A stretch of 64,000 nucleotides of DNA from Xanthocytophaga agilis (GTDB taxonomy: Bacteria; Bacteroidota; Bacteroidia; Cytophagales; 172606-1): positions 186,001 to 250,000 of the forward strand of contig NZ_JASJOU010000013.1 in the NCBI RefSeq assembly GCF_030068605.1, in the 5' to 3' direction. Under the pieces are notes generated by a model, which saw nothing but the letters and a program-made list of their open reading frames with translations, was not told the DNA's origin and searched no databases. Both the position numbers and the translations under genes were made by a program. Shown here piece after piece: positions 1-64,000 of this stretch. Each line of letters opens with the position of its first letter. Position 1 is the first letter of the stretch.

Positions 1-303
1 TCTTAAAAAAGAATACGATAACAAAGTGACCAAATTGATATAAGTAGTTTTCATGGGATGGATAAAGATAAAATTTGTAAAACGTAAATAAATACTTACA
101 CACTATTCATATTGCTACTCTGATCTGTCAAAGCTCTGTAACCTTGCGACAGTCTTTCATAATACTATACTTATATCCGTTTCGACTTAAAAAAGTAAGC
201 GATTTCCGAAAAAAATCTTACATAAATCTGACATATATTTTTACACACACACAATAGTCTGTCTGTAGTCTTTAGTTATATTCAGGTCCAATTATTTTTA
301 GCC

Positions 304-332
304 TTGCTTTTATTCTTGTATTTCTACATTTG
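304..332 (+). promoter_or_regulatory. Promoter of the ndh gene
   Basis: A TTG at 304-306 is followed after 18 bases by TACATTTG at 325-332. This matches the Bacteroidota housekeeping consensus (-33 TTG, -7 TAnnTTTG). The start codon at 355 lies 22 bases further on, giving a short leader. The rest of 1-354 shows nothing recognisable apart from a short CA-rich run near 243-252. Confidence 0.6.
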
Positions 333-354
333 ACATATCTTTCCTAAAAAGTAC

Positions 355-1686
355 ATGGGTAATAAAGCCAGAATTCCAGACTCCGAAAATCCACGCGTAG
401 TAATCGTTGGTGGCGGATTTGCAGGTATAGAGCTAGCAAAATCGCTGAACGGAGTAAATGTACAGGTAGTACTGATTGATAAAACCAATCACCATACCTT
501 TCAGCCTCTTTTGTATCAGGTATCTACAGCCGGACTGGAAGCTGAATCTATTGTTTACCCCTTCCGAAAGATCTTTGATGAACAACCCAATTTCTTTTTT
601 CGTCTGGCTCAGGTGATTTCTGTTGATACCCAGACTCAGGTTGTAGAAACCTCTATTGGATTTCTGCGATATGACTATCTGGTAATTGCCACAGGAGCGA
701 CCACTAATTTTTATGGGAACAAAGAAATTGAAAAGAATTCAATTCCTATAAAAAATATCATTGATGCCCTCTCACTTCGTAACACGATTCTATCCAACTT
801 TGAAAAAGCATTACAAATTGAAGATGATGAACAGTTAAACAGTCTGATTGATTTTGTAATCGTTGGAGGAGGTCCTACAGGAGTAGAGTTGGCAGGAGCA
901 CTAAGCGAACTGCGTAAACATGTATTTCCGAACGATTACAAAGAACTGGACTTCCTGAAAATGGACATTCATATTATACAGAGTGGTCCACGTATATTGA
1001 ATGGTATGTCAGAGGAAGCATCACTGAAAGCACTACAGTTCTTAGAGAATCTGAATGTAAAGGTGTGGCTCAACAGACGGGTAGAATCATATGATGGATA
1101 CACTGTAGTGCTCGATTCTGGTGAAAAACTGATTACTCGTACACTCATCTGGGCAGCAGGTGTATCTGGAGCCCCTATCGAAGGACTGGATAAAAAATGT
1201 ATTCTCAAAGGGTCACGCATACAGGTAGATGAATATAGCAAAGTTGTTGGGTATACTAATATTTTTGCCATTGGAGATATTGCAGCAATGGTTACACCTG
1301 ACAATCCTCAGGGACATCCAATGATGGCCCAACCTGCTATCCAGCAAGGCAGGCTTTTAGGTGAGAATCTGACCTGTATCCTCACTGGCAAACCGTTAAA
1401 GCCCTTTCACTATAAAGATCAAGGATCTATGGCTACTATTGGACGTCATCGGGCTGTTGCAGATCTGAAAATCAACAAAAAGGAATATAAAATGCAGGGT
1501 TGGTTTGCCTGGTTTATCTGGATGTTTGTCCATCTTATATCCATCATTGGCTTTCGGAACCGCCTGTTTGTATTTCTTAACTGGATATGGAGTTATATAA
1601 GTTATGATAAAGGTATACGCCTCATCATTGGCAATCCTAAATCCAATAAGCCTGTAGAAGAAGAAGTTCCCAAAGCACTTAACTAG
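355..1686 (+). CDS. ndh: NAD(P)/FAD-dependent oxidoreductase, type II NADH dehydrogenase (NDH-2)
   Basis: Non-proton-pumping NADH:quinone oxidoreductase that would feed electrons from NADH into the menaquinone pool at the inner face of the cytoplasmic membrane. The 443-residue protein has the FAD-binding dinucleotide fold near residues 15-31 (VIVGGGFAGIEL), a second NAD(P)-binding Rossmann motif near 168-183 (VIVGGGPTGVELAG), and the FAD-contacting AIGD motif near residue 300. The C-terminal part is rich in Trp, Phe and Ile (around residues 380-420), as expected for the membrane-anchoring helices of NDH-2. Length and motif order fit the family. It is a single gene behind its own promoter and converges on the next gene. 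The assignment to NDH-2 rather than another pyridine nucleotide-disulphide oxidoreductase rests on the hydrophobic C-terminus and the absence of a CxxxxC redox motif. Confidence 0.88.
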   Translation: MGNKARIPDSENPRVVIVGGGFAGIELAKSLNGVNVQVVLIDKTNHHTFQPLLYQVSTAGLEAESIVYPFRKIFDEQPNFFFRLAQVISVDTQTQVVETSIGFLRYDYLVIATGATTNFYGNKEIEKNSIPIKNIIDALSLRNTILSNFEKALQIEDDEQLNSLIDFVIVGGGPTGVELAGALSELRKHVFPNDYKELDFLKMDIHIIQSGPRILNGMSEEASLKALQFLENLNVKVWLNRRVESYDGYTVVLDSGEKLITRTLIWAAGVSGAPIEGLDKKCILKGSRIQVDEYSKVVGYTNIFAIGDIAAMVTPDNPQGHPMMAQPAIQQGRLLGENLTCILTGKPLKPFHYKDQGSMATIGRHRAVADLKINKKEYKMQGWFAWFIWMFVHLISIIGFRNRLFVFLNWIWSYISYDKGIRLIIGNPKSNKPVEEEVPKALN

Positions 1687-1731
1687 CTAATGGAGAGGTG
1701 ACACTGTTGATTTAATGGTTTTCTCACTAGA

Positions 1732-2685
1732 CTACCAGCCAGATAAGGCTAACATAAGGCTTTGCAAATCCTGGTTAATAGAACGTACAGAAGACTGCAG
1801 TTGATTTAACATATTGGCTCTGGTATGGAGGTCATCTTGCTGATACTCTCCGCCAGGGCCAAAATATAAGGTTACTTCCCGGCTGTTCATCCCATTCAGT
1901 GCATATGCCTGCCATCGCTTCCGAATATTTTGAATAACAGATATTTGAGCTGTATTGCTAAATGACTTCTCATTTAACATATACCATACAAAAGGAGAAT
2001 ATACAGAAGAGTTATGGTTTTCGTTCCAAATATCTGTAAGCAGATTGCGTTTATGTTCTACAAACAAGGTTCTATGCGATGAAAATGCAGCCATCCCTCC
2101 CAATACAGCACTTATAAGTCCACCTCCAATGCCTACTACTTTGTTCGTTTGTTCATTATCAACCAAAGCAGTCGCGCCTGTAGTGACAGCTCCAGTAACG
2201 ATAGATAATATGGTCAGCTTTCTGATTCGTTTTTCATCTTTCTGATCCAGGTAAGTTGCCAGCTGATCGGCATGTTCTCCGGCACAATCCAGTTCGGCAG
2301 CCAGACTTGCAATCTCCGTAGAAGCCAGATGCAAACGGCTCTGTATTTTGCTTTGTATAATAGTTTGTTCTAATCGGGTATCTGTTGTAACATTTTTCCT
2401 GGCTCTCATCCACTGTTGCAGCAAAGGAATAATTCCAACAGCATTGGCAACCAGAAGATCATGTCGGGAAAATCGCCGGACCAGACTTGTATCTTCATTC
2501 AGGATTGATTCAATATTAGATTTAGGGAAATACAGTGTATCGTATGTATAACTAAGAGCAGGTGCACAATAATCTGCAGATCGAATCCCTGACCTGTTCT
2601 GAGAAAAAGAGACAGAACTGATAGTCACAGCAATCAGGTTCACATATATAACCTTATAAATCAGACATTTGCACATAGTATGCAT
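1732..2685 (-). CDS. Unknown exported protein with two hydrophobic segments
   Basis: I do not recognise the family. The 317-residue product begins with an uncleaved anchor or signal peptide (hydrophobic residues about 9-28, ending SFSQ). A long, probably helical region follows, then two Gly/Ala-rich hydrophobic stretches near residues 155-175 and 183-203, separated by a short polar loop containing DNEQTNK. The C-terminal part is polar and again helical. The paired hydrophobic stretches could be a transmembrane hairpin. ATG is the chosen start; a second ATG three codons later is possible. The gene faces ndh and shares no promoter with it. Sequence composition resembles the neighbours and the frame is long and uninterrupted, so it is very likely real, but no function can be given. 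Confidence 0.7.
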   Translation of the reverse strand: MHTMCKCLIYKVIYVNLIAVTISSVSFSQNRSGIRSADYCAPALSYTYDTLYFPKSNIESILNEDTSLVRRFSRHDLLVANAVGIIPLLQQWMRARKNVTTDTRLEQTIIQSKIQSRLHLASTEIASLAAELDCAGEHADQLATYLDQKDEKRIRKLTILSIVTGAVTTGATALVDNEQTNKVVGIGGGLISAVLGGMAAFSSHRTLFVEHKRNLLTDIWNENHNSSVYSPFVWYMLNEKSFSNTAQISVIQNIRKRWQAYALNGMNSREVTLYFGPGGEYQQDDLHTRANMLNQLQSSVRSINQDLQSLMLALSGW

Positions 2686-2839
2686 ACTATTCGGAGTATA
2701 GATAAGTCTTTCTACTACTTGCTTTTATACACCTCTAAGGTTATATGTTGCTATATGCATAAAAGACGAAGAAAGATTTATTGCAATAATAAGAGAAAAG
2801 CACCTCGAATGTAATCTCAAACACCTATTATAAAATAAA

Positions 2840-2877
2840 TCAGGGTTTGCAGAAACATACTCCGTTGCAAACCCTGA
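2840..2877 (-). terminator. Rho-independent terminator of the XRE/S24 gene
   Basis: Perfect 12-bp inverted repeat (2840-2851 with 2866-2877, TCAGGGTTTGCA) with a 14-base loop. On the minus strand it is followed by a T-rich tract (TTTATTTTATAA), 24 bases after the stop codon of the 2901-3614 gene. Confidence 0.75.
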
Positions 2878-2900
2878 AATAAAATGGTACAATGCCAACT

Positions 2901-3614
2901 CTACTCGATCAGTTCATATGTTTTGTATTCAGCCTTCCAGATAGCAATCACATCACTTAGTCCTACCCACATTTCTCCATGGTCCGGATTATCACTTACC
3001 AGCAATAAACGCCCTTCTTCATATTTACGAACCCGCTTTACAATCAGCATGCCTGTTCGCAAGGATAGTACATGAACTCCCTGGGCATACTGCCAGTTAC
3101 CATCTTCTACCCAGGTACACAATATGCGACAACCCGGCTTGATGGCAGGATACATGGAATAGTTGATTACCTTAAAAACGACAGTCTTTCCATCATAACG
3201 TACACCTGGTTCTTTTACCACACTCTCCTGCTCCAAATTGGAAAGTTCTTTCCAGTCATAGACAAAACTACCATCTACATTTTCCAGAAAGGTTGCACTC
3301 ACAGACAAAGGAATGATAGGAATTCGGAGACGTTTTATCTGTCTGTCATTCAAACGATCTATTTCTGCAATATTGACTTCTCGAGTATGGGTCTCTGCTC
3401 CTTCGGGTTCTATTCCTTCTTCAATAAAATCTACAGTGGTATGATACAAACTTGCCAGTGCATCCAGAATATGGCGTTTGATCTTAATAGAGGAATCTGA
3501 TTCATACGCATCAATACGACCGTGAGATAGCCCTATTTTTTCTGATACTTCTCTTAAAGTAAGGCCAGATTGCCGACGAAGTTTTGATAAACGAATAGCG
3601 CGGTTTTGAGACAT
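2901..3614 (-). CDS. XRE-family regulator with C-terminal S24 (LexA/CI-like) domain
   Basis: A DNA-binding repressor fused to a self-cleaving-type domain. Residues 6-63 form an XRE helix-turn-helix (SGLTLREVSEKIGLSHGRI). A 75-residue linker follows, then a peptidase S24 fold with the Ser of NYSMYPAIKPG at about 153 and the Lys of LIVKRV at about 193, the expected Ser-Lys dyad. The family includes phage CI repressors and host regulators such as HdiR. Here there are no phage genes nearby, so it is probably a chromosomal stress or envelope regulator. ATG at 3614 is preferred over an in-frame TTG three codons upstream. The target is unknown; the gene stands alone with a terminator behind it. The upstream gap (3615-3976) holds only the terminator of the next gene and AT-rich DNA. 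Confidence 0.8.
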   Translation of the reverse strand: MSQNRAIRLSKLRRQSGLTLREVSEKIGLSHGRIDAYESDSSIKIKRHILDALASLYHTTVDFIEEGIEPEGAETHTREVNIAEIDRLNDRQIKRLRIPIIPLSVSATFLENVDGSFVYDWKELSNLEQESVVKEPGVRYDGKTVVFKVINYSMYPAIKPGCRILCTWVEDGNWQYAQGVHVLSLRTGMLIVKRVRKYEEGRLLLVSDNPDHGEMWVGLSDVIAIWKAEYKTYELIE

Positions 3615-3915
3615 AGAAAACAAGTAAGTAAGCGAATGAAAAAAATTAATCAGACCTATTGAAATGTAATAGGATTAACTAGCACAAAAACCAATACAAA
3701 AACAATACATCTAGCGCCTGTCAGGTTTTAACGTATTAAAAACAAGATTTCTCTCTTTAAAACTATGAACTAAAGAACAATATACTACAACTAAATACAA
3801 CTCTTCAACGGCAAAAATAATAAACAACAATACTTTTCAATAAAAAACTATTAAAAACAGAAAACTAAATTATGCATACTGCTGACCACTAACACATTAC
3901 TTCCTACATAAACAG

Positions 3916-3944
3916 AAAGCCCTGACTTAATAAATCAGAGCTTT
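3916..3944 (-). terminator. Terminator-like hairpin after the secreted glycosidase gene
   Basis: Stem of 10 pairs with one internal mismatch (3916-3925 with 3935-3944), loop of 9 bases. T-rich sequence follows on both strands. It lies 33 bases after the stop of the minus-strand gene ending at 3977. Confidence 0.6.
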
Positions 3945-3976
3945 TTGTTTGATAATGACGGTGACAGGTATGATGT

Positions 3977-6388
3977 CTACTGTTTGATAATACGGGATGA
4001 AGCTTTTCGCCCGTTGCGTGTTGTATATGTGAGACAGTATTGACCAGAAGGCAACAAGGAAGTATTCACATAACATTTGTTACCTTGGGTTGTATAAGGC
4101 AACTTATATGGTGCAGCTAACAGCGTATAAGCCACTACTGAACGAATGGTGGCAGCATCCTCTATCTCAATAATTAAATAATTACCACTGGGATTAGGAT
4201 ATAATAATCCAAAGTTATTGGTATTTCTCTCTGTGGCAGTAGGTCCAGGAGATATGTAGGCTATCTTATACCCCAGATCTTTTCGGAATGAAGGCAAAAG
4301 AACAGTAAGAGAATCTGTTGTCGCTGTAATCTGGCTCTGGCCTATCAAATCACCTGTCACCGGATTCATAAATGAGACGTCATAGATTCCTTTCTCCATC
4401 TTTCCAACCTTTAGGGAAGCACTACTGATTACGGTAATAGTTGTAGAGTCAGCCCACTCACCATAGGTTGTATTGTTTACATACCCATATGCCTTTTTAG
4501 TACCTGTAAACCCCAATGCCTCCAATGGACGAATGGTCACATTGGTAAACTGAATCTGACCAAACTGTACCCAATCCTGGCCTGAATTATAGAGACGAAT
4601 TACATGTTGTCCGGCAGGGATAGAGCCTATCGTAAATGATCCCTTAGCCGTAACATTACAGGTTGTTTTCAGTGTATTATCAACATAGACCTCTATCGTC
4701 TTGGTTCCGGAACCAGATAGGTCGTTGACCTGCAATGTAACAGAGCCTGTACCTTGAAAAGTAACTGTAAATCGAAGATCCCTGTTACGATTCTGCCAGG
4801 AGCCGTGAATATAATTTGTCAAAGTGGCTGTGTTGGAGGCAGTACCTGAGGCATCAATAGTACTTGTAAATGGGTCTGGACTGTTGGTTCCCGACCAATC
4901 TGACACTCCGGGAGCGACATTGACTGTACCTACTATGGCCGGATTATTGGCAAACGGAATTTTACGAGATATACCATCTGTTTCACTTACAATATCTATC
5001 CCATTCATAAACTGGCTGAGTGGCTTATACATACTGTATAAGCCTTTGGCTTCAATATAAATATCCCAAAACCAGAACATAGCAGGTGCTCCACTCATCA
5101 TACTCGTCCACATGGTTTTGCGCACATGATCTCCCCAGTTATCCGGATGTGAGCCATTCTGCGGATATTCAGTTCCACTGCCAAACTCTCCATTCATCAT
5201 GGATTTGGTATAGGGAATAAATGTTTGTATCTGGTTATATACAACCTTCTCAATACTACCTGAATAGGTATGCCACTGAAGCTGATCCATGGCAACATTG
5301 TCATTCAACAAAGGAAGAGTAGAATTATCTTTCCCACTACTGGTATTGACAATATGTTGGTTTACATCAATAGATTTCAGATACTGACTCATTTCGTCAT
5401 GCCAGTTATCAATAGCTGTATTTGTCCCGTCTGAATATTCTACCTCATTAAACAACTCGCAGCTCATAATAGAGCGCGAATATCCCCATCTAGCTACAAT
5501 GTAACGATACATTTTCTGCGTTTGCTTTTTGGCATCTGCATTGGTAAAAAAATCACCTGCATTGGAAAGAAAACCACCATTGGCTATGTTATATGGATTA
5601 TCAGCCCACTCGGAATTGACCTTAGTTGAATACTGGCCATGATGTTGCATTACCAGTTGCATGTAAACTCCATTGGCTTCACACAATGCTATTGTTGAAT
5701 CGAGTATACCTGCAGCAGACTGATTATACCTTCCCAATCCATTGTACCAATCCGACCAGTGTCCAGGCTTCCATTCGAGTGCCTGTCGGGCAAAGTCAGT
5801 AAGCCAGTATCGCATCCAGTTCACTCCATTGGGATTCATATGCTGTGTAATCCATGTGTGATAAAAATCTACCAGATTTCTATTGTTCCAACATAGATTG
5901 TACCCTACCGGATAATAGGGTGTCTGATTATCAAAACGCATAAACTGTTTATTACCAGCATCAATCCGAACAAAACCTTTTGCACTACCTGCTGTCACAG
6001 TAAAAGATATAGGATCAGAAACAGTCGTTGTGCCATCCACAATCTTTATCCTGATTTGATAACTGCCTGCCAGCACAGGTGTATAACGAAGCTTCCAGGA
6101 AGCTCCTGTAGTACTTTCAGTAGCTGAGTTGATACTGAATATTGCAGGAATGTAATAAAAGCAGGGGACCAGTACAGTTTTATTTTCAGGTGTTATTATT
6201 TCAGCATCTACTTTTACAATATCCGGATCATAAGGATTGCTATATATTTGATTAATCTGAAAGGTTAGTTCAACCTTCTCATACTGCTGAAATGATGTTT
6301 TATTAAGAACAGGGAATTGAATAACGCCTGCAACAACTGTATAGGTATGAAATAAACACACACTTACTATAGAAAAGAGTCTCTTCAT
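3977..6388 (-). CDS. Secreted GH5-like glycoside hydrolase with DUF5060-like N-terminus and T9SS sorting domain
   Basis: Extracellular polysaccharide-degrading enzyme, 803 residues. A signal peptide (about 1-20) is followed by a beta-sandwich resembling DUF5060 (about 22-130). A TIM-barrel glycosidase region follows (about 135-470). The Glu of CELFNEVEY (residue 315) would be the acid/base and the Glu of MNGEFGSG (residue 401) the nucleophile, as in clan GH-A. A carbohydrate-binding-like beta domain occupies about 500-640. The last 75 residues begin with LLYPNPSGN and end in a basic Ile-Ile-Lys-Gln tail, the pattern of a type A T9SS C-terminal domain, so the product is probably exported by T9SS and attached to or released from the surface. 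Substrate cannot be read from sequence. It stands apart from the SusCD locus. Confidence 0.82.
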   Translation of the reverse strand: MKRLFSIVSVCLFHTYTVVAGVIQFPVLNKTSFQQYEKVELTFQINQIYSNPYDPDIVKVDAEIITPENKTVLVPCFYYIPAIFSINSATESTTGASWKLRYTPVLAGSYQIRIKIVDGTTTVSDPISFTVTAGSAKGFVRIDAGNKQFMRFDNQTPYYPVGYNLCWNNRNLVDFYHTWITQHMNPNGVNWMRYWLTDFARQALEWKPGHWSDWYNGLGRYNQSAAGILDSTIALCEANGVYMQLVMQHHGQYSTKVNSEWADNPYNIANGGFLSNAGDFFTNADAKKQTQKMYRYIVARWGYSRSIMSCELFNEVEYSDGTNTAIDNWHDEMSQYLKSIDVNQHIVNTSSGKDNSTLPLLNDNVAMDQLQWHTYSGSIEKVVYNQIQTFIPYTKSMMNGEFGSGTEYPQNGSHPDNWGDHVRKTMWTSMMSGAPAMFWFWDIYIEAKGLYSMYKPLSQFMNGIDIVSETDGISRKIPFANNPAIVGTVNVAPGVSDWSGTNSPDPFTSTIDASGTASNTATLTNYIHGSWQNRNRDLRFTVTFQGTGSVTLQVNDLSGSGTKTIEVYVDNTLKTTCNVTAKGSFTIGSIPAGQHVIRLYNSGQDWVQFGQIQFTNVTIRPLEALGFTGTKKAYGYVNNTTYGEWADSTTITVISSASLKVGKMEKGIYDVSFMNPVTGDLIGQSQITATTDSLTVLLPSFRKDLGYKIAYISPGPTATERNTNNFGLLYPNPSGNYLIIEIEDAATIRSVVAYTLLAAPYKLPYTTQGNKCYVNTSLLPSGQYCLTYTTRNGRKASSRIIKQ

Positions 6389-6487
6389 AAGAGATTAATT
6401 TAATGGAGAAGTCTGTATAAAACCTGATTTGATAAGTGGAGTCCAATTGCAATACAGGAGACAATTGTTTGGATTAACTTTTCTAAC

Positions 6488-6532
6488 TACCAATCTATTT
6501 GTGGAAATAAGTTTACCACAAATAGATTGGTA
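6488..6532. repeat. 17-bp perfect inverted repeat upstream of the glycosidase gene
   Basis: Arms 6488-6504 and 6516-6532 are perfectly complementary (core CCAATCTATTTGTGG) around an 11-base loop. It lies 100-144 bases upstream of the glycosidase start and about 80 bases after the stop of the 6610-7860 regulator gene. Neither strand has a T-run directly after the stem, so it is not a standard terminator. It may be an operator or an mRNA hairpin. Confidence 0.7.
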
Positions 6533-6609
6533 AAAAAGATAAGTACAGCTTTGTGTTATACAATGATAAGATTGTACAGTCTTCATTGTATGTAACTTCA
6601 CATGATATT

Positions 6610-7860
6610 TCAGGCTAATGTCTGAATAAACTTCTCCAGTGTTTCTTCCTCTTCTACCTTTAATTTTTTTCTAAGCCGATGCCGGGCTTTTTTTACACTT
6701 TCAGGGGCAATTCCAAGAATAGTTGCAGACTCTTTTAAGGATAAATTAAGTTTTATTAAAGCAGAAAGTCTAAGCTCTGCCTGAGTGATATCAGAATAGT
6801 GATAACGCAGAGTAGCAAAAAAAAGAGGATATACTGTTTCAAAGTCTGTTCTGAACTGCTGCCAGGATTCCTCTGTAAGAATTCGGGATCGTAAGATAAC
6901 CTTTATCTTTTCAACAATTTCATTATCAACAGAGCCCTCATTTTCAGACCGACTATTTCTTAATTCTTCCAGTTCATGTTGTATAGTTTCAATGATCTGA
7001 GTTTTTTCCAGTATTGTCTGTGTGTATATCTCCAGCTTTTGTTTTTGTATTTCCTTTAGGGTGATGTTCTGTACAATAATTTGCTGATGCTTTTCTTTAA
7101 GTTCCTTATTCTGTCTGGCAATCTCTGCAGTTCGTTCTATAACCACTTTCTCCAAAGTGATATTCTGTTCAGCAAGTAAGCGCGCATTTTCCTCTTTGGC
7201 TTCTTTAAGCCCCTCGGCAGTTATGAGCCGTTTATGTGTATGAAAAGCAGTAAAGAGTAATGTAGGCACACACAAAAGAAGCAAAAGAAACTGCACCAGA
7301 TAGATCCTTTTCTCAGCCTCATCATATCGGTGTTGCGCACTCAGGTTGATCGTATCTTCATAGACATGAATAGTTCGCATAAACTTCTCGTATTGAAGCC
7401 ATAAATGGTGTCCTTTATCCAGATTAGCCAAACGTTCAAATTCATAAAAGTTTTTTTGATCAAACAGCACTTTCATATCCATACATAAATGAACATACGC
7501 ATTAATAGAATCTTTCAATTGATTAAATTCTGTAAGCGGATAATTTTGCTTACGCAATGGTAGCTCAATTGTCAGGTAAATGGAATCTTTATCTTCATTG
7601 GCAAAGTAGAGAGGAGGCAAATACTTGGCATCTTTAAACAAAGCATATCCCCGCAAAGCAAGGTCAGCATTATGTATGATATAAATTGCCTGAGATACAG
7701 CGACCTTTATTTCTTCCGCCTGTTTTTGTAGTTGCCTGTTCTCCTGCATGATTCTGTTGTTGTGGTATGTAAATACTATATTTAACAGAAGCAGTAAAAT
7801 AATAATAAGGACTCCCAGGAAGAGAGTCTGTTTGCTAATAAACTGTTTTGCGGCTGTCAT
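6610..7860 (-). CDS. Membrane sensor-regulator: CHASE3-like domain, coiled coil, LuxR-type HTH
   Basis: A one-component membrane-bound transcription regulator, 416 residues. A first transmembrane helix (about 12-33) is followed by a CHASE3-like helical sensor of about 150 residues (contains NADLALRGYALF). A second transmembrane helix lies near 190-210, then a long coiled coil (about 220-320), and a C-terminal LuxR/GerE-type HTH (ITQAELRLSALIKLNLSLKE, then SVKKARHRLRKKL). The receptor domain would face the periplasm and the HTH the cytoplasm. ATG at 7860 is preferred to an upstream TTG. No kinase or receiver domain is present. The next gene downstream on the same strand is the T9SS glycosidase, 221 bases away, so regulation of that gene is possible but unproved. 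The 371-base gap upstream of the gene (7861-8231) holds nothing I recognise. Confidence 0.75.
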   Translation of the reverse strand: MTAAKQFISKQTLFLGVLIIILLLLLNIVFTYHNNRIMQENRQLQKQAEEIKVAVSQAIYIIHNADLALRGYALFKDAKYLPPLYFANEDKDSIYLTIELPLRKQNYPLTEFNQLKDSINAYVHLCMDMKVLFDQKNFYEFERLANLDKGHHLWLQYEKFMRTIHVYEDTINLSAQHRYDEAEKRIYLVQFLLLLLCVPTLLFTAFHTHKRLITAEGLKEAKEENARLLAEQNITLEKVVIERTAEIARQNKELKEKHQQIIVQNITLKEIQKQKLEIYTQTILEKTQIIETIQHELEELRNSRSENEGSVDNEIVEKIKVILRSRILTEESWQQFRTDFETVYPLFFATLRYHYSDITQAELRLSALIKLNLSLKESATILGIAPESVKKARHRLRKKLKVEEEETLEKFIQTLA

Positions 7861-8231
7861 TGTATACTTCAATTATCTATCAGATATACCATCCAATACA
7901 GTAGAGGAACTGTATATACAACTGATTATACTCATTTAACAACAGACAAGCCGTGCTATAAAAGTTATCCCAAGACATAATCTTGTTTATTTATAGAAAG
8001 CTAGTCTGTATCTCCTGGAAGGAAAACAACTAAAATTACACACAAAGGCGGGAAGCACAATATGCAATTTTATAATCAGTTATCCAGGTAAATCTGATAA
8101 GAAATAGGTTTTAATGGGTTAATAGTGGTTAGTATTTCGGAAGAAGTTATAGGGGACTTTATAGTAGATTTTTGAATACCTGACAGTACTATCACAAGTA
8201 AGAGAATTATCAGGTGGTAAAACAATATAAA

Positions 8232-9437
8232 TTAGTTATCATGTGGCTTGTATTTATAGCACGCTTTTAGCTGTTGTTCTTTTTTTAGCAGCGCATGCAA
8301 CAATTCCGACTCTCTAACTCTCAAATCTTTTACCAAATCGGCTAAAAGCTCATTCTGCATAGTTAACACCAAAAGCTTATCTGTATTTTCCTTGTTAAGT
8401 TTACGGGCGTCATGAAGATCACTAATCAATTCTTTTTGCAGGTATTTTAGTTGTTCTATTTCTTTTTGGATCATTTCTGCTTTAAGATTCATTTCAGCAG
8501 CATTATGCCATACTATAACCTGCTTCATGGTAGATTTTAATTGTTGAAAAAGAGTTCTTCTTCCAGCAAGTAATGTAGCCAATAGATATCCTGTCCTTTC
8601 TATAAATAAAATCTGAGATGGTTCAAAGTTTTCAAATCCTCTTACTTCCATGATAGCCTCTGCCTGATTGGAATGTACAAAAGGAACAATTAAAAGAAAA
8701 CAAGCCTTTAAAGAATCCTTTTCCGTCTCATTCTCCTTTAGGTTATTTACGAATACATGTGTGTTTGATTGAGTGGTATACAAAGGGTCATAAAAAGAGA
8801 ATAAATGAGTATCTGGATTAGTTGAAGTCGCAGTACGATTCCTCTCTTGTAATCTGGATAGAATGCTGGTAAGGTTCATCTCTATCTTCTTGCCGGATCG
8901 GTAGGCCTGACCAATAAGCGAAGTATGGATATTACATTTATTCTCTACAGATGTATTGTCTACAGATACCAGTTTATCAAAAAAAGATACAGCTTTTAGT
9001 TCAAGAGTAGAAATTTCCTGAATTGTAAGCGAATCGGCTGATGGCGCAGGAACAAAAATAGTACAACGATAAGCAGAAATATAGGACAGTAAAAACTCAA
9101 GTGTCTCAGAACAAACCTTTTCCAGACTATATATATCTTTATTTAACTGGATAGACAAATCCAGTAAAGCTTTTGTTTGTTGTTCTTCCTGTGGTAATAC
9201 AATCTGTTGAGAAGAACTTTCTATAAAAACGTGATCATCCACCCCAAACACAGTATCAGATATAGCTAACTGCTCATCCATACCCTCATACTTTTTCTTT
9301 TTCACCAGCCATTTGGTAAGCAATGAAGGATATAAGAACTTTCCTTCCAGAATTATAGCGCACAACAAGAAGATCAGCAGACTAATAAGAGATAAAGAAA
9401 CAAATAATAAGACCGTTGGTGAAAATAAAGGGAGCAT
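8232..9437 (-). CDS. Membrane-anchored GAF-like protein with C-terminal coiled coil
   Basis: Probable signalling protein of 401 residues with no output domain. One N-terminal transmembrane helix (about 8-30) and a basic patch (KWLVKKKK) place the rest in the cytoplasm. Residues about 85-300 resemble a GAF domain (contains CRIIFV-like YRCTIFVPAP, SLIGQAYRSGK and the closing AIMEVRGFENF strand pattern). Residues 305-395 form a coiled coil. No H-box, ATPase, cyclase or methyl-accepting motif is seen. It lies 61 bases after a lone receiver-domain gene on the same strand, so the two are probably co-transcribed and may act together. The GAF call is by pattern only. Confidence 0.65.
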   Translation of the reverse strand: MLPLFSPTVLLFVSLSLISLLIFLLCAIILEGKFLYPSLLTKWLVKKKKYEGMDEQLAISDTVFGVDDHVFIESSSQQIVLPQEEQQTKALLDLSIQLNKDIYSLEKVCSETLEFLLSYISAYRCTIFVPAPSADSLTIQEISTLELKAVSFFDKLVSVDNTSVENKCNIHTSLIGQAYRSGKKIEMNLTSILSRLQERNRTATSTNPDTHLFSFYDPLYTTQSNTHVFVNNLKENETEKDSLKACFLLIVPFVHSNQAEAIMEVRGFENFEPSQILFIERTGYLLATLLAGRRTLFQQLKSTMKQVIVWHNAAEMNLKAEMIQKEIEQLKYLQKELISDLHDARKLNKENTDKLLVLTMQNELLADLVKDLRVRESELLHALLKKEQQLKACYKYKPHDN

Positions 9438-9498
9438 TCAATCATTAAGGTTGTAAGTGGTCACATAGGAGGGTATAACAGATATAAATCCAGATTTT

Positions 9499-9966
9499 TC
9501 AGGACTCCAAAGAATCCATAAGCTTCCAAACCAATTGCCTTGTCATAGGCTTTTGTAAAAACTTACAAACACGAGAAAATCTATACAGTCGTTTTGTATC
9601 CATCATAGTAAATGAACTACTCAGTACATACAGATAACCATTTTCCTTGAGGAAAGAAGGATAATTTTCCAGAAAACAAAGAAAATCGAAACCTTTCTGA
9701 TAAGACATGTCCATATCCAAAATTACACTCTGAGGATATTCTTCTGAAGATACAACTCCAAGATATTCACTAACAGCGGGAATGGAATTGTATACGATTA
9801 CATTTTTGGCAAATCCGGATTTGGTTAAGACTATTTTAGTGATCAGCGAATCCACTACATCATCATCAATAACAAGTGCATTTGAGAAGGATGTATATAG
9901 TTTCGCATTTAATGGGTTCATAGATAAACTACTTACTTCAAAAGAGTTATGCACAAAGTATTTCAT
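9499..9966 (-). CDS. Stand-alone response regulator receiver domain
   Basis: A phosphoryl-accepting receiver of 155 residues without a DNA-binding or enzymatic output. Visible family features are the acidic pocket (ALVIDDD), the phospho-acceptor Asp in SVILDMDMS, the conserved Ser/Thr in VLSSS, and the Lys-Pro of FLQKPMT. The first 25 residues are an extra N-terminal stretch. ATG at 9966 is preferred over TTG at 9972. It is the first gene of a likely two-gene operon with the GAF-like protein at 8232-9437. Single-domain receivers often work in phosphorelays or bind a partner; the partner kinase is not evident here. Confidence 0.8.
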   Translation of the reverse strand: MKYFVHNSFEVSSLSMNPLNAKLYTSFSNALVIDDDVVDSLITKIVLTKSGFAKNVIVYNSIPAVSEYLGVVSSEEYPQSVILDMDMSYQKGFDFLCFLENYPSFLKENGYLYVLSSSFTMMDTKRLYRFSRVCKFLQKPMTRQLVWKLMDSLES

Positions 9967-10182
9967 TTTCAATCAGGTATTTTTTCCAATCAGGAGATAT
10001 GGAAATAGCATCACAAGGTTGTAGGGAGTTATTTATCAGAGTATCCCATACTTTAGAAGCACTGTTTGGTAAACATATCATTACTATCTTCTCTATAAAA
10101 GAAAACACTGTGACAAAAAGGTGGACAAGGATTGAATGAAGTTCTTTATAAGAATGTTAACTTTAGAAAGTATAGAAAAACA

Positions 10183-10213
10183 ATACCCTGACCAAGCAGA
10201 TTGATCAGGGTAT
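10183..10213 (-). terminator. Terminator of the SusCD locus
   Basis: Stem 10183-10195 with 10201-10213 (ATACCCTGA, then CAA, with one internal mismatch) and a 5-base loop GCAGA. On the minus strand it runs into a T-rich tract. It lies 27 bases after the susD-like stop. Confidence 0.8.
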
Positions 10214-10239
10214 GTTTTTATTCTTGATAGTATTCTAAC

Positions 10240-11748
10240 TTACCAGTTAGGATTTTGCTCAATGTTAGGATTAGTATTAATTTCATTCTGAGGAATAGGG
10301 AAATATTCATGACGTTGCAGGTTAAAAAACTCTTTTCCAACCTTGTCACTATTTTCTATTTCCTCCTCAAGTAATCCCCAACGTTTCAGATCATAAAAGC
10401 GCATCCCTTCCCGAAAAAACTCGACCATACGTTGATGGCGGATTTCAGTCATCATCTGGCTCTGATTGTATCCGGCAGGCAGGTTGGCAAGTTTCGCACG
10501 GTTACGAACACGGTTTACATGTTCGTAAGCATCTGTTACTTTATCCTGCATGGTCTGTGCTTCTGCGAGCATTAACAATACATCAGCAAATCGCATTGTT
10601 TTTTCATTGATATCTGATGCATATACACCATTAGGCTGCTCATTATCCGCCCACCAGTTTTGGTACTTACGAATCATAGAACTATAGCCAAACACCAGCT
10701 TAAATTCAGTAAACGGCCGGTTATAATACATAGCCCCCGGATAATTCCAAACAATAGAAGCATACATACGTGGATCAAAGTCTCCTGTTGTCGTTTTCTC
10801 TTTCTGAAATTCAGTAAACATTTTGTCTGTGGCAGATGCTTCAAACCAACCTGCTACTTCTGTAGGTGCAAATTCCTGGGCGGTAGTAACCCCTAAGGCT
10901 TCACTGGCATTTTCACCTGCCCAAGGGTTAGTTCCCCCTACATTCTGCACCTGTATCTCAAATAAGGATTCCTTGTTATTATCGAATTCCGGTTTAAAGT
11001 TATCTTCATAATTAGGTAACAGGTCATAGCTAAAGGGAGCAGTCAACAACAATTTAAACTCTGCTTCCGCTTCAGGATATTTCTTCATATATAGATAGGC
11101 TTTTCCAAGGTAGCCAATAGCAGCGCCCTGAGTAGCCTTTCCCACCCATTCAGAAGGATAAGAAACAGGTAATGCAGCTTTTGCAGCTTGCAGGTCTGTT
11201 ACAATCTGTTGCCAGACATCCTCTTCTGGCGATTGTTTTACAAAATACTCACTCTGACTTTTTGGAACTGCTGTAATAATAGGTGTAGCTCCAAAGTTTA
11301 TAGCCAGGATAAAATAGTTTAATGCCCGGATAAATTGTGCCTCAGCTGTAAATTGTTTCTTCAGATCATCTGTAATAGGTGCTGTAACAGCATTTTCGAT
11401 AATCTGGTTAGCACGAAATATACCTGTATAAGCACCAGAGAAAATAGAGGATGGTGTACCTGTTGATGGAGTGTTAGTAAAGGTTGACAACTGATAGAGA
11501 TCTTTTACATCATTCCGAATAAAGAAGTCATCTCCCCTCCCATTAGAAAGTTCTACTCCTCTCACACCCCAGTATCCATTATTTACATCATGAAACACCT
11601 TATAGGTAGCGGCTAATGCAGATTGAAAGTCCCCCTCCGTTTTCCAGAAGTTTTCAGCAACAATAACATTTGGATTCACTGTATCCAGTTCTTTCTTGCA
11701 AGCCCCAAGAGAAAGAACCATTGTCAAAAGAATTATGTATTTTTTCAT
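10240..11748 (-). CDS. SusD/RagB-family nutrient-binding outer membrane lipoprotein
   Basis: Surface lipoprotein that captures an oligomeric nutrient and hands it to the adjacent SusC-type porin. The start is placed at ATG 11748, giving a 502-residue protein that opens with a lipoprotein signal (MKKYIILLTMVLSLGACKK, lipobox LGAC). Typical SusD features follow: an N-terminal TPR-like region with ALAATYK, the sequence AEAQFIRALNYF, and the C-terminal motifs ADVLLMLAEA, RNRAKL, REGMRFYDLKRW and YFPIPQNEI. The gene starts 19 bases after the susC-like stop, so the two are co-transcribed. No degradative enzyme gene is attached to the locus, so the substrate (glycan, peptide or other) is unknown. 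Confidence 0.93.
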   Translation of the reverse strand: MKKYIILLTMVLSLGACKKELDTVNPNVIVAENFWKTEGDFQSALAATYKVFHDVNNGYWGVRGVELSNGRGDDFFIRNDVKDLYQLSTFTNTPSTGTPSSIFSGAYTGIFRANQIIENAVTAPITDDLKKQFTAEAQFIRALNYFILAINFGATPIITAVPKSQSEYFVKQSPEEDVWQQIVTDLQAAKAALPVSYPSEWVGKATQGAAIGYLGKAYLYMKKYPEAEAEFKLLLTAPFSYDLLPNYEDNFKPEFDNNKESLFEIQVQNVGGTNPWAGENASEALGVTTAQEFAPTEVAGWFEASATDKMFTEFQKEKTTTGDFDPRMYASIVWNYPGAMYYNRPFTEFKLVFGYSSMIRKYQNWWADNEQPNGVYASDINEKTMRFADVLLMLAEAQTMQDKVTDAYEHVNRVRNRAKLANLPAGYNQSQMMTEIRHQRMVEFFREGMRFYDLKRWGLLEEEIENSDKVGKEFFNLQRHEYFPIPQNEINTNPNIEQNPNW

Positions 11749-11767
11749 AGGTTTATCAGTTGTGGTT

Positions 11768-14700
11768 TTACAAAGAGATTTGCAGTCCAAGCATAGAAGT
11801 TCTGGCGATTGGATAGGCAACATGTCCATAATCTACACCTCGATCAAATATGCCCTGATTTTCATTGGAAGAAGAGTATCGGCCCAAATCCGGATTATAG
11901 CCTTTGTATTTTGTAATAGTAAATAAGTTATCAAAACCTATATATATCCGACAGCTATTTAGTTTAATGCGATCCGTTAATGCTTTGGGAATAGTAAAGC
12001 CAACCTGTAAAGTTCTCAGACGCATATACGATCCACTTTCCAGAAAACGATCAGACACCCGTGAATTCAGGTTAGGATCATTGATAACTGCTCTTGGAAA
12101 ATCTGTGTGATTTTCAGGTGTCCAGGCATTGAGTGTAGTTTTAGCATAATTCCATTCCAGGTTCATTCCTTCCAAATCCTGACGCAATCCATTATAGATT
12201 TTATTGCCATAAGTTCCCTGAAAAAACACGCTTAGATCAAATCCTTTCCAACTGGCATTTCCACCGAAACCATACGAAAATTTAGGATTGGGACTGCCTG
12301 CATTAACCCGGTCATCATCTGATATAATACCATCATTATTAGCATCCACAAAACGGATATCTCCAGGTTTTGCAGTAGGCTGAATAGGTTGTCCATCTTT
12401 ACTGTAAGCATCTATTTCGGCCTGAGAATTAAATATACCGTCTGTTTTAATCAGATAGAATGACCCAATAGGCTCACCAGCTTTAGATAAAGTAGTAGCA
12501 GATCCATGGTGTGTAGGCTGTCCGCCACTTATCTCTTGTGTACCTGTTCCTAATTTATCTACAATACTTTTAATAGAGGTAAATGTGCCCGTCACTTGAT
12601 AAGAAAGTTCACCCACCTTGTTTCGATAAGATAATGCCAGCTCAATACCTTTGTTAGTAACCTGACCGGCATTTACTACCGGATTACTACCTGAACCCAT
12701 AGATAAAGGCAGAGGTACACGCAAAAGCAAATCTGTATTTTTACGCACAAAATAGTCAGCAGTAAGGGAGACTTTATCCTCTAAAAAACCAAAGTCTGCA
12801 CCTACGTTTACTGTCCTGGACTCTTCCCATTTAATGTTTGGATCTACCAAAGATCTCTGAATAGAGCCAGGCCATAATGTTTGATTTTGCCCGGTAACAT
12901 AGTTAAGATTCAGATCAATTGTGCGGATATAGGAGTAATTGGGAATTTCCTGATTACCAAGTACACCATAACTTCCTCTGATTTTGAATGTACTAACAAC
13001 TGTTCTTACAGGATCAAAAAAACCTTCATTAGATATATTCCAACCAACAGCTACTGAAGGGAAATTACCATATCGGTAAGCAGGCGAAAAGCGAGAAGAA
13101 CCATCCCGACGAAAATTGATGGTAACCAGATAACGATTATCATATGAATAGACCAAACGTCCAAAATAGGATTCGAGAGAGTTTTCATACGCATTACCTC
13201 CAGCAGCAATATTACCTGTACCTGCATCCAGGACTTCTATTCCATCAGGCATACCACTTTTTGAGCCAGTCAGACCACGGTACTGATTCTTTTGGAAAGC
13301 AAAGCCTAGCAATGCCTGTAGGTTATGTTTACCAAAGGCTTTGTCATAACTCAATGTATGCTCTTGTAATACAAAGGTAGTCTGATTACGGCTTTCTGTC
13401 AGATCACTATTTGGGTTAGTAAACAAACCTCCTACTACATAAGGAGCAGTATACGTATAATTGTAGCCAAAATTACCAGTATACCCGATATTGTATTTGT
13501 ATTTCAGGTTATCAAGTATTTTTAGCTCTCCATATAGATTAGCAATGATATTGGTAGCATATACTTTGGGATCTTCCAAATATAATTGAGCTACTGGATT
13601 GGCAACATTTACTACAGGTCCTGAAACTCCGGAAAAACCACCAATTGCAGCAGGATCATATATATCAAAGACAGGGATCATTTTAGGAGCAGAGCCAACC
13701 GGATTTCCTCCTTGCCCTCCCCAGCCACCGGCCATATTGCGCCAGTATTCATGCGTAAGGATCACAGTTTCACCAATCTTAAGACGTCCCTTGGTAAAAT
13801 CGCTTTTCATACGCAGGTTTACCCGATTATAATCCGTTTTTTTAACAATTCCCTGCTGGTCAAAGTAACCTCCGGATAAATTATAAGTAAAATTTTCACT
13901 ACCACCACCCACACCTACTTCATAACTTTGTACAGGTGCTGCGCGATAAATCGCCCCTTGCCAGTCAGTACCTGCACCCAGTGATTCCGGATTCTGAGCA
14001 ACATCCAGACGGGGCAAACCCGCATTGTCATGTGCCATATTACTTACGGTAGCCCATTCAGACGCGTTAAGCACATCCATTTTCTTGATAATATTCTGCA
14101 TTCCTCCATACGCATTGATTGTAATCTGAGGAGGACCCTGCTTACCTGACTTGGTAGTTACCAGCACCACACCATTGGCAGCTCTTGAACCATAAATAGC
14201 AGCGGCAGAGGCATCTTTCAATACATCAATAGAAGCAATATCTGAAGGTGCCAGATTGCTGATATTGGTCACTTGCACACCATCTACTATATATAATGGA
14301 TCATTATTAAAGAAAGAACCTGTACCACGAACCAGGATACGAACACCAGAACCAGGATTCCCCCCTGACGATTCAATATTTACCCCAGCCAAACGTCCCT
14401 GCAATGACTTTTGAACAGTATTGACACCTTGGGTACGTAGATCTTCTGCCTTGATTGAAGCAACAGAGCCTACTAGCTTATCTCTTTGCTGAGTACCATA
14501 TCCAACTACTACAACCTCTCCCAATGCCTTAATATCAGGCAACAGAGTTACATTCACTACTGTCTGGTTGGTTATAGCCACTTCTTCCGTAGTGTACCCA
14601 ACAAAACTAAATACCAATGTGCCTCCATTATCCGGCACACTGATTTGATAGTTTCCTGCCGCATCTGTAACAGTTCCATTAGTAGTACCTTTGACCAGTA

Positions 14701-15220
14701 CAGTTACTCCTGGAATTGCTTCATTATTTTCAGATGAAGTAACTTTACCAGTTATAGTGCGTTCTATTGGATGATTTCCAAGAGGTAGTGAGTAGTTTAG
14801 GGTCATAGCAGAAGAGGCCAGAGGCTGAATCCCTTTGGGTATATAAGCCTGATCCAGTTCTCTACTTTGTGACGCCGGATTTTCTTTGAGTACAATTACA
14901 TAAAAATTATCACGGACTTTTTTGTACGTAAGTTCTGTATCTCTGAAAAGGCTCTGTAACGCATCCTCCAGATTTGAAAATGTTTTTCCTTCCTGATAAG
15001 GAACATATACATCTCTCATCTCACTGTTAAAAAGAATGGACACCCTGTAGGTATGTTCCAGATCCAATAAAGCAGCTCTCAGGCTTTTGGTTGCAGTATT
15101 CTGCTGAGTGTCACGATACGATGTACCTACAGCCAGCAATTGTGAGAATCCAATCATATAGCAACCCAGAAATAAACATAGGGTCAGGTTGCTCAAGCGG
15201 AGTAATTTTGAATACTTCAT
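11768..15220 (-). CDS. SusC/RagA-family TonB-dependent transporter with STN signalling domain
   Basis: Outer membrane TonB-dependent importer, 1150 residues from ATG 15220 (an upstream in-frame start at 15247 adds nine residues before the signal peptide). After the signal peptide comes an STN domain (about residues 45-115). Next is a carboxypeptidase-regulatory-like beta domain (ITGKVTSSENNEAIPGVTV). The plug domain carries the SusC signature (GEVVVVGYGTQQRDKLVGSV and IRGTGSFFNNDPLY-like LVRGTGSF). A long beta-barrel ends in an aromatic-poor Leu-Gln-Ile-Ser-Leu strand. The STN domain is the part that in FecA-type systems contacts a FecR anti-sigma factor, and a FecR gene lies directly upstream. 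It is thus probably both importer and signal transducer. Confidence 0.93.
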   Translation of the reverse strand: MKYSKLLRLSNLTLCLFLGCYMIGFSQLLAVGTSYRDTQQNTATKSLRAALLDLEHTYRVSILFNSEMRDVYVPYQEGKTFSNLEDALQSLFRDTELTYKKVRDNFYVIVLKENPASQSRELDQAYIPKGIQPLASSAMTLNYSLPLGNHPIERTITGKVTSSENNEAIPGVTVLVKGTTNGTVTDAAGNYQISVPDNGGTLVFSFVGYTTEEVAITNQTVVNVTLLPDIKALGEVVVVGYGTQQRDKLVGSVASIKAEDLRTQGVNTVQKSLQGRLAGVNIESSGGNPGSGVRILVRGTGSFFNNDPLYIVDGVQVTNISNLAPSDIASIDVLKDASAAAIYGSRAANGVVLVTTKSGKQGPPQITINAYGGMQNIIKKMDVLNASEWATVSNMAHDNAGLPRLDVAQNPESLGAGTDWQGAIYRAAPVQSYEVGVGGGSENFTYNLSGGYFDQQGIVKKTDYNRVNLRMKSDFTKGRLKIGETVILTHEYWRNMAGGWGGQGGNPVGSAPKMIPVFDIYDPAAIGGFSGVSGPVVNVANPVAQLYLEDPKVYATNIIANLYGELKILDNLKYKYNIGYTGNFGYNYTYTAPYVVGGLFTNPNSDLTESRNQTTFVLQEHTLSYDKAFGKHNLQALLGFAFQKNQYRGLTGSKSGMPDGIEVLDAGTGNIAAGGNAYENSLESYFGRLVYSYDNRYLVTINFRRDGSSRFSPAYRYGNFPSVAVGWNISNEGFFDPVRTVVSTFKIRGSYGVLGNQEIPNYSYIRTIDLNLNYVTGQNQTLWPGSIQRSLVDPNIKWEESRTVNVGADFGFLEDKVSLTADYFVRKNTDLLLRVPLPLSMGSGSNPVVNAGQVTNKGIELALSYRNKVGELSYQVTGTFTSIKSIVDKLGTGTQEISGGQPTHHGSATTLSKAGEPIGSFYLIKTDGIFNSQAEIDAYSKDGQPIQPTAKPGDIRFVDANNDGIISDDDRVNAGSPNPKFSYGFGGNASWKGFDLSVFFQGTYGNKIYNGLRQDLEGMNLEWNYAKTTLNAWTPENHTDFPRAVINDPNLNSRVSDRFLESGSYMRLRTLQVGFTIPKALTDRIKLNSCRIYIGFDNLFTITKYKGYNPDLGRYSSSNENQGIFDRGVDYGHVAYPIARTSMLGLQISL

Positions 15221-15288
15221 ATTTAAACAGGTGTTAAGTGATAGCAAATACTATATAGTGTGCGAGGAGTATTAGCTTGATAGAATGA

Positions 15289-16290
15289 TCATTGACTGAT
15301 AAATACTTTTCCGTCTTTCCGTTCAATCTTCAGATTAAACAGCACCTTCAAACCTTCCAGTAAGATTTCAGCATTTTCATTGGGAACAGATCCGGTACAT
15401 TTCTTCTTGAGTAATCCTGAATCCTTAATCACGACATCAATACCATACATATCTTCCAGCAAGGATTTAATATCCGCGATGGTGGTTTCCTGGAAAACCA
15501 GCTTATGCGCCATCCACATAGTAGAAATGGAGGGGTCCACTTTTTTGACAACCAGTGTACTGGTATTTTGTAACTGCCTCGCAGACTCTCCAGGTTTCAT
15601 AATATACTGGCGACCTGTATGTCCTTCCTGGTAGTTTAGTTTTACCTTTCCGGAATGCAGTACAACCTCTGTCCCATTTTTGCGTTTACGTACATTAAAC
15701 CGGGTACCCAACACTTCTATCCCGAAATCATCTTCGGTCTGTACCAGAAAGCGGGCATGATCAGGCTGATGTGTTACCTCAAAATAGGCTTCGCCAGACA
15801 GAATTACTTTTCTATCTTCTCCTGGCTTCCAGTGTTTTTTGTATTGAAGTGTAGAGTTGGAATTTAATACTACAGTAGATTGATCTGGCAATATCAGTCG
15901 GGTGATCTTACCATAATCAGTCCGAACAATTAGTATATCCGTAGTATTGAAATAAAAGTAAGCAGCTAGCCCACCTAACAGAAATATCAATATGGTAGCT
16001 GCAATTCGCCAATAGGTATTTTGCTTGAAGTATAGAAAAGGTTTTAGGGATACAGTAGTATGGGAAGATCCAGACATGTTCTGCTGAAGCTTTTCCAGTA
16101 CATTAGCCAGAACTGCATCATTGGTATAGGAAGTTGGGCTATTCCACACAGCTTCCATATACTCTCTGGCAAGTTCTGAGTCTGCATTTGCTTCAAACCA
16201 ATCCAGAATAAATTTATTTTCTGTTTCGGTGGTCTGGCTGTGTAAAAATCTTTCCAGTAAATCTCTGCTTACATCTTGATTGTTGTTCAT
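15289..16290 (-). CDS. FecR-family anti-sigma factor
   Basis: Inner-membrane regulator of 333 residues that would hold the adjacent ECF sigma factor inactive until the outer membrane transporter is loaded. A cytoplasmic N-terminal domain (about 1-92, with FILDWFEANADSELAREYME) is followed by one transmembrane helix at about 95-114. The periplasmic FecR domain follows (TDYGKITRLILPDQSTVVLN, GEAYFEVTH, VLGTRFNVR) and a C-terminal STN-like module (DIKSLLEDMYGIDVVI). The order sigma, FecR, SusC, SusD on one strand is the standard Bacteroidota arrangement. It starts 275 bases after the sigma factor stop, a gap that holds no gene and is AT-rich. Confidence 0.93.
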   Translation of the reverse strand: MNNNQDVSRDLLERFLHSQTTETENKFILDWFEANADSELAREYMEAVWNSPTSYTNDAVLANVLEKLQQNMSGSSHTTVSLKPFLYFKQNTYWRIAATILIFLLGGLAAYFYFNTTDILIVRTDYGKITRLILPDQSTVVLNSNSTLQYKKHWKPGEDRKVILSGEAYFEVTHQPDHARFLVQTEDDFGIEVLGTRFNVRKRKNGTEVVLHSGKVKLNYQEGHTGRQYIMKPGESARQLQNTSTLVVKKVDPSISTMWMAHKLVFQETTIADIKSLLEDMYGIDVVIKDSGLLKKKCTGSVPNENAEILLEGLKVLFNLKIERKDGKVFISQ

Positions 16291-16565
16291 GGGTTATAAA
16301 TTATTACTACTGTTATCTCCAGTAAATTGGAGTTGTTAACAGGTATATCCATAACCCTACTGTTTACCCTTAGTCACTTTACTATTTTTTTTGTTTTTTT
16401 TATAACATTATCAATAAACGCATACTCCCCTACTTAAAGGCAAATACAACTGATTACTTCAGAAAGGATATTTATAACAGTATATATAACTGGAAAACTG
16501 GCTCAGAAAGCCCTTGAAAGTGAAAGATGGCAATCCAGAAGCTGATAGGAAATAGGCTGACTAAT

Positions 16566-17252
16566 CTAATCTTTTTGTTTCCTGGAAAACTGATCCAAAG
16601 AATAATCTGAGCAAATTATTACTTCAGAGATAGAGGGAAACTCTTTTTTTTGTAGAAAAGAGTATTCATACAAGGATGAAAAAAAGAAGTATAAAAAAAT
16701 GGATAAGCGTAGTAAATTTTCTTTGAGGAACTTCAATGCTGCACTCATTTGCCCTTCTACTGTCTTTACAGAGATATTCAGATAATCTGCTATTTCAAAA
16801 TAGGACATGCCTTCTTTTCTACTCAGATTATAAATCAATTTTCTTTTAACGGGCAGTTGGTCCACCAGTTGTGTATAATGATTCGACAGATCGGTATACT
16901 CGACTGATGTTTCCGTGGATTGATCTGCTTCGTCACTATTTGATAATACCAGCGCTAGTTTTTGTTCATGTAGCTTTTTATCACGCAGAATATGCAGAGC
17001 CTGATTTCGGGCAATGGTAAACAGATAAGAATTGAAAGATAAGTCTTCATTGAGACTTTCTCTATTCTCCCATATTTTCAGGAATATATCGTGTAGGGCA
17101 TCTTTAGCTTCCTCTTCCGAACGAAGAAATTTTATCAGAAAAGACATTACTTTTTTAGCATACTTTTTAAAAAGACAATCAAAAGCATGCTGGCTTCCTT
17201 GCTTTAGCAGGATTACATACTCTTTATCATCATATAATAAAGTATTTTTCAA
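16566..17252 (-). CDS. ECF RNA polymerase sigma factor (FecI-like)
   Basis: Extracytoplasmic-function sigma factor of 228 residues. Region 2 is seen in FDCLFKKYAKKVMSFLIKFL and DALHDIFLKIWENRE, and region 4 in LPVKRKLIYNLSRKEGMSYF with the recognition helix near NISVKTVEGQMSAAL. It would direct RNA polymerase to the FecR-SusC-SusD genes. The only usable start is a TTG at 17252, because an in-frame TGA lies four codons upstream and no in-frame ATG follows until region 2 would be broken. The C-terminus is about 35 residues longer than usual, with a hydrophobic stretch (LSIFLYFFFSSLYEYSF) that could be a membrane contact or a surface for FecR. It is the first gene of the locus. Confidence 0.9.
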   Translation of the reverse strand: MKNTLLYDDKEYVILLKQGSQHAFDCLFKKYAKKVMSFLIKFLRSEEEAKDALHDIFLKIWENRESLNEDLSFNSYLFTIARNQALHILRDKKLHEQKLALVLSNSDEADQSTETSVEYTDLSNHYTQLVDQLPVKRKLIYNLSRKEGMSYFEIADYLNISVKTVEGQMSAALKFLKENLLRLSIFLYFFFSSLYEYSFLQKKEFPSISEVIICSDYSLDQFSRKQKD

Positions 17253-17395
17253 GAGCTTCTGTCAGACTTCTAGTAGTAATAAGGAAAAGTAATAATAACA
17301 AAAAGTCCTACACTATCTTATATAAATTATGTTTTTCTTTTTATATACTCCAGATATACTTATCTACTACATATAGATTTAGAGGATGAAAAACA

Positions 17396-17508
17396 AAAAT
17401 TCCCCGGCAGAAACCACCGGGGAATTTTAGTAACAAACCACTTACAACCTAAATTTTATTTTTATATCTATAATCAGACTGATGTCTGAGGATATGTCTG
17501 CTTGACTT
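17396..17508 (-). ncRNA. Candidate small RNA or attenuated leader upstream of the sigma factor gene
   Basis: A strong intrinsic-terminator hairpin (17396-17407 with 17417-17428, stem AAAATTCCCCGG, loop 9) is followed on the minus strand by a TTTTTGTTTTT tract. About 110 bases upstream on the same strand is a -7 box TACCTTTG (17515-17522). Transcription would start near 17508 and stop near 17390, short of the sigma factor start at 17252. No ORF of note lies inside. It is either an independent sRNA or an attenuator in the sigma factor leader. A smaller hairpin (TCAGACTGATGTCTGA, 17474-17489) lies within. The remaining DNA to 17979 shows nothing I recognise. Confidence 0.4.
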
Positions 17509-17514
17509 ACACTA

Positions 17515-17522
17515 CAAAGGTA
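17515..17522 (-). promoter_or_regulatory. -7 box of a minus-strand promoter
   Basis: TACCTTTG read on the minus strand matches TAnnTTTG. The nearest TTG upstream is 26 bases away, longer than the 18-19 seen at other promoters here, so the -33 element is weak or absent. Confidence 0.4.
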
Positions 17523-17979
17523 CTACAATCACACTACTTGTAAAGTCACAATTCGCTGACTTTCATACATATAACATTTTCCACAGCGAAAATGTCCCCT
17601 CTGTAACAAAATCTTTTCATTGTAGAGATTTTAGGGTATTACACCCTTTTTACCCAGATAACTAACTGATTATCTGACAAGTATAAAATATCATGATTTC
17701 TACTTTATACCTGCAAATTATGTAGTTACACACATTTTCATACATTACATATATTGATTATCAATCATTTACTATTCTACTATCTATCTACCTATAGCAA
17801 AAATCACTTTCCAGAACATGTAGGCTGGCTAAACACTGAAGATAGTCTTGCTCTCCAACTCAGATCGAAAGAAAAATTTACGAAGTCTGAGAGTACACAA
17901 TTTAAACCAACACTACCCTTATCTATCTAATCAGGAAATGGTATTACCATAAATCTATTATTGGCAATTTATCCCATAC

Positions 17980-18363
17980 ATGATGATGAAAAAGTATCTA
18001 ATTATTTATTCTCTTACGCTATTGACTCTGCTATCGGTTGGACAAGTGTCTGCTCAGTCAAAACTTACGGAAGAACAAAAGCAGGAATTAAAGGCTCGTT
18101 ATGAAGCCTATAAAGAGAAGCTTAACTTATCTGATGATCAATCTGTAAAAGTAGAAAGCATTAACAGAACCTATTTTGAACAGCTTGCCACATTACGTAA
18201 TTCCAGTGATTCCAAACTCTCAAAATACCGTAAATATAAAGATATAAAGTCTACACGGGATGGACAGATGAAAGCTGTGCTTAGTAAAGAACAATATAAG
18301 ACCTATGAAGCATTTCAGAAAGAGATGAAAGAAGAATTCAAAGAGAACAGACGTCAACAATAA
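17980..18363 (+). CDS. Small exported helical protein, Spy/CpxP-like in appearance
   Basis: A 127-residue secreted protein. A clear signal peptide (about 1-25, ending VSAQS) is followed by a highly charged, Lys/Glu-rich helical domain. This contains LTEEQKQELKARYEAYKEKL and AVLSKEQYKTYEAFQKEMKE. The layout of two helical hairpins with repeated LxxEQ motifs recalls periplasmic Spy/CpxP-type proteins and the many small Bacteroidota proteins annotated only as hypothetical; the match is by pattern and not certain. Three consecutive ATG codons open the frame, and any could be used. It is followed 47 bases later by the serine hydrolase gene. A second protein of similar design is encoded at 26995-27390. 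Confidence 0.75.
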   Translation: MMMKKYLIIYSLTLLTLLSVGQVSAQSKLTEEQKQELKARYEAYKEKLNLSDDQSVKVESINRTYFEQLATLRNSSDSKLSKYRKYKDIKSTRDGQMKAVLSKEQYKTYEAFQKEMKEEFKENRRQQ

Positions 18364-18410
18364 TACTGATTACACTTACATTCAGTGCAACACTTTGCAA
18401 TCTAACAACT

Positions 18411-19475
18411 ATGAAAACAAAGAATATACTTACTTATGTGTGCATTATAGTTCTGTTCACCTGTTGCACAGATGCAATTTCTCCAATCAGCAAACCATAT
18501 AATTTCTCGACTGTTGATGAGTTTATTACAAACAATCTATCAGTTTATAAGAATAGCTTGGTGGTTCTGGTATCTCAAAATGGTCAGCTTATCTACAAAA
18601 AAGAAATCAATCTGACTATGAACGATAAGCGAGTAATTGCCTCTGCGTCAAAGTGGCTTTCCGGTGCAGTGATACTGACTTTGGTTGACGAGGGAAAACT
18701 ATCTCTTACTGATACTGTAGGCAAGTTCTTGCCACTATTTACTCAAAACCGTAAGGGTAATATTACCATACGACAATTGTTTTCTCATACATCCGGTTTT
18801 CCAGGTGACTCACCAGAGAAATACGAGTATCGTACCGATCTGACACTGGCACAGGCAGTTGATTCGTTGGCAATACATACAGCTTTGATACATTCTCCTG
18901 GCACAACCTTTAATTACGGAAGTGCCAGTATGCATGTTGCAGGTCGCATAGCTGAAATTGTAACAGGAAAGTCATGGCAAACACTCTTTAACGAAAAAAT
19001 TGCCATACCCTGTTCGATGCAGGCACAATATCTCATAGCAAGCCCCAAGAATCCACTGATAGCAGGAGGCGTACGTACTTCAGCTCGTGACTATCTCAAT
19101 TTTTTGGAGATGATCGTAAATAAAGGTGTATTCAGAAATAAACGTGTCTTGAGTGAAAGCGCCATTACAGAGATGCAAAAGGATCAGACGAATGGTGCTG
19201 CCATCGAAAATACTCCCTATCCGACAAATCCAACGTCTGGTCAACCATCTGCTTCAGTGAGATATGGTATCGGCAACTGGCTGGATATAGTTGACGTATC
19301 AGGCACCATTCAGGAAACGAGTAGTCCGGGATTATTTGGCACACATCCCTGGCAAGACCCCAAACATAAACTGGCAGGTATCATTTTTACCCGAACAGAA
19401 CATAAAATCAGCAATGCAACAAGTATACAGTTACGTACTATGATTCGGGACATAGTAGCTCAGTCAGTTGAATAA
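18411..19475 (+). CDS. Serine hydrolase of the beta-lactamase/class C family, probable lipoprotein
   Basis: A penicillin-binding-protein-like or esterase-like serine hydrolase, 354 residues. The signal peptide ends in FTCC, a plausible lipoprotein cleavage site. The catalytic SxxK motif is ASASKWLSGAV, the second motif is YGS in FNYGSASMHVAGR, and the third (usually KTG or HxG) may be the GTH of LFGTHPWQDP. HTSGFPGD is the usual segment between them. Related proteins include class C beta-lactamases, D-aminopeptidases and esterases; the exact reaction cannot be told. It probably forms an operon with the small exported protein 47 bases upstream. Confidence 0.82.
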   Translation: MKTKNILTYVCIIVLFTCCTDAISPISKPYNFSTVDEFITNNLSVYKNSLVVLVSQNGQLIYKKEINLTMNDKRVIASASKWLSGAVILTLVDEGKLSLTDTVGKFLPLFTQNRKGNITIRQLFSHTSGFPGDSPEKYEYRTDLTLAQAVDSLAIHTALIHSPGTTFNYGSASMHVAGRIAEIVTGKSWQTLFNEKIAIPCSMQAQYLIASPKNPLIAGGVRTSARDYLNFLEMIVNKGVFRNKRVLSESAITEMQKDQTNGAAIENTPYPTNPTSGQPSASVRYGIGNWLDIVDVSGTIQETSSPGLFGTHPWQDPKHKLAGIIFTRTEHKISNATSIQLRTMIRDIVAQSVE

Positions 19476-19505
19476 AACATACCACAAAAGCCGGATTTAG
19501 TACCA

Positions 19506-19534
19506 TTGCTTTGTAATTGTATATACTACCTTTG
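19506..19534 (+). promoter_or_regulatory. Promoter of the DUF983 gene
   Basis: TTG at 19506-19508, 18 bases, then TACCTTTG at 19527-19534. Spacing and boxes equal those before ndh. The leader to the start codon at 19614 is about 70 bases. Confidence 0.6.
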
Positions 19535-19613
19535 TTACATCATCTGACGGGAAAGTTACTTTCTTTTGGATGGTGTAACTTCATAAAGTAGACTATAATT
19601 TATTCTAAATTTT

Positions 19614-20018
19614 ATGTCACACTCACAATTATCTGCCATTCTTCATGAAAAGTGTCCTCGCTGTCGTGAAGGCAATATTTTCGTATATTCACCTAAAGAT
19701 ATATCTCGTTTCTCTGCTACACATGAAAACTGTCCTGTATGTAACTTGCGTTATGAGAAAGAGCCAGGTACATTTTGGGGAGCTATGTTTGTCAGTTATG
19801 GGCTTAGCATTGCACTGATTATCACTTTATTCTGGGCGATATTACTGTTTGTCAGCGAACCTCCATTATGGTTGTTCTTTGCAGTAATTATTCCGGCATT
19901 GATAATGGCTACACCTTTTTCTTTCCGTTTTTCGCGTGTGTTGTGGCTTCACTTCTTTTCAGGATTTCATTATGAGCCTCAAACATCACAACATTCAATG
20001 CCTACCTTATCCAAATAG
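19614..20018 (+). CDS. DUF983 family membrane protein
   Basis: A 134-residue inner-membrane protein. The N-terminus holds a zinc-ribbon-like pair of motifs (CPRCREGN at about 14-21 and CPVCNLRYE at about 41-49). Two hydrophobic helices follow (about 57-85 and 90-115). The sequence PGTFWGAMFVSYG between ribbon and helices is characteristic of DUF983. The function of the family is not established. The gene has its own promoter and a strong terminator shared with cspA downstream. Confidence 0.85.
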   Translation: MSHSQLSAILHEKCPRCREGNIFVYSPKDISRFSATHENCPVCNLRYEKEPGTFWGAMFVSYGLSIALIITLFWAILLFVSEPPLWLFFAVIIPALIMATPFSFRFSRVLWLHFFSGFHYEPQTSQHSMPTLSK

Positions 20019-20043
20019 AATTACAGTTAGTGTATAAATACAA

Positions 20044-20077
20044 AAAAGAAAAGCTCTCAGTTGAGAGCTTTTCTTTT
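20044..20077. terminator. Bidirectional terminator between DUF983 and cspA
   Basis: Inverted repeat of 16 bases (20044-20059 with 20062-20077, GAAAAGCTCTCA core). It is flanked by A-rich and T-rich sequence, so it can end transcription from both converging genes. Confidence 0.85.
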
Positions 20078-20117
20078 GGATAGTATATAATCTAAAAAGA
20101 TATATCTAGTCTAAAAA

Positions 20118-20309
20118 TTACGCTAATTGAACTTTTACCGCATTAAGGCCTTTTCTGCCTTGTTCTACTTCAAAAGTCACCTGATCGTTTTCTTTAATTT
20201 TGTCAATTAAGCCTGAAACGTGGACGAAGATATCTTCATTAGAACTATCTGATTTAATGAAGCCGAATCCTTTCGTTTCATTAAAGAATTTTACTGTACC
20301 TGATTGCAT
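20118..20309 (-). CDS. Cold-shock domain protein (CspA family)
   Basis: A single-stranded nucleic-acid-binding protein of 63 residues that would act as an RNA chaperone. It shows RNP1 (KGFGFIK, residues 13-19) and RNP2 (DIFVHVS, residues 26-32), and the opening MQSGTVKFFNETKGFG typical of the family. It is slightly shorter than the E. coli CspA (70). A -7 box TATCTTTG lies 30 bases upstream of the start, so the leader is short, unlike the long thermosensing leader of E. coli cspA. Confidence 0.95.
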   Translation of the reverse strand: MQSGTVKFFNETKGFGFIKSDSSNEDIFVHVSGLIDKIKENDQVTFEVEQGRKGLNAVKVQLA

Positions 20310-20338
20310 TTACTATGTGTGTTTTTTAAGTTATGCCA

Positions 20339-20346
20339 CAAAGATA
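20339..20346 (-). promoter_or_regulatory. -7 box of cspA
   Basis: TATCTTTG on the minus strand (TAnnTTTG), with the cspA start at 20309. No convincing -33 TTG is seen at the usual distance. The rest of 20347-20661 holds no feature I recognise. Confidence 0.5.
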
Positions 20347-20661
20347 TAAGTAATATGTAAAGAGAAAAATTTTTAATCAATAAATATTTAATAATCAGGC
20401 TACTACATTAAAAAAAATCAATCCAGACAGACATTTTTTTTCTAGAGAACCGTTACACACCATCTTAGTTTTACAAAATTAAATCTGAGTTTCAGCACAT
20501 TTAGAAGACATCCCTCTGCCTTTCATCACACTTTGTATTTAAATGTCGATTTTGTACAGATATAAAAAAAATCAAACTAAGTAAAGCTTTGGATATACTT
20601 CATTTCTGCCACTTTTACCTTTTTTGTAGACTCAGGAACAAAAGTCTAATTTAGTATTCAC

Positions 20662-20958
20662 TTATTGCTTTATTTTTCTATTCAGAGCCTCTGCTATTTG
20701 TTGTGTCAGCTCAGGAGAGAATCCATGCGATTCGAATGCCACTCCTATCTCACCACCACGATCTTCCAGTAATATTTCAAACGAGCCATTTTCTCGGGCA
20801 ATCATAGGATTTAAGGGTGTAGTCACTTCCAGCAATGTATCTTCTGCATGTTTCTTTACCTTGTCTACAATTATTTTTTTAGCATCCAGCACAATCTGTT
20901 TACCAGTTTGTTCACCAGAATAATTCTTTCCGTTATACTTTACATTTATCTTGATCAT
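20662..20958 (-). CDS. Small conserved-looking protein of unknown function
   Basis: A 98-residue soluble protein without signal peptide or membrane segment. It opens MIKINVKYNGKNYSGEQTGK, is lysine-rich in the first half, has a central acidic part (LLEDRGGEIGVAFES), and closes with a short helix (LTQQIAEALNRKIKQ). The pattern suggests a small alpha/beta fold. I do not recognise the family. The frame has a good ATG start and a composition like its neighbours, so it is probably a real gene. It stands alone between cspA and the CHASE3-GAF gene. Confidence 0.65.
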   Translation of the reverse strand: MIKINVKYNGKNYSGEQTGKQIVLDAKKIIVDKVKKHAEDTLLEVTTPLNPMIARENGSFEILLEDRGGEIGVAFESHGFSPELTQQIAEALNRKIKQ

Positions 20959-21129
20959 ACAGCTTTGTTATATGTTTTGTGGTTGCCACTCTACTTGCTG
21001 CAGCTATTGTACTGCATCTTCTACGAATTTCTATGGGTAAGGTTACTTAGGTAGCTAGTTAGTAAATAGATTTTATCCATACAAATACCCGAATCAAGTT
21101 CTATAAAATAAGCAGATTTCTATTACAAA

Positions 21130-21167
21130 AAATGCCAGGTAAGTGAATAGTACACCTACTGGCATTT
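21130..21167 (-). terminator. Terminator of the CHASE3-HAMP-GAF gene
   Basis: Stem 21130-21138 with 21159-21167 (AAATGCCAG), followed on the minus strand by TTTTTTG. It lies 21 bases after the stop at 21188. Confidence 0.7.
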
Positions 21168-21187
21168 CTTTATCGGTATTTTAGTTA

Positions 21188-22876
21188 TTACACTGTCTTC
21201 TCTTCCAATTCACGAATACGATTTAGATATTCTTGCTCTTTACGGAACATTTCTTCCTGTGTAGCGGCTAGTTCTTCCATGTTCTGACGCATTTCTTCTT
21301 CCTGGGCACGCAACTCTTCCGCCTGTTGTTGTGAAGCCAGTAACAATCGGGCAGTTTGCTGATTAATTTGTTCGGCAGATACTACAGAGGCTAACTGTTC
21401 ACACAATTTCTTTACCAGTTCGATCTGATGCTCTCCCAATACAGTAAACGAAGCCAATTCCAGAATACCATATACCTGATCTTTCAACACTAATGGACAA
21501 ATTAGAATACAACGAGGGGGAGCATCACCAAGACCAGAAGTAACCCGAAGATATTCCACAGGTACCTCCTTCAGGAAGATAAATTCTTTTTCCAGATAAG
21601 CTTGTCCCACCAAGCCTTCACCTGGCTGAACAGTCTTAGTAAGGTATTTTCGGCGATTGAATGCATAACAAGCCATCAACTCCAGCTGGTTATTCTGAGT
21701 AACAAACAATCCTCCCTGATTTGCATTCACATATTTGACAATAAAGCTGATGATAGTGGCATAAAAGTCACCAGACATATGTTCTGTTTTACGCAAAATA
21801 TCTCCCAGTTCTGCTAATCCATGTGTGATCCAGTTTCTCTTCTTATCTTCCAGTGTCACCTGTTGTAACTTGTCTCTCATCTGAATCAGTGAATTACCCA
21901 GCACATCATTCTCACCTGATACATGAAAAGTATGGTCAAAGTTTCCTTCTCCAATATTTTTAGCAAACAAACTGGCACTTTTCATGTTGTGTATCACCTT
22001 ATTGCCAGCTGCAATAATCGCATTTAACTCATCTTCGGACGGTTGTACATCATCTGGCAATTCTCCTGCCTGCAATTTAGTAAGCATATCTACAGGCTTC
22101 TGAATAGATTTCTTCAAAGATCTTGAAACCAGATATCCCAATCCTGCCCATACAATAGTAGCAATAATCAAAGCACTAATCATGACACTATTGGTAACCA
22201 TAATTTCAGTATTAATTTGCTCTGTCTCTACATGCAGATCCTTTTCCTGTGTATCTTTGATTGTTTGCAGGATCTTTTGATAGTCCTGGCGAAGCTTACG
22301 TGATTTATTATAAATCAGTTCATGTAATTCGTGATCTAATTTTGCTTTTTGAAGCAGATCTGCCAGAAGCGCATCTTTAGAAGCTGTATCTGAAACCTGT
22401 GCTAGCTGAATACGATTTTGTATAGGAGCAATATTTTCATCATAGAACTGTTCCAGTTCATCTTGGACTACCTTATACTGGTTAAGCTTTACAATTACTA
22501 CATTTACATTTTCCTGATCTGCTGCTGAAAGATCTTTTTGAAATTCCAGCAGACGCTTTACCTGAAACGCTACCTCTTTCTCCCATATTTCAAGACGCTC
22601 TCCTTTATATTTGATGTCACCAGACATAAAATACCCTCTTTGATTGGCAGCGAGCTTACTTGTCCCTATCAATATTTCATTGACGATGGCCCGAACTGGA
22701 ATGCGTACATCTTCTATACGATTCACGACTTCCAGTGATTTCTTATTCTGAATATAGATACCAATTGTATATCCTGTCAGGATAGTTAGAAACAATACGA
22801 TCATTACACCAATCTTGGGAATAATCTTTTTCAACGAAAAATCTCGGATATGCTGGCTTAGCTTAAAAATACTCAT
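21188..22876 (-). CDS. Membrane signalling protein: CHASE3-like sensor, HAMP, GAF, coiled coil
   Basis: A 562-residue sensor without a catalytic output. A transmembrane helix at about 22-42 is followed by a CHASE3-like extracytoplasmic helical domain (about 45-215, containing ANQRGYFMSGD). A second transmembrane helix lies near 228-248, then a HAMP-like linker (about 250-330). A GAF domain (about 350-505) includes GLVGQAYLEKEFIFL and CPLVLKDQVYGILELAS. The C-terminal coiled coil has the repeated EELRAQEEEMRQNMEELAAT pattern common in Bacteroidota sensors. There is no kinase, cyclase or MCP signalling tip. The upstream gene, a DUF2490 protein, ends 37 bases before it and is probably co-transcribed. 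It may signal through partner proteins by its coiled coil. Confidence 0.75.
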   Translation of the reverse strand: MSIFKLSQHIRDFSLKKIIPKIGVMIVLFLTILTGYTIGIYIQNKKSLEVVNRIEDVRIPVRAIVNEILIGTSKLAANQRGYFMSGDIKYKGERLEIWEKEVAFQVKRLLEFQKDLSAADQENVNVVIVKLNQYKVVQDELEQFYDENIAPIQNRIQLAQVSDTASKDALLADLLQKAKLDHELHELIYNKSRKLRQDYQKILQTIKDTQEKDLHVETEQINTEIMVTNSVMISALIIATIVWAGLGYLVSRSLKKSIQKPVDMLTKLQAGELPDDVQPSEDELNAIIAAGNKVIHNMKSASLFAKNIGEGNFDHTFHVSGENDVLGNSLIQMRDKLQQVTLEDKKRNWITHGLAELGDILRKTEHMSGDFYATIISFIVKYVNANQGGLFVTQNNQLELMACYAFNRRKYLTKTVQPGEGLVGQAYLEKEFIFLKEVPVEYLRVTSGLGDAPPRCILICPLVLKDQVYGILELASFTVLGEHQIELVKKLCEQLASVVSAEQINQQTARLLLASQQQAEELRAQEEEMRQNMEELAATQEEMFRKEQEYLNRIRELEEKTV

Positions 22877-22913
22877 ACTATACTTCCATTTATTTCCTAC
22901 AATATACTACTCT

Positions 22914-23648
22914 CTATAACCGAATGCGATGTGATAATGTGATGCGAACAATATGTCTGTCAAGATAGGAACTTTCTTTCCGTTGCCAGTAGTTATGCAT
23001 GTAGCCGGCTTCAAGTCCAAACGTTTTGGATAAGGCATGTTCGTATCCAATATAGAATCGGTTCTGATCATACCATACACCATTGTTTGTATTCACAAAT
23101 AACTCATCACTTACTTTTAAAGATCCTTTGGTACTGATCTGATAGTTTAGCTGGATACGATAGCGCAGACGTAACACAAATGAATCTTCGGCGGTAGCTT
23201 CGCCTGAAACAGTCCTATGTAAAAAGCGTTCATCTACACGAAGCTTATTTTGTAAAGAAGCCTTTTTGGATAGCTTTAGTTTATGTGCTATTTCCTGAAA
23301 CGGACGAACTTCAGCTAATCGGGAAGTTACTCCTGTTGAAGTATTGTAGGATTGCTGACGGGAAAGAGTTACTCCCACAGCAGGTTCCCAGGAACCTGCA
23401 TTATAGTGGAGATGCGAGTGGCCAATCAATTGGTTTTCAGTACCAACATCAAATCTTCTCCGGTTTTCGATTTCATTGTGCCAGATAAACTTTTCACTGA
23501 TAGTAAGTTGATTATAATAACGAAACCAATACATCTTCTGCAAGGAAACCACCTTCTGCCCATAAGATACAGATATACAAGTCAGCCATAACCCGGCAGT
23601 TATCACATACAAAATCAAAGATCTCACAAAGCGCCCTCTACTAAACAT
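22914..23648 (-). CDS. DUF2490-family outer membrane protein
   Basis: Probable outer membrane beta-barrel of about 244 residues. The start is placed at ATG 23648, which puts a signal peptide (LILYVITAGLWLTCISVSYG) at the N-terminus; the open frame extends 32 codons further upstream to 23744, without a signal at that end. The mature part has alternating beta strands with many aromatic and charged residues (WFRYYNQLTISEKFIWHNEI; LRLRYRIQLNYQI; YIGYEHAL) and ends RITLSHRIRL, a typical barrel-closing strand. DUF2490 proteins have no assigned biochemical role. It lies 37 bases before the CHASE3-HAMP-GAF gene, probably in one operon. Confidence 0.75.
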   Translation of the reverse strand: MFSRGRFVRSLILYVITAGLWLTCISVSYGQKVVSLQKMYWFRYYNQLTISEKFIWHNEIENRRRFDVGTENQLIGHSHLHYNAGSWEPAVGVTLSRQQSYNTSTGVTSRLAEVRPFQEIAHKLKLSKKASLQNKLRVDERFLHRTVSGEATAEDSFVLRLRYRIQLNYQISTKGSLKVSDELFVNTNNGVWYDQNRFYIGYEHALSKTFGLEAGYMHNYWQRKESSYLDRHIVRITLSHRIRL

Positions 23649-24273
23649 ATTCTGAAATATGTTAATACTCCTTTGTTTTGCGCTTATACTTGTTGTCGCC
23701 TGCCCTTGTAGGTGACCTGTTATTGCCCTATTCCACGCTCTCATTCTCTGTGCTCCATTTTATTTGGTATACCTGGCTTTATCTATTTATTCCGGATACA
23801 AAGATGCAGAGAGGCATAACGACCTGCAAAAAGTTAAGAATCAATTAAATACCCATGTCATTTTTGCTCTGATTTACTATTGTACCTGTTTGAACTACTT
23901 AGTATACCCCTTACTTTTTATTTTTTTTATTACCATACGTATCTTGTCATAAATCCACTAAAACTTTAAATTATATTCTCTAACAGACTTAAAAACCTCT
24001 AAATAAAGCTTTAGTCTCAATTTATCATGAGAGAGAAACACTGTATTTGCCAATAAACATTTCTTTCTAAGAATAGTCTTAGTATGTAAGGATTCTAACT
24101 ACAACTGATTGTTTCTGCCTATAGTTGCTGTTTTTCAAAATAAATCGGCACACATCTAACTACCTGATAAAGAATGGAAAAGAATTAAAACCCTCAGCCT
24201 ACTTGCCAGAAGATAACTTAACAAGCCTCTACTGAATTATCTTTCAGGATCATAGCATGAAACGACATATGGT

Positions 24274-24281
24274 TACCTTTG
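24274..24281 (+). promoter_or_regulatory. -7 box before the HDAC-fold gene
   Basis: TACCTTTG, 64 bases upstream of the start at 24346. No TTG is present at 18-19 bases. The rest of the 23649-24345 gap is AT-rich and shows no further feature. Confidence 0.4.
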
Positions 24282-24345
24282 AGGAAATGCTATAGTAGGA
24301 TAAAAGAATAAATGACTCTTAATCAGAAAAGACGTAAAACTATTT

Positions 24346-25323
24346 ATGAAGAGCGACAGGATATGTGTGCTATATCATCAGAAAATGTGTCCTGCTAGTT
24401 TAGGAGAAGGTAGCGAGTCTAGCAGTCCTTTGAAACCTCGTCTGCTACTAGAGTATCTGGATCAGATGCAACTGATGGATTATTTTGAGATAGATCACAC
24501 ATTTCCTCCATTTACCAATCAGGATTTTTATGTAGCTCATACACAGGAGTATGTAGATGGATTTTTTCAGGGACGATTGCCACATAGTAATGGCCAGGGC
24601 CTACTTGGCATTGATTGGAGTCCGGCATATGCTGACAGTACACGTTATACCAATGCCAGCATGTATCATGCTATTTTAGGATCAATTAAAAATCCCTCCC
24701 GGATTTATTTAAGTCCCACATCAGGCTTTCATCATGCAGTGCCTGAACATGGAGCGCTGTTCTGTGCCTTTTCAGGACAGGTCATTGCTGCTCTAAAAAT
24801 TTATGAAGAGTTAGGATTAATTGGAGCATTTATTGATCTGGATGGCCATTTTGGAAATAGCATAGAAGACAGTCGTTATTTTGCACCAAATCTGAATAAG
24901 GCTATCCCAGTTGGATGCAACATCAACATCCTGACTGAACATAACGAGTATTTACAGGATCTGCAAATACGAATGCTCCTGCTACAGGAACGATTTCTAA
25001 CTGGACAGCTACACTATCTTGTATTTTGTCATGGAGCCGACAGCCATGAAGAAGATGATATTGGGCATCAACTAAACACAGAAGAGTGGATGGAATGTGC
25101 TCATATATTTGCCAGAACAGTCCAGCAGATTGAATCTTCATTAGGACGTCCAATCCCTGTTTCACTGGCTTTGTTTGGAGGGTATAGAGAAGATGATTAC
25201 AACTCAGTTCTTTCGCTACATACAGGGAGCTTGCTACACATTCTAAAACATCTTTCCAGGATAGATATAGAGTATTGGCCTGCTGTCAGTAAGAATGTGC
25301 GTAAAAGCGCTGATAAGAAATAA
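24346..25323 (+). CDS. Histone deacetylase-fold (acetylpolyamine/acetoin-type) zinc hydrolase
   Basis: A 325-residue member of the arginase/deacetylase superfamily, which removes acetyl groups from amines or proteins by zinc hydrolysis. Visible motifs are YVAHTQEYVDGF near the N-terminus, the His-His pair in SGFHHA, the metal ligands Asp and His in DLDGHFGN, the third ligand Asp in HGADSHEEDDIG, and the Tyr of LFGGYREDDYN. These match the class in order and spacing but differ from the usual PPGHHA and DxDxHHGNGT forms, so the protein is divergent. The substrate is unknown; bacterial homologues act on acetylpolyamines or acetyl-CoA synthetase. It is a single gene converging on the mirrored repeat region. 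Confidence 0.82.
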   Translation: MKSDRICVLYHQKMCPASLGEGSESSSPLKPRLLLEYLDQMQLMDYFEIDHTFPPFTNQDFYVAHTQEYVDGFFQGRLPHSNGQGLLGIDWSPAYADSTRYTNASMYHAILGSIKNPSRIYLSPTSGFHHAVPEHGALFCAFSGQVIAALKIYEELGLIGAFIDLDGHFGNSIEDSRYFAPNLNKAIPVGCNINILTEHNEYLQDLQIRMLLLQERFLTGQLHYLVFCHGADSHEEDDIGHQLNTEEWMECAHIFARTVQQIESSLGRPIPVSLALFGGYREDDYNSVLSLHTGSLLHILKHLSRIDIEYWPAVSKNVRKSADKK

Positions 25324-25331
25324 TGGAAAGT

Positions 25332-25591
25332 GGGTAAGATTGGGTAAGATGTGGGTAGGATTTTGGGTAAGTTTAACCTACTGATACTCAGGGCTGGGTA
25401 AGCTGGGTAAGATTCCCTTATATATGTATATAGAGAATACTATAAAAAATACTATATATAGTATATACTTACCCATCATTCCCACTTATTCCGGAAGAGT
25501 TACCGGCCAAAAATCCTACCCATCTTACCCAGCCTGATTATCAATTCATTACATCCTACCCACATCTTACCCAATTCTACCCAGCTTACCC
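25332..25591. repeat. Mirrored array of GGGTAAG-type heptamers with AT-rich centre
   Basis: Six heptamers GGGTAAG or GGGTAGG lie in the forward direction at 25332, 25342, 25353, 25365, 25396 and 25405. Seven in the reverse direction (CTTACCC, CCTACCC, TCTACCC) lie at 25468, 25515, 25524, 25555, 25566, 25576 and 25585. The outer arms include a perfect 23-bp inverted repeat (25339-25361 with 25553-25575), and inner arms share 12 bp (25402-25413 with 25522-25533). The centre (about 25418-25467) is almost pure A/T. Each arm carries four or more GGG runs on opposite strands. The array fills the gap between two convergent genes. Confidence 0.85.
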
Positions 25592-25703
25592 AAATGCGTA
25601 TATCTGGTAACATTGTTCCTTTACTCCGTACCTATAAGTTTGATTTTATTGGGTCTATAGGCACTTTTCTTTGATAGGTAGTATAACAATATAGTAAAAA
25701 AAT

Positions 25704-25737
25704 AAAGGAGTCAGCACTAGTGGCAACCAACTCCTTT
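25704..25737 (-). terminator. Terminator of the alpha/beta hydrolase gene
   Basis: Stem AAAGGAGT (25704-25711 with 25730-25737), followed on the minus strand by TATTTTTTTA. It lies 43 bases after the stop at 25780. Confidence 0.65.
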
Positions 25738-25779
25738 CATTGTTTGTCTAAAACCTCAGCTCAGCAAGTATAGACTTGC

Positions 25780-26586
25780 TCAGACAACTGCTACCTGTGC
25801 CAGTTGGGTTTCTATCCATTCATAAGCAAATGAGGCCACTTCTTCCCATCCTGGCTCTCCACAAATAAAATGCGAACGATTGGAAAAGATATGACAGGAA
25901 GTCTGGCTATCAGAATCGGTATAGGCCTTGCAGTTTTTCTCTACCAGGTCAGGAGGAATAATATGATCCTCTTTAGCTCCGATAAATAAGAGCGGTACAT
26001 GTGGCATATCCAGATCGACATGACCCGACGACCCCAGACAGCCTCTGAGTACATTCCGGCTATCATGAGTAGCAGTCTGCAGGTAGGCTTGCTGAGCGTC
26101 AGCAGCATTAAGCGTATTACAAAAAGTATGATGGAAGCTTTCCGGAGTTTGTCTGAATATCTGATCTCCCTTAAAGAGATTGGTTATAGAGGCGACATTC
26201 TTAAAGAAAGGCCAGTCAAAGGTCATCATCATGTTGGGAGCTACCGAACAAATCGGAATACCCAAAGAGGCCAGGTTGTTGTTGACAAAGATTTGCGTAA
26301 GCAAACCACCTACTGAGTGTCCAATAAGAATAGGTTTCTCATTGACATCCAGACTGCTTCCTCCAGCGGCCCGTATAGGCCCTTCCAAAGAAGTAATTAC
26401 CTCTTCGAGCATCAGATCTCCAAGGCTGGCAGGCGGATTGTCTCGCAACTGGTAAGGCTCACCCGCATGGTCAGGCCAGGCAGGTGCAATACAATTAAAA
26501 TCGCGTTCGGTGAAGTAGGCTATCCATTTTTCCCAGCTTTTAGGATTCTGGAACATGCCATGCATAAAGATAATAGTCTTTTTCAT
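25780..26586 (-). CDS. Alpha/beta hydrolase
   Basis: A soluble hydrolase of 268 residues with the alpha/beta-hydrolase fold. The oxyanion region is FMHGMFQNP near the N-terminus, the nucleophile Ser is in GHSVGG (about residue 91), the acid is Asp in GAKEDHIIP, and the His is in NRSHFICGEPGWEEVA. It resembles broad-specificity esterases or lipases annotated only as alpha/beta hydrolase. Substrate unknown. It has no signal peptide and no partner gene. Confidence 0.85.
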   Translation of the reverse strand: MKKTIIFMHGMFQNPKSWEKWIAYFTERDFNCIAPAWPDHAGEPYQLRDNPPASLGDLMLEEVITSLEGPIRAAGGSSLDVNEKPILIGHSVGGLLTQIFVNNNLASLGIPICSVAPNMMMTFDWPFFKNVASITNLFKGDQIFRQTPESFHHTFCNTLNAADAQQAYLQTATHDSRNVLRGCLGSSGHVDLDMPHVPLLFIGAKEDHIIPPDLVEKNCKAYTDSDSQTSCHIFSNRSHFICGEPGWEEVASFAYEWIETQLAQVAVV

Positions 26587-26709
26587 ACGAGGAATGTTAG
26601 AGTGAAAGACTAATTGAGATGTATTGGTAGCCCATCTTTATAGAAAAAGTGGGCTAACTAATTGGTAATGAAAAGATACAGGTTACAAATAAGGATTCCA
26701 AGTATATAG

Positions 26710-26973
26710 ATGAGTTTCACAGTTATAGCGCAAAGAAACTATCTCCCCCTATACAATAGCAGAGCAAAGACTTTAAGTTTCAAATGGATTTGTGCCATAT
26801 ATCTCCATCTTGATAATCTCATGCTTCCAGACTATGTATCGATACAAATAAGCTATCAGTCGGTAGAAAATCCCATACAGTCTAAACCAGTAGATTTGCC
26901 AATTATACTGGCACTGGCTTTGCCATATAGTCAGCAAGAAGCTCTAAAAGAGCAGATTAAAAACAAATCATAA
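26710..26973 (+). CDS. Doubtful small ORF upstream of an exported protein gene
   Basis: An 87-codon frame ending 21 bases before the next start. It encodes no signal peptide, domain or motif that I recognise. Position and strand would allow co-transcription with 26995-27390, but nothing else supports it. If it is not a gene, 26587-26994 is a 408-base gap with no visible feature. Confidence 0.25.
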   Translation: MSFTVIAQRNYLPLYNSRAKTLSFKWICAIYLHLDNLMLPDYVSIQISYQSVENPIQSKPVDLPIILALALPYSQQEALKEQIKNKS

Positions 26974-26994
26974 ACCCTTTATTTCATTACAACT

Positions 26995-27390
26995 ATGAAA
27001 AAGTTAGCATTCCTTGCAGCCTTAGGTTTTATTCTGACAAGCAACGTTTTTGCTCAACGTACAGACAGAGACTATAATCGCAATACTGCTTACATGCACG
27101 AGCGAAACTCAAGGCCCTATCGTGCTTCACCAGAAGAGATAGCTCATCGAAAAAGCGAAGAACTGGATCGGAGATTTCGTTTAAGTGGTAGTCAACAAAG
27201 AAAAGTAGAGGCACTGGCACTGCGTACTGAACGTGAGAAACAAGATCTGGAAAGACGGGATCGAATGAGAGGGATACCAGAATATAAGTATAGAAAAGAA
27301 ATGCAGCGCATTCAGAACGACTGGGAAAAAGGTCTGAGAAGTATATTGACCAGAAAACAATATGACTCATATAGAGATCGTTGGAACTAG
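26995..27390 (+). CDS. Small exported Arg/Glu-rich protein
   Basis: A 131-residue secreted protein. The signal peptide (about 1-20) ends NVFAQ, and the mature part is very rich in Arg, Glu and Tyr (RDYNRNTAYMHERNSRPYRA; LDRRFRLSGSQQRKVEALAL). It has the same overall plan as the 17980-18363 product: signal peptide, then two helical segments each with a charged L-x-x-x-Q-x-R/K motif near SGSQQRKVEALA and LTRKQYDSYRDRW. I infer a Spy-like periplasmic helical protein, but the family is not certain. Confidence 0.7.
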   Translation: MKKLAFLAALGFILTSNVFAQRTDRDYNRNTAYMHERNSRPYRASPEEIAHRKSEELDRRFRLSGSQQRKVEALALRTEREKQDLERRDRMRGIPEYKYRKEMQRIQNDWEKGLRSILTRKQYDSYRDRWN

Positions 27391-27412
27391 GTCTGATAAT
27401 CTTTCACAAAAT

Positions 27413-27444
27413 GAAAAAGCAGTACATCGATGTACTGCTTTTTC
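27413..27444. terminator. Bidirectional terminator (32-bp perfect palindrome)
   Basis: A complete palindrome centred on ATCGAT (half-site GAAAAAGCAGTACATC) with A-rich and T-rich ends. It sits between convergent genes ending at 27390 and 27471. Confidence 0.85.
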
Positions 27445-27470
27445 GTTTATAGACTATTTAATGAATAATT

Positions 27471-30400
27471 TTAGTATTTGACTACTGGTATAGTATAGGA
27501 AGAAGTCTGATCTGTTACCAAAATCCGATAAGTCCCTGCTGGTAATTTACTCAAATCTATATGGATACGTCCAGCTTGAACCTGGCTATTCTTCTGTTCT
27601 ATTACTTTCTGGCCTAGCACAGTGAATACCTGTAAACTGACTTGAGTTGTGCTTGCATTGGATACTTCAATGCTAACATCTGATGCAGTAGGATTGGGAT
27701 ACAGCTTATATGGATTCAGATTGCGTACAGTTGAGTTCTTATCTGTAGCCAGTCGGGCAGTTGTGTTAGCTGCATCTGCAAGAACGGATACTTCCTGCCC
27801 TGTAAAGGCATAATTGTAGATTCTGAAATCATCGTATATATGGTCGCTATACGGATCATTTGGCCATTGAGATTTACCCAGATAATTTTGAGTGGTGCTA
27901 CCCATATCAGAAGGCTTAACAGTTGCCTGGTTATCAGAATAGATCAATTGACCATCCACATATAATTTAAAATCTGTTCCCTGTTGGGTAAGCGCAACAT
28001 GTACCCATTGACCAGTAGGTAATACATAAGGAATATACCGATCATATGTACCAGAAGGGCTAGTTATTTTGTAACGAATGTTTGTCCCGGATTTAGGAGC
28101 CAGAATCATAAATGTTCCTGTTCCACTTCCAAAATCAAATACCCGTGTATTGTTACCCAAATCAGCAGGTAACTTCAGCCATGCCGCAATGGTAAAGTCA
28201 TTCAGGGTACTGACAACTCCTTGTGGCAACTGAATATACGATTGCAGGGATTTACTTACTGTTGCTCCTCCGGATAGGCTATCCTTTCCCGCACTCCAGG
28301 TAACGCCATTGATCAATGTTCCGTTATACCCGCCCCAATCATCGGCCGCAACTGTTCCGGAACTCTCGTTAAAGCCTATGTGCAGGTAGTGTCCCTGTAC
28401 AGGAGTACCTATTAATACAGAAGATTCAGGACTTCTTCCTACTGAGTTATAGGCAACAATCTTATAGTAATACGTTTGATTGTTTTGTACACTTGCATCT
28501 TCGTACCGAACCGCATCAACATTGCTAGCAATTACTTGATAAGGTCCACTTTGCGATTGAGAACGCTGAATTTCATATACCACATCATGGACAAAGTTCC
28601 AGGTAAGTGTAATACGGGAATCTCCGGAAGCAACCCGGGGACTATCTACACCTGTTGGTGCAACCAAGGGATTTGTTGTGAGTTGCAAAACAGTAGAGTT
28701 CACACTTTCTCCGGCAGAATTAAGACTTGTAACCACATAATAATAGGTTGTAGCAGGACTCAGTCCTTCATCCTGATAGGCAAGCGAATTTGTACGACCC
28801 AAGATTACATCAAATGGTCCCGTCTGACTTAACGAACGTTTCAGATTATAGGAACGGGCAAGTGTGGTAGAAGCAGCCCACTGCAAACTAATTTTTGAAG
28901 AAGAGAGCACTTGGCCGGTAAGACTTGCCGGAGGTTGCGGAGTAACATCCCGTAGTACATCCAGTGTAGTAGAATACACAAACTGATCGCCAGCCAGATT
29001 GTATGCCTTAATACGATAGGTAGTTTTAGCCCGTACATCATCTACATAACTTAGTGTGTCTCCATACACATAGTTTGTAAACTCTTGTATTGCCACAAAA
29101 TCAGCATTTGTACCCTCTATTTTCCGTTCCAGTACATACTTCGATCCTAGTTCCCCATTCAGGTCATTCCAGGTAAGAGTAGTCTTAAAGTAGTTGTCTT
29201 CATGAATTGTACTGTAGATTTGTGGAGAAGCCAGCTTCCAGGTATGGATATACTCCCAGTGCGGATTAAAGGCAAAGTTTGATTTGTTGGAAGCATAGTA
29301 TTTGCCCGCAGGCGTAAGCGTATCAGCCAGTACCATAGCCCGTTTATCCTCTACCCAATCATAGATGGCATACCGCTCAATAAAAGAGGTTGTATCCAGT
29401 ACATTCAGAATACCGATCATATCATTATACTGCTTCTGAAACTGTGCCTGAGGATCGGCAGGCCAGGACTCAGTAGTCCAGTTGGCCCCATTGTTCCATT
29501 CTGTAATCCAGAGTGGACGTTTCACCCGGTCATAAATACTCTTTAATTGAGAATACCATTGTTGCGGAGTCAACCCACCCCAGTAACAGTGTATAGCCAC
29601 ATAATCTACACGGTAGTTGAGTTCGTTGCATTTGCTCATAAAATTTGTAATCCAGCTGTTCTGAGGAGAAGCAGGTGCAGGTGATCCTAACCGTAAGCCA
29701 GACTTCATCATCTCAGGCCATTGGGCAATCGCTTCGGCTACTGTCATATTAGCCTGATCCGGGCGGTCTGGTTCATTGAATCCCAGCAGATGATTGACGT
29801 TCTGTTTCCCATTCAGCGCTTCCCAGGCAGGCCAACCACCATTCTGACGGATGATAGAATAATGATAGTTGGCCGTTGCCTGCCCGCCTATATTCCAGTC
29901 ATAATACCAGGTGGATTGTGTCAGATCCAGTGGAGTTCCACCACCAGCCTTACCTTTTTTACTTACCCATTCCCATTTAAATACTCTGATAAAAGAGGTC
30001 TTTGCATCCAGGGCCTGAGGCAATGTATTTACAATCAGATCATCATCATTGGCAATGAATACACGACTAAAACCTGATCCATCCGGATTGGTTGCCAGTG
30101 TAGCCATATACCCCCGTTTCAATCGAAAGGACTGAATCTGATTGTCAAAAGTACCCAGATTTTTATGATACGTTTCGATCTCAAATGATCGGGTATCACC
30201 CCCAAGATTTGGATCTGTAAATACTTCCAGTGCAGCCTGAGAAGTAATATTGCCATTTGGAATAACAACAGTTCCATTTTTATAGATGGCAATGCGAACA
30301 GCCGGATTATTGGCCACAGAAACACCATTAATGGTAACTTTACTAAGCCAGTTGGCTATCACCTCTGAAGGGCGCACATTATCAAAGAAAAGCCAGGCAT

Positions 30401-31685
30401 TGGAATTTAGGGCCACCGTAGAATTAACCATAGGTACAACCTCTCCTGTTAAATGGAGATCTGTTTTGTCAGGTACAATGAAGTTAGTATTAAACGTAGT
30501 GGGCACCTTAACTACCTGTCCGGTCAGTGTCACATCCTGTTTGGGATGTGTTACAATCTCTGAAGGGGCATAGGCACCTTCTTCATAGGTTACAGATCTC
30601 ACCTCCATATCTACAGCTCCATTGGGATAATTCTTACCAAAAATGAATCGGGACTGTACATTCACTTTGGTAAACGATAGTTCTGCAATAGAATACAATC
30701 CCCAGTCACCTGTAAATGTCAGATAGTAATCACCTGCTTCCTGTGAAGTAAACAGGTAGTTTTCCTGATTTAGAACACGTGTACCACTGGTATAAAATAC
30801 ATGTTTATCATATCGGCCTGTCACTGTATTGGTTTTTCCAATACCTACTGTAATTGCCTTGCTACTCTGTCCATTGGATACATAGGCATGCAACATCGAA
30901 AAATCATAGGTAGTATTGGCTTCCAGTGTGACCTTATATCCATACCAGGCATCTTTGTAATCATTGTTGTCCCAACGGATATATAGTACTCGGCCTGTAT
31001 AGGGACTGTTGTTATAGGTATGTGTATTGATAGTGGTTGTTACATCCATATACCGAGATCCACTGGTACCATTGGCGGTATTAAATAAATTGGCAGTAGT
31101 GCCTAATAGCGTCCATCCATACTCACTGGGTTTGCCAGATGTAGAGGTAGATGTCCCAGCCCAGTTTGGCATCAGATTCACAGAATCTTTTACCACATTC
31201 AGAAGGTTGTTAACTTCTACTCCATCTACAATGTCTTTGACTGCTGCTACAGGTTGAGACTGAATAAACACTCCATTCTGATAGATATAGGCAATATTAC
31301 TCTTGACAGCAACCCGGATCAGTTGTTCTTCATCTTTTTTGGCAGCAGATAAGGTTTTTGCATTGCCCAATGGTGATGTAGATTTCAACAATGCGGAATC
31401 CAGTGATAACCGAAATCCTTTTAGTTTTGAATTACGAGCTTCAATATCCAATCCACGTCCTGTAGCTGCATGTATAGTAGCAGCTACTTCAAGTGTAAAA
31501 TCATTGGCAATTGGCCGTTGTTTGACTACTGTATCAATTTGAGCAGGCTGTGAAAAAGCTTTATTTGAAAGCAGAACCTGTGACAATGTGGTCTTAGTTG
31601 GCAGGTTGGGACTTTGAGCTGTTACATACTTGCCATAGAGGCTCAGTAGCATGACAAGTGCACTTGTAAAAATACGTCTACTCAT
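27471..31685 (-). CDS. Large secreted GH128-like glycosidase with FN3, LamG and T9SS sorting domains
   Basis: A 1404-residue extracellular enzyme. Signal peptide at about 1-23. The first 550 residues are beta-rich and partly unassigned, probably carbohydrate-binding. The catalytic region (about 560-830) resembles Glyco_hydro_cc/GH128: Glu638 in GFNEPDRPD is the likely acid/base and Glu729 in WITEWNNG the nucleophile. GH128 enzymes known to date cleave beta-1,3-glucan; whether this one does is inference. Three FN3-like modules (about 850-1130) and a LamG/concanavalin-like domain (about 1140-1310, containing FTIAAWLKLP and WVHVALTQQG) follow. The C-terminus (YKLYPNPTASD and AGTYRILV) is a type A T9SS sorting domain. 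It is not near a SusCD pair, and its long upstream gap (31686-32519) holds no gene. Confidence 0.85.
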   Translation of the reverse strand: MSRRIFTSALVMLLSLYGKYVTAQSPNLPTKTTLSQVLLSNKAFSQPAQIDTVVKQRPIANDFTLEVAATIHAATGRGLDIEARNSKLKGFRLSLDSALLKSTSPLGNAKTLSAAKKDEEQLIRVAVKSNIAYIYQNGVFIQSQPVAAVKDIVDGVEVNNLLNVVKDSVNLMPNWAGTSTSTSGKPSEYGWTLLGTTANLFNTANGTSGSRYMDVTTTINTHTYNNSPYTGRVLYIRWDNNDYKDAWYGYKVTLEANTTYDFSMLHAYVSNGQSSKAITVGIGKTNTVTGRYDKHVFYTSGTRVLNQENYLFTSQEAGDYYLTFTGDWGLYSIAELSFTKVNVQSRFIFGKNYPNGAVDMEVRSVTYEEGAYAPSEIVTHPKQDVTLTGQVVKVPTTFNTNFIVPDKTDLHLTGEVVPMVNSTVALNSNAWLFFDNVRPSEVIANWLSKVTINGVSVANNPAVRIAIYKNGTVVIPNGNITSQAALEVFTDPNLGGDTRSFEIETYHKNLGTFDNQIQSFRLKRGYMATLATNPDGSGFSRVFIANDDDLIVNTLPQALDAKTSFIRVFKWEWVSKKGKAGGGTPLDLTQSTWYYDWNIGGQATANYHYSIIRQNGGWPAWEALNGKQNVNHLLGFNEPDRPDQANMTVAEAIAQWPEMMKSGLRLGSPAPASPQNSWITNFMSKCNELNYRVDYVAIHCYWGGLTPQQWYSQLKSIYDRVKRPLWITEWNNGANWTTESWPADPQAQFQKQYNDMIGILNVLDTTSFIERYAIYDWVEDKRAMVLADTLTPAGKYYASNKSNFAFNPHWEYIHTWKLASPQIYSTIHEDNYFKTTLTWNDLNGELGSKYVLERKIEGTNADFVAIQEFTNYVYGDTLSYVDDVRAKTTYRIKAYNLAGDQFVYSTTLDVLRDVTPQPPASLTGQVLSSSKISLQWAASTTLARSYNLKRSLSQTGPFDVILGRTNSLAYQDEGLSPATTYYYVVTSLNSAGESVNSTVLQLTTNPLVAPTGVDSPRVASGDSRITLTWNFVHDVVYEIQRSQSQSGPYQVIASNVDAVRYEDASVQNNQTYYYKIVAYNSVGRSPESSVLIGTPVQGHYLHIGFNESSGTVAADDWGGYNGTLINGVTWSAGKDSLSGGATVSKSLQSYIQLPQGVVSTLNDFTIAAWLKLPADLGNNTRVFDFGSGTGTFMILAPKSGTNIRYKITSPSGTYDRYIPYVLPTGQWVHVALTQQGTDFKLYVDGQLIYSDNQATVKPSDMGSTTQNYLGKSQWPNDPYSDHIYDDFRIYNYAFTGQEVSVLADAANTTARLATDKNSTVRNLNPYKLYPNPTASDVSIEVSNASTTQVSLQVFTVLGQKVIEQKNSQVQAGRIHIDLSKLPAGTYRILVTDQTSSYTIPVVKY

Positions 31686-32143
31686 AAAGAAAAAAGTTTA
31701 GGTAAAAAAAGTGTTAAAAATCCTGCTCCGGTTTCTATTCGGAACAGCACATGGCAGATGTATGCATTCGTGGATTATGAATACATGGATAAAAATCACC
31801 TGCTTTTAAAATGTATGTAAGGCGCTCGCTTTACTAACAATAATTCAATAAAATGAAATAATAATCCAAAATTACACGATACAGAGAAGATACAGAGGGG
31901 CATTTTCGTCAAAAAGAGGGGGATAAATACTTCGGCAACAAAGTCTTATGAGAACTAGACTTAGATAGGATGTTTGGAACCTACATCATGAAGAACGTAT
32001 ATCGAATAGAGCCTTAAAATAACTTAAGTCATGCTATATGTAAGGGTGTGACTGTCTTCCAAGAGGGCTCTTCTTTTTGCGCATAGTTTACAGCAAACTA
32101 TTTTTTAGTCATGACCTGGCAGCATGTCTGGTCAATGAGCAGA

Positions 32144-32276
32144 TTGCGTTTTATTCATGGCAATTTTTATTTTGACTGGAGTTCCGATCAATTTTTTGTT
32201 TGCGCATAACTCACCGCAAAAACAAAATATGATCGGAATTAACCGCAAAGTTTTTCTTGCTGTGAATAAAACGCAA
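32144..32276. repeat. Nested imperfect palindrome in the gap upstream of the GH128-like gene
   Basis: The ends 32144-32157 and 32263-32276 (TTGCGTTTTATTCA) are perfectly complementary. Inside them TTCCGATCA (32182-32190) pairs with TGATCGGAA (32230-32238), and a GC-poor stem (TTTGCG with CGCAAA) is nested further in. The whole 133 bases could fold on itself. Flanking bases near 32088-32110 contain a related TTTGCGCATAGTTTACAGC segment. A short perfect palindrome CCCGCC-CT-GGCGGG lies near 32383-32396. The rest of 31686-32519 holds no gene that I can support. Confidence 0.6.
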
Positions 32277-32519
32277 GAGTAAAGACTTATTGTGTCCTAT
32301 ATCTTTTTCAACTGGGAAGTTGTAGGAACAGTATATTTTTATCTCTCAGAAACCACAAATTACTCTATTTGTCATATCTGTCCCGCCCTGGCGGGAAGTT
32401 TCTTTCAGAAGGACAGAATGGGTTGCAGAGTGCTCCTCCTGAAGTTGGCAATCATGAACCAGGCAATTGGCTAGCTAAAAGTTAAAATAACTCAAATTGA
32501 CTTATTAGATGAACAAACC

Positions 32520-33791
32520 TTATGCGCTCTTCATTACCTCTGCTAGTACAGGTCGTTTTTTCGATGTGTTTGTATTTTTTCTCTTCTCCTTCTTCCCTTT
32601 TCCGAGCCATATAAGTACGCCTGTTACAGGTAAACTTGTGGCAATCAGACAAGCCAGAAAGTACAGACATTTGGTAAATGTCCCAAAGATTTCACCTGTG
32701 TGAATTGCCTTAACAGAAGAAAGCAGTTTTTGGCTAAATGATAAATCCGAATAGGGTTTTAAATCCAGCACAGCCCCTGAATATTGATCCAGCACTACTC
32801 TGTCAATACCTGAACAGGTGAAAAAGCCATCCTGGTATTTTTGAACAGCATAAGATCCTTCTGCGTCTTTTGGCAACATTATCCTCATATTTCCAGCATA
32901 GGAATACAGAGTAGACGTCTGTGAGATAATTCTCTCCAGGCTAAGTGGCTCTTTATATTGAATTTCAGACAAAAAGGTATTCTCTTTGGAAAAAGGTTTA
33001 GCATGAAGCAAAGCCTGAGCACCTTCTTTGTACCACTTAAAAGCAAAATAAGGCCCTGTAGTAGCCATAATAGTCACAAACAGGAATGCATAAAATCCTA
33101 AGGTCTTATGCAGATCAAAATTGATCCGTTTCCAGCTTGCATCCATTTTAATTTTAAATCCGATTTCCCACGCATGCCATTTTTTCCAGCTGGATACCTT
33201 GGCGGGCAACCAGAGAATAAAACCGGTAATCTGTAAGAAAAGCATCAGAATACAGGCTGTTCCGGTAATAGCCCCTCCAATATCTTTATTTTCAATCAGC
33301 AGCCATCGATGTAGTTGCAATACTTTAGCAAAGAATTGAACAGAAGGTGTTTTGGCATCTCCCTGAATAATTCCAGAATAGGGATTTACCAGATAGCTTT
33401 TAACCTTTTCTTTTTCCCCTTCACCTTTCTTTGGTCCTTTAGAAAGCTTTGTTTTATGTTCTTCTTTCTCTTTTGCTTCCGAGGGTTTGTTATTTTTGGG
33501 TATAAGAGTAAAAGTCCAGGCCTGATCAGGCTGCTGAGGTATCTGAATGGTAGTCACCTGCCCCTTCATCTCCCTTTCTACAATACGTTTTAAACTATCT
33601 GCTGGTAATGGATTTTTGTCTTCTGAAACTTTCACATAAAACCGATCGTGATCAATCCATTGGGTAATCTCCCGTTGAAAGGCATACAGGGTTCCGCTTA
33701 TACACATTACTACCAGTACCAAAGCACTTGGTATACCTAACCAGAGGTGGAGATCATTAATAAAGTTGCGAAACGAGTATTTTTTCTTCAT
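32520..33791 (-). CDS. PepSY-associated transmembrane protein
   Basis: An inner-membrane protein of 423 residues. Four transmembrane helices are visible: about 17-38 (LWLGIPSALVLVVMCISGTL), two in the middle (TGTACILMLFLQITGFILWL and FYAFLFVTIMATTG), and one near 375-397. PepSY-like folds lie between them. A Lys/Glu-rich insertion of about 30 residues (near 120-150) and a Lys-rich tail (KKEKRKNTNTSKKR) are unusual. Family members sit next to ferric siderophore transporters and are thought to act in iron release or membrane reduction; no TonB receptor is adjacent here, so the role is inferred only from the family. Confidence 0.85.
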   Translation of the reverse strand: MKKKYSFRNFINDLHLWLGIPSALVLVVMCISGTLYAFQREITQWIDHDRFYVKVSEDKNPLPADSLKRIVEREMKGQVTTIQIPQQPDQAWTFTLIPKNNKPSEAKEKEEHKTKLSKGPKKGEGEKEKVKSYLVNPYSGIIQGDAKTPSVQFFAKVLQLHRWLLIENKDIGGAITGTACILMLFLQITGFILWLPAKVSSWKKWHAWEIGFKIKMDASWKRINFDLHKTLGFYAFLFVTIMATTGPYFAFKWYKEGAQALLHAKPFSKENTFLSEIQYKEPLSLERIISQTSTLYSYAGNMRIMLPKDAEGSYAVQKYQDGFFTCSGIDRVVLDQYSGAVLDLKPYSDLSFSQKLLSSVKAIHTGEIFGTFTKCLYFLACLIATSLPVTGVLIWLGKGKKEKRKNTNTSKKRPVLAEVMKSA

Positions 33792-33824
33792 TCAGTATTT
33801 CAGTTTCTGGCATATTACAGTGGA

Positions 33825-33832
33825 CAAATCTA
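33825..33832 (-). promoter_or_regulatory. -7 box of the PepSY gene
   Basis: TAGATTTG on the minus strand, 34 bases upstream of the start at 33791. No clear -33 TTG at 18-19 bases. The MITE-like element begins 62 bases further upstream. Confidence 0.4.
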
Positions 33833-33893
33833 TCCATATTATTTGAATAGAACTACTCCCGATAAATTCCAAAAATAGTTATCAACTAATAAA

Positions 33894-34244
33894 CATGAGT
33901 CATCCCGAATTTTGAGTAAAAAGGTGTCATTAAGAAAGTAAGAACAAATGTCACAAAGAGAGCAAAGATGCCTTCAATCGCGAAAGGCAGTGTAGGTGCG
34001 TAAGGTGTCCTTTTCCCACGAGGTTGGCCCATGGCCTTGCGGGCAGAAGAATCGGGAAAAGGTGCCCTTTTTGCTCATACACAAATCTGGCTCACCAAAC
34101 TCTCGTTTGGTGCCCTGTTTTTTGGGCAAGCAAAAAATGAAGAAGACTGTGGAAGAATGATGTTTGGAGAAATAAACTCAAGCCCACATTTTTAAAAATA
34201 TAGGCTTGGGTTTTACTCATATCTAATATTCGGGATGACTCATG
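33894..34244. mobile_element. MITE-like element with terminal inverted repeats, 351 bp
   Basis: The ends are a perfect 17-bp inverted repeat (33894-33910 CATGAGTCATCCCGAAT and 34228-34244). A second matched block TGAGTAAAA follows just inside each end (33913-33921 and 34211-34219). The interior encodes no protein but is highly structured: CCTTTTCCC with GGGAAAAGG, a perfect CACCAAAC-TCTC-GTTTGGTG hairpin near 34100, and GCCC with GGGC beside it. No clear target-site duplication flanks it. It occupies most of the gap between the PepSY gene and the ABC permease gene. Confidence 0.65.
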
Positions 34245-34279
34245 CTACTATCTTTAGAAAGGATATTGTAACCTACTAT

Positions 34280-36916
34280 TTATTCATTGCGCAGACTTTT
34301 GACAGGATTTTCCAAAGCCGCTTTGATGCTCTGAAAACTAACCGTCAACAAGGCAATAGTCATAGCCAACACACCAGCCATCACAAATACCCACCAATCC
34401 ATATCAATCTTATACACAAAATCCTGTAACCATCGGTGCATGGCATACCAGGCTATAGGAGAAGCAATCAGAAAGGCAATTACCACCAGTTTCAGAAAAT
34501 CTTTCGATAATAACGCAACCAGACTGCTTATCGTAGCGCCCAGCACCTTACGGATTCCCATCTCTTTGGTACGTTGAGTGACTACAAATGACACTAAACC
34601 AAATAATCCCAAACAGCCTATAAAAATACCCACACAAGCAAATAGAATCAGGAAATTAGAAAATTTGCGTTCATTGTCATACAAGGCACGTAAGTCGTCA
34701 TCCAGAAATTTGGGTTCGTAATAATCGTTAGGAAACAAAGTCTGCCAGTGGGTACGAATATGTTGTAACGCAGCTTGCTTTTGAGCAGGATCAATACGAA
34801 TACTTGCTGTTTTGAAGTTCCAGGAAGCATAAAAATAGGCATGTGCCTGTAAGTTGCTCCGCAGATCTTCCGAATGATAATCTTTCACGACACCTACAAC
34901 AGTTGCTTTCATTCCCCAAAATTCCAGTCGTTCTCCCAGCACTTTCTCCATATTCTGAAATCCCATGTCATGCGCTGCCTTTTCATTAATTACAATCGGA
35001 ATAGACGAAGTATGGCCCTGAGCAGTATCTGTTGCGGTAATGGAACGACCTGCTGCCAGTGAAATTTTAAAGAACCGGAAGTAGCTGGTATCTATATGCT
35101 GTAATCGAAAAGTCTCTTCACCATTTGGAAGGCCAGAGTATAATACATTGCCCCACCAATGATCCCGATGACTGGCTGGAGTGGTCAACCCAAAAGTAAC
35201 ATCTTTGATTTCCGGATGCCCTAACAACTGATGACGAAAACGTTCCCGAATCACACCATCCCTACGATCTGGCATTCGAACTGTAATGATAGCTCTCTTA
35301 TCAAAGCCCAAATCTTTCTGATAAAAGTATTGCACCTGTTTTATCCCAAAAAACATACAAATCACCAACACCTGAGCAATAACAAACTGAGTTACTACTA
35401 ATGACTCCCGCAAGGAAAAACGCTGTCTGTTAATAATTACGAACTGACTCTTCAATACTTTGATTGGCTCAAACCCAGACAACAGCAGTGCCGGATAAAA
35501 TCCTGACAAAAAGGTTATCACAATGCCACCACCCAATAAAAACAACAGCGTACTGATATTCCAGACAGGAGCTAATGCTACTTTGGTATTTAGCAACAGA
35601 TCCGCATACTGTACCAGTTGTGAAGCAATCAAACTTCCCAGAATCAAAGCAGCAAATACCAGCAAAAAAGTTTCTCCAAAAAACTGCATAATAATATGCA
35701 TCCTGCTGCTTCCAAGTACCTTACGAATACCGATTTCACGACTTCGCTGCACTGCCTGTACTGTAGCCAGATTAATAAAATTAATACAGGCTATTATCAC
35801 CAAAAAACCAGCAATACTACTCAATGTATATAGAGTCCACTTAGGCATAGCATAGTTAAACGGATCATTGGTTGTATCAAAGTGCATTTGACTGAGTGGC
35901 TGTAATTCGTATGAAGCAACGTCTGACTCTTCATGATGTTTTTGAATTAATTTTGTAAGCTCTCTGGCAATCGCTTCTGAAGAAGTTCCGGCCTTCAACA
36001 AGACAAAGCCCTGATTCATAGAATCTCCTCCACCCCAATAATCATCATTCTTAAATTCAGGCTGAAGCTGTTTTAATGTTTCTCTGGAAACAATCATCTG
36101 CATTGGGAACCCCGTTTGTACAGGCATTTTGTGAATAACTCCTGTAACTATCAGGTCTACAGCATTCTCATATCGAATCACTTTGCCCATAGCATCCCCA
36201 TTAAATAACCGTTGGGCTGTTTCATCATCGATTACTACCTGCCCGGGAGCATTCAGTGACTGGCCAGGAGAACCTTTCAGCCAGGTTATATCCAGCATCT
36301 CCAGCAATTCTGGCGGGGCAAAAAATGTATTTTTCTGCTGATATACCTGATTATTTACTTTAATCGTAGTAGCTTCCATTCCATAGAGATTAGCAGCCTT
36401 CTCTACACCAGGCAAGTGCTCCTGCAAGGTTTTGATCACTCCCTGTGGCGTATGTGATTGTCGCTCTCCAAACTTATCCGTAGACCGAATGTGATAAATG
36501 CGATCGACATTTGTATGAAACCTGTCAAAACTATACTCAAACCGCACAATCCAGAACAATACAATAGCAACGCCCAATCCAAGACTTAGACCTATCAGAT
36601 TGATGGTGGAATATAGTCTGCTCTTTTGCAGATTCCGAAAAGCCACTTTAAAATAATTTCGTATCATATCCGGAGAAAATAAAGGTGAAGAAAAACGATC
36701 TTGCTTATGTTTAATGGCAAATGGACGAATAAATCCCAGTACATCACGCCAATAATTCAGATGTGCATTGAACAAACCTTTCTTTTCAAGCTGGTAATAA
36801 AACTCTTCGTGCAAGTCCCCCTGAATATCTTCCAGTTTATCAGGTGAGCAAAACCACTCCAGAAATCTATCTGCCCATACAGGCGGAGAGGGACTCATTC
36901 TGAAAAACCTTTTCAT
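34280..36916 (-). CDS. ABC transporter permease, MacB/FtsX type with N-terminal prefix domain
   Basis: An inner-membrane permease of 878 residues. The N-terminal 90 residues (PPVWADRFLEWFCSPDKLED) form the permease-prefix domain found next to PadR regulators in Bacteroidota. The first transmembrane helix (INLIGLSLGLGVAIVLFWIV) is followed by a MacB-like periplasmic domain, an FtsX domain with REIGIRKVLGSS, a second periplasmic domain, and a second FtsX domain with KEMGIRKVLGAT. Such proteins are thought to act in mechanotransmission or efflux of antimicrobial peptides and macrolides with a separate ATPase; no ATPase gene is next to it. Its start overlaps the PadR stop by four bases (ATGA), so translation is coupled. 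Confidence 0.88.
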   Translation of the reverse strand: MKRFFRMSPSPPVWADRFLEWFCSPDKLEDIQGDLHEEFYYQLEKKGLFNAHLNYWRDVLGFIRPFAIKHKQDRFSSPLFSPDMIRNYFKVAFRNLQKSRLYSTINLIGLSLGLGVAIVLFWIVRFEYSFDRFHTNVDRIYHIRSTDKFGERQSHTPQGVIKTLQEHLPGVEKAANLYGMEATTIKVNNQVYQQKNTFFAPPELLEMLDITWLKGSPGQSLNAPGQVVIDDETAQRLFNGDAMGKVIRYENAVDLIVTGVIHKMPVQTGFPMQMIVSRETLKQLQPEFKNDDYWGGGDSMNQGFVLLKAGTSSEAIARELTKLIQKHHEESDVASYELQPLSQMHFDTTNDPFNYAMPKWTLYTLSSIAGFLVIIACINFINLATVQAVQRSREIGIRKVLGSSRMHIIMQFFGETFLLVFAALILGSLIASQLVQYADLLLNTKVALAPVWNISTLLFLLGGGIVITFLSGFYPALLLSGFEPIKVLKSQFVIINRQRFSLRESLVVTQFVIAQVLVICMFFGIKQVQYFYQKDLGFDKRAIITVRMPDRRDGVIRERFRHQLLGHPEIKDVTFGLTTPASHRDHWWGNVLYSGLPNGEETFRLQHIDTSYFRFFKISLAAGRSITATDTAQGHTSSIPIVINEKAAHDMGFQNMEKVLGERLEFWGMKATVVGVVKDYHSEDLRSNLQAHAYFYASWNFKTASIRIDPAQKQAALQHIRTHWQTLFPNDYYEPKFLDDDLRALYDNERKFSNFLILFACVGIFIGCLGLFGLVSFVVTQRTKEMGIRKVLGATISSLVALLSKDFLKLVVIAFLIASPIAWYAMHRWLQDFVYKIDMDWWVFVMAGVLAMTIALLTVSFQSIKAALENPVKSLRNE

Positions 36917-37251
36917 ATACTGGTAGCAGGTTTAAATGAATCTGGTAGTAGATTCCACAGATGGTTACGTACAGAATGAATATCCTGTAATGTCTGACGG
37001 CCATAAGCAGTAACTACAAACAAGCGTTTCCGTCTTCCTCCCCGTTCTGCTGTAGCCTCTCCCATTTCTGAAGATACCATACCCTTTTCCTCCAATCGAT
37101 GAAGGGCAGCATGTACCTGATTTAGCCGCACTGAACGACCTGTTTGTTCCACAATTTCATGTGTAATACTTACTCCATAGGCAGTTGCATCCAGTAAGGC
37201 TACTGTAAGAAGTACTAGCTCTTCAAATTCTCCTAGATAGGTTCTTTTCAT
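36913..37251 (-). CDS. PadR-family transcriptional regulator
   Basis: A winged-helix repressor of 112 residues. Typical features are YLGEFEELVLLTVALLDATA at the N-terminus, the recognition helix region with LNQVHAALHRLEEKGMVSSE, and the wing with GGRRKRLFVVTAYGRQTL. It would control the downstream permease gene that it overlaps by four bases, and probably itself. Two candidate operators lie 118-154 bases upstream. PadR proteins often respond to phenolic acids or antibiotics; the ligand here is unknown. Confidence 0.92.
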   Translation of the reverse strand: MKRTYLGEFEELVLLTVALLDATAYGVSITHEIVEQTGRSVRLNQVHAALHRLEEKGMVSSEMGEATAERGGRRKRLFVVTAYGRQTLQDIHSVRNHLWNLLPDSFKPATSI

Positions 37252-37368
37252 GATTAGTTCCGGAATTTTCTATTTGTTCCATTTTTGCTGATCAAATCCT
37301 TTGCCAATTCTATAAAACCCCACCAGAGCGCTTCAAAGTAGTTTTCTGGAAAAATGGCCCAGTAGAGA

Positions 37369-37405
37369 TGTTCTAAAACGGACACATCATGTACTAAAAC
37401 GAACA
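37369..37405. promoter_or_regulatory. Tandem TGT-N10-ACA boxes upstream of the PadR gene
   Basis: Two nearly identical sites, TGTTCTAAAACGGACA (37369-37384) and TGTACTAAAACGAACA (37390-37405), repeat every 21 bases, two helical turns. The TGT/ACA half-site pair resembles sites described for PadR proteins. They lie 118-154 bases upstream of the PadR start and may control that operon. The gap 37252-37762 also carries the uORF and promoter listed next. Confidence 0.5.
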
Positions 37406-37579
37406 CTGATAGACAAGAGCAAAAAAAACGCAGAGCATGAAAGCACAGTGGACAAACATCATAATTGAATCCCACTTCACTTTGATAATACAGGAAATCT
37501 TACAAGATCTATGAGTGGCTATTATCAGTATGTTAAAAAAAATTTACGCATATGTTATGAAATTCCAGTTGAAGTAATT

Positions 37580-37587
37580 TATATTTG
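37580..37587 (+). promoter_or_regulatory. -7 box before the Cys-rich uORF and PhyH gene
   Basis: TATATTTG matches TAnnTTTG. Transcription would begin near 37594 and give a leader of about 170 bases containing the uORF. A -33 TTG at the usual distance is not seen. Confidence 0.4.
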
Positions 37588-37615
37588 CATATAATCTCTA
37601 TAAAGTTAATAGACT

Positions 37616-37678
37616 ATGAAAACGAATACTATAAATTTATTTTTTCATTTTTTGTCTGGCTACCGATGTTGTTGCTAA
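37616..37678 (+). CDS. Candidate leader peptide ending Tyr-Arg-Cys-Cys-Cys
   Basis: A 20-codon ORF (MKTNTINLFF then HFLSGYRCCC, stop TAA). It ends in three consecutive Cys codons TGT-TGT-TGC just before the stop. Four bases after the stop a 7-bp hairpin begins (TAAGCAG 37683-37689 with CTGCTTA 37699-37705). The ORF lies between a -7 box and the PhyH dioxygenase gene, 84 bases upstream of its start. The layout suits a translational sensor of cysteine or charged tRNA-Cys, as known for Cys-rich leaders in other bacteria. The peptide itself is too short for domain evidence. Confidence 0.45.
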   Translation: MKTNTINLFFHFLSGYRCCC

Positions 37679-37762
37679 CTACTAAGCAGACTCTAATACT
37701 GCTTATCCCAAGAATTATTAAGTACAACATTAATTAGTATCTATCCTTAAAAGAACACTATC

Positions 37763-38569
37763 ATGGCCATTCAATATCCCAAATTTACTTTAGGAGAAAC
37801 TCTTACTGCTCAACAAATTGAGTTCTTCAATACCAATGGATTTATTCATTTCAAGAACTTTATCAAACCTGAAACAGTCCAGACCATTACAGATGCCTCA
37901 CTTGAGGTTCAAAAACGCTGGCTGGAACAGGACATAAAAAAAATAAATGGTGTACCCATTAAATATGGGAAAGATCTTAACGGAGATACTATTGTACAGC
38001 GTTTTGCTTTTATCAATCAGCATCATCCTGTCTTGGGAGAATTTCTGGAAGATCCCCGTTTCACCACCTTACTAAATCTGATTGGCCCAGGAGCTCGTTT
38101 GGGAAAAACAGAAAAAGATGGAATGGTTTTCAATCATTATGTAAATGGCCCGGAAAGCAAGTTTAGTCAAATGGGCTGGCATGTAGATGGTCTGAGAGAT
38201 ATCTTTCATGGTGGCAAGCTGAACCCTATGCTCAATGTGGGTATTCATCTTAGTAACTTAAAGCCCGAAAATGGAGGATTGAGACTTATTCCGGGTACAC
38301 ATAAACAAGGCTTATATCAATTATTGTTCCGCAAAAAACACTTCCTGGATCACAAACCAGATGCAGAAGAAGTAGCAGTTCTGCCAGAAGCAGGCGATCT
38401 TACTGTACATGATGGACGTTTGTGGCACAGAGTAGAGAAATCCTCTGTTGTAGGAGAATCAAGCAGACGGAGAGTTATTTATGTGCCCATTATAGCAGGG
38501 AAATATGAGCCTAAAAACGAAAACAGTCCTACTGCGTTTTATCAGCGATTTGCAGGAGTTGTCAAATAA
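37763..38569 (+). CDS. Phytanoyl-CoA dioxygenase (PhyH) family protein
   Basis: A 2-oxoglutarate and iron(II)-dependent oxygenase of 268 residues. The metal triad is visible as His and Asp in GWHVDG and the distal His in HDGRLWHRVEKS, followed by the Arg that would bind 2-oxoglutarate in SRRRVIYVP. The N-terminus FFNTNGFIHFKNFI is typical of PhyH proteins. The substrate is not readable. Its leader contains a cysteine-rich uORF, which hints at a link to sulphur metabolism, since some members of the wider Fe/2OG family release sulphite from sulphonates. It ends at a strong terminator shared with the convergent sigma-54 regulator gene. Confidence 0.85.
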   Translation: MAIQYPKFTLGETLTAQQIEFFNTNGFIHFKNFIKPETVQTITDASLEVQKRWLEQDIKKINGVPIKYGKDLNGDTIVQRFAFINQHHPVLGEFLEDPRFTTLLNLIGPGARLGKTEKDGMVFNHYVNGPESKFSQMGWHVDGLRDIFHGGKLNPMLNVGIHLSNLKPENGGLRLIPGTHKQGLYQLLFRKKHFLDHKPDAEEVAVLPEAGDLTVHDGRLWHRVEKSSVVGESSRRRVIYVPIIAGKYEPKNENSPTAFYQRFAGVVK

Positions 38570-38575
38570 ATAAGA

Positions 38576-38626
38576 AAACCTCATCCATTTCAAATAACTA
38601 TTTGTTATTTGAAATGGATGAGGTTT
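38576..38626. terminator. Bidirectional terminator, 23-bp stem
   Basis: Perfect stem 38576-38598 with 38604-38626 (AAACCTCATCCATTTC core) and loop TATTT. It lies between the convergent PhyH and sigma-54 regulator genes. Confidence 0.9.
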
Positions 38627-38650
38627 CTACTTAAATCCTTACCAGTTTAT

Positions 38651-40720
38651 CTACTCAGATGAGAAGTTCTTTCGGATACCCAATTTTTTCATTCTTGCTT
38701 CCAATGTAGTCGGTTTTAGTCCCAAACGTTGGGCAGCCCCAAATCGACCCCGAATACGACCTCCGGTTTCTTCTAATATTTTCAAAATGTGTTGTCGTTG
38801 ATTTTCCAGAAACCCATCTTCTATATCTGTAAGGTTAGCTGATTCCTGTGGCAAATATACAGGAAGTGAACGAGGGATATCTTTTTGAGTAGCCATACTG
38901 GCTGATTGAGTAGCCATACTGGCTGAAGCTGTAAATGCAGGTACTATATCTAGTTGAGGACCTGAAGCTAGGATAACAGCCTGTTCTATTACATGTTCCA
39001 GTTCCCGGATATTACCTGGCCAGGAATGATGCAGCAGAAAATCCATCATTTGAGGAGTCACACCTTCAATGCCTTTCCCTATCTTACGACTATACTTCTC
39101 AATAAAAGATCTTACCAATAAAGGTATATCTTCACGTCTTTCACGCAAAGGAGGCAATACGAAAGGAAAAGTGCTGATTCGATAATACAAATCCATCCGA
39201 AACTTATCAAGAATAGCTTCCTGATACAGATTGCGGTTAGTAGCCGCAATGACTCTTATATCCAGTTGAATAGTCTGCTTCCCTCCTACCCGTTCAATTT
39301 CATACTCCTGCAATACCCGTAATAGTTTGGATTGCAATTCCAAAGGAAGCTCACCTATCTCATCCAGAAAGATTGTTCCCCCATTGGCTAATTCGAATTT
39401 ACCAATACGTCGTTCTGTAGCTCCGGTAAAGGCTCCTTTTTCGTGTCCGAATAGTTCCGACTCAATCAATTGAGCAGGTAGAGCTGCACAGTTAACTTTA
39501 ATTAATGGTCGATTTTTACGATTGGACATATTATGAATTGCCCGGGCAATCAATTCTTTACCAGTTCCAGTCTCTCCCTGTAACAATACTGTTGAATCCG
39601 TTGGGGCAACTCTATGTACATTCTCCAGTACTTTTTTAATAGCAGGCGAACGGCCTATGATTTCCGAAAAAGCTTGTTCCTGATTAAGTTCCTGAATCAA
39701 CAAGGTATTCTCTCTTCGCAATTTTATTTCCAATACCTCTTTCTGCTCAAATGTCAATAGCCGTCCAATCTGATGCGTAATCTGTTTAGCTAGCTCTATC
39801 AGAATCCGGAGATCTTTACTAAAAAACGAATTCTCTTTTTTGCTACAAACAATCAATGTAGCAAAGGCATCATTAGGCAAAGCAATCGGGACGAACAAGG
39901 CTTCTTTCACTCCCATTACGGTAGCAAACCGATTCGAGACAATCAGCTTCCGACTTAATTCACTATACTCTTCTGCTGTAAAAATATGTGGTTTGGAATA
40001 AATGTCCAGTTGAGCAAGAGCAGATTGACGATAGGTTTCCAGATCCAACCCAAGCATTTCCAGCATTTCTTCCCGACTAATCAGTGTAAAGCCTCCATTT
40101 TGCCGCATCGCATTATATCCACTTAATACAAAACCTGTTTTGGGAGAAAACGCAGGAATAGTTAGCAGATCACAGTTAATCATATTGTTGATGGCCGCAG
40201 TAATAGTCAGAAACATTTGTCCATAATCTTTTTCCGATGTTAAGGCATTCATTACCACCAACTGCATGGATTTCTCACGAAGCTGTTTCTCCAGAATCTC
40301 GCAATGCAAGGTGTGTTCCACGGCCAATGCCAGTCCCTCACTGTGCTGTTCAAGCCAAGCTGTAGTTTCTGCAATAGGTGCAACCTGATTAAATGACAGA
40401 ATTATAGCTCCCAGTAACTTGCCTTTGGTAAACATGGGTACTGCTACCCGTATAGATCCATCTGGCAATTCAATCGATATCTTGACCTGTTCTGTAAATA
40501 CACGGTTTTCAATTAGCTGGTTCTGAGCAAAAGTCAGCTTTCCGCCAGGCTTTGTCTTTTCTATATATAAATGCTTATTCTCTTCTCTGGGAAGTGCCAG
40601 ATGCATATGGACAAAACCCAATTCGGATTGAAACTTATACAGATAATCTACCACTTCAGGCAATTTCTGCAGTTTAATCATGTCCATTAGGAAAGAATGT
40701 GAGCTCTCTTGCAATGCCAT
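38651..40720 (-). CDS. Sigma-54-dependent transcriptional activator with GAF domains
   Basis: An enhancer-binding protein of 689 residues. Two GAF-like sensory regions fill about 1-340. The AAA+ domain has Walker A GETGTGKE (382-389), the sigma-54 contact loop GAFTGA (429-434), Walker [11 protein letters not shown] (451-460) and [20 protein letters not shown]. The C-terminus is a Fis-type HTH ([20 protein letters not shown]). It resembles FhlA-type activators. A perfect tandem 21-bp duplication (38885-38926) repeats SMATQSA in the linker between AAA+ and HTH. The gene is divergent from the SDR gene, and the shared region holds tandem dyads and a sigma-54-like promoter, so it probably activates the SDR and RND efflux genes. 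No receiver domain, so it is not a two-component regulator. Confidence 0.93.
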
Positions 40721-40783
40721 TATTCAATCAATATATAAGCTTGTACAAATAAACTCCAAAATCAGTAGAGCATTAAAACACTA

Positions 40784-40835
40784 CAAATGTATACTATTGG
40801 AGAATAACTCCAATACTATTGGAGTTATTCTCCAA
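40784..40835. promoter_or_regulatory. Tandem dyad operator overlapping the activator's own promoter
   Basis: Two 17-bp dyads TTGGAG-AATAA-CTCCAA (40797-40813) and TTGGAG-TTATT-CTCCAA (40819-40835) are spaced 22 bases apart. Together (40791-40841) they also form a 23-bp perfect hairpin. On the minus strand, TTG at 40811-40813, 19 bases, then TACATTTG at 40784-40791 form a promoter for the activator gene; the first dyad fills its spacer. On the plus strand, the dyads lie about 110-160 bases upstream of the sigma-54-like promoter, a normal distance for enhancer sites. Confidence 0.7.
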
Positions 40836-40942
40836 TAGTATCATCATTCAACAAATCACCGAACAATCATACAAACTAACAAATACCTGACAATCAAGAT
40901 ATTAACTACGTAAAAGCAAAACATCTCTGTATTTCTCCAAAA

Positions 40943-40958
40943 TGGCACAGAAATGGGC
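40943..40958 (+). promoter_or_regulatory. Sigma-54-like promoter of the SDR gene
   Basis: TGGCACAGAAATGGGC resembles the consensus TGGCACG-N4-TTGC. The -24 element is perfect and the -12 element departs at two positions. It ends 32 bases before the SDR start, a suitable distance, and the divergent gene encodes a sigma-54 activator. Confidence 0.5.
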
Positions 40959-40990
40959 TCTTATAAGACAAATATCTTCAATATATAATC

Positions 40991-41869
40991 ATGAATTCTC
41001 TTACTATAGATACTGATGTTTCTTCCAGAGTCTGGTTTATTACAGGGTGTCTGGGTGGCATTGGACGCTATCTGGCTGAAGCAGTACTAGCTCAGGGCAA
41101 TAAAGCTGTTATCACAGCTAAAAACCCTGCAAAGTTCTACTCTTTACAGGAACAATATCCGGAACATGCACTAGTCATGCAGTTGGATGTTTCAGAATTT
41201 CACCGTATCCCAGAAACTGTAAACAAAGCGATAGACCGTTTTGGAAAAATAGATGTATTGGTTAACAATGCCGGCTATGGCTTACAAGGAGCCGTAGAAG
41301 AACTGACTATGGATCAAATAAAACAGCAGTTCAATACCAACTTTTTTGGGATGCTGGAAGTAACAAAAGCCATATTACCCTATATGCGTGAAGCTCGCCA
41401 GGGTCATATTCTAACCATTAATTCACTGGCAGGTGGGCTTACGGCTCAACCTAAACTGGGAGCTTATCACGCTACCAAGTTTGCGATTGAAGGATTATCG
41501 GAGTCGCTAGCCCAAGAAGTAAAATCTCTTGGTATCAAAGTAACTGTGGTAGAAATGGGGGTTCAACGTACTGACTGGTGGGGAAGTACACTGATCCGGA
41601 CGGAGAATGTGATCGATGAATATACGCAGGCAGGAAATTTTTCCAACGGAGCATCAGATCTAACCAATACCCGCACATTAAATGATCCGCAAGCTACTGC
41701 AGAAGCAATCCTGCAGGTAGCCAATCAACCAGATGCACCATTGCATCTTATTATCGGACATGATGCTATACAATCGATCCGCCAAAAAATAAACCTGATT
41801 CAACAGGAAATGCATGCATGGGAATGGATCTCAGATGCTATCCTTTCAGAAGAAAATTCAGACGTTTAG
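40991..41869 (+). CDS. Short-chain dehydrogenase/reductase (SDR)
   Basis: An NAD(P)-dependent oxidoreductase of 292 residues in the classical SDR group. Motifs are the cofactor loop TGCLGGIGRYLAE (Gly-rich, near 18-30), NNAGYG, the catalytic Ser in LTINSLAGGL, and YHATKFA with Tyr and Lys. It is first in a probable transcription unit with the RND efflux genes, separated from the RND permease by 172 bases that may hold another promoter. A sigma-54-like promoter lies directly upstream. Its substrate and its link to efflux are unknown; it could detoxify a carbonyl compound that the pump also exports. Confidence 0.9.
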   Translation: MNSLTIDTDVSSRVWFITGCLGGIGRYLAEAVLAQGNKAVITAKNPAKFYSLQEQYPEHALVMQLDVSEFHRIPETVNKAIDRFGKIDVLVNNAGYGLQGAVEELTMDQIKQQFNTNFFGMLEVTKAILPYMREARQGHILTINSLAGGLTAQPKLGAYHATKFAIEGLSESLAQEVKSLGIKVTVVEMGVQRTDWWGSTLIRTENVIDEYTQAGNFSNGASDLTNTRTLNDPQATAEAILQVANQPDAPLHLIIGHDAIQSIRQKINLIQQEMHAWEWISDAILSEENSDV

Positions 41870-42041
41870 AAACAACTGATTATCTACAAAGCAAGCTCTT
41901 GTGTTTTGATAATCCCAATCGATATAAGAGATCCAAGCAGATACTTGTTTTTATCGTCTTGTTTATATACAGTTTTCTTAATCAAACCAACTAAACTCAA
42001 AAAACAGGAAGTAATATGTATTCCTGTAATGTATTACAATT

Positions 42042-45000
42042 ATGTGGATTGTACGATTAGCCCTGACCCGAGCCTATACCATTGCTGTAATGGCTCTTCT
42101 GATCTTAATCATGGGTATCGTTTCCATCGTTCAGATGCCAACGGATATCTTCCCCAGAATAAACATTCCGGTGATAACCGTTATCTGGACGTATCGGGGG
42201 TTATCTACCGATGAGATGGAAAAAATGATTACCAACTTTAGCGAAACCGCCACTACAAACAACGTAGGTAACATACGACAGATGGAATCGCAAACGCACA
42301 ATGGTATTGCCGTTATCAAAATTTTCTTCCAGCCCGACGTTCGGATTGAAGAAGCATTGGCGCAGGTGACTTCCATTGCCCAGACTATTCGGGTACGGAT
42401 GCCCCCAGGAACTCAGCCTCCGCTGATTGTGCGTTACAATGCTACGGAAGTGCCCATATTGCAACTAGGTCTTTCCTCTGATAGCCTTACAGAATCACAG
42501 GTAACTGACTATGCCCAAACACGGATACGTCCTCAGATTGCAACCGTGCAGGGCTCACGGATGTCATTGCCTTTTGGTGGAAAAACCCGTCAGATTATGG
42601 TAGATCTTGATCCGGAGAAGTTATTGGCTCAGGGACTTACTCCTGAAGATGTTGTCAATGCCGTATCAGCACAAAACTTAACTCTTCCCAGTGGACAAGC
42701 ACGTTTCGGAGATCGGGAATACAATGTTCGTCTGAATACAAAACCTGATGTTCTGTCAACACTCAACGATATTCCTATAAAACAGGTCAATGGTGTAACG
42801 CTGCACATGCGGGATGTAGCGAATGTACACGATGGGGCAGCTATACAAACCAACGTAGTAAAACAGGATGGCGTGCGGGGAGCATTGTTTAGTATTGTAA
42901 AGATTGGAAATGCCTCAACTACAGCTGTAGTAGATCGCATTCGGAAAGAAATCCTGCCACAGGTACGTGCCGCAGCACCAAAGAACTTAAAAATCACCGA
43001 ACTATTTGACCAGTCAGTTTTCGTACGTGCCTCTATTCATGGAGTGGTATTAGAAGGGGTAATTGCAGCATTACTGACAGCTGCTATGATTCTGCTCTTC
43101 TTAGGAAGCTGGCGAAGTACACTGATTGTTGCTATTTCAATTCCTTTGTCTATTCTCTTCTCGCTCACTGTCTTGTATCTGTTAGGTGAGACATTAAATA
43201 TCATGACTTTGGGAGGCTTGGCACTGGCAATTGGGATTCTGGTAGATGATGCGACCGTAACCATAGAAAATATTCATAGAAACCAGGAATTAGGCCTTCC
43301 TCTGCGAGAGGCCATTCTGCAAGGAGCTCAACAAATTGCCACTCCAACATTGGTAGCGACTCTGACTATCTGTATTGTGTTTGTATCTGTACTGTTTCTG
43401 GAAGGCCCTGCACGATTTTTATTCGCTCCAATGGCCATGTCTGTAGTGTTTGCTATGCTAGCATCCTATCTGTTGTCAAGAACATTAGTGCCTATGCTGG
43501 CGAATCTAATGCTGGGAGCAGAAGAGCATCATCATACAGAAGGACATGAAGCAAAGCCTAAAAATATCTTTGCTCGTATGCATGCAGGATTCAACAACTC
43601 ATTTGAACGTTTTCAGTCCCGCTACATGACTATGTTGAGCTGGGCACTGAATAACCGGAAAAAGATGCTTTTCATTTTCCTTATCGTAGTCATTGGTACA
43701 GGGGTAATGATTCCTTTTGCCGGACGTGACTTTTTCCCAAGTGTAGATGCAGGTCAGTTTCGACTACATGTACGGGCTCCATCTGGTTCCCGTCTGGAAG
43801 AAACCGAACGGATTGCCTCTCAGGTAGAAGCTGTTATCCGAAAAGAAATTCCGTCTGAAGAAATAGAAACGATTATTAACAATATTGGGATGACTAGTGA
43901 AGGTTATAACCTGACCTTTACAGATAACTCCTCGCTGGGTACTGCGGATGCGGAATTATTGGTGGCCTTGTCGGAAGAAAAGACAAAATCTACCAGGGAT
44001 TACATCCGCCACCTGCGTGAAGTATTACACGAACAAATGCCCGAACTGGTTGTGTTCTTCCAGCCTTCAGATATTGTGAGCCAGATTCTGAACTTTGGTT
44101 TAACGGCTCCTATTGATATTCAGATCGCTGGTTTTGACAGAGCCAATAACCTGAAAGTAGCACAGGAAATCAAACAACGTGTAGCAAGTATTCCAGGTGC
44201 AGTAGATGTTCGGTTACATCAGGTCTTGAACGCACCAGAGTTGTTTGTGAATGTTGATCGTGAACGGGCACATCAGTTGGGTCTTAGTGAACAAAAAATC
44301 GCCACCAACATGATGATTTCATTGAGTGGTACTACACAGGTGCAACCAAACTTCTGGGCAGATCCACAGACAGGCTTTCCATACCTGATTGCAGTGCAAA
44401 CACCACCATTCCGGTTAAATACAATGGATAAATTGTTGCAAACCCCTATGGTACTGACCCAGGATGCCTCAACCCCACAGCTGTTGAGCAACGTGATGAG
44501 TATTGAACGCAAAATGGCTCCAATGATCATCAATCGTGTCAACACACAGCCTGTATATGATGTGTATGCCTCTGTGGAGAAGACAGATTTAGGGTCTGTT
44601 TCCAGTCAACTGGAAAAAATTGTAGGAGAATATCAATCTCAACTGAAGCCCGGTAACAAGATCATTTTACGTGGACAGGTAGAGAGTATGAACAGTGCAT
44701 TCTCCCGCTTGGGTATTGGGTTGGTATTTGCAGCAGTACTGGTATACCTGCTTATGGTAGTTAACTTCCAGTCGTTCCGTATCCCATTTATCATTATCAC
44801 AGCCCTGCCTGGAGCTATGTGTGGTATGGTATGGATGCTGTTCTTAACACAGACACCTTTCAGTATCCCATCTCTTATGGGGGCTATCATGAGTGTGGGG
44901 GTAGCCACAGCTAACAGTATCCTGATGGTAAATTTTGCCTCAGATACTTTACTGGAAAGCGACCTTTCTCCATGGCAGGCTTCTTATGAAGCAGGTAAAG

Positions 45001-45212
45001 CCCGTCTGCGTCCTATTCTAATGACAGCTCTGGCTATGATTATTGGTATGTTACCTATGTCGCTTGGATTGGGTGAAGGTGGCGAACAAAATGCGCCACT
45101 GGGACGCGCCGTAATTGGAGGTTTGATCCTTGCCACATTTACAACGCTGTTGTTTGTACCTGTCGTATTTAGCTATCTGGCACCTAAAAAAGTAAAAGAG
45201 GCAGTGGCTTAA
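42042..45212 (+). CDS. RND efflux transporter, inner-membrane pump subunit
   Basis: The proton-driven pump of a tripartite efflux system, 1056 residues. The N-terminal helix (IAVMALLILIMGIVSIVQM) is followed by QMPTDIFPRINIPVITV, a normal start of the AcrB/MdtB type. The TM4 acidic pair is in GILVDDATVTIENI, and the closing helices (VGVATANSILMVNFASD; PILMTALAMIIGMLPMSLG) are in place. A 27-residue His-rich segment (EEHHHTEGHE, near residue 490) is in the cytoplasmic loop. Substrates could be organic compounds; heavy-metal (CusA) methionine ligands are not evident to me. The order permease, adaptor, outer membrane factor is reversed compared with the common adaptor-first order. Confidence 0.94.
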   Translation: MWIVRLALTRAYTIAVMALLILIMGIVSIVQMPTDIFPRINIPVITVIWTYRGLSTDEMEKMITNFSETATTNNVGNIRQMESQTHNGIAVIKIFFQPDVRIEEALAQVTSIAQTIRVRMPPGTQPPLIVRYNATEVPILQLGLSSDSLTESQVTDYAQTRIRPQIATVQGSRMSLPFGGKTRQIMVDLDPEKLLAQGLTPEDVVNAVSAQNLTLPSGQARFGDREYNVRLNTKPDVLSTLNDIPIKQVNGVTLHMRDVANVHDGAAIQTNVVKQDGVRGALFSIVKIGNASTTAVVDRIRKEILPQVRAAAPKNLKITELFDQSVFVRASIHGVVLEGVIAALLTAAMILLFLGSWRSTLIVAISIPLSILFSLTVLYLLGETLNIMTLGGLALAIGILVDDATVTIENIHRNQELGLPLREAILQGAQQIATPTLVATLTICIVFVSVLFLEGPARFLFAPMAMSVVFAMLASYLLSRTLVPMLANLMLGAEEHHHTEGHEAKPKNIFARMHAGFNNSFERFQSRYMTMLSWALNNRKKMLFIFLIVVIGTGVMIPFAGRDFFPSVDAGQFRLHVRAPSGSRLEETERIASQVEAVIRKEIPSEEIETIINNIGMTSEGYNLTFTDNSSLGTADAELLVALSEEKTKSTRDYIRHLREVLHEQMPELVVFFQPSDIVSQILNFGLTAPIDIQIAGFDRANNLKVAQEIKQRVASIPGAVDVRLHQVLNAPELFVNVDRERAHQLGLSEQKIATNMMISLSGTTQVQPNFWADPQTGFPYLIAVQTPPFRLNTMDKLLQTPMVLTQDASTPQLLSNVMSIERKMAPMIINRVNTQPVYDVYASVEKTDLGSVSSQLEKIVGEYQSQLKPGNKIILRGQVESMNSAFSRLGIGLVFAAVLVYLLMVVNFQSFRIPFIIITALPGAMCGMVWMLFLTQTPFSIPSLMGAIMSVGVATANSILMVNFASDTLLESDLSPWQASYEAGKARLRPILMTALAMIIGMLPMSLGLGEGGEQNAPLGRAVIGGLILATFTTLLFVPVVFSYLAPKKVKEAVA

Positions 45213-45264
45213 TCCACTGCCTGTCAATACACACGACCATTATACCATAAAAACTATAGTAAAG

Positions 45265-46365
45265 ATGAAATCAAAAATCTTAATCTGGCTAGTTCCAGTT
45301 GCCTTAATCCTTCTTTTTCTCTTTGTTGGCGTTCTTCCCCGCGTTCGCAACCGCCAGGAATTAGATGCTTCTGTACAAAAAGAACAAAACCTGGTTGTCC
45401 AGGTAAATACAACTACCGCAACCCGTTCTGATTCTATCTCCAGTCTTACTTTACCTGGACAGATTCAACCGCTTCGGGAAACCCAATTGTATGCACGTAC
45501 TCAGGGCTATCTGAAAAAACGTCTGGTAGATATTGGAAGTCCGGTAAAGAGAGGCCAATTGCTGGCAAGTCTGGATGCACCAGAACTGGACCAGGACATT
45601 ATCCGTGCACAAACAGATCTGCGGCTGGCAAAAACCAATCTGGAACGTGTAGAAAGCGTTACATTACCTGGAGCTGTATCCAAACAGGACATAGACAATC
45701 GTCAGGCACTGTATGATATGAACCAGGCAAATCTGCGCCGCATTGAAGTATTAAAAAGTCTTCAGGAAATACGTGCACCTTTTAATGGCATTGTAACTGC
45801 ACGTACTACAGAACAAGGTGCACTAATTACAGCAGGAAATAGCACTCCTTTATTTACAGTTTCTCAGTTAGATACCTTACGTGTATATACGGATGTACCA
45901 CAGTCCTATTATAAATATATTCAGTTAGGACAAGCTGTAGAAGTTCGTGTACCGGAACTGTCAGGTAAAACATTCAAAGGAAAAGTAGTAAGAACTTCTG
46001 AAGCACTGCGTTCTCAATCTCGTACTCTGTTAACAGAAGTACTTATTCCTAATCCGGGTCGTGAACTGGTATCGGGTTTGTACGGACAAGTAAACTTCCA
46101 GTTAAAGCAATCTCTGCCTCCGGTTATAGTCCCTGCCAATGCTCTCTGGATGACATCTACAGGTCCACAGGTAATGGTTGTAAAAGCTGACAACACACTA
46201 CATGTTCAACCTGTTGAAATTGCCCGTGATTTTGGTTCTACTGTTGAGATAGGAACGGGCCTTCAAGGTGGTGAACATCTGGTAATCAATCCATCTGACA
46301 ACCTGCGTGAAGGACAGCGTGTAGTATCTAAAACCGCATCTGCTCCTGCTAATTCGACCAAATAA
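45265..46365 (+). CDS. RND efflux periplasmic adaptor subunit
   Basis: Membrane fusion protein of 366 residues linking the pump to the outer membrane channel. One N-terminal membrane helix (about 5-24, LIWLVPVALILLFLFVGVLP) anchors it. The lipoyl half-motifs are TLPGQIQPLRETQLYARTQG and EIRAPFNGIVTARTTEQG, with a coiled-coil hairpin between them. The beta-barrel and membrane-proximal domains follow. It starts 52 bases after the pump gene and ends 28 bases before the outer membrane factor gene. Confidence 0.93.
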   Translation: MKSKILIWLVPVALILLFLFVGVLPRVRNRQELDASVQKEQNLVVQVNTTTATRSDSISSLTLPGQIQPLRETQLYARTQGYLKKRLVDIGSPVKRGQLLASLDAPELDQDIIRAQTDLRLAKTNLERVESVTLPGAVSKQDIDNRQALYDMNQANLRRIEVLKSLQEIRAPFNGIVTARTTEQGALITAGNSTPLFTVSQLDTLRVYTDVPQSYYKYIQLGQAVEVRVPELSGKTFKGKVVRTSEALRSQSRTLLTEVLIPNPGRELVSGLYGQVNFQLKQSLPPVIVPANALWMTSTGPQVMVVKADNTLHVQPVEIARDFGSTVEIGTGLQGGEHLVINPSDNLREGQRVVSKTASAPANSTK

Positions 46366-46393
46366 CCATTTGAAAACAAGGAATTTGCTTTAT

Positions 46394-47791
46394 ATGAAAG
46401 TATTCACCAACTACCTGACAGGGCTTGTTGCCTTAATCATAAGCCTGTCAGGTATGGCTCAGTCAACAACAGCGGTTACTGAGTCTGATAAAATACAGCC
46501 GTCTACACAGCAAAAAGATCCTGTGCCTGCTACCAATCAGTGGTGGCAGCTTTTTCAGGACCCTTTGCTGGACTCACTGATTCAGGTTGGTATTGCCAAC
46601 AACTTAGAGATTAAGTCTGTAATGAATCGTCTGGAGGAATCACGTACCCGTATCAAACTGGCAGAATCCTATCGGGTTCCCTCTGTACGATTTGATCCCT
46701 ACGCGTCTACTCAAAACCTTGCACCAAATCGTCCATTGGCCTTACAGGTACAGGATCAACAGGTCAAACGCTTCATTATGAATACATTTCAGCTTCCAAT
46801 AGATGTAAGCTATGAAGTAGATATCTGGCAACGTTACAGAAAACAGATACAGGTAAACCAGATATTAAGCCAGGCAACAGAAGCAGAACGTCAGGCTGTA
46901 CAGCTTACGGTTACTACAGAAATTGCTCGCAGTTATCTGCTTTTGCAAACTACAGATACGGAAAAACGGGTATTGGAACAGGGATTGCGTTTACGGGATT
47001 CAACACTACAGGTAGTCAAAGCTCGCTATAAAGCAGGACTTACCACAGAAATGGATGTACAACGTGCACAAACAGAAGTAGCTACCATACAAATACAGTT
47101 ACAAAGCATTCAGCGCACTCGTTCTGAACTTGAACTTTCGCTGGCAGTCTTAACCGGAGCAGAACCGACTCAGTTAAACGTTCCGGAAAAAACGCTGGCA
47201 GAAACATTACCAGTTGTTCCAGCAGCATCAGCTAGTGAATTACCATTACATCGCCCAGACTTGATCCAGTCTGCCTATATGACAACTATTGCGGAAGAAC
47301 AGGTTCGTATCAACAAAGCAGCTCTACGTCCAAGATTAAATCTGATAGGATCAGCAGGATTAACCTCACGAAAAGTCGATATGCTGCTCAGTTCCAATAG
47401 TGCTACCTATATGGTAGGCGGAAGCATTGTAATTCCTATTTATGAAGGTAACCGTAACCGAAACAATGTAGTTCTGGCTCAACAGCAGGTACAAACAGCT
47501 ACATCAACGTATCAGCAACGTGTATTGACAGCAAAAAAAGAAGTAGAAACAGCCCTGGTTAATCTCCAAATACTTACTCAACAAAATGTAAGTCAGCAAC
47601 AGGCTCTTGAATCTGCTTTAAAAACACGGAGTTACTCACGTGAATTGTACGTAAAAGGACTTACTACTTTTCTGGATGTTGTAGACTCCGAACGCACTGC
47701 ATTGGATCTGCAACGTCAGGCAGTTAACCTTCACGGACAGCAAGCACTTTATACAGTTGCTCTTATCAAAGCACTGGGAGGAAGCTGGTAA
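46394..47791 (+). CDS. TolC/OprM-family outer membrane efflux channel
   Basis: The outer membrane exit duct of the pump, about 465 residues from ATG 46394; a TTG at 46370 would add eight residues before a good signal peptide (MKVFTNYLTGLVALIISLSG). Two outer-membrane-efflux repeats are present, each with a long helical hairpin (for example LQTTDTEKRVLEQGLRLRDS and VLTAKKEVETALVNLQ). Between them is the RPDLIQSAY motif typical of NodT-type lipoproteins, though the lipobox Cys is absent. It is the last gene of the operon, with an intrinsic terminator 27 bases downstream. Confidence 0.92.
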   Translation: MKVFTNYLTGLVALIISLSGMAQSTTAVTESDKIQPSTQQKDPVPATNQWWQLFQDPLLDSLIQVGIANNLEIKSVMNRLEESRTRIKLAESYRVPSVRFDPYASTQNLAPNRPLALQVQDQQVKRFIMNTFQLPIDVSYEVDIWQRYRKQIQVNQILSQATEAERQAVQLTVTTEIARSYLLLQTTDTEKRVLEQGLRLRDSTLQVVKARYKAGLTTEMDVQRAQTEVATIQIQLQSIQRTRSELELSLAVLTGAEPTQLNVPEKTLAETLPVVPAASASELPLHRPDLIQSAYMTTIAEEQVRINKAALRPRLNLIGSAGLTSRKVDMLLSSNSATYMVGGSIVIPIYEGNRNRNNVVLAQQQVQTATSTYQQRVLTAKKEVETALVNLQILTQQNVSQQQALESALKTRSYSRELYVKGLTTFLDVVDSERTALDLQRQAVNLHGQQALYTVALIKALGGSW

Positions 47792-47817
47792 GTATACCTT
47801 ATATTTTTTAATTACAC

Positions 47818-47849
47818 AGTCCCTACTGACTATTCAGAGGGACTTTTTT
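47818..47849 (+). terminator. Terminator of the RND efflux operon
   Basis: Stem AGTCCCT (47818-47824) with AGGGACT (47838-47844), then TTTTTT. It ends the three-gene efflux unit. The 48528-ward remainder of the gap (47850-48528) is AT-rich and has only unsupported short frames. Confidence 0.8.
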
Positions 47850-48528
47850 ATTTCTCTATTGAATGCAGTAAGCTAACAGGTTATTTTTTGTCGTTATAGA
47901 TCAGAGGTTACATCTATTTTGAACCACTTTCCATAAAAAAATTCTTCGGGCATGCATCAACTCCCGCTTAATCTGCTTTTCATATTTTCACTATTTAGCG
48001 AAACAACAAATAAAATACAGAATAAAATATTTTTTATAACCTTAAATACTTTTCACCTCGGAAAAATCCATATTAACAGCCAAAACTTCAATAATAGGTT
48101 TCAATTAAATATCTTATTTACTAAGTCTGTAATAATAAGCTATATAGAAGATAAACTAACAAAAGCTTCTGCACCTGCTTCCTTTCTATTTTTTATACAT
48201 TAATAGACCATGTAAGGTATTCACATGAATTTGATCTTATTAGCAGAGAGCAACACATCGACCAGTACCTTTCAATTTACTTTCATAGAACTCAAATCAC
48301 TCTATAAAAGCAAATTACCACAAAAATACTTGTATAAATCTACCCCTATAAGAAGGTTACAGGCATACGTATCCAGCTTAAAACTTATCACATTAATCCT
48401 ACAGTTTTCCGATACAGGCAGTGTCAAAGCTTCGTAAACATTACATTAATGGTATACACATTTACGGAATACTTCATTATATCTATGCTATCTTGCCGTA
48501 TCTTAAAAAAACAAAAATTAGTAAACAG

Positions 48529-49098
48529 ATGGCAGGCAAGTCGTTATTCACTATTGTTTCTTATAATGAAGCAAGTCCTGAAGTACAAAAAATTTATGAT
48601 GAAACTAAAAAGGAGCTAGGGATTCCGTTTGTACTTAACTGGTTTAAATGCCAGGGGAATAATGCCATCTTATTGAGAGGAAACTGGGAAAAGCTTAGAT
48701 CTACATTGATCATGGGCAATGTTCCCAACCTTGTAAAACAGTTGATTATTTATAATGTATCCAGCAAACGCAAATGTGAATACTGCGCTACTGCACATGC
48801 CATATTTGCCAATATGATGGGCAAAGCAATAGGTGGTAATGACTTTATTATTACAGAGAACCTGGATAGCGACATAATTCCTGTTAGTTACAAAACTGCT
48901 TTACGGGTTGTGACCAAAGGAGCTTTGCATCCGGAAACAATCGGACAAGAGGACTTTGATGAACTATACGAAGCTGGTTTTGATTCAGGTGAAATTCAGG
49001 AACTAATGGCGCAAGCTGATTTAGTCAATATGCTTAATACCATTGCTGACATCTCAGGAATTAAAGTTGATAATGAATTACTCGAAATCGAAGTTTAA
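48529..49098 (+). CDS. AhpD-like/carboxymuconolactone decarboxylase family protein
   Basis: A probable alkylhydroperoxidase-like protein of 189 residues. The peroxidatic motif is CEYCATAHAIFANM (Cys-x-x-Cys followed by His), the arrangement used by AhpD proteins to reduce peroxides or lipoyl groups. The N-terminus FTIVSYNEASPEVQKIYDET is usual for the family. The start is placed at ATG 48529; an upstream GTG at 48421 would add 36 residues without homology support. It is first of a likely operon with the GAF/H-box protein (11 bases later) and a receiver. Confidence 0.82.
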   Translation: MAGKSLFTIVSYNEASPEVQKIYDETKKELGIPFVLNWFKCQGNNAILLRGNWEKLRSTLIMGNVPNLVKQLIIYNVSSKRKCEYCATAHAIFANMMGKAIGGNDFIITENLDSDIIPVSYKTALRVVTKGALHPETIGQEDFDELYEAGFDSGEIQELMAQADLVNMLNTIADISGIKVDNELLEIEV

Positions 49099-49109
49099 TT
49101 TCCTGATCA

Positions 49110-49961
49110 TTGAGTAACCCATTAGAATTCAGATACCGTCTTGTGTATGAGTCGCTGGCCAAACTGACTACTCATCTGAATCATTCAGAGACGCTCGACG
49201 AGGTACAGCATTGTTTGCAAAGGCACCTGAAATATCTCTTTGACTATCAATTGGTCAGATTTGGCTACTATCAGGACGGACAGTATACTATCTACTCAGT
49301 CTTTAAGGCTGAAAGCCGATTGGAAACAGGCAGTACAAAAATATTCTGGGAACATGAACGTATATTACAAAAGCAGGAAATCCCGGTTGTACTGGATAAC
49401 CTTTCCAATCTTGATGTCAGAGCAGAAACGTATCCGATTCCACTGAAAGAGGTATGTGATAAAATATGGGGCTGGCATTTTCCTTTTGGAACTGCTAGCG
49501 GAATGGTAGTATCTGTATTTTCCGGAGAAAACAAACTATTTTCTCAAACAGATATTCCTGTACTAAAGATTGTATCTGAAAGTTTATATTCCCGAATCTT
49601 TACCATTTGTCTGATTCAGGAACTGGATCAACGAAAGCAGGATTTACTGATCGCACTGGAAGATGTACAGGAAAAAAACCGAATTGTTTCAGATCTCGTA
49701 CATAAACAAGAGGAAATTATTCAGCAGCGAACTCGTGAATTACAAATAAAAAACGAAAAACTATTTGAACTATCCAAACTCAATGCCCATTCAGTCCGGG
49801 AACCCTTATCAAGAATACTAGGGCTGATACAGGTAGCAGAACTTATATATAGTAACGAAATTCAACCAGAATGGCTGGCAATGTTACAGGTATCCTCACA
49901 AGATCTGGACTCTGCCTTACAAAATGTTATACAGCTCACAGATCGGGAGATCTTAAAATAA
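49110..49961 (+). CDS. GAF-domain protein with truncated histidine-kinase dimerisation domain
   Basis: A 283-residue signalling protein. Residues about 10-165 form a GAF-like domain, followed by a coiled coil (about 170-225). A dimerisation helix pair follows with an H-box (NAHSVREPLSRILGL, His near 228). The protein ends there: no N, G1 or G2 ATP-binding boxes are present, so it cannot phosphorylate itself. It may be a phosphotransfer or dimer partner, or a remnant kinase. The start codon is TTG; no better one precedes the GAF domain. The next gene, 13 bases later, is a lone receiver. Confidence 0.8.
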   Translation: MSNPLEFRYRLVYESLAKLTTHLNHSETLDEVQHCLQRHLKYLFDYQLVRFGYYQDGQYTIYSVFKAESRLETGSTKIFWEHERILQKQEIPVVLDNLSNLDVRAETYPIPLKEVCDKIWGWHFPFGTASGMVVSVFSGENKLFSQTDIPVLKIVSESLYSRIFTICLIQELDQRKQDLLIALEDVQEKNRIVSDLVHKQEEIIQQRTRELQIKNEKLFELSKLNAHSVREPLSRILGLIQVAELIYSNEIQPEWLAMLQVSSQDLDSALQNVIQLTDREILK

Positions 49962-49974
49962 ACTTAGTAGAGGT

Positions 49975-50352
49975 ATGCCGAAGAAAGTAATGTTAGTAGA
50001 CGACATGGAGATTGCAAACTTTATCTCCAAAAAAATCATTCAGAATACCTTGGGTGATGTAGAAGTATATGATTTTACAAGTCCGAAATTGGCGTATGAA
50101 CAAATTGAAGAGATCCACCCTGATATTATTTTATTGGATCTGAACATGCCTGTTATGGATGGATGGGCATTTCTGGAACGGATGCAGGCAGAAAACAAAC
50201 AGGATTATAAAGTCTTGATCCTAACTTCTTCTACCAGTGAAGTTGACAAAGAAAAAGGTATGCAGTTTTCTAATGTACTTAATTTTTGCTCCAAACCACT
50301 TAACAAAGAACTTCTTGTAAGCTTCTTTCTGACAGAAAAGCTGTCTGCCTGA
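49975..50352 (+). CDS. Stand-alone response regulator receiver domain
   Basis: A single receiver domain of 125 residues. The acidic pair is in MLVDDME, the phospho-acceptor Asp in ILLDLNMPVMDGW, the Thr/Ser in LILTSST, and the Lys in NFCSKPLNKE. No output domain is attached. A purine-rich AGAGG lies five bases before the ATG. It probably partners with the truncated H-box protein encoded upstream. Confidence 0.9.
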   Translation: MPKKVMLVDDMEIANFISKKIIQNTLGDVEVYDFTSPKLAYEQIEEIHPDIILLDLNMPVMDGWAFLERMQAENKQDYKVLILTSSTSEVDKEKGMQFSNVLNFCSKPLNKELLVSFFLTEKLSA

Positions 50353-50360
50353 TAAAAGTA

Positions 50361-50428
50361 TTACAAAACAGAAAATGGTCAAACCAGCAATTTCAATTGT
50401 GTGGGTTTGACCATTTTCTGTTTTGTAA
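50361..50428. terminator. Bidirectional terminator, 25-bp stem
   Basis: Perfect 25-bp inverted repeat (50361-50385 with 50404-50428) around an 18-base loop. It lies between the receiver gene and the convergent DUF6515 gene. Confidence 0.9.
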
Positions 50429-50436
50429 GCTATTGC

Positions 50437-51015
50437 CTAATCATCCAGATTGCCAACCACTTCATATTGTGTCCCAGAAGCTGTCACTACAGGTTTATAC
50501 AAAAGGTCGTCAAACTCATAGTAATTCTCTCCATCAATTGTCACTTCATCCACATTCTCTTCTGGTAAATTGGGTACTACTGTACCTACTACAGGTTCAA
50601 CAGTTTCATACTCATTGCCAACCTGCTTATAGTAAGCGCCTTGATAATAATAGTGAGGTGTACCACCAATAACAATATTTGTATATCCAACAGGTAAAAC
50701 TCTAATCCGCACACCTCTGGGAGGAGCAATTACGGTATATACATTGTTGACTTGTGTATGATAAAATCCATTGTAATAATAGTAGTTTCGTCCACGGGAT
50801 ACTACAGTTACATGGCCTGCAGGTAAGACAGTCACAGTTCGAACACGTCTCGGTCTCACCACCACTACTTTAGCGCGTGGATAACGACGGACAGGTCTGG
50901 CTCTGACAACCCGTACTCGTTCTACCCTTCTGTGTGCATGTCGTTGAGCAAGCAAGTCACTCTCTACTGAAGTCAACAGACTTATCAGTAAAGTTGCAAA
51001 AACTATTATTTTCAT
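50437..51015 (-). CDS. DUF6515-like exported protein
   Basis: A 192-residue exported protein. After a signal peptide (about 1-23) comes a very basic Arg/Val stretch (RVERVRVVRARPVRRYPRAK). Repeats of Tyr-rich beta segments follow: NYYYYNGFYHTQVNNVYTV, HYYYQGAYYKQVGNEYETV and NYYEFDDLLYKPVV. The tandem YY-x-x-G-x-Y motif and layout fit DUF6515, whose function is not known. It may be a periplasmic or surface beta-repeat protein. Confidence 0.8.
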   Translation of the reverse strand: MKIIVFATLLISLLTSVESDLLAQRHAHRRVERVRVVRARPVRRYPRAKVVVVRPRRVRTVTVLPAGHVTVVSRGRNYYYYNGFYHTQVNNVYTVIAPPRGVRIRVLPVGYTNIVIGGTPHYYYQGAYYKQVGNEYETVEPVVGTVVPNLPEENVDEVTIDGENYYEFDDLLYKPVVTASGTQYEVVGNLDD

Positions 51016-51369
51016 TGTTCGTTTGTTTAAAAGTTGTATTCAATCAGACCAGAAAATCTGCAGAAGGTTTAATCCTCCAATTTACTTAGTCCAATATAGC
51101 GTCTATAGTAAAGATCAAACAACTCATAATGACAGGATTAATTACACAAACGACAGAAGAATAAAGTACTGGTAGAAGAGAGACAACTATAGTTTATCTG
51201 AAAAACCAGTTGTTTTTTTATCTGAGACACAGTAATTACCTGACATCCAAACCCATTTTGGCTAGCATAAGAATAACTGCATAAATCAGGATGTATCAAA
51301 ACGATATTAGCCTTACATTTGATTGTCGGAATCATCCGGTTTTGTTTTATTTAATTTATCTTTATTTCA

Positions 51370-53670
51370 ATGAGTTTCTGTTTAGTAAAACGTGTATTTC
51401 TCATGCTGACAGCAGGTCTCATCTGCCATGCTAGCTGGGCGCAAGCCACGAAATACCCCATTATCCCCTACCCCACAACGTTGGTCGAGAAGGAAGGGCA
51501 ATTTACAATTACTGTCAAAACCAATCTTTCACTGGCTAAAAATGCAGCTTCATTTGTCAACGAAGCAAACCAGTTGAAAGCCATTATCAAAAATGCCACA
51601 GGTATTACCTTGTCTTCCCAAAAATCAAAAGGAGGCTCAGGTATCCTGTTTCAGCAGGACCCAGGCATTAACAATCCGGAGGGGTATCGTCTCGCAATTA
51701 CTCCAGAGCTAGTAACTATCACAGCAAAAACGCCTACGGGTATGTTTCGGGCAACCCAAACGCTGCGTCAGCTATTACCTGTTAAAGCAATATCTTCACA
51801 ATCTGTTACCATACCAGCTGTAGAAATTAAAGATGAACCCATGTATACATGGCGCGGAATGCATCTGGATGTTTCACGTCATTTCTTCTCAGTAGAGTAT
51901 CTCAAAAAATATATTGATCTGCTGGCCCTTTATAAAATGAATAAACTGCACCTGCATCTCACAGATGATCAGGGTTGGCGAATTGAAATCAAGAAATATC
52001 CTAAACTAACAGAACAAGGAGCCTGGAGAACATTCAACAACCAGGATTCGACCTGTATGAAAAGAGCCAAGGATAATCCTGACTTTGAGATTGATACGAA
52101 ACATATTGTACAAAAAGATGGAAAAACAATGTACGGAGGATTTTATACCCAGCAACAAATGAAAGATATCATTGCTTTTGCTGCAGCCCGACACATTGAA
52201 ATTATTCCTGAAATAGACATGCCAGGCCATATGATGGCAGCTATCAAAGCATATCCTTATCTGAGTTGCAGTGGAAATACCGGCTGGGGTAAAGATTTCT
52301 CCACCCCTATTTGCCCTTGTAATGAAGCTACGTACCAGTTTGCTCAGGATGTATACACTGAGATCATAGATCTGTTCCCAAGCGAATACATTCATCTTGG
52401 AGCTGACGAAGTTGAAAAGACCAGTTGGGCACAGGCAGATGTGTGCAAGGAACTTATGCAAAAAGAAGGAATCAAGAATGTCAATGAATTGCAAAGCTAC
52501 TTTGTACACCGCATGGAGAAATTCTTCCACTCAAAAGGTAAAAAACTAATTGGCTGGGATGAAATTCTGGAAGGAGGAATCAATCCATCAGCTATTGTGA
52601 TGTACTGGCGCAGTTGGGTACCTCAGGCACCTATCAAAGCGGCTAAAAATGGAAATCAGGTAATCATGACACCTGGCACCCCTTTGTATTTCGACTCTCC
52701 TCCTGATAAAAATTCTATATACAATGTGTATCATTTTCAAGTAGTTCCCAAAGGCTTAACTGACATAGAAGGGAAAGCAATTATAGGTGCACAAGCTAAT
52801 ATATGGACAGAGTATATTCCTTCTGAAAAACGTGCGGACTATATGTTCATGCCTCGTATGACTGCCTTATCAGAAGTACTGTGGACACATAAGGATCTTT
52901 ACGAGTCTTATCAAAGCCGATTGATTCAACATTATGATCGACTGGAAACAATGGGTGTACACTACCGTATTCCGGACTTGACAGGTTTTACAGGAGAAAA
53001 TGTATTTACGGATCAGGCAGTACTAACCGTTCAAAAACCGCTTCAGGAATTAAGCATCCGCTATACAACAGATGGAACCTTACCTCAGGTGACATCTCCT
53101 GTACTACCCTCTTCTCTGACCATTAAAACACCTTCTACTATCAAAGTAGCAGCCTTTACTCAGTCAGGATCCCGTGGCGATATTTACACGCTTTCCTACA
53201 AACAGGAAACGTACGCCGAACCGGCTTCTGTTGCCAATCCGGTGCAGGGGCTACAATGTACCTACTACCCTGAGTATTTCCTGAATACTATTCAAATCAA
53301 AACCAAGAATGCCGCTGGTACTTCTGTAGTTAAAACAGTAGTTGTACCTCAGGAGGCTACAGCAGGTAGCTTTGGACTAACCTATAGAGGATATCTGAAC
53401 ATACCAGAAACAGGTGTGTATAGCTTCTATCTGACATGTGATGATGGTGGCATATTGCGTATAGCAGGTAGAGAAGTAGTCAATAACGATGGTCAGCATT
53501 CGGCTATTGAAAAAAGCGGACAGGTAGCGCTTAAAAAGGGCTTGCAGCCTATCGAGATTGATTTTATTGAAGGTGGTGGTGGTTATGCGCTTAAACTACA
53601 GTACAGTTTGGGTAATGAAGCACCTAAAGACATTCCTGCAAGCTGGCTTGTTCAACCTCAAAACAAATAA
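51370..53670 (+). CDS. Beta-N-acetylhexosaminidase (GH20) with PA14-like C-terminus
   Basis: A 766-residue exported hexosaminidase that cleaves terminal GlcNAc or GalNAc from glycans or chitin oligomers. Signal peptide about 1-24. A GH20b domain (about 27-150) is followed by the GH20 barrel (about 155-510) with HLHLTDDQGWRIEIKKYP, EIIPEIDMPGHM and the catalytic Asp-Glu pair in HLGADEVEKTSW. A chitobiase C-terminal Ig-like domain follows (about 540-620, SIRYTTDGTLPQ). The last 130 residues are PA14-like (YRGYLNIPETGVYSFYLTCD). It is a single gene, with a terminator 22 bases downstream. Confidence 0.94.
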   Translation: MSFCLVKRVFLMLTAGLICHASWAQATKYPIIPYPTTLVEKEGQFTITVKTNLSLAKNAASFVNEANQLKAIIKNATGITLSSQKSKGGSGILFQQDPGINNPEGYRLAITPELVTITAKTPTGMFRATQTLRQLLPVKAISSQSVTIPAVEIKDEPMYTWRGMHLDVSRHFFSVEYLKKYIDLLALYKMNKLHLHLTDDQGWRIEIKKYPKLTEQGAWRTFNNQDSTCMKRAKDNPDFEIDTKHIVQKDGKTMYGGFYTQQQMKDIIAFAAARHIEIIPEIDMPGHMMAAIKAYPYLSCSGNTGWGKDFSTPICPCNEATYQFAQDVYTEIIDLFPSEYIHLGADEVEKTSWAQADVCKELMQKEGIKNVNELQSYFVHRMEKFFHSKGKKLIGWDEILEGGINPSAIVMYWRSWVPQAPIKAAKNGNQVIMTPGTPLYFDSPPDKNSIYNVYHFQVVPKGLTDIEGKAIIGAQANIWTEYIPSEKRADYMFMPRMTALSEVLWTHKDLYESYQSRLIQHYDRLETMGVHYRIPDLTGFTGENVFTDQAVLTVQKPLQELSIRYTTDGTLPQVTSPVLPSSLTIKTPSTIKVAAFTQSGSRGDIYTLSYKQETYAEPASVANPVQGLQCTYYPEYFLNTIQIKTKNAAGTSVVKTVVVPQEATAGSFGLTYRGYLNIPETGVYSFYLTCDDGGILRIAGREVVNNDGQHSAIEKSGQVALKKGLQPIEIDFIEGGGGYALKLQYSLGNEAPKDIPASWLVQPQNK

Positions 53671-53692
53671 TAGTCAGGCATTATATTTATAT

Positions 53693-53736
53693 AGTACATT
53701 ACTACAGGTTTATACCTGCCAGTAATGTACTTTTTA
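53693..53736 (+). terminator. Terminator of the hexosaminidase gene
   Basis: Stem AGTACATTAC (53693-53702) with GTAATGTACT (53722-53731), inner stem CAGGT/ACCTG and loop TTAT, then a T-rich tract. Confidence 0.85.
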
Positions 53737-53764
53737 TTTTATCTTTATTTCTGTTTATACCATT

Positions 53765-54457
53765 ATGTCAATTGCAAACCATAGCTGGGATCTGAGTATA
53801 CCAGAAGCAATAGCGTTACAAAAAGAACTACGTACTCAAATACAACTTACGCCTCTTGATAAAGAGATACGATATGTAGCGGGTACGGATATTTCCTTTA
53901 ATAAATTCTCAGATACTGTATATGCAGGCATTGTTGTGTTAGACCTGACAACCTTGCAGGAAGTAGCTCGTTCTATGGTTGTAACAGAAACACATTTTCC
54001 CTATGTACCTGGTTTGTTGTCATTTCGCGAGATTCCTGCTTTGCTGCAAGCTTGGGAACAGCTAACCTTTAAACCAGACCTTTTAATTGTAGATGGTCAT
54101 GGCATTGCTCATCCAAGGCGACTAGGTATTGCTACCCATCTGGGTCTGGCGTTGGATATGCCCACCATTGGTTGTGGTAAAAGCCGGCTGACAGGTACCT
54201 ATACCCTACCAGATAATGAACCAGGTTCTACCTCTCCACTATGGGATCGTCAGGATCAAATTGGTATAGTGTTACGTAGTAAGCGAAACACACTACCTCT
54301 TTTTATATCTCCTGGTCATAAAATCACTTTTGCAGAAAGTGTTACGATAGTACAGAAGTGTATTACCAAATATCGGCTTCCGGAAACTACCCGAAAAGTA
54401 CATGATGCCGTAAATGCCCTACGTATTGCTCATAAAGATCCAGCATCTCCTTCCTGA
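53765..54457 (+). CDS. nfi: Endonuclease V (deoxyinosine 3'-endonuclease)
   Basis: A DNA repair nuclease that cuts the second phosphodiester bond 3' to deoxyinosine in deaminated DNA. The 230-residue protein shows the family motifs: the first catalytic Asp in VAGTDISFNK, the Glu in LLSFREIPALLQAW, and VDGHGIAHPRRLGIA with the second Asp. The Tyr wedge region is in HFPYVPGLLSF. Length is normal. It stands alone between a terminator and a long AT-rich gap. Confidence 0.95.
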   Translation: MSIANHSWDLSIPEAIALQKELRTQIQLTPLDKEIRYVAGTDISFNKFSDTVYAGIVVLDLTTLQEVARSMVVTETHFPYVPGLLSFREIPALLQAWEQLTFKPDLLIVDGHGIAHPRRLGIATHLGLALDMPTIGCGKSRLTGTYTLPDNEPGSTSPLWDRQDQIGIVLRSKRNTLPLFISPGHKITFAESVTIVQKCITKYRLPETTRKVHDAVNALRIAHKDPASPS

Positions 54458-55029
54458 TAAAGATAATTTCATATACTTTTTAGCCATTAACTCTAATATC
54501 CTATTTTCCTATCAAATAAATCCTATTTACATTTAATAAGGCCTTATACTTTCAAAACCAGTTTTTATTTGTAAAAAATAATCTTTCACTCTGCTACTTT
54601 AAATTCGTTATTGCATATAAAGCGTAAACACCTAACAAACAACCTATTACTAAACAACATACCTAAAAAGAGTTCTTACATCCATAAATTGCATACAAGA
54701 ATGCTTTTATTAAGTCTAAACCTTATATAATAATCTGCAAATCAACATATTATAATTAATAAAATTTTTATCTATTCTATTCAATAAAAAAATATTTTTT
54801 CTTTTTTAAGTCGAAACTGCAATTTCTCACAAATTTCTTACATACTCCTATAAGTCCAATTCCTCACCTAACTTACTAAATACCTACTAAATTCATAAGT
54901 TTAATTACTCATTTTTCTTTTATATTTTGAATACAGCGATAAGAGCTTTTTTCTTAACTAATTATCTATATCGCCACAGAATAATACAATTGCAAGTTGC
55001 ATCTATTTGATATAACCACGAAAATCATT

Positions 55030-55213
55030 GTACTTTTCCTATACAAACACAGGGGTACCTATTTCAACTACTCGTAAATAACTTTACCTATCCATTTGTA
55101 CTTTTTCTGGCTAATAGTACTTTTCAAACATACCAATAGTACTTTTCCAATGACCACTTTTTGCTTTTTCTTCTTTTATTACGAATCTATTATTACATCG
55201 TGATTGTACTTTT
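55030..55213 (+). repeat. Five GTACTTTT octamers in a long AT-rich gap
   Basis: GTACTTTT occurs at 55030, 55098, 55117, 55139 and 55206, all in the same direction, with start-to-start distances of 68, 19, 22 and 67. They precede the TACCTTTG promoter box at 55232 and the 55347 gene. The gap 54458-55346 is otherwise very A/T-rich and holds no supportable gene. Confidence 0.7.
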
Positions 55214-55231
55214 TTCAATACAGAACTGCCG

Positions 55232-55239
55232 TACCTTTG
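55232..55239 (+). promoter_or_regulatory. -7 box of the 55347 gene
   Basis: TACCTTTG, with the start 108 bases downstream. A TTG at 55204-55206 is 25 bases away, longer than usual. It overlaps the last part of the GTACTTTT series. Confidence 0.45.
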
Positions 55240-55346
55240 TATCGTTGATTTACACAATCAACCATACAAAACCAAATTAATAAAAGTATAACCTTTAAAT
55301 CACCCATCTTAAAAATTACCTAAAATAACAATCAGCAATTATTACT

Positions 55347-55940
55347 ATGAAAACCTCTCTAATGTCATTCGCTCTTGCCCTTGTTTTTTCAGTTGCAACT
55401 TTTGCTATGGACAATATCGATGACACTAAAAAAACTTCTTCAGCAACAATTACAACAACTAATCGCGCAGCGGTTTACAATCTGGTATATACTTCTGCCA
55501 AAGCAGGTCTGGTAACAGTATCTATCAAAAATCAGGATGGTCTTGTTGTAATGCAGGAAGAAATTGAATCAGATAAAAAAGGATTTATCCGTCCATATAA
55601 CTTTACTGCAATGCCTGCAGGAAGCTACACACTAATAGTGAAAGATGCAGCTGGTAAATCTGAACTATCATTGACTTATGCTCACACAGTACTTAGCCCA
55701 GTACGTAAGGCTGAGATCAAATCACTGGAAAGCAACAAATATCAGTTACGTTTGATTGGTAGTACAGCAGAATCTATCGAGGTTACAATCTACAACCAGT
55801 TTGATCTGCCTGTTTACACAGAAACATTAACACAAAAAGGAAGCTTTATCAGAACCTATGATTTAAGTAAAATGAAATCAGCTAAAAATCGGTTCGAGGT
55901 AAAAGCTAACGGTAAAATAATCAACCAAATTGAGTTATAA
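55347..55940 (+). CDS. Exported protein with two repeated beta-sandwich halves
   Basis: A 197-residue secreted protein of unknown role. Signal peptide about 1-20 (ends TFAMD). The mature part has two similar halves. The first, about 43-115, contains VTVSIKNQDGLVVMQEEI and FIRPYNFTAMPAGSYTLIV. The second, about 131-197, contains IEVTIYNQFDLPVYTETL and FIRTYDLSKMKSAKNRFEV. Each is like the beta-sandwich of T9SS-type C-terminal domains, but without a YPNP start and with a hydrophobic end. It has a promoter box, a long leader and a strong terminator, so it is probably well expressed. The resemblance to sorting-domain folds is inference. Confidence 0.75.
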   Translation: MKTSLMSFALALVFSVATFAMDNIDDTKKTSSATITTTNRAAVYNLVYTSAKAGLVTVSIKNQDGLVVMQEEIESDKKGFIRPYNFTAMPAGSYTLIVKDAAGKSELSLTYAHTVLSPVRKAEIKSLESNKYQLRLIGSTAESIEVTIYNQFDLPVYTETLTQKGSFIRTYDLSKMKSAKNRFEVKANGKIINQIEL

Positions 55941-55972
55941 GAGTAGTGCACTTTATAGACTAGGCGTTTGTG

Positions 55973-56011
55973 CAAAACCCCAAGCTTTCTTAGTTTGGGG
56001 TTTTGTTTTTT
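55973..56011 (+). terminator. Terminator of the 55347 gene
   Basis: Stem CAAAACCCCAA (55973-55983) with TTGGGGTTTTG (55995-56005), followed by TTTTTTC. It lies 33 bases after the stop. Confidence 0.9.
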
Positions 56012-56104
56012 CGTCAAATAGATAGCCATTACGAAACGCAATTTGCAAAACAATATTTTTTATTACAAAAATCATATTTGTAATTTATATTTTGTACATT
56101 CCGG

Positions 56105-56112
56105 TACATTTG
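56105..56112 (+). promoter_or_regulatory. -7 box before the propeller sensor kinase
   Basis: TACATTTG, 88 bases upstream of the ATG at 56201. The closest TTG is 10 or 24 bases upstream, so the -33 box is uncertain. Confidence 0.4.
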
Positions 56113-56200
56113 TTAGCATCCATAGCCTAGGGTATCTGACAAAATCCTGGCAGAATATGAACCATATGTTGGCTTGTATATTCTTTTAATTACTACCAGA

Positions 56201-59200
56201 ATGAGGAAACTGTTACAGCAGCTTTTTCCATTTAGTAAATGTTTCAAAAATGTTCTGGTTTTGTCCTTTATCAAGGACAGAGTTAGTTATTTCTGTTCCA
56301 AAGCTCTGGTATTTTTTTTGTTAACTGTTCTTTTTACCTCTGTTGCTCAAGCACAGGAGCTACAATTTAAAATCTATACAAGTAGCCAGATTGCCTCAGG
56401 CTCTACACCTAAGTCGATTGTACAGGATTCGCTGGGCTTTATTCTGATTCTTACAGACAAAGGGTTGTTCCGTTTTAACGGACTAGAATTTTCACCAGTA
56501 AGACATGCCCCCTCCTTTACTCAACTCGTTCAGACACATACAGGCAAGCTGCTGGGACTTGGCTTACATGGAGTTTATGAAGTCCTTAGTTTACCGGATA
56601 CTATAAAATTCCATAATCGATTATCCAGCCAGCAACCTATAGGCTTTTTTGAGGATTCAAAGGCAGGCTGGTGGATTCAGTTGATATCTGGTGACATTCT
56701 CCATTATACTTCTGGACGTTCCGTTCTGTTTTCAGTGCCATCACATACCCAACCCTTGTTTTTATGGAATAACTCCCAAAAAGGTATATCTGCATTGTCA
56801 CAGGATGGAAAACTATTCGAGATCCAATCTGATCAACCCACCTTCCAACAGATAGATGAATTACCTCAGTTAAAAGGTCTTGTATCTCTTATCCAAAGAT
56901 CTGACTATTCATTCTGGGCAGCAACCAATCATGATCTATATGAAATGCAACTGCTAACCTCCGGAAAGCAAAAAGTTAAACTCACTAAAATGGATCTACC
57001 AACAAGTGAGATTACCAGTTTGTTTCAGGATCATTATAATCATTTGTATGTAGGGACTAACAATCGGGGTCTACTACGGACAAATTTATCTGAAACATCT
57101 TATCACTTTGAAGAAACATTATTTTCCAATCAGATTACCTTATTTGATACGCTCCCTTTCCAATCTGTCAAACGATTTTACCAAGGCAAAGCATCATCCA
57201 TCTGGATTGTATCTAAAGAAGGAGTAACCCTGCTTTTTCCTAAATTTTTCTATCACCCATATCCAGCAATTTTACCCTATGAACTAGGCTCAATCAGTCA
57301 GATACAAAACGGCAATTACTATGTTAGCTCCATTAATGAGCTATTACGTCTTCCGATATCTGCTCATTTTCAAAACCCGATATCTGTTATGCGGCTTCCC
57401 AGAGGTTCAATCTCAACAACAGCTTCTGACAGAAACAGGATCTGGATTGGTAGCAGTCTGGGCCAACTATCCTATCTTGAAAATGATTATTGGTATCCTG
57501 GCTTAAATCTGAGTAATCGGGGTGGACCTATTTTCAATATTTATACAGATTCCCGCCATAGAACCTGGTTCTGTCAGGTGTATACTCATAGTCCATTACC
57601 TGGAATTACCTATACAGATTCTACTCTTTCCATACATTATTATGGTAAAGAAAAAGGTCTGATAAGCCGTATCATCTCTGTAAAAGAAAGTTCTTCCAAA
57701 AACATTTATGTAGGAGGGATTGGAGAAAACTCTTATCTGTATAAATACAATCCTGATAAAGATTATTTTGAAAATCTAAGCAAACGTCTTCCATTTGATA
57801 TCAACCACTTTGAAGTTCATGACCTGATTATTGATGAAAAGGAGAATGTATGGATGGCCAGTACACATGGTCTGCTAAAATACGATCCTATAAAAAAGCA
57901 TGTTACCCGTATAGAACTGGGTCCATACATTACGACAGCAGAAATGCGGGCTATTGTGCAGGATGATCAGAAACAAATCTGGATTTCAACGGATGCCTAT
58001 GGACTATTGTGCTTTAGGAATGGAACATTTGTACGATATACCCTTAACAATGGAATACCTCCTCCCAGTAACGTGCTTTGGTATCGCAGGCTCTTTATTG
58101 ATAATCAAAAACGACTTTGGGTGGGAAGCAATACAAGTTATACAGCATCGTTCTTGCCTGCGCCTAAACCACTTATTACTCCCAAACCTTTATTTCTGGA
58201 ACTACACTTTAATAACAGAGTATTCAAAACTATTCCGTTTGAGTCTGTATTTCCTTATCATACAAATTTCAAAGCTGCTTTTATCAGCATGTCTTACCCT
58301 ACAGGCTCAATAGAATACAGGTTTCGACTACGTAATCTGGAAAAAAAATGGTCTACTCCCAGTACACAACATACCATTTCATATCAGATGCTGCCAGCAG
58401 GAGATTATACCCTAGAGGTACGTGCCCGAAAAGGTGGTTATGACTGGAGTCCTCCTTTATCATTCTCATTTCATATAGAAGAGGTATGGTACAAACAAAC
58501 CTGGGCGTATGGTATTTATTTTACCATTCTGATTGCGTTGATCTGGATTCTTATACAGGTAAATACATGGCGACATGAACGCGAAAGACTACGGCTTAAC
58601 AAAATTATTGATAGCAAAACACAGGACATCTGGAATAAACACCAGGAGATACTGGCTCAGAATGAAGAATTGCATTCCCAACAGGAAGAAATTGCGATGC
58701 AACGGGATAAACTAAGCGCTCAGTTTGAAGAGCTTATGAAAGCCCAGCAGATCATAGAAGAACAGAATAAGACCATACGACAACGAAATAAGTCGCTGAA
58801 GAAAGAAGTAGACATACGTACGCAGGAACTGGTAGATTACAATCAACAGTTGGAACAGTTCGCTTTTATTACTGCCCACAACCTCCGATCGCCCGTTGCC
58901 CGTATTCAGGGACTAGGTACACTACTTGAACTGGCAGAAACGCAAACAGATATTGACCCTAAGGATGTTACAAAAAAACTAATAAAAACAGCCTATGACC
59001 TGGATCAGGTCATTAAAGACCTGAATGCGATTCTGGAAGTAAAAAAGAACAGCACTAAAATTTTATCAGAGGTTAATCTTTATCATGAACTTGAGAAGGT
59101 AAAAGCTAATCTGTCTAAAGAAATACAGGATACAGAAACCGAACTACAAGTAGACTTTTCGGAGGTATTTCTGTTTTTATCCATTCCAGCTTATATAGAT

Positions 59201-59530
59201 AGTATTCTTCATAATTTAATTAGTAATGCGATCAAATACCGACATCCGGATCGTACACCCATTATACGTATCCGAACCTGGCAACAGGAGCAAACCATTG
59301 GCATGGAAGTAAGTGATAATGGTCTCGGCATAGATCTGATGGCGTATGGCAAAAATGTATATCAGCTTTATAAACGTTTTCACTTTCATGTGGAAGGCAA
59401 AGGCTTGGGACTATATCTTGTCAAAACACAGGTAGACGCTCTGGGAGGTCGTATTGAACTTGAAAGTGAAGTAAACAAAGGTACTACCTTCCGCATTTAT
59501 CTTACCCCAGGCAAAGAATCTGGTATCTAA
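56201..59530 (+). CDS. Sensor histidine kinase with reg_prop beta-propeller and Y_Y_Y domain
   Basis: A membrane sensor kinase of 1109 residues from ATG 56201 (a TTG at 56174 would add nine residues). A signal/anchor (ends SVAQAQ, about residue 53) precedes a periplasmic region of reg_prop repeats (about 60-650; for example [38 protein letters not shown]). A Y_Y_Y-type beta domain follows (about 660-760). A transmembrane helix ([18 protein letters not shown]) lies near 770, then a coiled coil. The kinase core has an H-box [17 protein letters not shown]-box [14 protein letters not shown]1 DNGLGIDL and G2 [12 protein letters not shown]. The receiver and AraC output often fused to such proteins are missing here, so an unlinked regulator is needed. 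Confidence 0.9.
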
Positions 59531-59618
59531 ATTACCTTTATTTGTTAATACAAGCCAATCTATTTTATAGCAAGTACAGTTATTTTTCTGCTCCCTCCTG
59601 CATTTCTGCAAAAATCCT

Positions 59619-59626
59619 TACTTTTG
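59619..59626 (+). promoter_or_regulatory. -7 box of leuS
   Basis: TACTTTTG (TAnnTTTG), 38 bases before the leuS start. A TTG at the usual distance is not visible. Confidence 0.45.
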
Positions 59627-59664
59627 CGCTTCGTTTAGAACCTCTTAAACCGAAAATAACCTGT

Positions 59665-62460
59665 ATGTCTGAGTACAACTTTCGTGAAATAGAAAAAAGA
59701 TGGCAGCAACGCTGGGAAGAACAGCAGACCTATCGTACAGATGTAGACGCCAGTCGTCCCAAGTACTATGTACTGGATATGTTTCCGTATCCATCCGGAG
59801 CCGGATTGCATGTGGGGCATCCACTGGGTTATATAGCCTCGGATATTGTATCCCGCTATAAACGTCTGCAGGGTTTCAATGTGCTGCATCCGATGGGATT
59901 TGATTCGTTTGGTTTGCCAGCAGAACAGTATGCAATACAAACCGGACAGCATCCTGCCGTTACAACAGAAAATAATATTGATACGTATATCAGTCAGCTG
60001 AAGAAAATAGGATTCAGCTACGACTGGAGCCGGGAAGTACGTACGTCTGATCCTAAGTTCTACAAATGGACACAGTGGATTTTTATGCAACTGTTTAACC
60101 ATTACTATGACAAGGATGCAGATAAGGCTCTTCCAATCAGTAAACTAACCGAACACTTTGCAAAACAGGGTAATTGTGGCATTAATGCAGTATGTGATGA
60201 GGATACGCCTGCTTTTACAGCAGCAGAGTGGAATGCAATGACAGATAAGCAGCAACAGGAGTTGTTGTTTAAATACCGTCTGACTATGCCTGATGAAGCC
60301 TATGTAAACTGGTGCGCGGCTCTGGGTAGTGTATTGTCTAACGATGAGGTAAAAGATGGTGTATCTGAAAGAGGTGGCTATCCGGTAGAGCGTAAACTGA
60401 TGAAACAGTGGTCTATGCGGATTACTGCCTATGCAGATCGTTTACTGGATGGATTAAACGAGATTGACTGGTCTGACTCTATCAAAGAACAGCAACGCAA
60501 TTGGATTGGCCGTTCACAGGGGGCGAGTGTACAGTTTGCGATTGAAGGAAACAATGATAATCTGATTGAAGTGTTCACTACAAGGGTAGATACCATTTAT
60601 GGTGTAAGCTTTATTGTACTGGCACCTGAACATGAGTTTGTGTCATTCCTGACTACGCCTGAGCAGAAAACCGAAGTAGATACCTATGTAAAATGGGCAG
60701 CATCCCGTTCAGAAGTAGACCGGATGTCAGAAGTAAAGAAGGTGACAGGAGTATTTACAGGAAGTTACGCTATCAATCCATTTAATGGAGAGAAAGTACC
60801 TATCTATCTCGCTGATTATGTACTGGCTGGCTATGGAACAGGTGCTGTAATGGGTGTGCCTTCCGGTGATCAGCGGGACTGGAATTTTGCAACCCATTTT
60901 AGCCTGCCGATTATTCCTATTCTGGATTCTCAAAAGGATATGGATAAGCAAGCAGATGCTACCAAAGAGGGACGCTATATCAACTCTAGTATCATCAATG
61001 GTATGGAGTACAAAGAAGCTACAGCTACCCTGATTAAGTGGCTGGAAGAAAGAGGTTTGGGTAAAGGTAAGGTACAATACCGTCTACGCAATGCGGTATT
61101 TAGCCGTCAGCGTTATTGGGGTGAACCAGTACCTGTTTATTATAAGGATGGTCTGCCGCAATTAATTGATGAGCAGGATTTGCCATTGCTATTACCCGAA
61201 ATTGATAAGTATCTTCCAACTGAAACGGGTGAGCCACCACTGGGAAGAGCCGAGAACTGGAAATACAAAGGACAGTATGAATATGAATTGAGTACCATGC
61301 CTGGATGGGCTGGTTCCAGCTGGTATTTCTATCGGTATATGGACCCTCAGAATGACAGTGAGTTTGCATCCAAAGAGTCTGTTGACTACTGGCAGAATGT
61401 AGACTTGTATCTGGGAGGTTCAGAACATGCTACCGGACACTTGTTATATTCCCGTTTCTGGAATCACTTCCTATATGACCTGGGTCTGGTTCCTCAGAAG
61501 GAGTATGCAAAGAAGCTGATTAATCAGGGGATGATTTTGGGACGAAGCAATTATGTCTATCGTGTGAAATCTTCTGAAGGAGAAGGAAAAAACCCGGTAT
61601 TTGTATCATACAATCTGCGTAAAGAATATGAGACAACTGCGATTCACGTAGATGTAAATATTGTTGAAAACGATGAATTGAATGTAGAAGCATTCAAAAA
61701 ATGGAGACCAGATTTCCAAAATGCAGAATTCATCCTGGAGGATGGAAAATATATTTGTGGCTGGGAAATCGATAAGATGTCAAAACGTTACTACAACGTT
61801 GTAAATCCTGATGATATTGTAGCCCGTTATGGAGCTGACACATTACGTATGTATGAGATGTTCCTGGGACCATTGACAGATGCTAAACCCTGGAACACCA
61901 ATGGCATCAGTGGTGTACATAACTTCCTGCGTAAACTGTGGCGGTTATTCTATAACGAAGACAATGGGAACCTGCTGGTAACAGATGCCGAACCAACCCG
62001 CGAAGAGTTGAAGTCACTGCATAAAACCATCAAAAAGGTAGCGGATGATATTGAAAACTATTCATTTAATACAACGGTCAGTGCCTTTATGATTTGTGTG
62101 AATGAATTGTCTTCTCAAAAATGCAGCAAGCGGGCTATTCTGAGCGATCTGATTGTGATTTTGTCACCATTTGCACCTCACATCGCAGAAGAACTGTGGT
62201 CTATCTTAGGACACGCTACCAGCGTTACTAAGGCATCCTATCCGGTGTTCAATGCATCTTACCTGACAGAAGATAGTTTTGAGTATCCCATTTCTATCAA
62301 TGGAAAGGTACGTATCAAAATGACCTTCCCGGCAGATGCTCTTCCGGCAGATATCGAGCAATCAGTATTGGCAGAAGAAACAGTACAGAAATGGCTGGAA
62401 GGTAAAGCACCGAAAAAGGTGATTGTAGTACCAAAACGGATTGTAAACGTGGTAGTATAA
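59665..62460 (+). CDS. leuS: Leucyl-tRNA synthetase
   Basis: Class I aminoacyl-tRNA synthetase charging tRNA-Leu, 931 residues. The start is placed at ATG 59665 ([19 protein letters not shown]), which is where homologues begin; the open frame extends 41 codons upstream without support. The HIGH motif is in [13 protein letters not shown], the editing (CP1) domain lies in the middle third, the KMSKS motif is DKMSKRYYN, and the anticodon-binding domain ends with RIVNVVV. An extra segment in the zinc/CP1 region ([20 protein letters not shown]) is present. A housekeeping single-copy gene with a terminator 25 bases downstream. Confidence 0.97.
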
Positions 62461-62485
62461 GTAGTTTACAATTAATGTATATATA

Positions 62486-62517
62486 CGAGGTTCGGAATTT
62501 TCTGAACCTCGTTTTTT
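62486..62517 (+). terminator. Terminator of leuS
   Basis: Stem CGAGGTTC (62486-62493) with GAACCTCG (62504-62511), followed by TTTTTT (62512-62517). Confidence 0.9.
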
Positions 62518-62615
62518 ATGTCATCTGTCCTTCCACAATAGCTTTAAAAGAGAATTAGAATATAATTGAAAAAACAACTAACTTTTAACAGAATTTATAC
62601 AAAGGAAAATAATGT

Positions 62616-62816
62616 ATGGAGATACTACTAGAAGTAGTTTTTATATTGATCTTCAGATATGTCGGAGCATTTGTTATATGGTTATTTACCATTTTCAGGA
62701 GACCCTATACAAATATTCTTGAAATGGATGCATATTTTCTCGGCATATTGGGTATGACAGCAACAATGTTGACATTTTTGGGAGTTTGTAAACTTTTTCA
62801 GAGTATATACCTATAG
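62616..62816 (+). CDS. Small membrane protein
   Basis: A 66-residue protein with two hydrophobic helices (about 4-26, EVVFILIFRYVGAFVIWLF; about 41-62, YFLGILGMTATMLTFLGV) separated by a short basic and acidic loop (RRPYTNILEMD). A purine-rich AAAGGA sits nine bases before the ATG. I do not recognise the family. The hydrophobic pattern and ribosome site support it, but the short length leaves some doubt. Confidence 0.5.
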   Translation: MEILLEVVFILIFRYVGAFVIWLFTIFRRPYTNILEMDAYFLGILGMTATMLTFLGVCKLFQSIYL

Positions 62817-62865
62817 TATAGAAATGTGAGGCTGTGAATCAAATGATGAGAAAGAAGGAAGCCTT

Positions 62866-63570
62866 CTAGACTGCATGTTCCAGAATACAGAGTGCAATGG
62901 AGGCATTTTTTGCAAGTTCTTTGTCTTGATCTTCAAAGTAAAAGAAACCATTCTGAAGGATTTCTTTGCGTTCTTTTATCCAGCTGATAAGTATAGCTAT
63001 TGATTCGCTTGACAATTCTCTAAAGCCTGCCTTTAAGTTGGGTAACTCATCATAGTAGCTATGAATGAGATCAACAAAATTTTGAAAGCTATAATCTTCA
63101 AAACTAAGGTTCCAGCGCGTTAGCATTGGCTCAATAGCTCCTGTCAGCTTATAGATCTCTAGAAAAGTTTCTTTGTCAAAATACGACTGATTCTTGATGA
63201 GATCCGTCCACCAGGCAAACAGAAAACGAGTGAGAACATCCTGTTCCTCTTTTTTCCAGTGACGCCAATCTCCATAGGTTAGTTTTCCTAAAACAATGAA
63301 AGTGTCAACAGGAAAAGAAGTAGTTGCCAAAAGTTCGAATATTCGAGGTAAATAATGTTTGAAATCCGCTGTATCGCCCCAGGTTGTCATGGCTTTGAAG
63401 GTATATTTTGCCAGATCATCTTCACTAAGCTGTCGAAGGGACTTTGAGTGAATAGCTTCCTGATCTGCATCTGACACACAACAAGGACATCCATCTATTG
63501 CTGATCTGGCATAATAAACGGAAAAGGTAGAGTATATACTTTCAATTGCCTGTTGTAACTCTTCTGTCAT
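62866..63570 (-). CDS. Uncharacterised protein with a CPCC motif
   Basis: A 234-residue, soluble, mostly helical protein that I do not recognise. It begins MTEELQQAIESIYSTFSVYY and has a cysteine motif in DGCPCCVSDADQEAIHSK (residues about 27-44), followed by LSEDDLAKYTFKAMTTWGD. Trp and Phe are frequent through the middle (WRHWKKEEQDVLTRFLFAWW). The Cys-x-Cys-Cys cluster could bind zinc. The gene is followed in the other direction by the TPR gene 38 bases upstream, so the two are probably co-transcribed. A role in a toxin-immunity or stress module is possible but not shown. Confidence 0.65.
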   Translation of the reverse strand: MTEELQQAIESIYSTFSVYYARSAIDGCPCCVSDADQEAIHSKSLRQLSEDDLAKYTFKAMTTWGDTADFKHYLPRIFELLATTSFPVDTFIVLGKLTYGDWRHWKKEEQDVLTRFLFAWWTDLIKNQSYFDKETFLEIYKLTGAIEPMLTRWNLSFEDYSFQNFVDLIHSYYDELPNLKAGFRELSSESIAILISWIKERKEILQNGFFYFEDQDKELAKNASIALCILEHAV

Positions 63571-63608
63571 GGTATGTACTCAATTACTTTTCAGAGGTTT
63601 TGTGTTAT

Positions 63609-64000
63609 TTACTGATTTAAAATCGACTTCACTTTTGCTAAAAACTGTATAGGTGCCTGATGATTGGGATCAATCTGATGTGCTATCTCAAAATGCTGCT
63701 TCGCCGTTTCATAGTCGCCCATTTTATAATAACACTCTCCCATAGAAAACTCAGCCAGTAAACTAGTTGGATTTTCTTCTAACGAAAGCTGGAAGTCGTC
63801 AATGGCATCTTCCCATAACCCAAGATCCATTTTACAAAAAGCTCTGTTATCTATTGCTTCATAAAACTGGGGAAACAAATCAACCGCTTTTGAATAGGCA
63901 TCAATAGCTTCCGGATACTTCTTTTCATCCGTCAAACGAAGTCCGTCTCTGTAATAGGCAGTAGCAACAGGAATATAGTCTTTTGGTGCCTGGGTCTGAC
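63609..64000 (-). CDS. TPR-repeat protein, truncated by the window edge
   Basis: The frame is open to base 64000, so only the C-terminal 130 or so residues are seen. Tetratricopeptide repeats are visible: KKYPEAIDAYSKAVDLFPQF, LWEDAIDDFQLSLEENPTSL and YETAKQHFEIAHQIDPNHQA. The residues before them, read from the edge (ATAYYRDGLRLTDE), fit the end of an earlier repeat helix, so the TTG at 63935 is not the true start. It probably lies in an operon with the CPCC protein. Confidence 0.75.
   Translation of the reverse strand, partial: QTQAPKDYIPVATAYYRDGLRLTDEKKYPEAIDAYSKAVDLFPQFYEAIDNRAFCKMDLGLWEDAIDDFQLSLEENPTSLLAEFSMGECYYKMGDYETAKQHFEIAHQIDPNHQAPIQFLAKVKSILNQ

Follow-up and report, generated by a model that had tools for sequence, protein, structure and literature searches.

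Leader peptides that rely on cysteine codons are already described in mycobacteria and in Rhodobacterales. The mycobacterial poly-cysteine leaderless short ORFs, in work attributed to Canestrari (2020), reportedly act as a cysteine-responsive attenuator of operonic genes. The uORFC-8-2 leader before cysS in Rhodobacterales has tandem Cys codons and, in the accessible part of its description, is thought to sense charged tRNA-Cys (PMC8632094). Leader-peptide attenuation has also been proposed before amino-acid biosynthesis operons of Flavobacterium psychrophilum, according to the accessible text on that species (PMC9723704). Among the literature matches listed, none described poly-Cys leaders in Bacteroidota.

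The window, which is the whole 64,000-nucleotide stretch of DNA analyzed here, is contained in the 9.77-Mb genome of Xanthocytophaga agilis (G000). The initial annotation had noted a 20-codon ORF with a Cys-Cys-Cys end in the leader of a PhyH gene, and both the upstream ORF (uORF) and the gene are confirmed (Table 1). The uORF encodes MKTNTINLFFHFLSGYRCCC and ends in a TAA stop at 37676-37678. The best explanation, held at a probability of about two thirds, is a cysteine-sensing leader peptide in which a shortage of Cys-tRNA would stall ribosomes in the Cys run and raise PhyH expression without a terminator. The PhyH gene is probably switched by cysteine supply, and the interpretation in the initial annotation is partly supported.

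Table 1. Coordinates of the leader, the PhyH gene and adjoining features in the window.
Feature	Position	Strand	Comment
Putative promoter element TAnnTTTG, TATATTTG	37580-37587	+	Recurs 6-10 nt before the palindrome
Candidate operator common to sulphur genes, CTATAAAGTTAATAGA	37598-37613		Palindrome match
Leader uORF	37616-37678	+	ATG at 37616; 20 codons; three Cys codons at the end
Cys codons TGT TGT TGC, conserved, putatively regulatory	37667-37675	+	Runs of at least three in 77/80 leaders (best 80 of 256)
Spacer from Cys run to PhyH	37676-37762	+	C 21%, G 8%
7-bp hairpin TAAGCAG/CTGCTTA	37683-37705	+	From the initial annotation; not a conserved part
PhyH-family Fe/2-oxoglutarate dioxygenase, 268 aa	37763-38569	+	PF05721, E 1.3e-17
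Terminator-like hairpin after PhyH	38578-38624	+	In the terminator list, both strands

Orthologues conserve the uORF, its Cys run and a nearby palindrome. The PhyH protein was used to scan the genome_contigs collection (84,980 species, each with one genome), and the best 80 of 256 loci were kept. These are Xanthocytophaga flavus and 79 others at 72-78% identity (72-100% overall), mostly from Pedobacter, Mucilaginibacter and Flavobacterium. In 77 of these best 80 leaders, an ATG opens a uORF that contains a run of 3-8 Cys codons; runs of at least four occur in 61 of the 80 and the longest has eight. Examples are MSNKTNLFYFPPVPNHSPMRMCCCCA in Pedobacter (L195) and MSSKRNMFNFPKSQMHANMRMCCCCCCSCC in Flavobacterium (L214). 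As a control, runs of at least three F, Y, H, D, K, Q or E were counted and occur in 0/80 leaders each, and those of N in 1/80. The exceptions among the 80 are X. flavus (two Cys), L218 (leader largely N) and L219 (none). The proposed Cys-codon leader peptide is therefore conserved, in 77/80 leaders against 0-1/80 for the controls, and the absence of the ORF from orthologous leaders, which the initial annotation had named as evidence against its own reading, was not observed. Both cysteine codons are used in the runs (245 TGT, 125 TGC) and both occur at run positions 1-7; position 8 has TGC only (n=5).

The Cys run appears to be held while the rest of the peptide drifts under at most weak constraint. 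The 12 codons before each run were compared in 267 related pairs differing at 1-10 bases, which gave 227 synonymous and 839 non-synonymous codon differences. With so little of the remaining peptide conserved, the result fits a regulation in which only the codons matter. Base differences before the run number 545 at the third codon position, 406 at the first and 447 at the second; the third position changes only slightly more, so this count does not prove translation of the part before the run. Among the best 80 leaders, the positions of the uORF ends range from -127 to +43, counted from the PhyH start. In seven loci (six Flavobacterium and one [Flexibacter] sp.) the uORF passes the run and extends 43 nt into PhyH, out of frame with it.

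A tree built from 119 PhyH proteins places those of the window and X. flavus in one group with the proteins of two Flammeovirgaceae MAGs (99/88), and the 77 poly-Cys loci form the remainder of a larger clade around this group. One of the MAGs (L219), on the sister branch of the window PhyH, has the palindrome and lacks the Cys uORF. A separate PhyH lineage belongs to a genus of the same order (g29), which we take to be Spirosoma. It has CC or CCC uORFs in 8/29 loci and no such uORF in 21/29, a count that omits L158 at a contig end. The poly-Cys label requires at least three changes on the tree (shuffled mean 31.8), so gain or loss of the poly-Cys uORF took place repeatedly. Because of their relatedness, the 80 loci weigh less than 80 independent events.

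Within the order Cytophagales alone, the Cys uORF looked like chance. The GYRCCC-coding motif occurs once in the G000 genome. The pattern YRCCC followed by a stop has 8 matches in 291 genomes of the order versus 5 for a backwards control, and the window copy is the only ATG-led free-standing ORF among the 8. The whole leader DNA, searched in 98 genomes, was found only in G000 and in X. flavus (G001), the remaining matches listed being short. Homologues in the order at 54-61% identity (L003-L009, L012, L014) lack an upstream uORF with three successive Cys. The initial annotation had looked to the same peptide in other Cytophagales leaders; the exact peptide turned up in no other genus, and it is the Cys run alone that is common to orthologues. 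The orthologues outside the order altered the view of chance. That a random ORF ended in three Cys by coincidence would agree with the lack of an independent copy of the peptide or leader in the order genomes searched, but 77/80 orthologous leaders versus 0-1/80 controls leave this explanation a negligible probability; it is refuted for the class and survives only as the relic reading considered below.

Two other searches were set aside. Matches to RCC before a stop (with SCC before a stop) in two genomes numbered 52 versus 37 for the control in G000 and 37 versus 42 in G034, and none was convincing among the 30 of 89 inspected. Among cysD leaders (25 loci), a uORF ending RCCS in G004 and one reading MRCCRL in G003 are probably due to chance, since relatives from the same two genera (G006; G005 and G007) have no such uORF and there is no palindrome before cysD there.

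The sister genome is that of X. flavus YF14B1 (Cytophagales, Rhodocytophagaceae; also listed as X. flava), and its PhyH protein is identical to that of the window. Its uORF encodes MKANTINLFFHFLSGYRCCS, in which the third Cys is replaced by Ser (RCCS) so that two consecutive Cys are left. The leader in Xanthocytophaga may be a short or a weakening representative of its class. It is possible, though rather unlikely, that the leader in this genus is a decaying relic whose Cys run no longer regulates, the operator alone being at work, with functional orthologues elsewhere. The loss of the third Cys in X. flavus agrees with decay, as do the three base differences between the two species' uORFs, which fall in two codons and change both amino acids. 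A run of three is also short within the 3-8 range, and the sister branch L219 has no Cys uORF. Decay is opposed by the two tandem Cys codons that the Rhodobacterales cysS leader uses, in the accessible part of its description (PMC8632094). Both Xanthocytophaga species retain the open frame, with its stop 84 nt upstream of PhyH, as well as the promoter element and the palindrome, and the g29 leaders also manage with CC or CCC. A cysteine-sensing leader peptide, perhaps weakened, is preferred for the window as well.

The element TATATTTG ends 28 nt before the uORF ATG. It matches TAnnTTTG, presumably the Bacteroidota-type -7 promoter element, and would place a transcript start near 37593. The pattern CTAYWAANTNNATAGA describes the palindrome, which lies near the uORF start with at most 0, 1 or 2 mismatches in 53, 69 and 77 of the best 80 of 256 PhyH leaders, respectively; a reversed-sequence control gave 0, 2 and 15 of 80 (330 nt). 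Of 81 leaders, window included, 74 have a plus-strand palindrome at no more than two mismatches, and TAnnTTTG stands 6-10 nt before it in 63 of these 74, with 0 in a control interval 80 nt upstream. An RNA hairpin was considered for the palindrome. Its position flips, being upstream of TAnnTTTG at cysH and downstream at PhyH, and therefore a DNA site fits better.

Two observations were made further upstream. The two Xanthocytophaga species do not differ at any of the 116 bases of 37506-37621, a segment that starts about 110 bases ahead of the uORF and reaches its second codon; 37333-37505 has 24 differences between them. Judged by this identity, further regulatory sites may lie in 37506-37621. 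Two direct copies of TGTYCGTTTTAGWACA (37369-37384 and 37390-37405, minus strand), 21 bp apart, are located upstream of divergent padR and MacB/FtsX permease genes (37251-34280), and exact matches occur nowhere else in the genome. The paired copies are possibly a PadR operator.

The palindrome is also associated with sulphur genes. An exact copy is located 38 nt before cysH (cysH-cysD-cysN) in G000 and G001. A search of six genomes gave 39 rows versus 10 for a backwards control, with two sites counted on both strands and 13 rows inside predicted genes. Intergenic copies lie before or beside (up to ~470 nt) cysH in G000 and G001, PhyH in G000, G001, G450 and G513, and TonB-dependent receptors in G000, G001, G004 and G513. 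Others accompany a sulphatase (G513), a pyridine-nucleotide oxidoreductase with a 2Fe-2S protein (G450), a rhodanese-thioredoxin protein (G000, G001) and an amino-acid permease (G004); the remaining intergenic copies in the six genomes have no clear sulphur link. One copy per kind of neighbour was put to Pfam, and the G001 copies and cysN were named by likeness. In 20 cysD loci (257 kb) there are 3 exact palindromes versus 0.03 expected, with no exact match in 17/20 loci. The third exact match, in G034, is 11 nt before a TauE-family gene, which is followed by a Cys/Met-metabolism enzyme, one more gene and the cysH-cysD-cysN set. Since the palindrome also occurs before cysH-cysD-cysN and near other sulphur genes, PhyH is tied to them, and we infer that the palindrome marks a sulphur regulon that includes PhyH. 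The suggested role of PhyH in sulphur metabolism is in this way indirectly supported. A literature search on an Rrf2/CymR-type operator gave no lead.

The 7-bp hairpin described in the initial annotation is present, with a 9-nt loop and -6.9 kcal/mol, four bases past the uORF stop. As a part of the device it did not stand, since it is not conserved, is one pair shorter (6 bp) in X. flavus and is not matched by any excess of structure in orthologous leaders. It has no T-run behind it and is absent from the terminator list, and there is no terminator on the plus strand of the window between uORF and PhyH. Rfam found no RNA family in the window at the gathering threshold, and NCBIfam gave no match for the four uORFs tested.

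Classical trp-type attenuation, with competing hairpins and an intrinsic terminator, agrees with a run of regulatory codons in a leader and with terminator-like sites between run and PhyH in 6/79 leaders, window included (e.g. L205, L207). Since these 6 sites compare with 2.2 expected and folding from run to PhyH has a median z of +0.59 over 79 leaders, the leaders do not form a trp-type device. In Flavobacterium, most of these stretches fold more weakly than their shuffles (z +1.1 to +3.4, with one locus at -0.2), and the window hairpin lacks a T-run. Attenuation of this type is therefore improbable. The composition of the spacer is more uniform: C exceeds G in 78/78 spacers of leaders with a run of at least three (window included). 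In the last 60 nt before PhyH, counted without the masked L218, C exceeds G in 79/79 leaders versus 114/222 control genes in the same loci, and is at least twice G in 67/79 versus 36/222. Such a C-rich, G-poor spacer fits Rho-type termination, or no more than an open initiation region, and as a composition bias it is not proof of Rho.

For the cysteine-sensing leader peptide, the following sequence of events is proposed. Transcription would start at the TAnnTTTG promoter, overlapped by the sulphur-regulon operator, and the first reading frame of the transcript would be the short uORF, whose useful content would be its Cys codon run. With plentiful Cys-tRNA, ribosomes would clear the run and finish the uORF, and PhyH would stay low. 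With Cys-tRNA short, ribosomes would stall in the run and PhyH expression would rise. Given that both a terminator and a conserved hairpin are missing, the most likely output would be Rho-type termination in the weakly structured spacer, or else a block of PhyH initiation by the ribosomes that finish the uORF, as the overrunning uORF in seven loci suggests. Stalling as the on-signal is favoured because of these seven overlaps, in which finishing ribosomes would hinder PhyH and stalled ones would free it.

Poly-Cys leaders are also found before other genes. The flanks of the best 80 of 256 PhyH loci contain 540 predicted genes and 690 leader sORFs, including 10 further sORFs with CCC. Eight of the 10 (seven Mucilaginibacter and MAG L234) precede a ~380-aa protein that is present in 12/80 loci and has no Pfam match (L207 copy). 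These eight leaders are in L207, L221, L223, L227, L229, L234, L241 and L248, at locus position ~1530-1870 on the minus strand. The other two precede an AhpC/TSA protein and a TonB receptor. The palindrome occurs in the 180 nt scanned around the uORF start of all 10 at no more than two mismatches, and of 5 at no more than one; the reversed PhyH leaders, for comparison, had it at the looser limit in 15/80 over 330 nt. Cys run and palindrome thus tend to occur together. At L234:6022-6102, a uORF ending DCCCCR is located 103 nt before an AhpC/TSA-family gene, with the palindrome at 1 mismatch.

The MRMCCC pattern has 18 matches in 395 Bacteroidota genomes versus 1 for the control: 6 are PhyH leaders, 2 (L270, L271) precede a TonB receptor and the remaining 10 contain no convincing leader. 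L270 and L271 come from two genomes of one other genus. In both, a uORF with the end CHFYMRMCCCF precedes a TonB-dependent receptor, and no palindrome accompanies it; the receptor was identified by Pfam for L270 and by likeness for L271. In G513, which has a Flavobacterium-type PhyH leader, PhyH is the sole clear leader among the CCCC matches listed, and the other short ATG-led CCCC frames among them lie inside longer predicted genes.

These leaders bear on the idea that the peptide itself is the product, either a RiPP precursor modified by the neighbouring dioxygenase or a binder of metal or thiol. A Cys-rich peptide does adjoin a 2OG oxygenase and a short-chain dehydrogenase (SDR) gene. Its length, N-terminus and number of Cys vary, however, with little purifying selection outside the Cys run; seven frames continue into PhyH, and similar Cys runs stand before TonB receptors and an AhpC/TSA gene. 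A functional peptide product is thus very improbable, and codon sensing is preferred.

The window PhyH scores 65.2 bits for PF05721 versus a gathering score of 22. An HxD...H iron site and a 2OG arginine are the residues expected in the PhyH family. In 22 sequences H140, D142, H216, H222, R235 and R236 are invariant and are candidate iron/2OG residues. The structure model (pLDDT 85.3) matches 2OG oxygenases with Z up to 21.1; since it matches them broadly, no substrate follows. EctD, PHYHD1, EvdO1 and FtmOx1 have the fold and the conserved Fe/2OG residues in common with the window PhyH, at an identity to known 2OG oxygenases of no more than 22% among the fold matches listed. No characterized orthologue was found in the sequence and fold matches.

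An SDR match is found on the same strand in 68/68 full-length loci and in 75/80 of the best 80 of 256 overall, and in the X. flavus locus the SDR is further downstream. A CDP-alcohol phosphatidyltransferase and a GtrA protein are nearby in 43/68 full-length loci. A more specific proposal, which is doubtful, is that a cysteine attenuator without a terminator, placed under the control of a sulphur-regulon operator, drives the PhyH-SDR pair, and that PhyH is a sulphur-limitation enzyme of membrane-lipid remodelling (e.g. replacing or recycling cysteine-derived sulphonolipids) and not of sulphonate uptake. PhyH may instead serve in sulphonate scavenging; the initial annotation had suggested that it might oxidize a sulphonate or thiol compound. 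A literature search on PhyH and sulphonate gave nothing on PhyH among the matches listed. Downstream, the 20-bp hairpin at 38578-38624 has T-rich sides and is located between PhyH and a convergent sigma-54 activator gene; 7 bases are missing from the X. flavus copy.

The Cys leader is a physiological clue to the function of the PhyH enzyme, and together with the palindrome it provides a sequence handle on sulphur control in Bacteroidota. The arrangement of a row of Cys codons before PhyH recurs, often with longer rows, in many related soil and water bacteria. The leader, in which as many as eight Cys codons follow one another, is conserved before this uncharacterized dioxygenase in Flavobacterium, Pedobacter and Mucilaginibacter, and it is a likely case of codon sensing without a terminator or conserved hairpin.

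In the broad sense, the locus resembles known leader peptides. A short ORF with a codon run for one amino acid is located between a promoter-like element and the gene in 77/80 leaders, and the regulatory codons are conserved with the rest of the peptide free. It has the short ORF with a Cys run in common with the mycobacterial poly-Cys leaders. These belong to another phylum and are leaderless, whereas the PhyH uORF would begin about 20 nt into its transcript; the PhyH leader, unlike the mycobacterial system, is also linked to a palindromic candidate operator and to a PhyH gene. The F. psychrophilum leaders belong to the same phylum and, in the accessible text, were proposed to exert leader-peptide control, but they are among structured 5' regions (PMC9723704), whereas the PhyH leaders of Flavobacterium mostly fold more weakly than their shuffles. 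Measured against the accessible description of uORFC-8-2, the PhyH leader falls outside that class: uORFC-8-2 has two stems and a terminal U-run forming a terminator and controls cysS, whereas no conserved stem or terminator was found in the PhyH leaders and the controlled gene here would be a dioxygenase (PMC8632094).
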